Source: Deltaproteobacteria bacterium
GTDB lineage: Bacteria > Myxococcota_A > UBA9160 > SZUA-336
DNA length: 41,259 bases
Assembly: GCA_019311115.1 (NCBI GenBank)
Contig: JAFDDB010000013.1
Span: forward strand, 1-41,259
Direction: 5' to 3'
The position numbers were made by a program, and so were the translations under genes. The number at the start of each line of letters is the position of its first letter. The stretch's first letter is position 1. The notes under the pieces were generated by a model, which made no database searches, was not told where the DNA came from, and saw nothing but the letters and a program-made list of their open reading frames with translations. Positions 1-41,259 of this stretch are shown in pieces.

Positions 1-1
1 C

Positions 2-652
2 GAGGTCGCGCACTTCGCCCGGCCCGGCCAGGCCACGCGCTGCGAGCCGCCCGTCGACCGAAAGGTCTACTGGGTGGCTCCCCACCGCGCGGAGGTGCTC
101 GGGCCCCGGCTCGACGCCTGGCTCGCCGAGCGCGAGCCGCAGCTCCGGCGCTTGCGCCGCCGCTGGTTCGGCGAGCCGTCGCCGCGCGACGCGGTGGACC
201 ACGTGATCGACCTAGCGGCGAGGCGCATCGCCTTCATGCCGGCGGTCGCGGCGTACAAGCGCGCGCACGGGCTGCCCGTCGAGGACCGGGCCCGCGAGCA
301 GGTGGTCCTGGACGGGGTGGCCGAGCGCGCGGGCGAGGCGGGTCTGCAGGCCGAGTCGCTGCGCGAGTCCTTCGAGATCCAGATCGACCTGGCCAAGGCC
401 GTTCAGCGCCGCGCGGCGGGCGAGGACGCCACGCTCGACCTGGCCCAGATCCGCCCCGTCCTGCTCAGCCTGGGGCGGCGTCTGGTCCAGGCCTGCGCCG
501 CCGCGGCCCCCGTAGCGGACGCCGCGCTCCCGCTGGCGCGCCTGGAGCCCCTGGCGCCCTGGCTGAGCGCAGAAGAGCGCGAGCGCATGCGCCAGGGCCT
601 GCTGCTGGCCACGCGGCCCGTAGTCACCGTTCCGGCGCCCGAGGCGCCCTAG
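2..652 (+). CDS. Periplasmic prephenate/arogenate dehydratase-like domain fused to AroQ chorismate mutase, 5'-truncated
   Basis: The reading frame is open from the window edge, so the N-terminus is missing. The first ~55 visible codons resemble the C-terminal end of a periplasmic solute-binding-type cyclohexadienyl dehydratase (PheC-like, with a KVYWVAP stretch and a DAWL...RRRWFG helix). They are followed by an all-helical AroQ-type chorismate mutase with the expected Arg (LAARRIAFM), Lys (AAYKRAHGLPVED), the DRARE segment and a Gln in IQIDLAKAVQ. Chorismate mutase converts chorismate to prephenate, and the dehydratase would make phenylpyruvate or phenylalanine precursors. A GTG at 74 is an in-frame internal codon and not a convincing start, because homology-like sequence continues upstream of it. 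A stop TAG ends the gene and a 190-nt gap separates it from the CBS gene. The mutase assignment is firm; the dehydratase part rests on a short tail. Confidence 0.75.
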   Translation, partial: EVAHFARPGQATRCEPPVDRKVYWVAPHRAEVLGPRLDAWLAEREPQLRRLRRRWFGEPSPRDAVDHVIDLAARRIAFMPAVAAYKRAHGLPVEDRAREQVVLDGVAERAGEAGLQAESLRESFEIQIDLAKAVQRRAAGEDATLDLAQIRPVLLSLGRRLVQACAAAAPVADAALPLARLEPLAPWLSAEERERMRQGLLLATRPVVTVPAPEAP

Positions 653-842
653 GCCGCCCGAGAGCCCGCCCGGACGGCCACCCCGCGCGCGGTGCGCAGG
701 AATGACCCTACACGCGCGCCCCGCGGGGCTTCCCGGCCCCGCTGACGCCCGGCAACCGGTCGATTCCACAGGGATTTCCCTTGCCAATCGGTCCGACAAG
801 TGGTGCAGTTGGGCTGCGAGCAACTTCAAGCGAGGGGTTGCC

Positions 843-1277
843 ATGGGACTGCTTTCCCAGATTCTCCAGACGCGAAGCCGGGTCCTGTACGTACAGGGGC
901 CTCACCAGACGGTAGACACCGTCATCCGCCTGATGGCGGAGCAGCAGATCGGCGCCGTGCCCATCTGCGAGAATGGTCAGCTGATCGGCATCTTCAGCGA
1001 GCGCGACTTCCTGCGCCGGGTGGCGGCGAAGGGACTCGATCCCGCGAGGACGGAGCTGCGGGCGGTCATGACGCCGCACCCGATCACCGCCGCTCCCGAC
1101 GAGGACCGGTTGGTGGCGATCAGCAAGATGCAGGCGATCGGCTGCCGGCATCTGCCCATCCTCGCCAACGGTACGGTGATCGACATGCTCTCGATGCGCG
1201 ATCTGCTCTTCGTCGAGATCGCCGCGCGCGAGCAAGAGGTCGCCGAGCTGCGCCAGTACATCAGCGGGACCTACTGA
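843..1277 (+). CDS. CBS-domain pair protein (inosine-5'-monophosphate dehydrogenase-like regulatory module)
   Basis: A 144-residue protein consisting almost only of two tandem CBS motifs: residues ~1-65 (with QIGAVPICENGQLIGIFSERD) and ~70-135 (VMTPHPITAAPDED..., HLPILANGTVIDMLSMRDL). Such stand-alone CBS pairs bind adenine nucleotides or SAM and act as regulatory subunits; the partner cannot be told here. I chose ATG 843 because the CBS fold begins there and a GAGG-containing stretch lies ~10 nt upstream; the frame is open further upstream but that sequence is not CBS-like. The 653-842 spacer contains a GC palindrome (gccccgcggggc) and a TTGCCA/TGCAGT pair at 781/804 that could be a weak promoter. 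Confidence 0.88.
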   Translation: MGLLSQILQTRSRVLYVQGPHQTVDTVIRLMAEQQIGAVPICENGQLIGIFSERDFLRRVAAKGLDPARTELRAVMTPHPITAAPDEDRLVAISKMQAIGCRHLPILANGTVIDMLSMRDLLFVEIAAREQEVAELRQYISGTY

Positions 1278-1349
1278 CCCGGCCCTGGGCCACGCGCTAT
1301 CGTCCATCGAGCACGCCCGACCTGAACCGGGTGGGGCGGCGAGGGGCGC

Positions 1350-2999
1350 ATGCGCGTCGCACTGGGACAGATCAATACCACCATCGGTGACTACGCCGGC
1401 AACCTGGCCAAGGCGCGAGGCGCGGCCGCGCGCGCGCGCGAGCAGGGCGCCGACCTGCTGCTGCTGCCGGAGCTCGCTCTCTGCGGCTACCCGCCGATGG
1501 ACCTGCTCGAGCGCCCGAGCTTCCTGCGCGGCCAGCGCGAGGCGCTCGACGCCTTGGCCGGCGAGGCGCGCGGCATCGCGATCGTGACCGGCGCGATCGT
1601 CGACGCGCCGGCGGGCTCCACGCGCCCGATCCAGAACGCCGCGGTCGCGCTGGCCGACGGCCGCGTGGCGCACGTGCAGGCCAAGACGCTGCTGCCGACC
1701 TACGACGTGTTCGACGAGGCCCGCTACTTCGAGCCGGCGTCGGAGCGCTCGCTGTGGACCTTCCGGGGTCGGCGCATCGGACTCGCGATCTGCGAGGACC
1801 TGTGGAGCGGCGAGTTCTGGGGCGACCACCCGCCGTACCCGGTGGATCCGATCCGGGAGCTGGCCGACGCCGGAGCCGAGCTGTTGCTCGGCGTGTCGGC
1901 GTCGCCGTGGGAGCAGGAGAAGATCGACCTGCGCGAGCGCATGGTTCGACACGCTGCGGTGTCGCACGGGCTGCCGATCGTGTTCTGCAACCTGGTCGGC
2001 GGCAACGACGAGCTGGTCTTCGACGGCGCGAGCTTCGCGGTCGCGCCGGACGGAACGATGGACCTGCGCATGGCCGCGTTCGACGAGGACCTGGCCGTGG
2101 TGGACCCGTTCGAGCCCCGGCGGGCGCACGAGGGGCCCGCGCCCGTGCGCGTCGACTTGCTCGAGAAGGCGCTGGTCCTCGGAATCCGCGACTACCTGCA
2201 CAAGCTGGGGCTGGAGCGGGCCGTGATCGCCCTTTCCGGCGGGATCGACTCGTCGGTGACCGCCCACCTGGCCACGCTGGCGCTCGGACCCGAGAACGTC
2301 TGCGGGGTGCTCATGCCCGGTCCGTTCTCGTCGGAGCACAGCATCAGCGACGCCGAGGGTCTGGCCGAGGCCATGGGCATGGAGACCCGCACCGTGCGCA
2401 TCGACTCGATCTACAAGGGCTTCCTCGAGCAGTTCCGCGTGCTGTTCGGAGCGGCCGAGAGCTACGGGCTGACGCAGGAGAACCTGCAGGCGCGCATCCG
2501 CGGCACGCTGCTCATGGCGGTGAGCAACTACGAGGACCGCATCGTCCTGGGGACGGGCAACAAGAGCGAGCTTTCCGTTGGCTACACCACGCTCTACGGC
2601 GACCTGATCGGCGGAGTCGCGGTGCTCGGCGACGTGCTGAAGCGCGACGTCTACGCACTGGCCCGCCACGCGAACCGCGACGGCATGCGCATCCCGCAGA
2701 ACGCCATCGACAAGCCGCCCTCGGCCGAGCTGGCGCCGGACCAGCTCGACACGGACTCGCTGCCCGGCTACGACGCGCTCGACGCCGTGCTCGAGGCGGC
2801 CGTCGAGCGGCGGCACGCGGGCGACGAGATCGAGCCGCCGCCGGGAGCCAGCGCCGCCGACGTGGCCTGGGTGTTGCGCGCGATCGACCGCAACGAGTAC
2901 AAGCGCCGGCAGGCGCCGTTGATCCTGCGCGTCAGCTCCAAGGCGTTCGGGACCGGACGCAGGATCCCGATCGTGCACCGCAGCGGCTGGGGCCTGTAG
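1350..2999 (+). CDS. nadE: Glutamine-dependent NAD+ synthetase
   Basis: This 549-residue protein has the two-domain architecture of glutamine-hydrolysing NAD+ synthetase, which amidates deamido-NAD to NAD+ in the cytoplasm. The N-terminal nitrilase/CN-hydrolase domain (1-~265) shows the Glu-Lys-Cys triad: E41 in LLLPELALCGYPP, K112 in AKTLLPTYD, C148 in LAICEDLW. The C-terminal ATP-pyrophosphatase domain carries the P-loop SGGIDSS near residue 297 and GTGNKSELSVGY. Length fits the family. A TATCGT hexamer at 1298 and GAGGGG before the ATG could serve as -10 and ribosome-binding site. The next gene starts 6 nt after the stop, so the two are probably co-transcribed. Confidence 0.95.
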   Translation: MRVALGQINTTIGDYAGNLAKARGAAARAREQGADLLLLPELALCGYPPMDLLERPSFLRGQREALDALAGEARGIAIVTGAIVDAPAGSTRPIQNAAVALADGRVAHVQAKTLLPTYDVFDEARYFEPASERSLWTFRGRRIGLAICEDLWSGEFWGDHPPYPVDPIRELADAGAELLLGVSASPWEQEKIDLRERMVRHAAVSHGLPIVFCNLVGGNDELVFDGASFAVAPDGTMDLRMAAFDEDLAVVDPFEPRRAHEGPAPVRVDLLEKALVLGIRDYLHKLGLERAVIALSGGIDSSVTAHLATLALGPENVCGVLMPGPFSSEHSISDAEGLAEAMGMETRTVRIDSIYKGFLEQFRVLFGAAESYGLTQENLQARIRGTLLMAVSNYEDRIVLGTGNKSELSVGYTTLYGDLIGGVAVLGDVLKRDVYALARHANRDGMRIPQNAIDKPPSAELAPDQLDTDSLPGYDALDAVLEAAVERRHAGDEIEPPPGASAADVAWVLRAIDRNEYKRRQAPLILRVSSKAFGTGRRIPIVHRSGWGL

Positions 3000-3005
3000 C
3001 CGGGA

Positions 3006-4370
3006 ATGCGCAACCGGCTGGGGATCGTCGCGTGCCTCGCGCTCCTGACGGCCTGCGCCGTGCTGATGCCGGAGTCCTGGCAGCTGCGCGGCTGGCAGCG
3101 GCAGGCCTCGCAGCTGCGTGGCCTGAGCTTCGACGTCGGCCCGCCGCTGAAGCTCCGCCACGTCACCGCCGACGAGGTACACGCCATCCTGACCCGCGAG
3201 ATGGCCGCCAGCTACCCGGCCGACTACGTCGCCGCCTACGAGCGCGCCTACAAGGCGCTCGGACTTCTGCCGCGCGAGCTCGACCTGGTCAAGACGCTGC
3301 TGGAACTCCAGCGCGACCAGATCGTGGGCCTCTACACGCCCTCGGACGACGTGATGTACGTGCGCCGCGACTTGCCGCCGGGCCAGGACGACATCGACAC
3401 CATCGTCATCCACGAGTTGGTCCACGCTCTGCAGGCGAGGCACTTCCCGCAGTCGATGGGGATCCTGCGCGGGCTCCGCCACAACGACGACGTGGCCGCG
3501 GGCATCGCCGCCGCGACCGAGGGCGACGCGTCGCTCACGATGCTGGGCGTGCCCGACGACGACCTGCCGCTCCACCGCGACCTGCGCAGCGCCAGGCGCG
3601 TGCGCCGGATCATGATGGTCGACCTCGAGCACCCGACGGGCGGGTTCGCCCGCGCGCCGCGGCTGCTTCAGCGCTCGCTGATCTTCCCGTACGCGGAAGG
3701 AACCGTCGTCGCCGCGCTCTACTACCAGCAGGGCGGCAACTGGGGCCTCGACCGCATGATGACCGACCCGCCGCTGTCGTCGCTGCACTTCTTCGAGCCG
3801 GAGCTGGGAGCCGGCGAGGGCTTCCCCGTCGAGTTCGTCGGCCTGCCGCTCGAGCCGCTGGCCGCGGCCGTGCCCGCAGGCTGCGCTCCGGGTCATCACA
3901 ACGTGGCGGGCGCGCTCGGCCTGCGCGTGCTCTTCGAGGTCCACGTCGAGGACGCGACCGAAGAGGAGATCACCGGCGTCGTCTCCAGCTGGAGAGGCGA
4001 CCGCTTCCTCCACGTCGGCTGCCCCGACGGTGACGGCTTCTTCTGGCTGACGCGCTGGGCCAGCGCCCGCGACGCGCAGCGGTTCGCCGCGCTCTACGAG
4101 CGCGCGGCCCCGTCCATCGCCAGCAACGCCGAGCTGGCGGCGCCCCCCGCCGTGCGGGTTGAAGGCCGGCAGGCCGTGGTCTTCACTTCCCGCCTGTCCG
4201 AAGCGCTCCCCGTCGTGCTCCACGGCACGCGCGTGCGCGCCTACCACAGCTTCGGCGCCTGGCTCCGCGACGACTGCTTCCCGGAGTCTCCGTGCCCGGG
4301 CCCCGGCTGGGGCGCCGCTACTGGCAGAGGTAGGGCTCGCCGAAGTGGACCGCGCCCTGCGGCGCGGTGA
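3006..4370 (+). CDS. Putative zinc metalloprotease lipoprotein (HELVHALQ motif)
   Basis: A 454-residue protein beginning with a short lipoprotein signal (LALLTAC, lipobox Cys at residue ~17). A gluzincin-type HExxH motif is visible: H136-E137-x-x-H140 in VIHELVHALQ, with a candidate third ligand Glu ~32 residues later (AATEGDA). The protein is otherwise unfamiliar; a lipid-anchored envelope metallopeptidase is inferred. It follows nadE by 6 nt. The last 53 nt overlap the convergent gene ending at 4318; the C-terminal ~18 codons are low-complexity (GRGRARRSGPRPAAR) and may be read-through past the natural domain end, but no earlier stop exists in frame. Confidence 0.8.
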   Translation: MRNRLGIVACLALLTACAVLMPESWQLRGWQRQASQLRGLSFDVGPPLKLRHVTADEVHAILTREMAASYPADYVAAYERAYKALGLLPRELDLVKTLLELQRDQIVGLYTPSDDVMYVRRDLPPGQDDIDTIVIHELVHALQARHFPQSMGILRGLRHNDDVAAGIAAATEGDASLTMLGVPDDDLPLHRDLRSARRVRRIMMVDLEHPTGGFARAPRLLQRSLIFPYAEGTVVAALYYQQGGNWGLDRMMTDPPLSSLHFFEPELGAGEGFPVEFVGLPLEPLAAAVPAGCAPGHHNVAGALGLRVLFEVHVEDATEEEITGVVSSWRGDRFLHVGCPDGDGFFWLTRWASARDAQRFAALYERAAPSIASNAELAAPPAVRVEGRQAVVFTSRLSEALPVVLHGTRVRAYHSFGAWLRDDCFPESPCPGPGWGAATGRGRARRSGPRPAAR

Positions 4371-5304
4371 AGCCCGACCACTCGACCAGTGCCAGCGCGT
4401 CGCGCGTGTCACAGGATCCGTTGCGGTCAACGTCGCAGTAGAGCGAGTCGAACGACCCTGCGGGAGGGCTGAAGCCGGCGTGCCGCACGATCTCGAGGGA
4501 GTCGGACGCGTTGATCTTGCAATCGCGATTCACGTCGCCGCAGAGGCAGGCGCGCGGGATTCCGTGGGGGCCGGGTGTCTGGGAGGTTCTCTGGGTGTTC
4601 ACCTCCTGTCCGGGATTCGCGATCTCCGGGCAGTTGTCGAGCCGGTCGACCACCGAGTCCCCATCCAGATCGGGAGCGTCGATCTGCAGCGTGGACACGA
4701 GGAGCGACCCTTGCATCCCCGGCGGGTAGAAGCCGATCGTCGTCGCAGCGACCTGGTACACGTAGGTACCCGGCGGGAGCGTCCGGCTCTCGCCGACCTC
4801 GGGCGGCGAGACCGAGGACAACGAGGCACTCAGCACCTCGATGCCCGAGTCCGCCGCAGTGAGAGACGCATCCATGCTGTAGAACTGGTTGTCCGAAAGG
4901 CCGAACAGCCACAGCGTCACGTCGTGCTCCGCCGTCAGGGCGACGTAGAACCTGGCGCTCCCTGCACTGACCGCGCTCGGTACCCCCGCAGTATTCTGAT
5001 CTCCGGCCGAGCGAAGTCCGATCCGCACGAGATCCGACTCCACGATGAGCATCATGTTTCCCTCGACGCTGGCACCGCAGGCAGTGCCAAGCGGCAGCGT
5101 CGCCGCCCGGGCGCCCGATCCGCTGACGTCGCTGTCTTCTACGACGCCCCGGGAGCACATCACCCGGGCGGACACCTGGAGGCCGGCCGGGTCGGGCGCA
5201 ACGACGAGGTCGGCCCGCGCCGCACCGGCCACCGTCGCCAGCAGGACCGACAGCAGGACCGACAAGGCACCGGTCCGGATCAGGGAGTCGCGAATCGATG
5301 CCAC
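4318..5304 (-). CDS. Secreted protein with thrombospondin-type-3 and dockerin-like calcium-binding repeats
   Basis: A 328-residue exported protein. It has an N-terminal signal peptide (hydrophobic core to ~residue 27, then GAARA|D). A beta-rich domain of unknown function follows (~33-215). A TSP3-type repeat (DLDGDSVVDRLDNCPEIANPGQE) comes next, then a Cys-rich dockerin-like pair with loops CGDVNRDCKINASDSLEI and CDVDRNGSCDTRDALAL, and the chain ends in PYLCQ. The same C-terminal module occurs twice in the metallophosphoesterase at 38.2-40.4 kb. Such repeats bind Ca2+ extracellularly; function is otherwise unknown. The start is GTG at 5304, 6 nt downstream of a TAAAAT hexamer with no Shine-Dalgarno, suggesting a leaderless mRNA. 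It is convergent and overlaps by 53 nt with the metalloprotease gene. Confidence 0.85.
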   Translation of the reverse strand: MASIRDSLIRTGALSVLLSVLLATVAGAARADLVVAPDPAGLQVSARVMCSRGVVEDSDVSGSGARAATLPLGTACGASVEGNMMLIVESDLVRIGLRSAGDQNTAGVPSAVSAGSARFYVALTAEHDVTLWLFGLSDNQFYSMDASLTAADSGIEVLSASLSSVSPPEVGESRTLPPGTYVYQVAATTIGFYPPGMQGSLLVSTLQIDAPDLDGDSVVDRLDNCPEIANPGQEVNTQRTSQTPGPHGIPRACLCGDVNRDCKINASDSLEIVRHAGFSPPAGSFDSLYCDVDRNGSCDTRDALALVEWSGFTAPQGAVHFGEPYLCQ

Positions 5305-5310
5305 TCGCCG

Positions 5311-5316
5311 ATTTTA
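5311..5316 (-). promoter_or_regulatory. -10-like hexamer TAAAAT for a leaderless start
   Basis: On the minus strand TAAAAT is followed by exactly six bases and then the GTG start of the secreted repeat protein. With normal -10 to +1 spacing, transcription would begin at or next to the G of GTG. There is no purine-rich ribosome-binding site. No good -35 is visible. Confidence 0.5.
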
Positions 5317-5379
5317 CGCGGCTGGCCGAGTGACTGAGGTGTCCTCCGTCACGTCCGCCGGTGGACCGACGGGCCGGAC

Positions 5380-5409
5380 GTGCGGAGTCGAGAGCCCTTC
5401 CGCTACGCT
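5380..5409 (+). promoter_or_regulatory. Promoter of tRNA-Arg(TCT): GTGCGG-N18-TACGCT
   Basis: GTGCGG (5380) and TACGCT (5404) are separated by 18 bp, and the tRNA begins 9 bp after the -10. The same two hexamers, spacer length and -10 to tRNA distance recur before the truncated tRNA-Arg at 40469. That recurrence is the main evidence. The -35 is unlike TTGACA. Confidence 0.55.
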
Positions 5410-5418
5410 CCCTTCCAC

Positions 5419-5495
5419 GCGCCCGTAGCTCAATTGGATAGAGCAGCGGGTTTCTACCCCGCCGGTTGGGGGTTCGAGTCCTCCCGGGCGTACCA
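5419..5495 (+). tRNA. tRNA-Arg (anticodon TCT)
   Basis: A full cloverleaf can be drawn: acceptor GCGCCCG pairs with CGGGCGT (first pair G-U), D stem GCTC/GAGC, anticodon stem GCGGG/CCCGC with loop TTTCTAC (anticodon TCT, codon AGA), T stem GGGGG/CCTCC with loop TTCGAGT, discriminator A and an encoded CCA. It lies between the divergent repeat-protein gene and the end of the methyltransferase gene on the other strand. Confidence 0.97.
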
Positions 5496-5516
5496 GGGCG
5501 CGCACGCGTCGGCGCT

Positions 5517-6131
5517 TCAGGAGCGCTTGAAGCCGGTGGCGATGAACGGGCGACCGCCGTGCAGGTGGGGCGAGCCCGGCTGCCAGTCGAGGGTGAAGCG
5601 GGTCGAGAGGTTCTCGAGCGGCTCCCAGGGCTTTCGCGACAGGTCGGCGCGCGCGATCCACTCGGTGCAGAGCGTCTGTGCCACGCGGCGGTCGGCGTGG
5701 ACGTCGAAGATCGTGAACTGGCCGCCGGGGCGGAGCTGGTCGAAGGTGTGCTCCACGACGCGTTGCCAGTCGGGCACCACGCTCAGGGCGAGCGAGCACA
5801 CGACGTGGTCGAAGGGCGGGCCCAGCTTCTCCGCGTCGACCGTGCGGGCGTCGGCTTCGACCAAGGTGACGTTCTGCCAGCCCTCCCGGTCGACGCGCTT
5901 GCGGGCGCGGCGCAGCATGCCAGCGGAGAAGTCGACGCCGACCAGGCGTGCGGATCCGCCGCCGAGCCGGGTGCGTAGCGGCGCGAAGTCCTGGCCCGTG
6001 CCGCAGGCCGGGATGAGCACCGAGGGCCCCACGTCGGGGCGCAGGGTCTCCGCGACGCGCTCGCGGGAGGGACGGTACACGCGCTCGATGGACGCGTCGT
6101 AGAAGAGCGCGAAGACGTCGTACCCGTTCAC
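5517..6131 (-). CDS. Class I SAM-dependent methyltransferase
   Basis: A 204-residue protein with a Rossmann-like methyltransferase core: motif I VLIPACGTGQD near residues 39-49, the acidic strand end VGVDFSAGML, motif IV-like FDHVVCSLALS, and an LRPGGQF post-motif. The family methylates small molecules or quinone-like substrates; the substrate is not evident. GTG start at 6131; the upstream neighbour ends 22 nt before it, so the dienelactone hydrolase and this gene probably share a transcript. The stop is 21 nt from the convergent tRNA-Arg. Confidence 0.85.
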   Translation of the reverse strand: MNGYDVFALFYDASIERVYRPSRERVAETLRPDVGPSVLIPACGTGQDFAPLRTRLGGGSARLVGVDFSAGMLRRARKRVDREGWQNVTLVEADARTVDAEKLGPPFDHVVCSLALSVVPDWQRVVEHTFDQLRPGGQFTIFDVHADRRVAQTLCTEWIARADLSRKPWEPLENLSTRFTLDWQPGSPHLHGGRPFIATGFKRS

Positions 6132-6153
6132 GTGCGACTCCAGGACCGAGCGG

Positions 6154-6888
6154 TCAGGCCTGCAGCTGGCGCGCGAAGACCTCGAAGCTGCGCTTCCAGA
6201 CGTCTTCGGCTGCGTCCTCGACGTACGCGTCCCGTTCGGGGAAGCAGAAGCCGTGACCGGTGCCGGGGTAGGTGTCGATCGCGGCGTCGACGCCGTGCTC
6301 GGCGAACGTCTTGCGCAGGGTCTCGAGCGTGCTGTCGGCGACCCACTCGTCCTGCTCGGCGAAGGCGAAGAACATCTCCCCCTTCACGTTCGGCGCCAGG
6401 CGGTGGGGGGTGTCGGTCTCGTCGGTCACGATGCCGACGCCGTAGCAGGACACCGTGGCGCGGAAGTCTTCGGCGTAGGTCCCCGCCACCGACATGACGA
6501 ACTGGCCGCTCATGCAGTAGCCGATGCAGCCCTTGGGGCCGTCGGACGCCGCGGCCTGGCCGCGCAGCGCCCCCAGCAGTGAGCCCGTGTCGGCGAGCAC
6601 GCCCGCGTTCGAGAGGCTCCGCATGTGGCCGAACATCTTCTTGCGGCCCCCTTCATCAAGGCTGGTGCGGTCCAGCCGCACGCGGCCCCGGCGGTAGTAC
6701 AAGTCGGGCAGGGCGCAGTAGTAGCCCTGGTCGGCGATCCGCCGCGTGAATCCGCGCAGCTCTTCGCGGATCCCGGGCGCGTCCATGTACAGCACCACCA
6801 CGGGGAAGGGGCCCGGATCGTCGGGCCAGGCGACGAAGGTCTCCATCTCGCCGTCGGCGGTGGAGACGTGCAGGTGCTGCTCGTTCAC
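6154..6888 (-). CDS. Dienelactone hydrolase family protein
   Basis: A 244-residue alpha/beta hydrolase with the dienelactone-hydrolase catalytic triad: C125 in GYCMSGQ, D180 in EQDEW and H212 in GTGHGF. The nucleophile elbow has Ser-Gly where many family members have Gly-Gly. DLH enzymes open lactone rings in chlorocatechol degradation, but many homologues act on unknown carboxylic esters. The GTG start is preceded by GAGGAG at 6897-6902, and a CATACT hexamer at 6923-6928 on the minus strand could be the -10. The gene is divergent from purH across a 106-bp gap. Confidence 0.88.
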   Translation of the reverse strand: MNEQHLHVSTADGEMETFVAWPDDPGPFPVVVLYMDAPGIREELRGFTRRIADQGYYCALPDLYYRRGRVRLDRTSLDEGGRKKMFGHMRSLSNAGVLADTGSLLGALRGQAAASDGPKGCIGYCMSGQFVMSVAGTYAEDFRATVSCYGVGIVTDETDTPHRLAPNVKGEMFFAFAEQDEWVADSTLETLRKTFAEHGVDAAIDTYPGTGHGFCFPERDAYVEDAAEDVWKRSFEVFARQLQA

Positions 6889-6994
6889 GGCTTGCTCCTC
6901 GCCCGGCGCTCCGGGCGGCGCGAGTATGGCCGCGAACCGGCCGGCCCTTCAAGGTCTGCTACCCTGCCGCCCGCAGGCCCCCCGGAGGACCCGG

Positions 6995-8152
6995 ATGCGA
7001 CTCAAGTACGGCACCAACCCCCAGCAGCCCTTCGCCGAGGCCGGCCCGCTCGAGGGCGCATCCTCGCCGTTCGAGCTGCGCAACGGCACGCCGTCGATGA
7101 TCAACCTGCTCGACGCGCTGAACGCCTGGCAGTTGGTGCGTGAGCTGCGCGGCGCCCTGGGGCTGCCTGCGGCCGCCAGCTTCAAGCACGTGTCGCCCGC
7201 CGGCGCGGCCGTGGCCACTCCGCTCGACGACGACCTGGCCCGCGCCTACGAGGTCGAGGGACGCGAGCTCACGCCGGCCGCCGTCGCCTACGTGCGCGCA
7301 CGCGGGGCGGATCCCAAGTGCTCGTTCGGCGACGTGGTGGCGCTCTCGGACCGCGTCGACGTCGAGACCGCCGGTTTCCTGAAGGGCGTGGTCTCGGACG
7401 CGATCATCGCGCCCGGCTACGACTCGGACGCGCTCAAGATCCTGTCGGCCAAGAAGGGCGGGGGTTTCATCGTCCTCGAAGCCGACCCCGACTTCATCCC
7501 GCCGGAGCGCGAGAGCCGGGAGGTCTTCGGCGTGAAGCTGGTGCAGGACCGCAACTCCGTGCCGCTGACGCTCGACGTGCTGAAGGACGTGGTCTGCGGT
7601 CAGGTCGACGACGACGCGCGTCGCGACCTGCTGCTGGGGCTGATCTCGCTCAAGTACACGCAGTCCAACTCGATGGGCTACGCCAGCGGCGGGCAGATGA
7701 TCGGGATCGGCGCCGGCCAGCAGTCGCGCGTCGACTGCACCAAGCTCGCCGGTGGCAAGGCCGACGTCTGGCAGTTGGGCCGCCACCCCAAGGTGCTGGA
7801 GCTGAGCTTCCAGCGCGGCGTCAAGCGGCAGGACCGCATCAACTGGCGCGTGCGCTACATCGAGGGCGACCTGACGGCGGGCGAGACGGAGGCGCTCGGG
7901 GCCGCGCTCGACCAGCCGCTGGACCCGCTCACCGCCGACGAGAAGTCGGAGTGGCTGTCGCGCGTGGACGGCGTGTCGCTGGTCTCGGACGCGTTCATTC
8001 CATTCCGCGACAACATCGACCACGCCGCGCGCCACGGCGTGCGCTACGTGGCGCAGCCCGGTGGCTCGAACCGCGACGCCGAGGTCGAGGCGGCCTGCCG
8101 CGAGTACGGCATGGCCATGGTGCACACGGGTGTGCGCCTCTTCCACCACTAG
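6995..8152 (+). CDS. purH: Phosphoribosylaminoimidazolecarboxamide (AICAR) formyltransferase, stand-alone PurH domain
   Basis: A 385-residue protein matching only the AICAR-transformylase half of PurH: it begins RLKYGTNPQQPFAE and has SFKHVSPAGAAVA, the SLKYTQSNSMGYASGGQMIGIGAGQQSR segment (quoted in parts: KYTQSNSM, GQMIGIGAGQQ), SDAFIPFRDN and HGVRYVAQPGGS. It formylates AICAR with 10-formyl-THF in purine biosynthesis. The IMP cyclohydrolase domain of bifunctional PurH (~140-200 N-terminal residues) is absent, so that activity must be encoded elsewhere. ATG 6995 was chosen because GGAGG lies 6 nt upstream at 6984-6988 and the conserved N-terminus begins there. TACCCT at 6960 is a possible -10. 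The next gene starts 13 nt after the stop. Confidence 0.93.
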   Translation: MRLKYGTNPQQPFAEAGPLEGASSPFELRNGTPSMINLLDALNAWQLVRELRGALGLPAAASFKHVSPAGAAVATPLDDDLARAYEVEGRELTPAAVAYVRARGADPKCSFGDVVALSDRVDVETAGFLKGVVSDAIIAPGYDSDALKILSAKKGGGFIVLEADPDFIPPERESREVFGVKLVQDRNSVPLTLDVLKDVVCGQVDDDARRDLLLGLISLKYTQSNSMGYASGGQMIGIGAGQQSRVDCTKLAGGKADVWQLGRHPKVLELSFQRGVKRQDRINWRVRYIEGDLTAGETEALGAALDQPLDPLTADEKSEWLSRVDGVSLVSDAFIPFRDNIDHAARHGVRYVAQPGGSNRDAEVEAACREYGMAMVHTGVRLFHH

Positions 8153-8165
8153 CGGGCGCGCTTCT

Positions 8166-8759
8166 GTGGGCGAGACCGACCGCGAGCGCTGGGACCGGCG
8201 CTGGGCGGCCGGCGAGCAGGGTGCGGGCGAGTCTCCCGACTGGCTCGGCGACCTGCCCGAGGGGCTGCTCCCCAGGACCGGACGCGCGCTCGACGTGGCG
8301 TCCGGCTCGGGAGCCGTGGCGCTCTGGCTGGCGCGCCGTGGACTCGACGTGACTGCCGTGGACGTGTCTCCGGTCGGGCTCCAGCGCGCGGCGCGGGCGG
8401 CGGGCGAGGCCGGCCTCGTGCTGCGGACCCGGACCGTCGACCTGGAGAGCGACCCGCTGCCGCATCCGGACTCGGGGGCGGACTCCGGGCCGGAGGCCGG
8501 CTGGGACGTGGTCACCTGCTTCCACTACCTCCAGCGGGCGCTGTTCCCGGCTCTGGCCGCGGCGCTCGCTCCCGGCGGCCGGCTGGTCTGCGAGATCGCC
8601 ACCGTGCGCAACCTGGAGCGGAACGCCCGCCCGCCCGCGCGCTTCCTGCTCGACGAGGACGAGCTGCCGACGCTCTGCGCACCGCTCGAGGTCGCCTGGT
8701 TCCGGCAGGGCTGGTACGAGGACCGGGCCGTCGCGCGGATCGTCGCCCGCAAGGTATGA
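8166..8759 (+). CDS. Class I SAM-dependent methyltransferase (TehB-like)
   Basis: About 197 residues from GTG 8166. It starts with WDRRWAAGEQ, typical of small thiopurine/TehB-like methyltransferases. It then has motif I ALDVASGSGAVALWLARRG, an acidic VTAVDVS strand, DVVTCFHYLQR and ALAPGGRLVCE. Substrate unknown. It follows purH by 13 nt and is probably in the same operon. Sequence upstream of 8166 in this frame lies within purH, so the later start is preferred. The stop TGA overlaps a TATGAT hexamer (8755-8760) that may be the -10 for the following SDR gene. Confidence 0.85.
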   Translation: MGETDRERWDRRWAAGEQGAGESPDWLGDLPEGLLPRTGRALDVASGSGAVALWLARRGLDVTAVDVSPVGLQRAARAAGEAGLVLRTRTVDLESDPLPHPDSGADSGPEAGWDVVTCFHYLQRALFPALAAALAPGGRLVCEIATVRNLERNARPPARFLLDEDELPTLCAPLEVAWFRQGWYEDRAVARIVARKV

Positions 8760-8785
8760 TCGGCGCTTCATCGGAGGAGCGGGAA

Positions 8786-9631
8786 ATGGGCAAGCTCGAC
8801 GGGAAGGTCGCACTGGTCACGGGCGCGAGCCGCGGGATCGGCAAGGAAATCGCGGAGCTGTTCGCGTCCGAGGGCGCCTCGGTCGCTTGCACCGCGCGCA
8901 CGGTCGAAGAGGGCTCCCACCCGCTCGAGGGGTCGCTGCGCACCACGGTCGACGCCATCGAGCGCGCCGGGGGCAACGCCGTCGCCATCGCCGCCGACGT
9001 GTCCGAGTACGAGAACTGCCGGCGCGCGATCGAGGAGACGCGCGCGGTCTACGGGCCGATCGACGTGCTGGTCAACAACGCGGCGCTCACCTACTTCGTC
9101 CCGATCGCGAACTTTCCGCGCAACAAGTGGCTGCGGTCGGTCGACGTCAACTTCCACGCGCCCTTCTACCTGTCCCAGCTCGTGCTCGAGGACATGCTCC
9201 CGCGCAAGAGCGGCGCCATCGTCAACATCTCGAGCGGCGCGGCCATCGGCCCCGGCCGCGGACCCTACGACGCTCCGGTCATGCGCGGCAGCACGCTCTA
9301 CGGCGCGGAGAAGGCCGCGCTCGAGCGGTTCACACAGGGCCTGGCCGCCGAGGTCTACGGTGACGGCATCTCGGTCACGTGCGTGAGCCCGTCGCAGATC
9401 GTGCCTACGCCCGGCGTCGTGCACCACCGGCTGATCACCGAGCAGAACAAGGACCAGGCGGAGCCGCCCGAGATGATGGCCCGGGCGACGCTGTTGCTGG
9501 CGACCGAGCCGCTCGACAAGGTCGCCGGGCGCGTGACCTACAGCCAGCAGATCCTCCACGAGTTCGGCTGGATCGAGCAGGGCAAGGGCCTCGGCTTCGA
9601 GCGCAGCGGGTCGGGCTACTCGAAGATCTAG
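8786..9631 (+). CDS. Short-chain dehydrogenase/reductase (SDR)
   Basis: A 281-residue classical SDR: the cofactor motif TGASRGIG at residues 12-19, the NNA motif at 97-99, catalytic Ser in NISSG (~150), and Y172-x-x-x-K176 in LYGAEK. It reduces or oxidises a carbonyl/alcohol with NAD(P)(H); the substrate is not predictable. The C-terminus (~245-281) is longer than a minimal SDR. ATG 8786 is chosen over the upstream ATG at 8756 because GGAGGAG lies just before it and the family N-terminus (KLDGKVALVTG) begins there. It is convergent with, and overlaps by 4 nt, the CoA-transferase gene. Confidence 0.92.
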   Translation: MGKLDGKVALVTGASRGIGKEIAELFASEGASVACTARTVEEGSHPLEGSLRTTVDAIERAGGNAVAIAADVSEYENCRRAIEETRAVYGPIDVLVNNAALTYFVPIANFPRNKWLRSVDVNFHAPFYLSQLVLEDMLPRKSGAIVNISSGAAIGPGRGPYDAPVMRGSTLYGAEKAALERFTQGLAAEVYGDGISVTCVSPSQIVPTPGVVHHRLITEQNKDQAEPPEMMARATLLLATEPLDKVAGRVTYSQQILHEFGWIEQGKGLGFERSGSGYSKI

Positions 9632-10806
9632 ATCACCTCGGAGGCGCGCAGGCGCGCGATCTCGTCCGCGTCGAGGCCGCACTCCTGCAGCACCTCGTCG
9701 GTGTGCTCGCCGTGGAGCGGCGGGCGCCGCTCGATCCGTCCCGGCGTCTCGCTCAGCTTGATCGGCAGTCCCGTCGTCTTGAACGTTCCCATCTCGGGGT
9801 GCGGAAGCTCGACCAGCATCTCGCGCGCGAGCACCTGCGGATCCGAGAAGACCTGCTCCAGGTCGAAGACGGGTCCGCTGGGGACGCCCGCGGCGTTCAG
9901 CCGCTTGACCCAGGTGGCCACGTCCCGCTTCGCGAGCGCCTGCTCCATGACCTGGGTCAGCGCGGCGCGGTTCCGCACCCGCCCCACCGCGCTCTCGAAG
10001 CGCTCGTCCGACGTCCACTCCGGATGCTCCAGCACCTCGGCCAGGCCGCGCCACATCTTCTCGGCGCCGGCCGTGATGTTCATGTAGCCGTCGCGCGCCT
10101 TGAAGCGGCCGTATGGCGACGACAGCGGGTGGTGCTGGCCCGCGGGGCCCGGAGCCACGCCCGACTCGAAGTACATGCCCGCGCCCCAGGTCAGGATTCC
10201 CATCATCGCCTCGAGCAGCGACGTGTCCACCACCTGTCCGCGTCCACTCCGCTCGCGCGCGAGCAGCGCAAGCTGCACGCCGTGCGCCGCGAAGATGCCG
10301 CCGAGCACGTCGCCGATCGCGAGGCCCGCACGCGTCGGTCCGCTCTCCTCCGTTCCAGTGAGGCTCATGAACCCGCTCATGCCCTGGGCGATCTGGTCGA
10401 AGCCGGGGCGGTCGCGGTACGGCCCGCTGCGGCCGAACCCGGAGATGCCGCAGTAGACGAGCCGCGGGAAGCGCTCGCACAGCGACTCGGGGCCGAGGCC
10501 GAGGTCCTCCATCACGGCGGGCCGGAAGTTCTCGACCAGCACGTCGAACCGGGGCAGCAGCCGCAGCAGCAGCTCGCGCCCGCCCTCGGAGCGCAGGTCG
10601 AGAGTCATCGAGCGCTTGCCGCGGTTCGCGGAGAGGAAGAAGTAGTTGTCGCGCGTCGAGCCGGGCGGGCGGAACTCGCGGCCCTTGCGCGACTCGGCCT
10701 TCACCACGTCGGCGCCGTAGTCGGCCAGCAGCATCGTGCAGAAGGGACCGGCCAGGTAGCGCGTCAGGTCGAGGACGCGCACGCCGGCGAGCGGAGCTTC
10801 GGCCAC
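9628..10806 (-). CDS. CaiB/BaiF family type III CoA-transferase
   Basis: A 392-residue protein with the family signature from the N-terminus (LAGVRVLDLTRYLAGPFC, LLADYGADVVKAE) and the presumed catalytic Asp (D137 in RPGFDQIAQGMSG). It moves CoA between carboxylic acids; specificity is unknown. Its start overlaps the stop of the upstream enoyl-CoA hydratase gene, so translation is probably coupled and both act in one acyl-CoA pathway. Length fits the family. Confidence 0.92.
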   Translation of the reverse strand: MAEAPLAGVRVLDLTRYLAGPFCTMLLADYGADVVKAESRKGREFRPPGSTRDNYFFLSANRGKRSMTLDLRSEGGRELLLRLLPRFDVLVENFRPAVMEDLGLGPESLCERFPRLVYCGISGFGRSGPYRDRPGFDQIAQGMSGFMSLTGTEESGPTRAGLAIGDVLGGIFAAHGVQLALLARERSGRGQVVDTSLLEAMMGILTWGAGMYFESGVAPGPAGQHHPLSSPYGRFKARDGYMNITAGAEKMWRGLAEVLEHPEWTSDERFESAVGRVRNRAALTQVMEQALAKRDVATWVKRLNAAGVPSGPVFDLEQVFSDPQVLAREMLVELPHPEMGTFKTTGLPIKLSETPGRIERRPPLHGEHTDEVLQECGLDADEIARLRASEVI

Positions 10807-11588
10807 TAGCGACCCTTGAACTCGGGCCTGCGCTTCTCCAGGAAGGCGCGCACGCCCTCGCGGTAGTCCTCGCTCTCGAAGCAGCGCCTGAGCGACTCGG
10901 CGATCGCCTCGCGGTCGCGCTCCGCGGGATCGCGGTTGAGCTCGTTCGAGATCAGCTTGAGGCTTCGCAGTGTGAGCGGCGCGTTGGCCGCGATGCGCGC
11001 CGCCGTCTCGCGCACCTGCGCCTCGAGCTCCGCCTTGGGGAACACGCCGTTGATTAGGCCCATCTGCAGGGCCTCCTGGGCGTCGAAGCGCCGCGCGGTG
11101 AAGAAGATCTCCTTGGCCCGCGACGGACCCACCAGGTTCGCCAGCGCCGCGAACCCCTCCATGCCGTAGCCGAGCCCGAGCCGCGCCGCGGGGATCGCGA
11201 ACACGCCGTCATCGGCCGCGTAACGCATGTCGGCCGCCAGCGAGATGGCCACGCCGCCGCCCACGCAGAAGCCGTGGATCATGGCGATCGTCGGCTTCCG
11301 GATGCGCGCGAGCGCTGCGAACCCGTCGGCGTTCTCGCGGTCGTACTGGCGCGCGTCGCTGCCCATGCGCCGGTTCTCGAACTCGGAGATGTCGGCGCCC
11401 GCGATGAACGCCACGTCGCCCTCGCCGCGAAGCACCACGACGCGCACGGCGTCGTCGTCGTTCATCTCCGCGGAGGCGGCGGGCAGCTGCTGCCACATGT
11501 CCGCCGACACCGCGTTCCTGCGCTCGGGGTGATCGAAGACGATCCACCCGATCGAGCCTTCCTTGTACGTCCGGATGCGTCCGCCCAT
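10806..11588 (-). CDS. Enoyl-CoA hydratase/isomerase family protein
   Basis: A 260-residue crotonase-fold protein: oxyanion-hole segment AFIAGADISEF and the second segment IHGFCVGGGVAISLAADMRYA (cited in parts: FCVGGGVAISLAAD), then RLGLGYGMEG. The fold hydrates enoyl-CoA or performs isomerase/lyase reactions, and only the family can be called. It lies 15 nt after the PTPS_related-type membrane gene and overlaps the CoA-transferase start. A TATCCT hexamer (11598-11603, minus strand) sits 9 nt before the ATG with no Shine-Dalgarno, so this pair may have its own nearly leaderless promoter within the larger run. Confidence 0.92.
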   Translation of the reverse strand: MGGRIRTYKEGSIGWIVFDHPERRNAVSADMWQQLPAASAEMNDDDAVRVVVLRGEGDVAFIAGADISEFENRRMGSDARQYDRENADGFAALARIRKPTIAMIHGFCVGGGVAISLAADMRYAADDGVFAIPAARLGLGYGMEGFAALANLVGPSRAKEIFFTARRFDAQEALQMGLINGVFPKAELEAQVRETAARIAANAPLTLRSLKLISNELNRDPAERDREAIAESLRRCFESEDYREGVRAFLEKRRPEFKGR

Positions 11589-11603
11589 GTGAGCGTCAGG
11601 ATA

Positions 11604-13328
11604 TCAGACGGGACGCGGGCGCCGGCGCAGGTGCAGGCCCGCCAGCGCGAGGAGCCCGAGCAGGGTGAGGCCACTCACCGCGGCGCCGATCCGGCGCGGC
11701 GTCGTCGAGCCGAACTCGAACACCACCACGTGCTCGCCGGCGGGCACCTCCGCGATCAGGAACGCGCTCCCCGGCACCGGACCCAGCGGCAGCTCGTCCG
11801 CTCCCTCGACTCCCTCCGATCCCTCCAAGTGCGCCCGCCAGCCGGGGTGGTGGAAGGTGGCGAGCCACAGGCGGTTCGGCCGGGCGCTGCGGTAGGCGAC
11901 GCGGCGCTCGTGACTCGACCACGAGATCACTCGCGCGTCGCCCTTGGACTCGAGGCCCGTGCGAAGCGGGGGCGTGAAGGGCAGGCGGTGGGTCTCGCGC
12001 CAGTGGGTGGCTCCCTTGGGCGTGTACTCGAGCAGCGCCTTCGACTGCACGCCCAGGTCGTAGGCGACGTCGCGATTGAACACGTACTTGCGCAGCTCCC
12101 AGAGAGTCAGTCCCTGGTAGATGCCCGGCGCCGAGACCAGCACGAGTGCCGCGGCCGCGACGCGCCAGTCGAGCCGCGCGGGAGCGGCGGGCTTCGCGGC
12201 GGCCGGCTTCGGCTCGGAGAGCGCGACCGCCACGACCAGCGGGGCCAGCAGGCCCTGCAGCGCGCCGAAGCGCCAGGGGAACTGCACCGTCCCGAGCTCC
12301 GGCAGCCAGGTCCAGACCGGGGTCGAGATCGGCAGCTGCAGGAACACGACCCAGGCCGACAGTGCGCCGAAGACCAGTCCATCGGAGCGCTCGCGCGACC
12401 CGGCGGGACAGCGGAAGACGGCGACCGCGCAGGCCGCCGCGGCGAGCACGGCCTGCCACGCCACCGCGGAGTTGATCGCCGGCTTGATGGCGTCGGGCCG
12501 GAAGCCGAACTCGGTTTCGTCGCGGAACGCGAAGTTGCGGCGCCAGTTCCCGAAGTAGCTCTCGGTGATGTACTGCAGGTTCACGTGCTCGCGCTCGAGG
12601 AGCATGGGCACCAGGTAGATCGCGGCGAGCAGCAAGCCCGTGGCGCCCGCGGCGGCCAGCCACCCGATGCGCTCCCAGCGGCCGTTGCGCCAGGTGAGCC
12701 AGAGTCCGTAGGGCACGACGATCAGCAGCATCATGTACGCGGTCACCAGGTGGGTGAGCGCCAGGCCCGCGTAGCAGAGCGCCATGCCGATGGCGTCGGC
12801 CACGCTCGCCCGTTCGACCACTCGACGCACGAAAAGCAGGAGGAGCGGAGTCCATACGAAGGCGCAGAGCTCCGCGAAGGCGAAGCGGTCGTACATGTCG
12901 ATCAGGTGGTAGGGCAGCAGGATGTAGAGCGCCGCGCCGATCGCCGCGCCGTACTCCGACGTGAGCGGGCGCGCGCAGAGGAAGAACGCCAGCCCCGACA
13001 GCACGATCCCGCCGATGGCGACGATGCGGATGCCCAGCACGATGTCGCCGGTCAGCCCGCCGAACGTCGCGGTGACCCAGTAGGTGAGCGGCGGGTAGAA
13101 GACGAAGGCCGGTGCGCCGAGTCCGCGGGACATCGGGTCGACCCAGCGCGGGTACAGGTGCCCGTCGCCGACGCCGCGGAGCATGCCCTCGGTCATCTGC
13201 GCCGCGAAGCTCATGTCCATGCCCCACGGCATGTTCGCGCGCGTCAGCAGGGGCCAGCAGAAGAGCGCGCTCGCGGCGAGCAGCACGCCCCACGAGACGA
13301 GCCGGGGCCAGCCCGCGGGAGCCCTCAT
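11604..13328 (-). CDS. Multi-spanning membrane protein, PTPS_related/GT-C glycosyltransferase-like
   Basis: A 574-residue protein with about 10-12 hydrophobic helices and a soluble C-terminal domain before a last helix and an Arg-rich tail. The first periplasmic loop (PWGMDMSF...EGMLRG...LYPRWVDP...GLGAPAFVFYPPLTYW) is typical of bacterial PTPS_related (PF10131-type) and YfhO-like proteins, which have the GT-C fold and are thought to transfer sugars from polyprenyl phosphates. The acidic residues in that loop are the likely catalytic ones. ATG 13328 overlaps the stop of the hydrolase gene by 4 nt. Donor and acceptor are unknown. Confidence 0.82.
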   Translation of the reverse strand: MRAPAGWPRLVSWGVLLAASALFCWPLLTRANMPWGMDMSFAAQMTEGMLRGVGDGHLYPRWVDPMSRGLGAPAFVFYPPLTYWVTATFGGLTGDIVLGIRIVAIGGIVLSGLAFFLCARPLTSEYGAAIGAALYILLPYHLIDMYDRFAFAELCAFVWTPLLLLFVRRVVERASVADAIGMALCYAGLALTHLVTAYMMLLIVVPYGLWLTWRNGRWERIGWLAAAGATGLLLAAIYLVPMLLEREHVNLQYITESYFGNWRRNFAFRDETEFGFRPDAIKPAINSAVAWQAVLAAAACAVAVFRCPAGSRERSDGLVFGALSAWVVFLQLPISTPVWTWLPELGTVQFPWRFGALQGLLAPLVVAVALSEPKPAAAKPAAPARLDWRVAAAALVLVSAPGIYQGLTLWELRKYVFNRDVAYDLGVQSKALLEYTPKGATHWRETHRLPFTPPLRTGLESKGDARVISWSSHERRVAYRSARPNRLWLATFHHPGWRAHLEGSEGVEGADELPLGPVPGSAFLIAEVPAGEHVVVFEFGSTTPRRIGAAVSGLTLLGLLALAGLHLRRRPRPV

Positions 13329-14203
13329 CCCTCCTTGCCGAACTCCAGCAGTCGTGCTGCCACGAGTTCGGGGGCCTCCATGGGCAGCAGGTGTCCGGCG
13401 GGCACGTCCACCACGCGCAGGTCCGCGGCCCGGCGCGCCAGCTCCTCGACCACCGTGCGCACGAAGTGCCCCTTTGCGGCGAAGAGCAGCAGCGCGGGAA
13501 CCGACAGCCGCTCCGCCATCTCCCACAGGTTCCAGTGGCTGCGGTTGCCGAACACCGCGGCTTCGACCTCGCCGCTGCACTTGAGTTCGACCTGTCCGTC
13601 CTCGCGGTCGCGCAAGCCCTCGTCCAGGTACAGGTCGAGTGCTGTGGGGGTCCAATGCTCGAAGGGCGGGCGCGTCTGCCACGAGGCGCGCACGTCTTCG
13701 CGCGACGGCCAGACGTGCCGGCGCTTGCGGGCGATGTCGGCCATGAAGTTCACGCGCTCGGCCCGCTCGGGCAGGTTCGCCGCCTCGGGCGGGATCAGCA
13801 CGGGATCGAGCATGGCGACCCGTCCGAAGAGATCGGGCCGCGTGGCGGCCGCGACCATCGAGACCGTGCCCCCGAAGGAGTGCCCGATCGCCCAGGCGGG
13901 CCGGCCGCTGCCGAGTTCCGGGACGAGCGCCTCGCCCAGCGCCACGAGATCGGCCACGAACTCGTCCCAGACGTAGGCGTCGGGCGGCGGCGGAGCGTCG
14001 GAGTCGCCGTGCCCGCGCCAGTCGAAACCCACCACGCGGTACGACTGCGAGAGCGCGGTCGCGACCTCGTCCCACATCGCCGCGCAGAAGCCGTTGGCGT
14101 GCGACAGGATGACGAGCGGTCCGCTTCCGCCCCAGTCGAGAAGCGCGAGCGCGATTCCGCGGTCGGCGAGTTCGATCCGCCGTCGTGACACGTTCTGGAG
14201 CAT
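13325..14203 (-). CDS. Alpha/beta hydrolase
   Basis: A 292-residue alpha/beta hydrolase: oxyanion motif SHANGF near residue 34, DWRGHGDSD strand-turn, nucleophile elbow GHSFGG (~residues 110-115), a late Asp/Glu region and catalytic His in VPAGHLLPME. Probably an esterase or lipase-like enzyme. The start ATG has TAGACT 8 nt upstream and no Shine-Dalgarno, so it may begin a leaderless transcript inside the run; its stop overlaps the start of the membrane protein gene downstream. Confidence 0.9.
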   Translation of the reverse strand: MLQNVSRRRIELADRGIALALLDWGGSGPLVILSHANGFCAAMWDEVATALSQSYRVVGFDWRGHGDSDAPPPPDAYVWDEFVADLVALGEALVPELGSGRPAWAIGHSFGGTVSMVAAATRPDLFGRVAMLDPVLIPPEAANLPERAERVNFMADIARKRRHVWPSREDVRASWQTRPPFEHWTPTALDLYLDEGLRDREDGQVELKCSGEVEAAVFGNRSHWNLWEMAERLSVPALLLFAAKGHFVRTVVEELARRAADLRVVDVPAGHLLPMEAPELVAARLLEFGKEG

Positions 14204-14211
14204 CGGGCGGG

Positions 14212-14217
14212 AGTCTA
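14212..14217 (-). promoter_or_regulatory. -10-like hexamer TAGACT upstream of the alpha/beta hydrolase
   Basis: On the minus strand TAGACT is followed by 8 bases and the ATG. The same hexamer is the proposed -10 of the LLM oxidoreductase gene at 30661. This would start transcription within about two bases of the start codon. Confidence 0.4.
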
Positions 14218-14257
14218 TCCGATCGCCCCTCGACGTGGCGCGGAGGGGCGGGGCCCG

Positions 14258-15262
14258 TCAGCGCCTGGGGCAGACCATGCGGCACGGAAGGTGCGTCGTG
14301 ATCACCGCCCCGTTCGCGCAACGGCAGGCGCCGCGCTCGTCCTTCTGCATCGCCGCGGGAACGCTCTCGGCGCCGCCGAGCTCACCGGGTTCGCAGGCGG
14401 TTCCCTCCGCGTGGCAGGTCGGGCTGTACCACGCCATCTCTCCGGGGACGAAGCCCTTGCGCGTGCCGTTGTGGAAGCGGATCGGCAGCGTCGTGATGCG
14501 CCCCGACGGGAGCGGCTTCCACACCTCGAAGTGCAGGTGCGGCCCCGTCGTGAACCCCGTGTTGCCGCTGAAGCCGATCAGCTCTCCGGTGTACACGCGC
14601 ATGCCCTCGCGCACGCCGGCCCCGGGATCCAGGTGGGCATAGCTGGCGATGGTGCGGTCGTCGTGCATCACCAGCACGGCGTTCGCCTTGCTGAGGAAGT
14701 CGTCTGTGAGCCCGTGCCGGGTGTGCCCGTCGCTCACGCGGATGACCGTGCCGCCGCGTGCCGCCAGGATCGGCGTGCCGATCGGCATGGCGAAGTCGAA
14801 CGCGTAGCGGTGGGCGCCCTTGTGCGTGAATGCGCCGTCCACCCCTTGCGAGAGCATGCGCGGGTCGGTGCCGCCGAACGGCATGCGGTAGCGTGCGGCG
14901 GGTCCGTGAGTGGCCCTGACGTCGCCGATCACCCACGCCCACGTGTAGCGGAACGAGATTTCCATGTACGGGTCGATGGGCAGGAACTGCGCGATCTTCC
15001 GGCTCGAGTGTGCCGCGACGATCTGCGTGTCGGGAAGCTCGGGGTAGGGCCGCAGGTTGTAGCGCTGGATGAACTCCACGTGCACGGTCACCGGCGCGGA
15101 GGTGTGGTTCGTGGCCTCGACGTAGGCCGCCGGATCCTCGAACACGTCGCGCACGCAGACCGCTCCGCGGCACTGCTCGCCGGCGCGGGCGTCGAGCGAC
15201 GCCGCCGACAGCAGCGCCACCAGCAGACAGGGAATCGCGATCGGGGGGGAGAGCCGACCCAT
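14258..15262 (-). CDS. Secreted M23 family metallopeptidase
   Basis: A 334-residue exported protein: signal peptide ~1-28 (LLVALLSAASLDARA), a beta-rich N-terminal domain (~30-145), then a lysostaphin/LytM-type M23 domain with H151/D155 (HRYAFDFAMP), H210 (YAHLD) and the HLHFE motif (~242-246). It probably cleaves peptidoglycan cross-links or side chains. A short Cys-rich tail (CRCANG...PCRMVCPRR) follows the domain, which is unusual and suggests disulfides. It lies between lnt and the hydrolase gene in a run of envelope genes. Confidence 0.92.
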   Translation of the reverse strand: MGRLSPPIAIPCLLVALLSAASLDARAGEQCRGAVCVRDVFEDPAAYVEATNHTSAPVTVHVEFIQRYNLRPYPELPDTQIVAAHSSRKIAQFLPIDPYMEISFRYTWAWVIGDVRATHGPAARYRMPFGGTDPRMLSQGVDGAFTHKGAHRYAFDFAMPIGTPILAARGGTVIRVSDGHTRHGLTDDFLSKANAVLVMHDDRTIASYAHLDPGAGVREGMRVYTGELIGFSGNTGFTTGPHLHFEVWKPLPSGRITTLPIRFHNGTRKGFVPGEMAWYSPTCHAEGTACEPGELGGAESVPAAMQKDERGACRCANGAVITTHLPCRMVCPRR

Positions 15263-15292
15263 GGGGGGCGTATCGGCTCGGCGCCGCCCCAG

Positions 15293-16822
15293 CTACACGC
15301 GCCTCCGTCTGCGCTGGCGGAGGTCCAGCGCCCCCCCCAGGGCCAGCAGCGCCCACGCCAGGGCCCCGGCAACCTCGCCGCGGCGGACGTACGGGGTCGA
15401 GCGGCCGTCCTGCACCAGCACCACGTCGCCGATCAGTTCGGTGGCCTCGCGCACGCGTGTCCGCGCGGTGATGCGCCCGAGCGGGTCGACCAGCACGCTG
15501 ATGCCCGTGTTGGTGGCGCGGATCAGCGAACGCCGTGTCTCGATCGTGCGGAAGGTCGACATCGCCATGTGGTGCACGGGCTCGTGCGTCTCCCCGTACC
15601 AGCTGTCGTTGGTCACGTTGACCAGCACGTCGGGCGGCCCGGACACCTGCCAGATGCGACGCGGGAGCGACGGGATGATGTCCTCGATGCAGACCAGCGG
15701 CAGCATGCGCGTGCCGTCCTCGAGCACCAGGTGCCGGTAGCTCTGTCCCGCGTCGAGCAGTGCGGGCACCGGGAGCAGCTGAGCCAGCCAGGGGAAGGTG
15801 GAGAGGCCGGGGATCGTCTCGCCGAGCGTGACCAGTTCGATCTTGTCGTAGATGCCGAGAACCTCGCTCTCCGCCGAGGCGAGGACCATCGAGTTGTAGA
15901 ACTCGCGGATGCGTCCCGCGCCGTCGAACTCGGCGGTCGCGGCGCCGAAGACGAGCGGCACGTCGACGCCCCGCCCGACCAGGCCGCGCACCGGCCCGCC
16001 GCGGCGCGAGATGTACTCGTAGTACACGGTCTCGGGCCAGACGATCAGCTCGATCGAGGGGTCGCGCTCGAGCGCGGCGCGCGAGGCGGCCGCGTGGCGG
16101 GGCAGCGACTCGGCGGCCAGCGCCTCCTTGTCCTCGGCCCCGACGTTGGTCTGGATCAGGGCGACGCGCAGCCTGCGCGCGTCCTCGAGCCCGTGCTCGA
16201 TCGCCGGTACGCGCCACAGTCCCCAGCCGAGCGCCAGCGCGAACGCGAGCGCGGGAACGGCCAGCCGCGCGAGGCGCGGGCGCCGCTTCCGCGCCGCGTC
16301 GAGCACCTCGTAGACGCCGCCGTTCACCGCCAGGATCAGCATGCCGAGCAGCGTCAGGCCGGACAGCTCCACGATCTGCGTGATGGCGGTGAAGCGGTAC
16401 TGCGAGTAGCCGATCGCGTTCGGAAACACGAGAGGGAAGGCGAGCTCGAGCGCCGGGAACACGACGGGCAGCGTCCAGACCGGCGCCAGCCCCAGCGAGT
16501 CCTGCGCCCGCCGCACCAGGACCAGCGTGAGGGCGCAGACCAGCGCCTGGTACGCGCAGAGCAGCACGGTCGCGACCCACGCCAGCGGACCGGGTACGCC
16601 GGCGAAGCCCTCGAGCAGCTGGGCGATCCAGTAGAAGCCGCCCACCTGGGCGGTCCAGCCGAAGACCATGCCCACCGCGAACGTGCGCCGCGCGTCCAGG
16701 CCGCGCACCGCGAACAGCACCGGAACGAAGCACACCCAGGTCAGGTAGAACTGGCCGAAGCCGGTGTAGCCGCCGAAGTAGAGCGCTCCGGAGAGCGCCG
16801 CCAGTCCACATCGGGCGAGCAT
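15293..16822 (-). CDS. lnt: Apolipoprotein N-acyltransferase
   Basis: A 509-residue protein with ~6-7 N-terminal membrane helices (~1-200), a nitrilase-fold periplasmic domain, and a final membrane helix with a basic tail. The catalytic Glu (VWPETVYYEY), Lys (YDKIELVTLGE) and Cys (LVCIEDI) are all visible, as is FNSM-type substrate-loop sequence. Lnt adds the third acyl chain to lipoproteins in the inner membrane, so its presence argues for a Gram-negative cell. ATG 16822 follows the stop of the upstream GT-C gene by 11 nt, consistent with one operon; the open frame extends upstream but only through that gene. Confidence 0.93.
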   Translation of the reverse strand: MLARCGLAALSGALYFGGYTGFGQFYLTWVCFVPVLFAVRGLDARRTFAVGMVFGWTAQVGGFYWIAQLLEGFAGVPGPLAWVATVLLCAYQALVCALTLVLVRRAQDSLGLAPVWTLPVVFPALELAFPLVFPNAIGYSQYRFTAITQIVELSGLTLLGMLILAVNGGVYEVLDAARKRRPRLARLAVPALAFALALGWGLWRVPAIEHGLEDARRLRVALIQTNVGAEDKEALAAESLPRHAAASRAALERDPSIELIVWPETVYYEYISRRGGPVRGLVGRGVDVPLVFGAATAEFDGAGRIREFYNSMVLASAESEVLGIYDKIELVTLGETIPGLSTFPWLAQLLPVPALLDAGQSYRHLVLEDGTRMLPLVCIEDIIPSLPRRIWQVSGPPDVLVNVTNDSWYGETHEPVHHMAMSTFRTIETRRSLIRATNTGISVLVDPLGRITARTRVREATELIGDVVLVQDGRSTPYVRRGEVAGALAWALLALGGALDLRQRRRRRV

Positions 16823-16833
16823 GGCGGCGGAGC

Positions 16834-18543
16834 TTACCGCGGCCGGTCGCGCGCCGCGATGGCGCGGCGCGTCTGCTCGATCAGCTCCGCGACCCGAAAC
16901 AGCTGCGCGTCGATCGGCTCGGGCAGCAGCGAGGGCAGGCGCTGCGGCCGGAGACGCTGCGGCGTCGCGCTCACGTGGACCCAGTAGTGGTAGGGGTCGA
17001 GCGGGTTCAGGAACCGCGCCCGCCGCGGGTAGCGCTGATCGAGCACGACCTTCCGGAGCCAGGCGTCGGTCACGTACTTCATGACGAAGCGGTCCGGCTG
17101 CATGGTAGTGACGACGATCGCGTCGGGTCTGCGCGTCGCCAGGTACATGACGTAGTTCTCGCGGCCGTGGTTGAAGCGGTGCGGGTAGTCGACGTTGTTC
17201 AGCCCGAAGGCGTCGTCGATCGGGTTCGGCAGCAGGTAGGCGACCGTGCCGACGTCCGGCAGCGTGATGCGCGCGTCCGGCTCGAGCCGGCTCGACAGCC
17301 AGTCGGCCACCTGCACGCGGTTGAGCATGCGGTGGTTCAGCCGCGCGATCTTCCGGTGCGCGGCGTCGACGCCGATCTGGGGATGGAACAGGCTCCAGCC
17401 GACGAGCCCGGCGAGTCCGAGCGCGGCGGCGGCGAGACCGGCCCGCCTCGCCGTGGCTTCGCCCCCGGGGCGCCCGAAGCGCGAGGCGATCCGGTCGAGG
17501 CTGGCGACCGCCAGTACGATCGCGCCGGGAATCACCGGCAGGAAGAAGCGCTCGAGGTACGAGACACTCACCTTGACCTCGTAGAGCATGGCCAGGTGGA
17601 TGCCGATCAGGAGCAGCGGTACGACGGCCTTCGCGCCGAGTCGCCGGTAGGGGGCGGCGAGCGCCAGCAGCAGCAGCGGCGCGTTCCACGCCAGGAACTC
17701 GGCGTCGACCACGCCCGGGTCCTGGGTCACCGCCTTGATGTAGACCGAGTTCGGCAGCAGGTAGCCGAAGTACCCCACCCGCCACGCGAAGTATGCGCAG
17801 TACGGCACGCCGAAGAGCAGCAACCACGCCGCGTGCTCGCGCAGGAAGTCGCCCAGGCCGGGCCGCAGGCCGCCCTGCCTCCACACCGCGGCGCCGGCGG
17901 TCACGATCGCGACCGTGAGCGGGAAGATCGGCCCCTCGGCCCGGGTCAGCGCCGCGACCAGGAAGGGCGCCGCGGCCCAGACCCGCACGTGGGGAGGTGC
18001 GGCGAGCGCGAAATAGAGCCCCAGGGTCACCGAGAGCGTGTAGAGCGCCGTTTCGAGTCCGCTGGACGCCCAGAAGGCGAGAGGAGCGTTCAGGGCCAGC
18101 AGGAGCGCCACACCGGCGGCCAGGGCCGGCTTCTGGCAGGTGCGCAGCGCCCAGAGCCAGGTGGCGAAGACCAGCCCGAGCGCCGCGACCCGGTTGAGCC
18201 AGCGGAGGACGATGAGCGGAGGCGCGTCTCCGGCGATCGCCGCCGCACCGATCAGCAGGTGCAGGAAGTTCGAGTAGCCCTCGACCGGGCCCTCACCCGG
18301 GTTCCAGACGATGCCGTGCCCCTCGACCAGGTTGCGCGCGTAGCGCAGCGTGATCAGCGCGTCGTCCGTGACGAACGCGGCCAGCCACCAGAGCAGCGCG
18401 ATCGAAGCCAGGCACGCGGCCGCCAGGCCGGCCTGCGCGATGCGCGGCGGCGCGGGGGCGGGGCCGGTATCCTCTGGAATCCCGTGCCTGTCTGGGGAGT
18501 CAGACGGGTGCAGGGGCTCAGGCTCCTCGCGCTCGGGAGACAC
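16834..18543 (-). CDS. GT-C fold membrane glycosyltransferase (AftB/ArnT-like)
   Basis: A 569-residue protein with a Pro-rich cytoplasmic N-terminus, about 11 membrane helices and a soluble C-terminal domain (~420-569). Immediately after the first helix is TDDALITLRYARNL...GHGIVWNPGE...EGYSNFLH, the loop pattern of polyprenyl-phosphate-dependent arabinofuranosyl/mannosyl transferases, with the Asp pair as likely catalytic/metal residues. Sugar and acceptor are unknown. GTG 18543 is only 20 bp from the GTG of the divergent gene at 18564, too short for two complete promoters, so one of the two true starts may lie further inside. Confidence 0.85.
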   Translation of the reverse strand: MSPEREEPEPLHPSDSPDRHGIPEDTGPAPAPPRIAQAGLAAACLASIALLWWLAAFVTDDALITLRYARNLVEGHGIVWNPGEGPVEGYSNFLHLLIGAAAIAGDAPPLIVLRWLNRVAALGLVFATWLWALRTCQKPALAAGVALLLALNAPLAFWASSGLETALYTLSVTLGLYFALAAPPHVRVWAAAPFLVAALTRAEGPIFPLTVAIVTAGAAVWRQGGLRPGLGDFLREHAAWLLLFGVPYCAYFAWRVGYFGYLLPNSVYIKAVTQDPGVVDAEFLAWNAPLLLLALAAPYRRLGAKAVVPLLLIGIHLAMLYEVKVSVSYLERFFLPVIPGAIVLAVASLDRIASRFGRPGGEATARRAGLAAAALGLAGLVGWSLFHPQIGVDAAHRKIARLNHRMLNRVQVADWLSSRLEPDARITLPDVGTVAYLLPNPIDDAFGLNNVDYPHRFNHGRENYVMYLATRRPDAIVVTTMQPDRFVMKYVTDAWLRKVVLDQRYPRRARFLNPLDPYHYWVHVSATPQRLRPQRLPSLLPEPIDAQLFRVAELIEQTRRAIAARDRPR

Positions 18544-18563
18544 CCGCTGGACACCGGCTTCGA

Positions 18564-20861
18564 GTGACGACGCTTCGCGACATCAGGTTGGATCGTTCGA
18601 GTCTACCGCTCCTGGCGCTGCTCTTCGCGCCCGTCGTCCTGCGCGGCGTGCTGCTCGCGGACCTGGCGCCCTCGGCATCCGTGCAGGACCTGCGCGGGGT
18701 TCTGTCCGACCTTGCCATCGCCCTGCTCCTGCTGCCGGCGGTGTTCGCCGCGGGTCGGCTGACGCGCTGGATCGGCGTCGCGATCGTCGCGGGCTGGACC
18801 CTTCTGCAGTACGCGAACTACGAGACCGTGGTGGAGCTGGGCTCGCTCGCCTCCGCGCTCGACCTGCGCTTCCTCGGGGATTCTACCTTCCTCCTGGGAT
18901 CGGCGTTGGAGGTCGCGCGGCCCGTCCTGCTCGGCGCGCTGCTGGTGGCGGGCGCCGTGGCCGTGAGGCTCGCGCCGGCGGCCGTGCCGTGGTTGCACTC
19001 CGGAGCGAGCCTGGCCGTGGGTGCGGCACTGGCGATGCTCCTGGCGCTGTGGCCGTGGAGCGACGAGGTCGCGCTCTGGCGCCAGACCAACGTCGTGCAG
19101 CGCAACCTGAACCTGCTGGTCCGGCCCTCGGACGGTCCCGCTCGCTCGGCGTTCCGCGACCCGCCGAGCGCCATGCTGGCGCTCGATCCGCAGCTGGCTG
19201 CGGACCTCGGCGGCCGGTCGTTCCTGGGCGCCGGCCCCCGCGCCCGGAACGTCATCCTCGTCTCGCTCGAGTCGGTCGCGGGCGCGTTCATCCCGACCCT
19301 CGCCGCGGATCACGGCCACTCGGACCTGTTCAGCCTGCCCGAGCTCGACGCGCTTGCGCGCGACCACCTGAGCTACTCCACGTTCATCAACCACAACCGC
19401 AAGACCAACCGCGGCATGTACACGCTGGTCTGTGGCGAGCCGCCGAACCTGCTGCCGGGCACGCCGAAGATGAGCGTGCACGCGGCCGGAGGCTGGCGGA
19501 CCTGCCTGCCGCAGGTCATGCGCGAGCTCGGCTTCGAGACCGTCTACATGCAGAGCGCGCCGCTGCCCTTCATGTTCAAGGACCAGTTCATGTCGCGCGC
19601 CGGCTTCGACGTGCTCTACGGGTACGCGCACTTCGAGACCATGAACGCGTACGAGCGCAGCCACTGGGGCGTCGACGACCGCGCGTTCTTCGAGAAGACC
19701 CTCGAGACGGTCGAGGAGCTTCACCGGCAGGAGCAGCCCTTCTTCCTGACGTTGCTGACGGTCGGCACGCACCACCCCTACGTCTTCCCGCGCGGATACG
19801 AGGGCAAGACCTACGGCCGCAAGCGGCGGGCGCTCCGCTACGCCGACCTGTCGATCGGCGAGTTCGTCCGCGGGCTGTCTGCGTCCGGGATCCTGGAGGA
19901 CACGCTCGTCCTGATCACGTCGGACGAGTCGGCCGGCATGGAGTCGAAGAACTCGTTCAAGAAGCTGGAGGTCGACGGGCTCACGGACGCCCTGTCGCAG
20001 AACTGGGGGACGATGATCGTGCTCGGTCCCGACGTGGGCCGGCGGCGCGTGCGGGAGCCTTTTGGGCAGGTGGACGTCGCCCTGTCGATCCTCGACTACC
20101 TGGGCCACGCGGACCGCGGTGCGCACTTCTTCGGGCGGAGCCTCTTCCGGCAGTACGACGAGCCGCGCCGCATGTACTTCGCGAACACGAACAAGCTCTC
20201 GGTGAGTGGGCTCGACAAGCAGGGCAACCTGGTCCACTGCGGAGCGGTCCACGGCATCTGCAGCAAGTACGCGCTCCACGACGGGCAGGTCTTCCGCAGC
20301 GAGCGTGAGCCGCTCGACTACGACGAGGAGCGCGACGGCGTGTTCTTCGAGATGGCGAAGCGCAGCGTCCAGGCCGAGCAGGGCGACCCCGTGCGCATCG
20401 ACTACAAGCTCCTCGCGAACCCGAGCGTCGTGATCGACCAGCCGAGCAAGCAGGTCATCCAGGGAGGCCAGTACCTGGACCTGAAGCAGGGGCAGTGGGC
20501 CGAGGTCGAGCTCGAGATCGAGGCGCGTTCGCCGGACAACGCGATCGTCAGCTTCTGGCACTACATGAAGAGCGGCTCCAAGACCTGGGCGCTCGAGCGC
20601 GGCAAGAACGTACTCGAGCGCGAGGAGTTCTGGAGGGAGGTGCGCCTGCAGGATGGTCAGACCCTGAAGGTGCGCTACACCCTGGCGCCGAAGCAGCTGA
20701 TGCAGGGCGTACGCTGCCAGTCGTCGGCCAAGCTGATCAAGGGGAGCGAGATGGAGCTGTTCTTCAAGCAGGCGCGGCTCAGCATCCGCTGGGCCGGCCG
20801 GCGGCCTCCCGAGGGCATCGAGCTGTTGGAGTGGGAAGTCGTTCCCACCGAGCGGGACTGA
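18564..20861 (+). CDS. LTA synthase/OpgB-like phosphoglycerol (phosphoethanolamine) transferase family membrane protein
   Basis: A 765-residue protein: ~5 N-terminal membrane helices (~1-165) and an extracytoplasmic alkaline-phosphatase-superfamily domain with NVILVSLES (metal Glu ~236), catalytic Thr T281 in NRKTNRGMYT, and GTHHPY. A C-terminal beta-rich extension (~600-765) is not part of the core family. Relatives transfer phosphoglycerol or phosphoethanolamine from phospholipids to envelope glycans. The metal-binding motif that is usually SDH reads T452-S-D-E455-S here. It is followed 10 nt later by a GT-C-like gene, which suggests that both modify the same glycan. Confidence 0.87.
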   Translation: MTTLRDIRLDRSSLPLLALLFAPVVLRGVLLADLAPSASVQDLRGVLSDLAIALLLLPAVFAAGRLTRWIGVAIVAGWTLLQYANYETVVELGSLASALDLRFLGDSTFLLGSALEVARPVLLGALLVAGAVAVRLAPAAVPWLHSGASLAVGAALAMLLALWPWSDEVALWRQTNVVQRNLNLLVRPSDGPARSAFRDPPSAMLALDPQLAADLGGRSFLGAGPRARNVILVSLESVAGAFIPTLAADHGHSDLFSLPELDALARDHLSYSTFINHNRKTNRGMYTLVCGEPPNLLPGTPKMSVHAAGGWRTCLPQVMRELGFETVYMQSAPLPFMFKDQFMSRAGFDVLYGYAHFETMNAYERSHWGVDDRAFFEKTLETVEELHRQEQPFFLTLLTVGTHHPYVFPRGYEGKTYGRKRRALRYADLSIGEFVRGLSASGILEDTLVLITSDESAGMESKNSFKKLEVDGLTDALSQNWGTMIVLGPDVGRRRVREPFGQVDVALSILDYLGHADRGAHFFGRSLFRQYDEPRRMYFANTNKLSVSGLDKQGNLVHCGAVHGICSKYALHDGQVFRSEREPLDYDEERDGVFFEMAKRSVQAEQGDPVRIDYKLLANPSVVIDQPSKQVIQGGQYLDLKQGQWAEVELEIEARSPDNAIVSFWHYMKSGSKTWALERGKNVLEREEFWREVRLQDGQTLKVRYTLAPKQLMQGVRCQSSAKLIKGSEMELFFKQARLSIRWAGRRPPEGIELLEWEVVPTERD

Positions 20862-20871
20862 GCCGGACGCG

Positions 20872-22098
20872 ATGCGTCCCGAGCGCGGAGCCCTCGACCG
20901 GAGCGACCTGCTTCCGATGGCCGCGCTCTTCGCCGGCTCTCTCGCGCTCTTCGCCTGGGCCGCCTCGACCTCGGTGGCTCGCGCACTGAAGCCGCTCGGC
21001 GCGCTCGGCGTGTACTTCGACGGCAGCTACTACCTGGAGATCGCGCGCTCCTTTCCCCTGCCGTTCCCGCCCGAGTCGCTGAGCTACGCCGGGCAGGCGC
21101 CGCTCTACCCGGCGTTGATCTGGGCCGTGCGGGGGCTGACGCCCGACGCGCTCGTCGACTGGGGAGTCGCGGCCCTGTCCGTGTCCTGGCTCGCCGGCGC
21201 CGCCGCGCCTGTCGCGTTCTACGCGCTCTGCCGCACGCTCGGCGCGGCCGCGTTCCTGCCGTCGCTGCTCTTCGTCTTCGCCAATCCGCGCTGGCTGCCG
21301 GTCGCGTCCACCGCGCACCCGGAGCCGCTCGCCATGGTCTTCGCGATCCTGGCGCTGGTCTTCTACTTCCGCCGGCAGCTCGGCGTGTGCGCGGCCATGC
21401 TCACCCTCTGCTGCCTGGCGCGTTACCCCGCCGTCCTGCTGACTGCGGCACTGGCTCTGGGCCTGGTGGCGGAGCGGCGCAGGATCGACGTGCGTCAGCT
21501 CGCGGTGCTGGCCTGGCCTGCCGTCGCCATCGCGGCGGTCAACGTCTACCTGTACCTCCGCATCCCGGGGTTCGTGTCGATCTGGCACTCGCACGCGACC
21601 ATCTGGGAGACGCACCTCACCTGGCCGTTCGCCGCGGCGCTCGAGCACGCCGCCTGGTTCGGGTCCGTCAGTCCGCAGGGACTGGTCATGACCTGCTGGG
21701 TGCTGGCTCTGTCGCTGCTGGCCATCGGGCTCGGCTTCGCGCGCGGGTCGGCTCGCGAGCTGGCGCTGCCCGTCTGGATCGCGCTGCTGGTGTTCTTCCA
21801 CGTGTCGCTCGACGGCTCCGAGGCGTTCACCGATGTGACGCGTCTCGCGTTGCTCGCGTGGCCGCCCACGGTGCTGATCCTGTGGCGTGTGCTCGGTGCG
21901 GGTCTGCCGGCCGCCGTCCCTGCGGCGCTGTGCGCGCTGCTCGCCGCGTCGAGCCTGTGGTTCGTGCGCGACAACCTGGGCTGGGCGCTGTTGATCCAGC
22001 AGACCGGCCGCGACGAGCAACGGCTCCAGTCCGACGTGCCGGTCTTCCGCTCGTTCCCGCAGCCGGTCGCTGGCCGGCGCGTCAGCTCCGGTCCGTGA
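20872..22098 (+). CDS. Multi-spanning membrane protein, GT-C glycosyltransferase-like
   Basis: A 408-residue, ~10-helix membrane protein. After the first helix the loop reads YFDGSYYLEIARSFP...YAGQAPLYPALIW, with an Asp (and downstream YPA) layout seen in mannosyltransferase-like GT-C proteins. A later CLARYPAVLLT segment also fits. No extra soluble domain. It starts 10 nt after the phosphotransferase stop, so it is almost certainly co-transcribed. Its last 17 nt overlap the convergent MerR-TPR gene. Confidence 0.78.
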   Translation: MRPERGALDRSDLLPMAALFAGSLALFAWAASTSVARALKPLGALGVYFDGSYYLEIARSFPLPFPPESLSYAGQAPLYPALIWAVRGLTPDALVDWGVAALSVSWLAGAAAPVAFYALCRTLGAAAFLPSLLFVFANPRWLPVASTAHPEPLAMVFAILALVFYFRRQLGVCAAMLTLCCLARYPAVLLTAALALGLVAERRRIDVRQLAVLAWPAVAIAAVNVYLYLRIPGFVSIWHSHATIWETHLTWPFAAALEHAAWFGSVSPQGLVMTCWVLALSLLAIGLGFARGSARELALPVWIALLVFFHVSLDGSEAFTDVTRLALLAWPPTVLILWRVLGAGLPAAVPAALCALLAASSLWFVRDNLGWALLIQQTGRDEQRLQSDVPVFRSFPQPVAGRRVSSGP

Positions 22099-22909
22099 GT
22101 CTCTGGTAGGCGCTGTAGTGCCGGATGGCGTCGGACTCGCGGCCGAGCTGGTCGCAGAGGGCGGCCAGGTTGAAGTGCGCCTCGGCGAAGTCCTCGTCGA
22201 TCGACAGCGCGCGCTCGTACTGCGCGGCGGCGGCCTCGGGCCCGAGCGTGTCCTCGAGGGCCAGCGCCAGGTTGAAGCGGATCAGTGGGTCGTCGGGGGC
22301 CTGCTCGAGCGCGTGCTCACAGATGGCCGCCGCGCGCGCCGCGTCTCCCGCGTCGAGTGCCAGCCGGCCCAGGTTGACGTACGCGTCCACCAGGCTCGGG
22401 TCCAGCTCCAGGCTCCGCCCGTAGGCCTCGGCGGCGGCTCCCGGGTCCTCGTCTTCCAGCTCGAGCGCGGTCTCGAACTCGCTGCGCGCGATGGCCACGC
22501 GCTCGCTGTCGTCCGGTTTCCGGTCGCGCCGGGCGGCTTCGAGCAGCTCGGCGACCTCGTCCACCTCGAAGTCGAGCAGCGCCTGTCCCGTCTCGGGTTG
22601 CCAGGTTCCGCTCGCGTCGCGCACGGCCACGTGGCGGCCGTCGGCGTGGATGCGCAGGCCCGAGAGCGGCCGGTCGTCGGGCAGTTCTGCGACCAGCGCC
22701 ACGAGCGCTCGGCGCACGCGCGAGAGCGGGACTCCGTGGGCCAGGAGGCCCGCCGCGGCGCGCAGCACCACCAGGTCCTGGAAGCCGAATGCGTAGCGCC
22801 GGCCGCGGGGCGCGGAGCCGCACAGGCCCGCGCGGACCAACTGCCGGACGCGCGCCTCGCTCAGTCCCACGATGCGCGAGACCTCGGCGGTCGACAGATT
22901 CCGGCTCAC
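22082..22909 (-). CDS. MerR-type helix-turn-helix protein with TPR repeats
   Basis: A 275-residue protein. Residues ~1-70 are a MerR-type winged helix (LSTAEVSRIVGLSEARVRQLVRAGL, cited in parts: EVSRIVGLSEARVRQLV; then FQDLVVLRAAAGLL). A linker follows, then about 3-4 tetratricopeptide repeats (~140-275: AYGRSLELDPSLVDAYVNLG, AICEHALEQAPDDPLIRFNL, QYERALSIDEDFAEAHFNLA). It is likely a DNA-binding regulator that binds a protein through the TPRs. GTG at 22909 overlaps the stop of the preceding fragment (GTGA), which implies translational coupling to that upstream gene. Confidence 0.85.
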   Translation of the reverse strand: MSRNLSTAEVSRIVGLSEARVRQLVRAGLCGSAPRGRRYAFGFQDLVVLRAAAGLLAHGVPLSRVRRALVALVAELPDDRPLSGLRIHADGRHVAVRDASGTWQPETGQALLDFEVDEVAELLEAARRDRKPDDSERVAIARSEFETALELEDEDPGAAAEAYGRSLELDPSLVDAYVNLGRLALDAGDAARAAAICEHALEQAPDDPLIRFNLALALEDTLGPEAAAAQYERALSIDEDFAEAHFNLAALCDQLGRESDAIRHYSAYQRLTDRS

Positions 22910-23109
22910 CCGCGCACCCCCCGGACGCGCGCCGTGCCGCGCTCGATCAGGTCGAGGCGGTGCGGCGCCTTCTTCTTGGCCTTGGGCTTGGTGGAACGCG
23001 CGGCCTTGCGCTTCGGCCGGGTCTCGCCCTTCTCCGCCAGGCTCTTCTCGAGCGCCGCCACCAGGTCGATGATCCTCGGAGAGCGCCTGTAGGCGCGCAC
23101 GTGTCCCAA
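22906..23109 (-). pseudogene. Probable C-terminal remnant of a Ku (non-homologous end-joining) protein
   Basis: A 67-codon frame (TTG start shown; GTG at 23100 is also possible; open from 23151) encoding SPRIIDLVAALEKSLAEKGE followed by a Lys/Ala/Pro-rich tail (KRKAARSTKPKAKKKAP). Bacterial Ku proteins end in just this way: a VVDLMxALxxSL helix and a basic tail. Nothing of the ~200-residue Ku beta-barrel core is present upstream; instead a stop at 23152-23154 and then the RRM gene follow. Its stop overlaps the GTG of the MerR-TPR gene, as expected if an intact Ku gene once headed this pair. It may alternatively be a small intact basic protein. No alignment was possible here. Confidence 0.4.
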
Positions 23110-23191
23110 AGCCGCGAGCAGCGCGACGCGTGAGCCCTTCGGAGGGCTGGATCAGGCCGCGCCGATGGCGCGCCCCGGGCGATCCGCAGGC

Positions 23192-23491
23192 CTAGTAGCG
23201 GCCGCGCCCGCCTCCTCCGCCACCACCACCATCACCACCACCGCCGCGGCTGCGCTCCTGGGCCTCGTCGATGCGCAGGGTGCGCCCGGCGAGTTCCTTG
23301 CCGCTCCCTTCCTGGATGGCGCGGTCGGCGTCTGCATCGTCCATCTCGACGAAGCCGAAGCCGCGCGACCTGCCCGTATCGCGATCCGTGATGATCGCGA
23401 CCGATGTCACATTCCCGAAGGACGCGAAGAAGTCGCGCAACTCGTCCTCGCTGATGCTCCAGGGCAGGTTTCCAACGTATAGTTTCTTCAC
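23192..23491 (-). CDS. RRM-domain RNA-binding protein (glycine-rich, cold-shock type)
   Basis: A 99-residue protein: one RNA-recognition motif (1-~77) with RNP2 LYVGNL (4-9) and RNP1 RGFGFVEM (43-50), followed by a Gly/Arg-rich tail (82-99) ending RGRY. This is the layout of cyanobacterial/deltaproteobacterial Rbp proteins, which bind single-stranded RNA and are often cold-induced. GTG start. The DNA coding for the tail forms a run of CCACC/CCATC triplets on the plus strand. Confidence 0.95.
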   Translation of the reverse strand: MKKLYVGNLPWSISEDELRDFFASFGNVTSVAIITDRDTGRSRGFGFVEMDDADADRAIQEGSGKELAGRTLRIDEAQERSRGGGGDGGGGGGGGRGRY

Positions 23492-23805
23492 TTGAGCAGT
23501 TCTCCGAGCCCGGCCGTCGGCAGGGCATCCACGAATGGGGCGATCCGGCTGTACTTCACGCTGAAGGGTCGAGCAGCCCCTTATGATTCCCTCGCCGCCG
23601 GACGGGTGCCCGGGGCCGAGGTGCGGCCATCATACCCGACACGGGACCCGGGCTGTGGGGAATCCGCGAAGCGTTCCAACGCCTCCGGCTCGAGCGTCGC
23701 GAGCGGGTAGGGGGACCGCCGGGGCCGGATCCGCGGGCCGGACGGGCCCCCGGTGCGGGTTATCCTCGCGAGCGCGCGCTCGGGCGCGCCCCCGGGAGGA
23801 GAGCG
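23492..23805. other. 314-bp divergent intergenic region
   Basis: No convincing gene. On the plus strand TATCCT (23761-23766) is a plausible -10 for the GT-C gene. It is followed by a perfect 14-bp palindrome cgagcgcgcgctcg (23768-23781) and a GGAGGAG ribosome-binding site before ATG 23806. The RRM gene on the other strand may have a leader, as cold-shock mRNAs do, but I could not identify a specific fold. Confidence 0.4.
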
Positions 23806-25299
23806 ATGGGCGCGCGGTACAGCCTGGGGGTCGCGGCTGTCGTGGTGATCGTGCTCTGCGCCGCGCACTACCGGCACGTCTGGGGCCTCGGATTCCTCGG
23901 CCACGACACGCTGCCCATCGTGGTCTCGAGCGTCGTCGAGTCACCGGGCGACGTGGTGCGCGTGCTGAGCGAGCCCCACGTGGGCGCCCCGTTCTGGTCG
24001 CTCTTCTACCGGCCGCTACTCAAGCTGTCGTACTCGCTGGACCACGCGCTCTACGGCTTCGACGCGCGCGGCTACCACGTGACGAGCGCGGTCCTGCTCG
24101 CCGTCCTGTCGGGCCTGGTCTTCGCGCTGGCGCGGCGGCTCGCCGGTCCCGGGCGGCCGGTGGCCGCCTGGGTCGCGCTGCTCGTGTTCCTGCTGCACCC
24201 CGTGCACGCAGAGGTGCTGCCCGCGCTCGAGCGCAGGGGCGAAGTCCTCTGCGGCGTGTTCCTGCTGCTCGCGCTCCTGGTGCAACTGTCGCCGCGGACG
24301 CTCTCGTTGCGTCGGCCCGCGCTCGGGCCGGCGCTGCTCACGCTCGCCGCGATCGCGAGCAAGGAGACGGCGATCGTCCTGCCCGCGCTCGTCGCTGCAG
24401 CGGTGTGGCTCTGGTCGCCCCGTGCGACCGCGCGGGAGCGTAGGGTCCACGGCGCGGTGGCCGCGCTCGGTCCCGCCGCAGCGGTCGGCGTGGCCGCCGC
24501 CGTGCGTCTCGCGGTCCTGGGCGCGCTCGGGGGCCACGACACGGCGGGCCTCTCGTCGCTCGCGAGCAGCGGCGAGATCGCGGGGCTGCTGCTGTTTCCG
24601 CAGCCGGTCCTCTCCGCATCGGTGTGGATTCCCTGGCTCCCGCTGGTGGCCGTCTCCGCGCTCGCAGTCGTGGGGTTCACCGGGACTCGCACGCGGCCGG
24701 CGGACCCGGTGCTGCGAGCCGACCTGCGCGCGGCCGCGTTCGGCGCGGTGTTCACGTTGATCCTGATCGCGATCCACGCGTACACGGGCAAGACGAGCCG
24801 CTGGTACCTGCTGCTCCCGGCCATCGGCTGGGCGCTTCTGCTCGGCCCTGCCGCCGATGCGCTGTGGAACGCGATGCGGACATCGGGCGGGCTCTGGCGC
24901 GTCGCCGCTGCGGTGGGCCTGCTCGCGCTCTCGCTGTTCTCCGCCGCTCACGCGCGCCTCTCACCCGTGCTGCATACGTACCAGGAGTGGCCGTTGGCCG
25001 CGCGAAGCCGCGACGCGTACCTGGAAGCCATCGACGAGCGGGTCCGCAGCACGCCTCGCGGACGGATCCTGGTGCTCGAGCCGTTCCCGAACTGGGTCCG
25101 CTTCGACCGCGAGGAGTACGCGCGCCGCCCGACGGTCCACACGGCGGCCATCCTGCGCCGCGACTCCCTCGAGGCGTGGCTCCGCATCGCGTTCCCCGAC
25201 AAGAACGTGCGCGTCCGCCGGAGGCGCGACGGACCGTTCGAGTCGGACCCGGACGTCCTGCTGATCGTCACCGACCGGCGGGCCGTACGGCTGCGCTAG
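23806..25299 (+). CDS. Multi-spanning membrane protein, PMT/TMTC-like GT-C glycosyltransferase
   Basis: A 497-residue membrane protein with ~10 helices and a C-terminal soluble domain (~395-497). The first loop and second helix resemble bacterial TMTC/PMT-like proteins (FLGHDTLPIV..., YRPLLKLSYSLDHALYGFDARGYH, then VFLLHPVHAEVLPALERRGEVL). TPR repeats found in many relatives are absent. Such proteins are thought to be lipid-linked sugar transferases acting outside the membrane. Good ribosome-binding site GGGAGGAG. It is convergent with, and overlaps by 4 nt, the DUF427 gene. Confidence 0.82.
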   Translation: MGARYSLGVAAVVVIVLCAAHYRHVWGLGFLGHDTLPIVVSSVVESPGDVVRVLSEPHVGAPFWSLFYRPLLKLSYSLDHALYGFDARGYHVTSAVLLAVLSGLVFALARRLAGPGRPVAAWVALLVFLLHPVHAEVLPALERRGEVLCGVFLLLALLVQLSPRTLSLRRPALGPALLTLAAIASKETAIVLPALVAAAVWLWSPRATARERRVHGAVAALGPAAAVGVAAAVRLAVLGALGGHDTAGLSSLASSGEIAGLLLFPQPVLSASVWIPWLPLVAVSALAVVGFTGTRTRPADPVLRADLRAAAFGAVFTLILIAIHAYTGKTSRWYLLLPAIGWALLLGPAADALWNAMRTSGGLWRVAAAVGLLALSLFSAAHARLSPVLHTYQEWPLAARSRDAYLEAIDERVRSTPRGRILVLEPFPNWVRFDREEYARRPTVHTAAILRRDSLEAWLRIAFPDKNVRVRRRRDGPFESDPDVLLIVTDRRAVRLR

Positions 25300-25682
25300 G
25301 AGGCGGGCGCCGGATCCTCGACCTGCACGCGGTCGGGGTAGAACGCGACGTAGTCCTTGAGGCCAGCGACCTGGTCGAACGGATCCTCGTAGGACCAGAC
25401 CGCGTTCTCGTCGCGCTGGCCGCTCGCGGCGAGCGTCCAGTACGAAGCCCCGCCCTTGAAGGGGCAGAAGGTCTCGAGGTCGGTCCGCTCCAGCAACTCC
25501 ATGCGCACGTCCTGGCGCGGAAAATAGAGTACGGGGTCGTGCTTGGTCTCGCGCACGACGAGCGCCGTCTCGGTGTCGACGACGACCTGACCCTTGTAGC
25601 GCACGACCACGCGGCGTCCGCTCGGCTCCAGGTCCACGCGGTAGTCGGGAAACTTATGGTAGAGCGACTCGCCCTTCGGCAT
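25296..25682 (-). CDS. DUF427 domain-containing protein
   Basis: A 128-residue protein that is a single DUF427 domain: VVVRYKGQVVVDTETALVVRET, HDPVLYFPRQDVRMELL, TFCPFKGGASYWTL and a C-terminal WSYEDP...LKDYVAFYPDRV (cited in parts). The domain is widespread, small, cytosolic, and its biochemical role is not established. ATG 25682 is chosen because AAGGAG lies ~11 nt upstream; the frame is open further upstream to 25796 with Arg-rich low-complexity sequence that is not family-like. Confidence 0.92.
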   Translation of the reverse strand: MPKGESLYHKFPDYRVDLEPSGRRVVVRYKGQVVVDTETALVVRETKHDPVLYFPRQDVRMELLERTDLETFCPFKGGASYWTLAASGQRDENAVWSYEDPFDQVAGLKDYVAFYPDRVQVEDPAPAS

Positions 25683-25723
25683 GGCTGGCGTCTCCTTCCG
25701 AGCGTCGATGACGGCCGATGCTA

Positions 25724-25948
25724 TCACGCGGACCCGCGGGCGAGCAGCCACGTCGCGGCCGCGAGGACTGCAATCACGGCGGCGAGAACGAGCCACCCGC
25801 GCACCGACGAAGGACGCGGCGCAGCTTGCCGAGGCGGCGCCGCGCGCGGCAGGTCGCCGTAGCCGAGCGCGTCGGCGCTGAGTCCGTCGTAGACGCCCGC
25901 CGAATCGGTGTCGGTCGTGTTCGCGCCGGGTGGCGGACGGTCGCTCAC
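25724..25948 (-). CDS. Small tail-anchored membrane protein
   Basis: A 74-residue protein: hydrophilic Pro/Asp/Thr-rich N-terminus (~1-45, PPPGANTTDTDSAGVYDGLS), then a single hydrophobic helix (WLVLAAVIAVLAAATWLL) right at the C-terminus. The GTG start overlaps the stop of the preceding 832-residue membrane protein (GTGA at 25948-25945), so the two are translationally coupled and probably function together. No family recognised. The overlap, the tidy topology and the stop just after the helix are the evidence that it is real. Confidence 0.6.
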   Translation of the reverse strand: MSDRPPPGANTTDTDSAGVYDGLSADALGYGDLPRAAPPRQAAPRPSSVRGWLVLAAVIAVLAAATWLLARGSA

Positions 25949-28443
25949 GTCGTCGGTCGCGCCAGCGACCCGCCTTCGCGGAGCGCGATGACCACCGGGA
26001 TCGTCCCCACTGCGTACACGCCGATCGCGATCAGCGCGACCGCCGAGAAGCCGAACTCGATCCCCAGGATCACGGCGAGCACGGTGGCGATGACGGAGCC
26101 GACGCCGTTCACCGCCCAGGCCCACGGGATGAGGCGCGGCTCGATGCGCCGCAGCAGTTCGAGCCCGGTGGGAAAGTACATGCCGAGCGTGATTCCGAGA
26201 GGAAGCTGGAGCCCCGCGGTGATCGCGATGCGCACCGGCAGCGGTGACGAGAGAGACCAGTCGCGGATCCAGGGCAGGAGCAACACCTCGATGACGATCA
26301 GCGTCGCGGTGACCGCGAGCAGGCCCGTCAGGAAGGCCCGCGGACGCTCCCAGCCGTACTCACTCAGGTACGCGCCGAGCGCTGCGAAGATCAGCAGCGA
26401 GAAGATGGTGACCGACAGCGAGTACGTGGGGTACCCCAGTACCAGCACGTACTTCTGCACGAAGCTGATCTCGATCAGCAGGAAGCCCAGCCCGAGGCCC
26501 AGGAAGTAGAGCAGGAAGCGGAACGCCGTGCCGCGTGCCAACGCGCCCATGCCGCTGCGCGCGAGCGGCGCGAGGATGAGGAGTGCGCCGAGCAGGAGAG
26601 ACTGACCGAGCATCGCGAGAAGCACGAGTTGGCCCGTGGCGGAGCCCGGGAACATCCAGAAGATGTCCTTGCCCTCGAGCAGGCTCCCCCACGGCAGCAC
26701 GTGGAAGAAGAAGGGGCGGTCGTCGGTCACGGGCTCGACGATGAAGGGCTGAGCCGCGAGCGCCGCAGCTCGCTCCGCCGGCCCGGACTGCACGATCCGT
26801 GCGAGCGCGGGCTGTCCCGGCAGGCCGGGAGCCAGGCGGGTCTGGAAGCCCTCTTCCTCGACGAACCGGCGCACGCGCGTCAGTTCGTCGGCGGTAAAGG
26901 GCGTCTTCTTGGCGATCAGGTTCTGCACCCAGGTGCCGCGGCGTACGCCGCCGTCCTCGGTCCCGCCGTAGATGCTGGGGTGCGCGACGATCAGGAGGTG
27001 TTGGCCCGGGTCGGCGCTTCCCGCACGCTCGAGTGCCTCGCGCGCAACCAGCGTCAGGCGCGTGACCAGGGGCGGGGCGAGCGAGGCGTCCTCGTAGATC
27101 GAGTCGCCGATGATCAACGAGACTGCGCCGTCGTCGTTCAGGTGCTGGAAGTAGTCCTCGAACGCCTCGACCGTGTACAGGTAGCTCTCTGCTAGCACGT
27201 AGGCGCCCGTGCTCTGTGCCGAGAACGTGTCGACGGCCGTGATCTGCACCAGGTCGAACTGCTGGCCGCTCGAGCGCACGTAGTGGCGGCCCTCGGCCGC
27301 GACCAGGCTGACCCGCGGGCTCTGCAGGAGTCCCCCCATCCAGCCCTTGAGCATGCCGTTGTGCAGCTCGATCGTGATCGGCTGCAGGTCGACGCCCATC
27401 ACGTGGCTCGCGCCGCGACGCAGCGCGTTCACCATGTCGACTCCGCCGCCGACGCCGATCACGAGGACCGACGGCCGCTCGCGGACCACGTAGGGCGTCC
27501 GCAGGACGTGGTGGTCGAGCATCTCGAAGGAGCCGGGCCCTCTCCACTCGAACACGTCGCTGCCGTTGTGTCCGTCGTACTGGATCGACATGGTGCGCGG
27601 CTTCGGCCCGCGGTAGTGGGGCGAGATGCCCTTGGCGCCCCACCAACCGCCGCGGCTGCCCGGCTCGCGGAACAGGTCGACGCGATTGACCGGGCTCCAG
27701 CGCGTGTACAGCACCTGGGTGCGGGGGTTCTGGAGCGAGACGGCGAGCGCCTTGCTCGAGCTGGGCTTGAACTCGATCAGGCGGTCGGCCGCGGGCGACG
27801 ACACGACGAGCAGCGCGGCGGCCGCCACGTAGATGGCGGCGTTTCGGCGTCTGGGTGCGTACGCCGCGGCCGAGGCGAAGAAGAGCGCCGCACACAGCGC
27901 CACCGCAGCTGCGCCGTCGACCCAGGTAAGAGCGGCCACCGCGAGAGCGCAGCCGAGTCCCGCGCCGAGCAGGTCGGCCGCGTACAGGCGGTTGGCGCGC
28001 TTCGGGTGCGCCGAGAGCGGCGCTGCGATCGCGATCCCCGCCAGGAAGAACGGGGCGGTCGTGAGCGCGTAGTAGCCGAGCAGCCCGAGCAGCAGGGGCC
28101 CCGGGTCGGACAGCAGCCGGTCGGGATCGAGAGGCCGCGGTCCCAGGATCGCCATGGCCGCCACCAGCGCGATGCCGGCCGCAGCCGCGCATCCCGAGGA
28201 CAGGCGTCGCGCACCGTTCTCGAGCAGCCAGGGGTAGCTTGCCAGCAGAGAGCCCGCCGCGCCGAAACCGAGCAGCGCCGTGCTGACCGTCAGGTAGGCC
28301 AGGTGGTACCAGATGGTGAGTGAGTAGATGCGCGTCAGCAGGATCTCCTGCATCAGCACCGCCACCGAGCAGAGCGAGATTCCGAGCAGCAGCGAGCCGA
28401 ATCCGTGCTCCCGCTCCCAGGCGAGTCCGTCCTCCGTGGTCAA
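25945..28443 (-). CDS. Large membrane-embedded spermidine synthase-like (SpeE-family) protein
   Basis: An 832-residue protein: six or more N-terminal helices (~1-215), a Rossmann methyltransferase-like spermidine-synthase domain (~290-500, with VLVIGVGGGVDMVNALRRGA, MGVDLQPITIEL, AAEGRHYVRSS, LVQITAVDTFSA), a linker, and six more C-terminal helices (~600-832). These integral SpeE-like proteins are common in soil and aquatic Gram-negative bacteria. They are usually annotated as polyamine aminopropyltransferases, but polyamine synthesis has not been shown for most. The start is a TTG (ACC ACG GAG follow), with no better upstream start. Three 14-bp direct repeats and an inverted repeat lie in the 218-bp leader. 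Confidence 0.85.
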   Translation of the reverse strand: MTTEDGLAWEREHGFGSLLLGISLCSVAVLMQEILLTRIYSLTIWYHLAYLTVSTALLGFGAAGSLLASYPWLLENGARRLSSGCAAAAGIALVAAMAILGPRPLDPDRLLSDPGPLLLGLLGYYALTTAPFFLAGIAIAAPLSAHPKRANRLYAADLLGAGLGCALAVAALTWVDGAAAVALCAALFFASAAAYAPRRRNAAIYVAAAALLVVSSPAADRLIEFKPSSSKALAVSLQNPRTQVLYTRWSPVNRVDLFREPGSRGGWWGAKGISPHYRGPKPRTMSIQYDGHNGSDVFEWRGPGSFEMLDHHVLRTPYVVRERPSVLVIGVGGGVDMVNALRRGASHVMGVDLQPITIELHNGMLKGWMGGLLQSPRVSLVAAEGRHYVRSSGQQFDLVQITAVDTFSAQSTGAYVLAESYLYTVEAFEDYFQHLNDDGAVSLIIGDSIYEDASLAPPLVTRLTLVAREALERAGSADPGQHLLIVAHPSIYGGTEDGGVRRGTWVQNLIAKKTPFTADELTRVRRFVEEEGFQTRLAPGLPGQPALARIVQSGPAERAAALAAQPFIVEPVTDDRPFFFHVLPWGSLLEGKDIFWMFPGSATGQLVLLAMLGQSLLLGALLILAPLARSGMGALARGTAFRFLLYFLGLGLGFLLIEISFVQKYVLVLGYPTYSLSVTIFSLLIFAALGAYLSEYGWERPRAFLTGLLAVTATLIVIEVLLLPWIRDWSLSSPLPVRIAITAGLQLPLGITLGMYFPTGLELLRRIEPRLIPWAWAVNGVGSVIATVLAVILGIEFGFSAVALIAIGVYAVGTIPVVIALREGGSLARPTT

Positions 28444-28484
28444 ACGCCCGCCCCCGCGCCCATCGCCGCCCTCACCTGGAGATC

Positions 28485-28520
28485 ATCGCGCCATCTTCAT
28501 CGCGCCGCCGCCATCGCGCC
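28485..28520. repeat. Three direct repeats with core ATCGCGCC at exact 14-bp period
   Basis: ATCGCGCC begins at 28485, 28499 and 28513. The repeats lie 42-77 bp upstream of the TTG start of the SpeE-like gene on the opposite strand. Iteron-like spacing suggests a protein-binding array, but simple GC-rich tandem slippage is also possible. Confidence 0.4.
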
Positions 28521-28564
28521 ACCCGGATTGCGACCGTCGTCGCCACCATCATCGGACGCGGAGC

Positions 28565-28584
28565 GCGATTGTCGGAGCAATCGC
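28565..28584. promoter_or_regulatory. Inverted repeat GCGATTG-TCGGAG-CAATCGC
   Basis: Perfect 7-bp arms around a 6-bp centre, in the gap between the monooxygenase stop and the SpeE-like start. It could be an operator or an RNA hairpin. A related inverted repeat with the same TCGGAG centre lies on the other side of the monooxygenase gene at 30516. Confidence 0.45.
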
Positions 28585-28599
28585 CCCGTACACGCAAGC

Positions 28600-28638
28600 G
28601 CGCCCCCGGGGCGCCCCACGGGGCGCCCCCGGGGGCGC
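28600..28638 (-). terminator. GC-rich hairpin downstream of the monooxygenase gene
   Basis: Two arms of ~18 nt (28600-28617 and 28621-28638), made of alternating GCGCCCC/GGGGCGC blocks, can pair with one bulge around a 3-nt loop. It sits 24 nt after the stop of the monooxygenase gene. There is no U-tract, so intrinsic termination is uncertain. Confidence 0.4.
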
Positions 28639-28661
28639 AGATGTGGGGGTGGAATCGGGGA

Positions 28662-30470
28662 CTAGCTGAGCTCGAGGCCCTTCAGGCTGCCTTCGGCCCG
28701 CCAGTCGTCCCAGAGCTTGATGAAGGCGACCGAGCCGCCTCCGTAGAAGCCGTCCTGGGCGGTGCGGTCGTTGGGCTTGCCCTCGTTGTTGTAGTAGCCC
28801 GGCGTGCAGTTCTGCAGGAAGTCATTCCGGCCTCGCGCGACGCTGATGATCGTCTCGATCCACTCCTTCTGCGCGTCGGGCGACGTCTCGATGGTGTTGA
28901 CCTTGTTGTCGATGGCGTTCTTCAGGATGTAGGCGATGTGCTTGGCCTGCTCGTTGAGCATGTGCGGGTAGCTCGGCGTGAAGCCGGACTGCGCGTTGCT
29001 CATGATGAAGCAGTTCGGGAAGTCCTTGACGTGCATGCCGTGGAAGGACTTGACGCCGTCGCTCCAGTTCTGCTCCAGGCTCTTCCCGCCGCGCCCGATG
29101 ATGTCGTAGCCGGCGCGCCGCGTGTACGAGGTTCCCACCTCGAAGCCGCTGGCGTAGATGAGACAGTCGACCTCGTACTCCTTGCCGTCCACGACGACGC
29201 CCTTCTCCGTGATCCGGTCGACGCCCTGGCCCTTCGTGTCCACCAGCGTGACGTTCGGCCTGTTGAAGGTCGGCAGGTACTCATTGTGGATGCACGGCCG
29301 CTTGCAGAACTGCCGGTAGTACGGCTTCAGCGCCTCGGCCGTCTCCTTGTCCTCGACCACCTCGTCCACGCGCGCGCGGATCTGCTCCATCTTCTGGAAG
29401 TCCGCGAGCTCCATCTTCTTCATGAGCTCTTCGGGGGACAGGTCGGGCTCGTCCTCGTTCTTTACCATGACGAGCAGGTTTCGGATGATCTCGGTCCACC
29501 CGTCGTTCACCAGGTCCTCTTCCTGGAAGCCGCCGGACACGAGGATGTTGAAGTTGTCCATGCGGTGCTGGTGCCAGCCGGGCTTCAGGCTCTTCACCCA
29601 CTCCGGATCGGTGGGATCGTTGTGCTTCACGTCCACCGACGACGGCGTGCGCTGGAACACGTAGAGCTGCTCCGCGGCCTCGCCCACGTGCGGCACGACC
29701 TGGACCGACGTTGCGCCGGTCCCGAGGATGCCGACGCGCTTGCCCGCGAGACCCGTCAGGTTCCCGTGGGAGTCGCCGCCGGTGTAGTCGTAGTCCCAGC
29801 GGCAGGCGTGGAAGGTGTGACCCTTGAAGTCGTTGATGCCGGGGATGCCGGGGAGCTTGGGCTGGTTGAGCGGCCCGAGCGCCATGGCCACGTAGTGGGC
29901 CTTCATGCGGTCGCCACGGTTGGTCGAGATGATCCAGCGCGAGATCTCCTCGTCCCACCGCAGCTCTTCGATCTTCGTCTGGAAGCACACGTCGCGGTAC
30001 AGGTCGTAGTGCTTCGCGATCCGCTGGCTGTGCTCGAGGATCTCGTCTCCGGCCGAGTACTTCTGCTTCGGCATATAGCCGGTCTCTTCGAGCAGCGGCA
30101 GGTAGATGTAGGACTCGATGTCGCAGGCGATGCCGGGGTAGCGGTTCCAGTACCAGGTGCCGCCGAAGTCGCCGCAGGTGTCGATGAAGCGGATGTCCTC
30201 GACACCGGCCTCGCGCAGCCGCGCGCCGGTCAGCAGTCCGCCGAACCCGCCGCCGATGATGACGACCTCGACCTCGTCCGTGAGCGGCTCACGCGTGAAG
30301 CCGGGCTCGACGTAGGGATCGTCCAGGAAGTGCTCGTACGTGCCCTTGATCTCGAGGTACTGGTCATTGCCATCGTCGCGAAGGCGCTTGTCCCGCTCCT
30401 GGCGGTACTTCTCTCGCAACGTGTCGGGGTTGAATGCGGCGCCGGTCCGGGTCGTGTTCTGGCTCGTCAT
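28662..30470 (-). CDS. Flavin-containing monooxygenase, Baeyer-Villiger type
   Basis: A 602-residue FAD/NADPH enzyme: FAD-binding GGGFGG (73-78), the Baeyer-Villiger fingerprint FxGxxxHxxxWD at 215-226 (FKGHTFHACRWD), and the NADPH-binding GILGTGATS (247-255). The N-terminal ~65 residues before the first Rossmann motif resemble the longer cyclohexanone/steroid-type enzymes. It would insert oxygen into ketones or oxidise a heteroatom, and the substrate is unknown. It is divergent from the LLM oxidoreductase across 228 bp holding two palindromes. AGGA precedes the ATG. Codon use looks less GC3-biased than neighbours (e.g. ATT, TTC/TTT choices), but this was judged by eye. Confidence 0.92.
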   Translation of the reverse strand: MTSQNTTRTGAAFNPDTLREKYRQERDKRLRDDGNDQYLEIKGTYEHFLDDPYVEPGFTREPLTDEVEVVIIGGGFGGLLTGARLREAGVEDIRFIDTCGDFGGTWYWNRYPGIACDIESYIYLPLLEETGYMPKQKYSAGDEILEHSQRIAKHYDLYRDVCFQTKIEELRWDEEISRWIISTNRGDRMKAHYVAMALGPLNQPKLPGIPGINDFKGHTFHACRWDYDYTGGDSHGNLTGLAGKRVGILGTGATSVQVVPHVGEAAEQLYVFQRTPSSVDVKHNDPTDPEWVKSLKPGWHQHRMDNFNILVSGGFQEEDLVNDGWTEIIRNLLVMVKNEDEPDLSPEELMKKMELADFQKMEQIRARVDEVVEDKETAEALKPYYRQFCKRPCIHNEYLPTFNRPNVTLVDTKGQGVDRITEKGVVVDGKEYEVDCLIYASGFEVGTSYTRRAGYDIIGRGGKSLEQNWSDGVKSFHGMHVKDFPNCFIMSNAQSGFTPSYPHMLNEQAKHIAYILKNAIDNKVNTIETSPDAQKEWIETIISVARGRNDFLQNCTPGYYNNEGKPNDRTAQDGFYGGGSVAFIKLWDDWRAEGSLKGLELS

Positions 30471-30515
30471 GATTCCTGCCTGCTCGGGGTTGCCCGGGTG
30501 CGAATCGGCGCCCGG

Positions 30516-30533
30516 ATTGATTTCGGAGTCAAT
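30516..30533. promoter_or_regulatory. Inverted repeat ATTGA-N8-TCAAT upstream of the monooxygenase
   Basis: 5-bp arms with an 8-bp centre that contains TCGGAG, 46 bp upstream of the monooxygenase start. On the minus strand it overlaps a TTGACT that could be a -35. It resembles the inverted repeat at 28565. Confidence 0.4.
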
Positions 30534-30557
30534 GGAACCACCTCGGGCCGCACGGCT

Positions 30558-30575
30558 GTATGAGCCCTGTCATAC
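30558..30575. promoter_or_regulatory. Palindromic operator candidate GTATGA-N6-TCATAC
   Basis: A perfect 6-bp inverted repeat with 6-bp centre (GCCCTG) in the divergent region between the monooxygenase and the LLM oxidoreductase. A second copy of the form TATGA-N6-TCATA lies at 37831. Size and symmetry fit a dimeric repressor such as TetR- or MarR-type, but no such regulator is encoded adjacent. Confidence 0.55.
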
Positions 30576-30636
30576 GAGGCGTCTACCGGCCCGGGGCAGC
30601 GGAGCCCGAGCCGATAGGCCGAGCAGAATCAGCGTT

Positions 30637-30666
30637 TTGTGCGATGTCCTGGGGGGCGCGTAGACT
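30637..30666 (+). promoter_or_regulatory. Promoter candidate TTGTGC-N18-TAGACT for the LLM oxidoreductase
   Basis: A TTG-type -35 at 30637 and TAGACT at 30661 with an 18-bp spacer, 32 bp before the GTG start, which has GGGAG upstream. It lies downstream of the palindrome at 30558. Confidence 0.45.
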
Positions 30667-30698
30667 CGGGCCGTGCCGGCATCGACTGGGAGCCAGCC

Positions 30699-31769
30699 GT
30701 GAATCTGGGAGTCTGCGTCGCCTCGCACATCGGCGACATCGACTACGTCGTGCGCGCCGAGGCGCTCGGCTACTCGCACGCGTGGCTGGCCGACAGCCAG
30801 ATGATCTGGTCCGACTGCTACGCGACCTTGGCGCTGGTGGCGGACCGCACCGAGTCGATCAAGATCGGCACGGGCGTCGCCATCACGGGCACGCGTCCCG
30901 CACCGGTGACCGCGGCCTCGATCGCGACCATCAACGCGCTGGCCCCGGGCCGGACCTTCCTGGGCGTGGGCGCCGGCAACACGGCGATGCGCATCATGGG
31001 CCAGCCGCCGCACCGCATCCGTGAGTTCGACCGCTACCTGACCACACTCCGGCCGCTGCTTCGCGGCGACGAGTCGATGCTCGACGACCGGGGCGCCGAG
31101 GTTCCGATCCGGCACCTCATGCCAGACCGTGGCTTCGTGAACTTCGAAGACCCCATTCCCATGTACGTCTCGGGCTTCGGTCCACGCTCGCTGGGCCTCG
31201 CGGGCCGGCACGGGGACGGGGCGGTCCTGGCGATGCCGCCCAACGCCGCGGTGATGGAGTACTTCTGGAAGCAGATCGAGGCGGGAGCCGCCGACGCCGG
31301 CCGCAGCCTCGACCGGAGTGCGTACTACACGAGCGCGCTCACGACGATCGTCGTGCTCGACCCGGGCGAGGCGCCCGACTCTCCGCGCGCACGTCACGAG
31401 TGCGGCGCCTTCGCGATGGCGACGCTGCACTTCGCGTACGACCAGTGGCGCCAGCTCGGACGGACCCCGCCCGCCTTCGCCGCCGACATCTGGGACGACT
31501 ACTGCGCGATGCTCGCCGCGCTCCCGAAAGAGCGCCTCCACCAACGCATCCACGCCGGCCACAACTGCTGGGTCATCCCCGAAGAGGAGCGCTTCGTCAC
31601 TCGCGAACTCATCGAGGCCAGCTGCCTCGTCGGAACGGCCGAGCAGGTCGTCGAGCGCCTGCAATCCCTCGACGCCGCAGGTCTCGACCAGGTCATGATC
31701 CTGCCGCCCTTCGACCCCCGCTACGAAGTCCTCGAACGCGTCGCCCGCGACGTGCTCCCGCACGTGTAG
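30699..31769 (+). CDS. LLM class (luciferase-like, probably F420- or FMN-dependent) oxidoreductase
   Basis: A 356-residue TIM-barrel flavin/F420 enzyme: VRAEALGYSHAWLADSQ near the N-terminus, LALVADRTESIKIGTGVAITGTRPAP, FLGVGAGNTAMRIMG and YVSGFGPRSLGLAGRHGDGAV (all cited in parts). The pattern is nearer to F420-dependent LLM enzymes than to bacterial luciferase. Cofactor F420 use is inferred; no F420 biosynthesis gene is in the window. GTG 30699 is chosen for the GGGAG ribosome-binding site and the family start NLGVCVASH; the frame is open upstream to 30639. Divergent from the monooxygenase. Confidence 0.9.
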   Translation: MNLGVCVASHIGDIDYVVRAEALGYSHAWLADSQMIWSDCYATLALVADRTESIKIGTGVAITGTRPAPVTAASIATINALAPGRTFLGVGAGNTAMRIMGQPPHRIREFDRYLTTLRPLLRGDESMLDDRGAEVPIRHLMPDRGFVNFEDPIPMYVSGFGPRSLGLAGRHGDGAVLAMPPNAAVMEYFWKQIEAGAADAGRSLDRSAYYTSALTTIVVLDPGEAPDSPRARHECGAFAMATLHFAYDQWRQLGRTPPAFAADIWDDYCAMLAALPKERLHQRIHAGHNCWVIPEEERFVTRELIEASCLVGTAEQVVERLQSLDAAGLDQVMILPPFDPRYEVLERVARDVLPHV

Positions 31770-31803
31770 GTCGGCTAGGATCGAATTCGAGGAGGGGAGG
31801 AGC

Positions 31804-32133
31804 ATGAGGAGTTCGTCGTTCACGGTCACACTGATGGCCGCCCTGTGGCTGCTGGTCCCGTCGGCCGCCTCGGCGCAGACGCTCTGTCCGGATGGCTCGT
31901 ACGTGGGTCAGGGGCCGTGCAGGCTCTGTCCGGACGGGAGCTATGTGGGACAGGGATCGGGCTGCACCCTGGCGCCGGACGGGAGCTACGTGCCGGGCGG
32001 CTCCAGCTCGAGACTCACGCCGAAAGGTGACTACATCGAGGGTGGCAAGGGCATGATCCTCTGCCCCGACGGGACATACGTAGCGGGGAGCCGCTGCGTC
32101 CTCGCGCCGGACGGGAGCTACGTAGGTCGGTAG
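31804..32133 (+). CDS. Small secreted protein of six tandem CPDGSYV-type repeats
   Basis: A 109-residue protein: signal peptide ~1-24 (LLVPSAASAQ), and the whole mature part is six copies of a ~13-residue unit, L-[C/A/T]-P-[D/K]-G-[S/T/D]-Y-[V/I]-x-G. Three units contain a Cys before Pro and a second Cys at the end, so disulfides are likely. The fourth unit (LTPKGDYIEGG) is the most diverged. Periplasmic or extracellular; function unknown. A TAGGAT hexamer at 31776 and a strong GGAGGGGAGGAG stretch precede the ATG. It is flanked by the LLM gene and the convergent tRNA-His. Confidence 0.85.
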   Translation: MRSSSFTVTLMAALWLLVPSAASAQTLCPDGSYVGQGPCRLCPDGSYVGQGSGCTLAPDGSYVPGGSSSRLTPKGDYIEGGKGMILCPDGTYVAGSRCVLAPDGSYVGR

Positions 32134-32147
32134 GTCGACGCGCTACT

Positions 32148-32225
32148 TGGGGTGGGTGAGGGGAATCGAACCCCCGACTTCCAGGACCACAACCTGGCGC
32201 TCTAACCAACTGAGCTACACCCACC
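32148..32225 (-). tRNA. tRNA-His (anticodon GTG)
   Basis: A complete cloverleaf on the minus strand, with the extra G at position -1 facing discriminator C (the hallmark of tRNA-His): acceptor GTGGGTG/CACCCAC, anticodon stem CCAGG/CCTGG with loop TTGTGGT (anticodon GTG), T-loop TTCGATT, and encoded CCA. A TAAGAT hexamer at 32267-32272 (minus strand) may be the -10. A hairpin with 8-bp arms GCCGGGCG/CGCCCGGC (32233-32253) lies in the short leader. Confidence 0.97.
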
Positions 32226-32456
32226 GAGAGGTGCCGGGCGGGACGCGCCCGGCGCAGCGGCGGCCATCTTAGGGCATCTCTGGCGGGACGCCCATCGGGA
32301 AGACGGGGCCGGCCGGGGCTGCTGCGCCGCCGTGCTGGAGGCCGCTGCGCACCCCCTGCGGGCCCGTTCTCGGGGGTTTGACACGACAGGGCCTGTGCCG
32401 AGGTTCGGCCCGAGCGAGGGACATCGCCCGGATCGGCGGTGCCTCGGGGAGGTGGA

Positions 32457-35090
<2,634 letters not shown>

Positions 35091-35135
35091 CTCGACGGCT
35101 CTGGGTCAGGGGCCCTCCGCACGCCGGGGCAGTGC

Positions 35136-35141
35136 TAAGCT
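35136..35141 (+). promoter_or_regulatory. Extended -10 (TGC-TAAGCT) for a leaderless start
   Basis: TAAGCT preceded by TGC forms an extended -10. It is followed by 7 bases and the ATG of the dehalogenase-like gene, which has no Shine-Dalgarno. Transcription would start at or within a base of the ATG. Confidence 0.5.
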
Positions 35142-35148
35142 GCGGCCG

Positions 35149-36177
35149 ATGGGGGCCCTCCGAAACGCAGCGCTCGCTCTCGCAGCGCTGGGGCTGATCG
35201 GCTACGCCGTCGGACTCGGTGTCTACGCCGGCGCCTCGACGCGCCCGCGCGTCGCGAGCCAGCCGCGCGACGCGGAAGAGGCGCGGCGGGCGATCGAGCA
35301 ACTGGGCCTCGAAGAGGCCTATCCCTTTGAGCACCGCTTCGTCGACACGCCGCACGGCCGAATGCACTACGCGGACGTCGGCGCGGGCGACCCCGTGCTC
35401 TGCCTGCACGGCAACCCGACCTGGTCGTTCCTGTACCGTGAGTTCCTGCGCGGGCTGTCCGACCGCTCGCGCGTCGTGGCGCCGGACCTGATCGGCTTCG
35501 GGCTGTCGCAGAAGCTTCCCGACCCGGGCGCCTACTCCATCGAAGGCCACATCGAAGACGTGTCCACGCTCGTCGAGGTACTCGACCTGCGCGAGGTGAC
35601 GCTGGTGATGCAGGACTGGGGCGGGCCCATCGGTCTGGGCGTGGCGATGCGCCATCCCGACCGCGTGCGCGCCCTGGTGGTGATGAACACGGTCGGCTTC
35701 TCACGGACGCCGAACGTCGGGCTCCCGCTGGCGCTCCGCGTGCTGCGCGCGCCCGTGCTCGGCGAGCAACTCGTACAGGGTCTCGGGCTCTTCCAGCGCG
35801 CGGTCATTCCCGCGGCGATCGCGCGCCCCGAACGACGCACGCCCGAGGTGCTGCGCGCATACCGCGAGGTGCAGGGCAGCTGGGACGACCGCGCGGGGAC
35901 GCTGGCGTTTCCCCGCCTGATTCCGCGCGGCCCCGACGACCCGGTGACGCGGTTGCTGGAGCGGTCCGACGCCTACCTGCGCTCGTTCCGCGGCCCCGTG
36001 CTGATCGTCTGGGGAATGCGAGATCGCTTCTTCGGGCCGGCGCTGCTCGCCGAGTGGCGCAGCCGGTTCCCCGACGCGCCCGTCCTCGAACTCGACCGCG
36101 CCGGGCACTACCTGCAAGAGGACGCGGCAGACCGGATCGTGCCGCGGATCCGCGCCTTCCTGGACGCTCAGCGTTAG
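35149..36177 (+). CDS. Membrane-anchored haloalkane dehalogenase-like alpha/beta hydrolase
   Basis: A 342-residue protein with an N-terminal membrane helix (~8-30), then an alpha/beta hydrolase with haloalkane-dehalogenase hallmarks: HGNPTWSF (87-94, Asn as a halide-stabilising residue), nucleophile D156 followed by W157 in MQDWGGP, an Asp at ~292 (WGMRDRF) and catalytic H320 (AGHYLQED). Asp instead of Ser as nucleophile separates it from esterases. The family hydrolyses carbon-halogen bonds, but many members have no known substrate, and the membrane anchor is unusual. It starts 58 nt after clpB with a probable leaderless promoter of its own. Confidence 0.87.
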   Translation: MGALRNAALALAALGLIGYAVGLGVYAGASTRPRVASQPRDAEEARRAIEQLGLEEAYPFEHRFVDTPHGRMHYADVGAGDPVLCLHGNPTWSFLYREFLRGLSDRSRVVAPDLIGFGLSQKLPDPGAYSIEGHIEDVSTLVEVLDLREVTLVMQDWGGPIGLGVAMRHPDRVRALVVMNTVGFSRTPNVGLPLALRVLRAPVLGEQLVQGLGLFQRAVIPAAIARPERRTPEVLRAYREVQGSWDDRAGTLAFPRLIPRGPDDPVTRLLERSDAYLRSFRGPVLIVWGMRDRFFGPALLAEWRSRFPDAPVLELDRAGHYLQEDAADRIVPRIRAFLDAQR

Positions 36178-36207
36178 ACGTAGACGCTCAGTCGTAGACG
36201 TGCACGC

Positions 36208-36909
36208 TCAGCCGTAGATGCCGCCCCCGTGGATCAGCGCCACGAGCGTGCTGAAGAGTGGTCCGCCGATCTGCGCGAACAGCATCCACGCGACGACCAG
36301 GCCGAAGAGCGCCGCCGGTCCGGTGCTCAGCGTCTCGCGCAGACGCAGGGCCGTCTCCTGGGGAAGCACGAGGCCCAGGATCGCGGCGCCGTCGAGCGGC
36401 GGCACCGGGATCAGGTTGAACAGGAAGAGCACCGCGTCGACGGTCAACAGCATCGACAGGAAGCGGCCGAAGTTCTGGAGCAGTTGCGTGTCGGCGCCCA
36501 CGTAGCTCGAGAACGAGACGCGGTCGGGTGCGAAGAAGAGACCCGACTCGAGCCCCGCGCGCAGCAGCAGCAGCGACAGCAGCGCCAACGCCAGGTTCGC
36601 GCCCGGGCCGGCGGCCGCCATCCACGCGGCTCGGCGCGGGTAGCGCTGCTCCCACATCGGGTCGTAGGGCGTGCTCGCCCAGCCGATCGGCCAGCCGCGC
36701 ATGAACACCGTGATCAGCGGCACCAGGATCATGCCGAAGGGCTCGCGGCGCATGTGCGGAATCGGGTTCAGCGACACCTGCCCCGCGGCATACGCCGTCG
36801 AGTCGCCGCCCAGGTGTGCGACCAGCGCGTGCGCGCCTTCGTGCGCCGTCACGGCGACGACGAACGCGAGGTACCAGACGACGGCCTCGAAGGGGTCCGA
36901 GATCCCCAC
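36208..36909 (-). CDS. Site-2 protease family (M50) membrane metalloprotease
   Basis: A 233-residue protein with ~5-6 membrane helices, HExxH at residues 23-27 (AHEGAHALVAH) and the second conserved motif NLIPVPPLDG near residue 170, whose Asp is the third zinc ligand. This short form lacks PDZ domains and resembles the FIA-type/YwhC-like group. It may cleave membrane-bound regulatory or signal peptides within the bilayer; the substrate is unknown. The upstream acyltransferase gene ends 8 nt before it, so the two form an operon. Confidence 0.92.
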   Translation of the reverse strand: MGISDPFEAVVWYLAFVVAVTAHEGAHALVAHLGGDSTAYAAGQVSLNPIPHMRREPFGMILVPLITVFMRGWPIGWASTPYDPMWEQRYPRRAAWMAAAGPGANLALALLSLLLLRAGLESGLFFAPDRVSFSSYVGADTQLLQNFGRFLSMLLTVDAVLFLFNLIPVPPLDGAAILGLVLPQETALRLRETLSTGPAALFGLVVAWMLFAQIGGPLFSTLVALIHGGGIYG

Positions 36910-36917
36910 CGCGCGGG

Positions 36918-37772
36918 CTAGCCGAACCAGCCGCGCCGCCGCTCCAGCGCTTCTTCTACCAGCAGCGAGATGTTGTCGCGCACGCGGTCGACCTGCTCGC
37001 GCACGTGCACGTCGTCGCTCTGTGCGTCGCCCTCGAGCCAGATCGGCTCACCAAAGTGGAGCCGGTACTTCACCGGCAGAGGCACGAAGCCGAGCGGTCC
37101 GAGCAGCGGAAAGGTCGCCGTGATCGGGAAGGCGGGTGAGCCGATCAGGCGACCCAGGAACTTGGAGTCGTAGAGCCCGGGCGACTGCTCCTCGGAGCCG
37201 ACGATTCCCACCGGGACGATCGGCGTCTTGGTCTCGAGCGCGAGCCGTGCGAAGCCCGAGCCGAAGCGCTGTAGCTGGTACGCCTTGCTGTACGGCTTGA
37301 TGAAGCCGCGGTGCCCCTCGGGGAAGACCATGATCGCCTCTTCCGATTCGAGCAGGCGCCGACAGTTCTCGGGCGTGCCGACCACGGCGCCCACGCGCCG
37401 GATCAGTTGGCTGTACCAGGGGATGCGCGGCAGGTAGAACTCCGCCATGCCGCGTGTGATCCGGGGCGGCTCGGCCTCGAGCAGCATGGCGAGCCAGAGC
37501 ATGGCGCCGTCCATCGGCAGCGTGTTGCCGGCGTGGTTGCCGATCAGCAAGACGCGTCCGGGCGGCACGTTCTCGATGCCGCGCGTCTCCACCCGGAAGT
37601 AGTAGTGGTAGAGGAGGATGCTGCTCCAGGCGAGCCGGGCGCACCACTCCGGCTCCAGGCCGAACTCGTCGTAGCCGTACTCGTTGAGCTCGGTCGGGAT
37701 CTGCTTGATCCGGTCGCTCACCTCGTCGATTCGTTCACGAATCGAGAGCGGCAGCGGCAGCGAGAGGGCCAT
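36918..37772 (-). CDS. Lysophospholipid acyltransferase family protein (PlsC-like)
   Basis: A 284-residue acyltransferase with the catalytic block NHAGNTLPMDG (H80, D88) and the glycerol-phosphate-binding FPEGHRG (150-156). The longer His-to-Asp spacing (seven residues rather than four) is that of the NHSGG...PxD subgroup. It probably acylates a lyso-lipid at the inner membrane. ATG 37772 is preferred over an upstream ATG at 37847, which would put the start codon inside the palindrome at 37831. A perfect-looking TATACT lies 6 nt before ATG 37772 with no Shine-Dalgarno, suggesting a leaderless mRNA. Confidence 0.9.
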   Translation of the reverse strand: MALSLPLPLSIRERIDEVSDRIKQIPTELNEYGYDEFGLEPEWCARLAWSSILLYHYYFRVETRGIENVPPGRVLLIGNHAGNTLPMDGAMLWLAMLLEAEPPRITRGMAEFYLPRIPWYSQLIRRVGAVVGTPENCRRLLESEEAIMVFPEGHRGFIKPYSKAYQLQRFGSGFARLALETKTPIVPVGIVGSEEQSPGLYDSKFLGRLIGSPAFPITATFPLLGPLGFVPLPVKYRLHFGEPIWLEGDAQSDDVHVREQVDRVRDNISLLVEEALERRRGWFG

Positions 37773-37778
37773 TCCGGC

Positions 37779-37784
37779 AGTATA
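37779..37784 (-). promoter_or_regulatory. -10 hexamer TATACT for a leaderless start
   Basis: TATACT on the minus strand, 6 bases before the ATG of the acyltransferase. It is the best -10 match in the window. A CTGCGG 16 bp further upstream recalls the GTGCGG -35 of the tRNA-Arg promoters, weakly. Confidence 0.55.
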
Positions 37785-37830
37785 AGGCCTGCGCGGGAGG
37801 CCGCAGCCGGGCCCCGGGGCCGCCCGGGCC

Positions 37831-37850
37831 GCTATGACGCCGCTCATAGC
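37831..37850. promoter_or_regulatory. Palindromic operator candidate GCTATGA-N6-TCATAGC
   Basis: A perfect 7-bp inverted repeat with a 6-bp centre (CGCCGC), in the gap between the acyltransferase (minus) and the two-TM protein (plus). It shares TATGA-N6-TCATA with the palindrome at 30558. It ends 18 bp before TAGTCT (37869), so it could occupy the -35 region of the plus-strand promoter. Confidence 0.55.
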
Positions 37851-37868
37851 GCCTCGTGCCGACAGGCG

Positions 37869-37874
37869 TAGTCT
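37869..37874 (+). promoter_or_regulatory. -10-like hexamer TAGTCT before the two-TM protein
   Basis: TAGTCT lies 44 bp upstream of ATG 37919 and 18 bp after the palindrome at 37831. No TTGACA-like -35 exists; the palindrome occupies that place, consistent with a regulated promoter. Confidence 0.4.
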
Positions 37875-37918
37875 GACCCTACCTGCCGTCGATGTGCGGC
37901 CAGACCAGGGGATACCAA

Positions 37919-38170
37919 ATGGTACGACTGAACAGGCGCCTCGGCTTCAACCTGATGGAGTGGGTCTACATCGTCTTCGTCGCGTACACGGGCTTCCTGA
38001 TCGGCAGCTTCAACGTCGCGCGAAGCCCTGAGGAAGGGCTGGCCGGTGCGGCCTCGGCACTCCTCGCCCCGATCCTCTACACCGCCCTCATTGGCCTGGG
38101 CCCGATCTTCATGTTCCGGGCTGGCGTGCACTTGGTCAGCCGCGCGAACGAGGAGAGCGGAGCGGACTGA
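37919..38170 (+). CDS. Small two-helix membrane protein
   Basis: An 83-residue protein with two predicted membrane helices (~12-34, WVYIVFVAYTGFLIGSF; and ~47-70, LLAPILYTALIGLGPIFMF) and short polar ends. No family recognised. ATG 37919 is favoured because AGGGGA lies ~9 nt upstream; an in-frame ATG at 37892 would add nine residues. It stands alone, between a palindromic operator candidate and the metallophosphoesterase gene. Confidence 0.65.
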   Translation: MVRLNRRLGFNLMEWVYIVFVAYTGFLIGSFNVARSPEEGLAGAASALLAPILYTALIGLGPIFMFRAGVHLVSRANEESGAD

Positions 38171-38232
38171 TCCCCGTCGCTGGCGCGACGGTCGAAGTGA
38201 CGGCGCGCACGCCAGGGCGGCGATCCGCGTGA

Positions 38233-38238
38233 GATTCT
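38233..38238 (+). promoter_or_regulatory. -10-like hexamer GATTCT for a leaderless start
   Basis: GATTCT, then exactly 6 bases, then the GTG of the metallophosphoesterase, with no Shine-Dalgarno. The hexamer keeps the key A at position 2 and T at position 6. The spacing is identical to that of TAAAAT before the other calcium-repeat gene (5311). Confidence 0.4.
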
Positions 38239-38244
38239 GCGCCC

Positions 38245-40396
38245 GTGCGTCGGGCAGCGGACAGGGCGCGAACGGGGTCGATTCGGGCCGCCGCCGTGTC
38301 GCTGGTGCTGGCTTTCGCTTGGGCCTCTGCGGCGGCGGCCGAGCCCCCGTACCGCACGGTCGTCGTCTTCGGCGACACACAGCACCTAGTCTGGAACGGA
38401 CGACCCTCGGACTACGCGAAGTTCGTGGTGATGGTGGACTGGGTGATCGCGAACCGCGAAGCCGAGAACATCGACTTCGTGCTCCACGTCGGGGATGCCA
38501 TCCAGAACGGCTATCGGACGTCCTACCCGCTGGATCCCGCCGCCTGTGCGGGCGCGGTGGCTGACGCCAGCGCGGATCACTTCCTGGATGGACTGCCGCT
38601 CGAGCGACCCGCCCGACGACGGGGTCTGCCCGACGGGTGAGGCGACCGGCTGTTTCTCCGTCGGGAATCGGTGCTTCTCGTGCGCCAGGGCCCTCTGGGA
38701 GACGGCCACCGAGTGGACGAACTTCAATACCCAGTGGGCGCGACTCAGAGACCACGGAGTTCCGAACGCCATCGTCCAGGGAAATCACGACAACGACGGA
38801 GGGCTCGACGCGAACAACCCGCTGGATCCGAAGAAGGGCTTCGCCCAGTTCTACGGCCCTTCGCAGATGACGGGGACTCCCGGCTACATCGAGTCGTTCG
38901 TCGGCCCGATCTACTTCGTCATCTCGCATGCGTGGAAGTTCGACCTGGGTGGCCGAGACGTGCTCGTCGTGGGAATGCCGTTCGAGCAGGGAGACCTGAG
39001 CGATCACGCAGCGTGGGCGGACGCACTCATCGGCCGGCCAGAGTACGCCTCGCTGCCCGTGATCTTCCTGAAGCACAAGATGTTCAACGGTGTGAACCTC
39101 CAGGGAACGAGTCGGGCCGGGTGGAGTCAGTTCGGGGCGCCGAACGCCGACCGGATCTTCATGAGCGTGTGGGGGCACTTCGAACTCGGAGAGGTGAGTA
39201 TCCGGCCGGTCGATCACGAGGCCACGTCCACGTCGTACGACATGCTCTTCGTGCGAAGCGACTGGCAGAGGATGCAGGAGCTCGAGGGCCGGGTCGGCCT
39301 GCACTGGCTGAGCCTTGTCCGCTTCTACAGCGATCCGAACGGGATCGACGAGGTCGAGGTCGAGGCGTTCTCGCCCTGGCGGGCGGCGCAGGAGCCGAAC
39401 TCGCCCGAAGCCTGGTTCGACGGCGACCCGGAGCGCGAGGGCGCCACGTGGCTGCCACGGCAGCCCTTCAGCATCGACTACGACATAGATCACGACGGCC
39501 TGGTGAACGGTGCGGACAACTGCCCCCTCCACGCCAACCCGGGTCAGGAGGCCTTGCCCGACGGAGACTCGCTCGGGGACGTGTGCGACAACTGTCCGAC
39601 GATCGGCAACGAGAACCAGTTCGACTTCGACGGGGACGGGATCGGGAGCCTATGTGACGTCTGCCAGTTCGTCGCGGATCCGAGCCAGGCTCTCGCCGCC
39701 GGTGGCGCGCGCGACTACGGAGGAGCGGGCTGCGCCTGCATCTGTGGCGACGTGAATCGGGACTGTGTCTTGGACACGTCCGACGCGCTCGAGATCGTAC
39801 GGCGGGTGGGATTCGAGTCCCCGGCCGTCCACTTCGACGAGGACTACTGCGACGTCAACGGAGATGGCGCCTGCAACTCGAGCGACGGCCTCGAGATCAC
39901 GCTCTGGTCCGGCTTCGCGGCGCCCGCCGTGGAGTTCGATCCGCTCGGCTACTGCGAAGCGCTGCACCCGCCCGACCAGGACGAGGACCTCGTGCCAGAC
40001 CCGTTGGACAACTGCCTCCGGGTCGCGAACCACACCCAGACAGATGTGGACGGCGACAGTCTCGGCGACGCCTGCGACAACTGCATCCCCGTGGCCAACC
40101 CGGGCCAGGAAGTGAACGCACAGGGAGCGGCCCAGAGCGTGAGACCCGACGGCGTCCCGTGCGCGTGCCTCTGCGGCGACGTGAATCGCGATTGCGTCAT
40201 CGACTCCACCGACAGACTCGAGCTCACCCTCCACGCGGGCTTCGCACCGCCCGCGATCTCGTTCGACGCCGCGTACTGCGACGTGAATCGAGACGGAGCC
40301 TGCGACAGCGGCGACGGTCTGGAGCTGAGGCTCTGGTCCGGCTTCGCGCCGCCCTACGCCCAGGTCCAGTTCGACGCGCCCCATCTCTGCCAGTAG
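38245..40396 (+). pseudogene. Secreted calcineurin-like metallophosphoesterase with calcium-binding repeats, interrupted by one frameshift
   Basis: The N-terminal part (38245 to ~38600, first frame) has a signal peptide ending ASAAAA|E and two phosphoesterase metal motifs: VVFGDTQH and LHVGDAIQNG. The rest (from ~38582 in the next frame to 40396) has the third motif QGNHDNDGG, the remaining domain, TSP3-type repeats (DIDHDGLVNGADNCP...; DGDSLGDVCDNCP), and two copies of the Cys-rich dockerin-like module (CGDVNRDCVLDTSDALEI..., CGDVNRDCVIDSTDRLEL...), ending HLCQ. The motifs belong to one domain, so the two frames are one gene with one extra base or two missing bases near 38582-38605. I cannot tell a true mutation from an assembly error. 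Predicted to be exported and Ca2+-stabilised; substrate unknown. Confidence 0.8.
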
Positions 40397-40429
40397 GGCA
40401 GGGCAGGGCGGGGCCGAGCGAGCCCGGGC

Positions 40430-40459
40430 GTGCGGAATTCCGAGCCGGTCCGCTACGTT
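40430..40459 (+). promoter_or_regulatory. Promoter of the truncated tRNA-Arg: GTGCGG-N18-TACGTT
   Basis: Same hexamers, same 18-bp spacer and same 9-bp distance to the tRNA as at 5380-5409. The bases between the elements are only partly alike, so the elements appear to be conserved by function rather than by a very recent copy. Confidence 0.55.
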
Positions 40460-40468
40460 CCCCCTCGC

Positions 40469-40511
40469 GCGCCCGTAGCTCAATTGGATAGAGCACCTGA
40501 CTTCGGATCAG
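40469..40511 (+). pseudogene. 5' half of a tRNA-Arg (anticodon TCG), truncated after the anticodon stem
   Basis: The acceptor 5' strand GCGCCCG, complete D arm and anticodon arm (stem CCTGA, loop CTTCGGA with anticodon TCG, start of the 3' stem TCAG) are intact. The sequence then diverges: the last anticodon-stem pair is lost, and no variable loop, T arm or 3' acceptor strand follows within the next 300 bp on this strand. The first 27 nt are identical to the intact tRNA-Arg(TCT) at 5419. It cannot give a tRNA as it stands. Confidence 0.8.
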
Positions 40512-40661
40512 CGCCAGACGTTCTACCGCGTTCCGCGCCGTATCGCTCGGTAAGCCATTCCGCGGAGTTAGCCCCCTCGTGAGTCGCTCCGTTTCATTGC
40601 GGGCCATCCGGTTCTCGAGGTCTTCCTCACCGACTTCCGCACCGGCTCGCTATGGCCTCGG

Positions 40662-40706
40662 TGGTGAGCGCGCCCGGGATCGAACCGGGGACCGGCCGAT
40701 TAAGAG
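40662..40706 (-). pseudogene. 3' half of a tRNA-Lys (anticodon CTT), from anticodon loop to CCA
   Basis: On the minus strand: anticodon loop CTCTTAA, 3' anticodon stem TCGGC, variable CGGTC, T arm CCCGG-TTCGATC-CCGGG, acceptor 3' strand CGCGCTC, discriminator A, CCA. The sequence that should pair with TCGGC (needs GCCGA) reads GCGTT, and no D arm or acceptor 5' strand precedes it. A fragment from the anticodon loop to the 3' end is the usual size and position of a tyrosine-recombinase attachment site left by an integrated element. Confidence 0.72.
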
Positions 40707-40770
40707 AACGCGACGACCCCGAGGAATGACGGGGGGTTGCGTCTCCGGCCTTGCAGGCGGGTGCATACAG

Positions 40771-40807
40771 CGGCACAGAGCGACGGCACCACGGCACTAG
40801 ACGGCAC
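40771..40807. repeat. Four CGGCAC repeats (three as ACGGCAC)
   Basis: CGGCAC begins at 40771, 40784, 40792 and 40802, in the same orientation, ~65-100 bp from the tRNA-Lys 3' fragment on the side away from its CCA end. Such short direct repeats beside a tRNA attachment site could be arm-type integrase sites; chance is possible in GC-rich DNA. Confidence 0.35.
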
Positions 40808-41093
40808 CAGAATTCGACGGGGTGGCAGCGGCCTCCGCCCTGCGCGGCCTAACTCACTGACGCTGTCCCTCAAGCCGCAGCCTCGGTGATCGGGATCTGG
40901 TTGGGTTCCGCGCGCGCGCGAAATCTACACGTGAACTGCCCGCCCGGGGCGCAACGACACACGAAAGTGATCCCTTCGTTGCGGCAAAGATGTAAAGGTG
41001 TGGTCCTCGACGATCTACGCAGACATATGACCACTTCGTAGCGAATTTCCGGCGTGTCACGTCGTATCTGTGAGACGATGGCGACCCCCTCCA

Positions 41094-41189
41094 ATGTGTG
41101 TAGTTGAGATTCTGGAGACGCTCTCCGCCGATGAGCGGCAAGCCCTGCTCGACCTCCTGCGCCGTGTCCGTGATAGGCTCGAGGCCTGA
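41094..41189 (+). pseudogene. Possible C-terminal fragment of a MarR-like regulator
   Basis: A 31-codon frame ending ILETLSADERQALLDLLRRV...LEA, which looks like the last helix of MarR-family proteins (LxxLSxEExxxLxxLLxxL). The frame is closed by a stop at 41028-41030 and has no winged-helix sequence before it, so it can only be a remnant or a coincidence. No ribosome-binding site. Confidence 0.3.
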
Positions 41190-41259
41190 GTGACTTCCGG
41201 AAGGCCCCCCGGGGCAGGCCCCGAGTGTGATCGCCGTCATATCTCCTCCGGTGAGGAGA

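Follow-up and report, generated by a model that had tools for sequence, protein, structure and literature searches.

Breakage of a native tRNA-Arg(TCG) gene, probably by integrative DNA, in an uncultured Deltaproteobacteria bacterium

The native tRNA-Arg(TCG) gene of an uncultured Deltaproteobacteria bacterium ends directly after its anticodon arm, and was probably broken by insertion of integrative DNA (of tyrosine-integrase type and partly phage-derived) that has since decayed. The window analysed is the entire contig C103 (41,259 nucleotides) of the MAG G000, and ends 748 nt past the tRNA break. The MAG comprises 4.17 Mb in 262 contigs, with an estimated completeness of 93.8% and an estimated contamination of 2.9%, and lacks intact Cys, Ile, Phe, Trp and Tyr tRNA genes. 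Its named relatives, likewise MAGs, carry the labels Deltaproteobacteria, Myxococcota or Candidatus Binatia.

The broken tRNA-Arg(TCG) gene

The 5′ half of tRNA-Arg(TCG), consisting of the acceptor 5′ strand, the D arm and the anticodon arm to TCAG, is located at 40469..40511 on the plus strand and is identical (43/43) to the 5′ half of the intact gene in the relative G010, confirming the original prediction of a 5′ half cut after the anticodon arm at exactly these coordinates. After the same 43 nt the G010 gene reads on as GGGGTTCGGGGTTCGAGTCCCTGCGGGCGCGCCA, and the window departs there: the match stops after the anticodon-stem TCAG, the next base being C where G is expected. A covariance model of tRNA 5′ halves built in the present analysis (R2) gave 42 bits for 40469-40512 (E 4e-6 for the genome), the sole strong 5′ half in the MAG outside the intact tRNAs; no other bare 5′ half was detected in the MAG by this model. 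The Rfam tRNA model matched 40469-40522 with 23 bits, below its cut-off of 29 bits, and ARAGORN called only tRNA-Arg(TCT) and tRNA-His in the window, leaving the tRNA-Arg(TCG) half uncalled.

The 3′ half present in the relatives is absent after 40511; the restored tRNA that classical integration leaves at one junction is thus not found here. As predicted, unrelated DNA stands in its place. The stretch at 40512..40661 has no tRNA similarity, diverges from all intact relatives at 40512 and is presumed to be the end of the inserted DNA, reaching from the break to a tRNA-Lys 3′ half. Comparison of the 90 nt after the break with a tRNA-Arg 3′ half, in search of a degenerate copy, gave a score no better than that of shuffled sequence. 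On the other side, the upstream flank (40424..40468, plus strand) is the presumed promoter region. A segment of 72 bases (40424-40495), 45 of which lie upstream of the broken tRNA, shows 83% identity with 5374-5445 at the intact tRNA-Arg(TCT) gene of the same window. The promoter had been described as intact: the resemblance of the 45 upstream nucleotides to the tRNA-Arg(TCT) flank agrees with this description, but a scan of the flank for the sigma-70 consensus found nothing, and the promoter itself is therefore only presumed.

Native position of the gene

The broken gene is the native tRNA-Arg(TCG) and not a stray copy, because its 5′ neighbours flank the intact gene in genomes of the same family. 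The family order is ClpB, hydrolase, M50-type protease, acyltransferase, tRNA-Arg(TCG), 5-oxoprolinase and PolB, not every gene being present in each genome, and the window keeps all four 5′-side anchors in this order. They are ClpB (32439..35090, plus strand), with orthologs of 72-79% identity located 5′ of intact tRNA-Arg(TCG) in G006, G007, G009 and G010; an alpha/beta hydrolase (35149..36177, plus strand), with orthologs in G006, G008 and G009; an M50-type protease (36208..36909, minus strand), with orthologs in G008 and G010 and also adjoining tRNA-Arg(TCG) of G006; and, as the nearest conserved anchor, an acyltransferase (36918..37847, minus strand), with orthologs of 68-71% identity in G006, G008 and G009, located 64 bp from tRNA-Arg(TCG) in G006.

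Beyond tRNA-Arg(TCG), G006, G008 and G009 carry the gene for a protein of about 1185 aa, named 5-oxoprolinase-like from its sequence, and a family-B DNA polymerase gene comes next in G006. The 5-oxoprolinase gene of G000 runs off the end of contig C126 into C159, the two contig ends overlapping by exactly 114 nt, so that C126 should hold the region directly after tRNA-Arg(TCG). In five of ten same-family genomes tRNA-Arg(TCG) gave one match per genome, and the gene is probably single-copy in the present genome, the MAG of which is incomplete. Among the public genomes with the same acyltransferase, tRNA-Arg(TCG) was found nearby in one of 16 loci, that of CSMAG_947, where it is intact.

The 3′ tail and the inserted DNA

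A search of the genome for the matching 3′ half had been proposed with the original prediction, and the missing tail was located on C126, the contig predicted by synteny. It consists of the last 22 nt of tRNA-Arg(TCG), from the T loop to CCA with one mismatch, at about C126:9249-9274 on the minus strand. The tail was found by BLAST using the locus of G006 and is too short for the 3′-half model, the search of the MAG with which detected no tRNA-Arg(TCG) 3′ half. The sequence TCGAGTCCCTCCGGGCGTGCCAGTCG agrees at 25 of 26 bases with positions 56-81 of the G006 locus, counted from the tRNA start and including 4 nt past CCA. Positions 43-54 of the tRNA, about 12 nt, are in neither piece. No single contig spans both pieces, and from the gene order C103 and C126 appear to be adjacent.

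A tyrosine integrase fragment that has lost its N-terminal part (C126:9348-10118, minus strand; PF00589 6e-23, phrog_1 1e-55) adjoins this junction, as in classical integration, its stop codon being 74 nt from the tRNA-Arg tail. Ahead of it lies a partial gene for a phage terminase small subunit (phrog_309 1e-11). The displaced native 3′ fragment that classical integration leaves at the far junction is likewise present, only from the T loop on.

On the C103 side, a displaced tRNA-Lys(CTT) 3′ half, from the anticodon loop to CCA (40662..40706, minus strand), begins 150 nt past the tRNA-Arg break. It scored 49.8 bits with the 3′-half model (R1) and agrees at 44 of 45 nt (98%) with the intact gene on C159. 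Upstream of it lies a presumed attachment-site arm (40729..40816, minus strand), 79% identical to C91:6015-6111, a stretch that precedes a tRNA-Pro(TGG) 3′ half. A second, damaged tRNA-Lys(CTT) 3′ piece was detected by the 3′-half search at C126:10392-10420, in the same relative orientation as the C103 piece; its flank is similar to the native tRNA-Lys flank. In G006, tRNA-Lys(CTT) is located about 9 kb downstream of tRNA-Arg(TCG). The insert is unassembled between C103:41259 and C126:11001; on the two contig ends it is a pile of integrative-element remnants, partly phage-derived. For the 748-nt tail of the window, a search for phage relatives gave a match limited to the tRNA-Lys part, against phage tRNA genes, and its 128-aa ORF and a 52-aa fragment gave no match in Pfam or PHROGs. 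As a candidate attP, the same right flank was sought in viral contigs; three exact 18-mer matches lay outside any tRNA context, at the level expected by chance, and were rejected.

Decoding of CGA

CGA accounts for 5.7% of the arginine codons in 91 sampled genes, inside the range of the relatives, and clpB contains three of them. The other tRNA-Arg anticodons in the MAG are CCG, CCT, GCG and TCT, tRNA-Arg(GCG) being located at G000:C248:15557-15633. Since CGA codons are in normal use, some tRNA reading CGA must exist, and the earlier argument that tRNA-Arg(TCG) is needed unless another tRNA reads CGA is sound. The check for an intact tRNA-Arg(TCG) or tRNA-Arg(ACG) that went with this argument gave neither in the incomplete MAG: no ACG (inosine) arginine tRNA was found, and the lack of an intact tRNA-Arg(TCG) is uninformative, as many other needed tRNAs are likewise lacking.

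Origin of the split

In the proposed course of events, strand exchange by a tyrosine integrase would have taken place within the anticodon loop of the native tRNA-Arg(TCG) gene, at a shared core of at most 11 nt, CTTCGGATCAG, and tRNA-Arg(TCG) function would have been lost at the junction. The inserted DNA would afterwards have decayed and taken up further insertions, while an intact CGA-reading tRNA would be located elsewhere, perhaps within the unassembled insert. Bare tRNA-Arg(TCG) 3′ halves are carried by the same-class genome G014, indicating that tRNA-Arg(TCG) is an integration target in the class. Two of the explanations first offered, splitting of the gene by an element or a scar of rearrangement, are supported by the presence of the 3′ tail beside an integrase on the contig predicted by synteny. 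The 5′ break in the anticodon stem and the 3′ break in the T loop, however, do not make one clean integration site; with about 12 nt missing and the tail starting in the T loop, more than one event, or a deletion, is needed.

Insertion of integrative DNA may have led to the present structure in two ways. In the favoured one, which is plausible though somewhat short of probable, classical integration restored the tRNA, and the 3′ half was lost afterwards through a deletion or a nested insertion, once another copy of tRNA-Arg(TCG) had made it dispensable. Every other bare half in the MAG is a 3′ half, the mark of classical integration, and the neighbourhood is a graveyard, with its truncated integrase, terminase fragment and partial tRNA-Lys halves. 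Restoration of the target tRNA is also described as the rule for genomic islands in the Islander study (PMC4383910). Against this course, a remnant of the restored 3′ half is not visible in the window, the break falls exactly at the end of the anticodon arm, and the 5′ half shows no decay (43/43 with G010), so that the loss must be recent.

The other way, which we consider doubtful, is integration at a short core, after which the tRNA was never restored and the element supplied a replacement tRNA. This would resemble tRNA-dependent lysogeny, in which integration at cores of 8-17 bp breaks the host tRNA for good and the isotype is provided by the phage (PMC10865867). A core of 11 nt, starting with CTT in the anticodon loop, precedes the end of the 5′ half, and the left junction fits with a core of 11 nt or less. 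Phage-type genes are present within the insert, and a substitute would be required because the tRNA is apparently single-copy in the relatives and CGA codons are in normal use. However, no element-borne tRNA-Arg(TCG) was seen on the assembled contig ends, the insert itself being unassembled, and the 3′ piece begins in the T loop, away from that core; the missing intact copy adds nothing to the case in a MAG with so many other tRNAs lacking.

Far less probable than an insertion is an assembly artefact or strain mixture, in which two unrelated sequences were joined at about 40511. Such an error is conceivable here, as the MAG is divided into 262 contigs, with many of the breaks close to repeats, and its contamination is estimated at 2.9%. 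A mis-join in the assembly graph needs a repeat reaching the join, but the MAG contains the sequence before 40511 a single time and has no second full copy of the DNA that follows. Moreover, the missing tail, likewise broken, was found on the contig predicted by synteny. The suggestion of a mis-join at a repeated tRNA sequence is thus unlikely, since no repeat assembled elsewhere has its edge at the break and both pieces are independently syntenic.

A functional split or intron-containing tRNA, the halves of which are joined after transcription, had also been suggested and is hardly credible: the two pieces agree in strand when placed in the syntenic order, which an intron would require, but neither contains positions 43-54 with the 5′ strand of the T stem, so that complementary halves of a trans-split tRNA do not sum to a full tRNA, and no Rfam match to a group I intron or other catalytic RNA was found at E <= 1 in 36000-41259, a search that covered the 748 nt past the break up to the contig end.

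tRNA 3′ halves elsewhere in the genome and class

Bare 3′ halves are the usual trace of integration at tRNA genes. At least 15 full or partial bare 3′ halves were found in the MAG, as against one bare 5′ half. Tandem 3′ halves bound short units in G000 for fMet (C205), Pro-TGG (C91 and C36), Pro-GGG (C12) and Arg-CCT (C119), and in same-class genomes for Lys-CTT (G011:C166) and for Pro-GGG, Gly-GCC and Thr-CGT (G014). Integrases adjoin the tRNA or a half in some arrays, but several units, 1.2-4 kb in size, contain one or two genes, none of them for an integrase. These arrays may represent ordinary tandem accretion with decayed members, or may be closer to cassette capture.

On the minus strand of G000:C205 (649-693, 4359-4403 and 6172-6248), an intact tRNA-fMet is followed by two identical bare 3′ halves, each carrying the terminator of the tRNA. 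The units hold one gene each, opposite to the tRNA, and no integrase; the products are an alpha/beta hydrolase with a cyclase domain and a cyclase-AAA-TPR protein. Nucleotidyl cyclases were considered as a special cassette cargo and set aside, as there are 30 PF00211 matches genome-wide and enrichment is not clear. On the plus strand of G011:C166, four identical tRNA-Lys(CTT) 3′ halves (25-69, 1244-1288, 3175-3219 and 4958-5002) are spaced by 1.2-1.9 kb. The units hold mainly one reversed gene each (ankyrin-repeat protein, metallo-beta-lactamase fold and others) and no integrase, and the arms ahead of two halves are nearly identical, giving the look of a cassette array. In G014 (C37, C53, C23, C73 and C87), about a dozen tRNA-Pro(GGG) 3′ halves were detected, many preceded by a conserved arm of about 75 nt; some of these halves have a tyrosine integrase gene that starts within them or ahead of the arm, accompanied by an HTH_17 excisionase-like gene.

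In G000, 3′ halves of the tRNA-Pro(TGG) type are located at C91 (87-131, 1840-1871 and 6134-6178), C36 (5913-5957) and C137:14504-14548; intact tRNA-Pro(TGG) is absent from the MAG, and contigs seem to break at tRNA-Pro(TGG) arrays. A bare 3′ half resembling tRNA-Phe(GAA), of which the MAG has no intact gene, is located at C73:23580-23624 on the minus strand. Three tRNAs called intact by ARAGORN, at L147 (12312-12387), L152 (1435-1504) and L153 (3738-3812), have 5′ parts unlike those of tRNAs and are apparently bare 3′ halves to which a 5′ part was matched by chance. The lineage has unusually many attachment sites at tRNA 3′ halves and short gene units in tandem behind tRNA genes, offering a tractable place to study tRNA genes as sites of gene capture.

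Comparison with known systems

The split locus follows, in variant form, a well-known habit of insertion, from which it departs mainly in its unrepaired junction. As in the islands and prophages that enter tRNA genes through tyrosine integrases, as described in two studies (PMC4383910; PMC9897764), the target is a tRNA gene, the break is in the anticodon region, and tRNA fragments and an integrase stand at the borders. Those islands restore the target at one junction and displace a fragment only; in contrast, the native 5′ half has not been restored here, and the 3′ piece reaches back only as far as the T loop. Where genomic islands accrete in tandem at tRNA genes, several displaced 3′ halves are likewise left, as seen here around one locus and genome-wide, but many of the present units are short and without an integrase of their own. 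The tRNA-Thr fragment beside a recombinase-bearing insert in Caldiarchaeum (PMC3293823) is another bare 5′ fragment produced by a mobile element in an uncultured genome; that case comes from an archaeon in which a complete copy, bearing an intron, lies at a distance of 1.8 kb, whereas no complete copy was seen here.

Lysogeny of actinobacteriophages that depends on tRNA (PMC10865867) may share with the present locus a short core in the anticodon arm, an unrestored tRNA and a target that would otherwise be essential. It differs in that here neither a replacement tRNA nor an intact integrase was seen, the insert being unassembled, in that the second junction lies away from this core, and in that the host belongs to an uncultured lineage outside Actinobacteria. 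In its fullest form the parallel would mean tRNA-dependent integration outside Actinobacteria, in which a short-core element entered the only tRNA-Arg(TCG), the gene was never restored and the element's own tRNA-Arg(TCG) sustains the host, amid cassette arrays of 3′ halves; we regard this combination as unlikely. The split locus illustrates the loss of a required tRNA gene to integrated DNA and leads to the prediction of a compensating tRNA; if found, such a tRNA would extend tRNA-dependent lysogeny to a new group.
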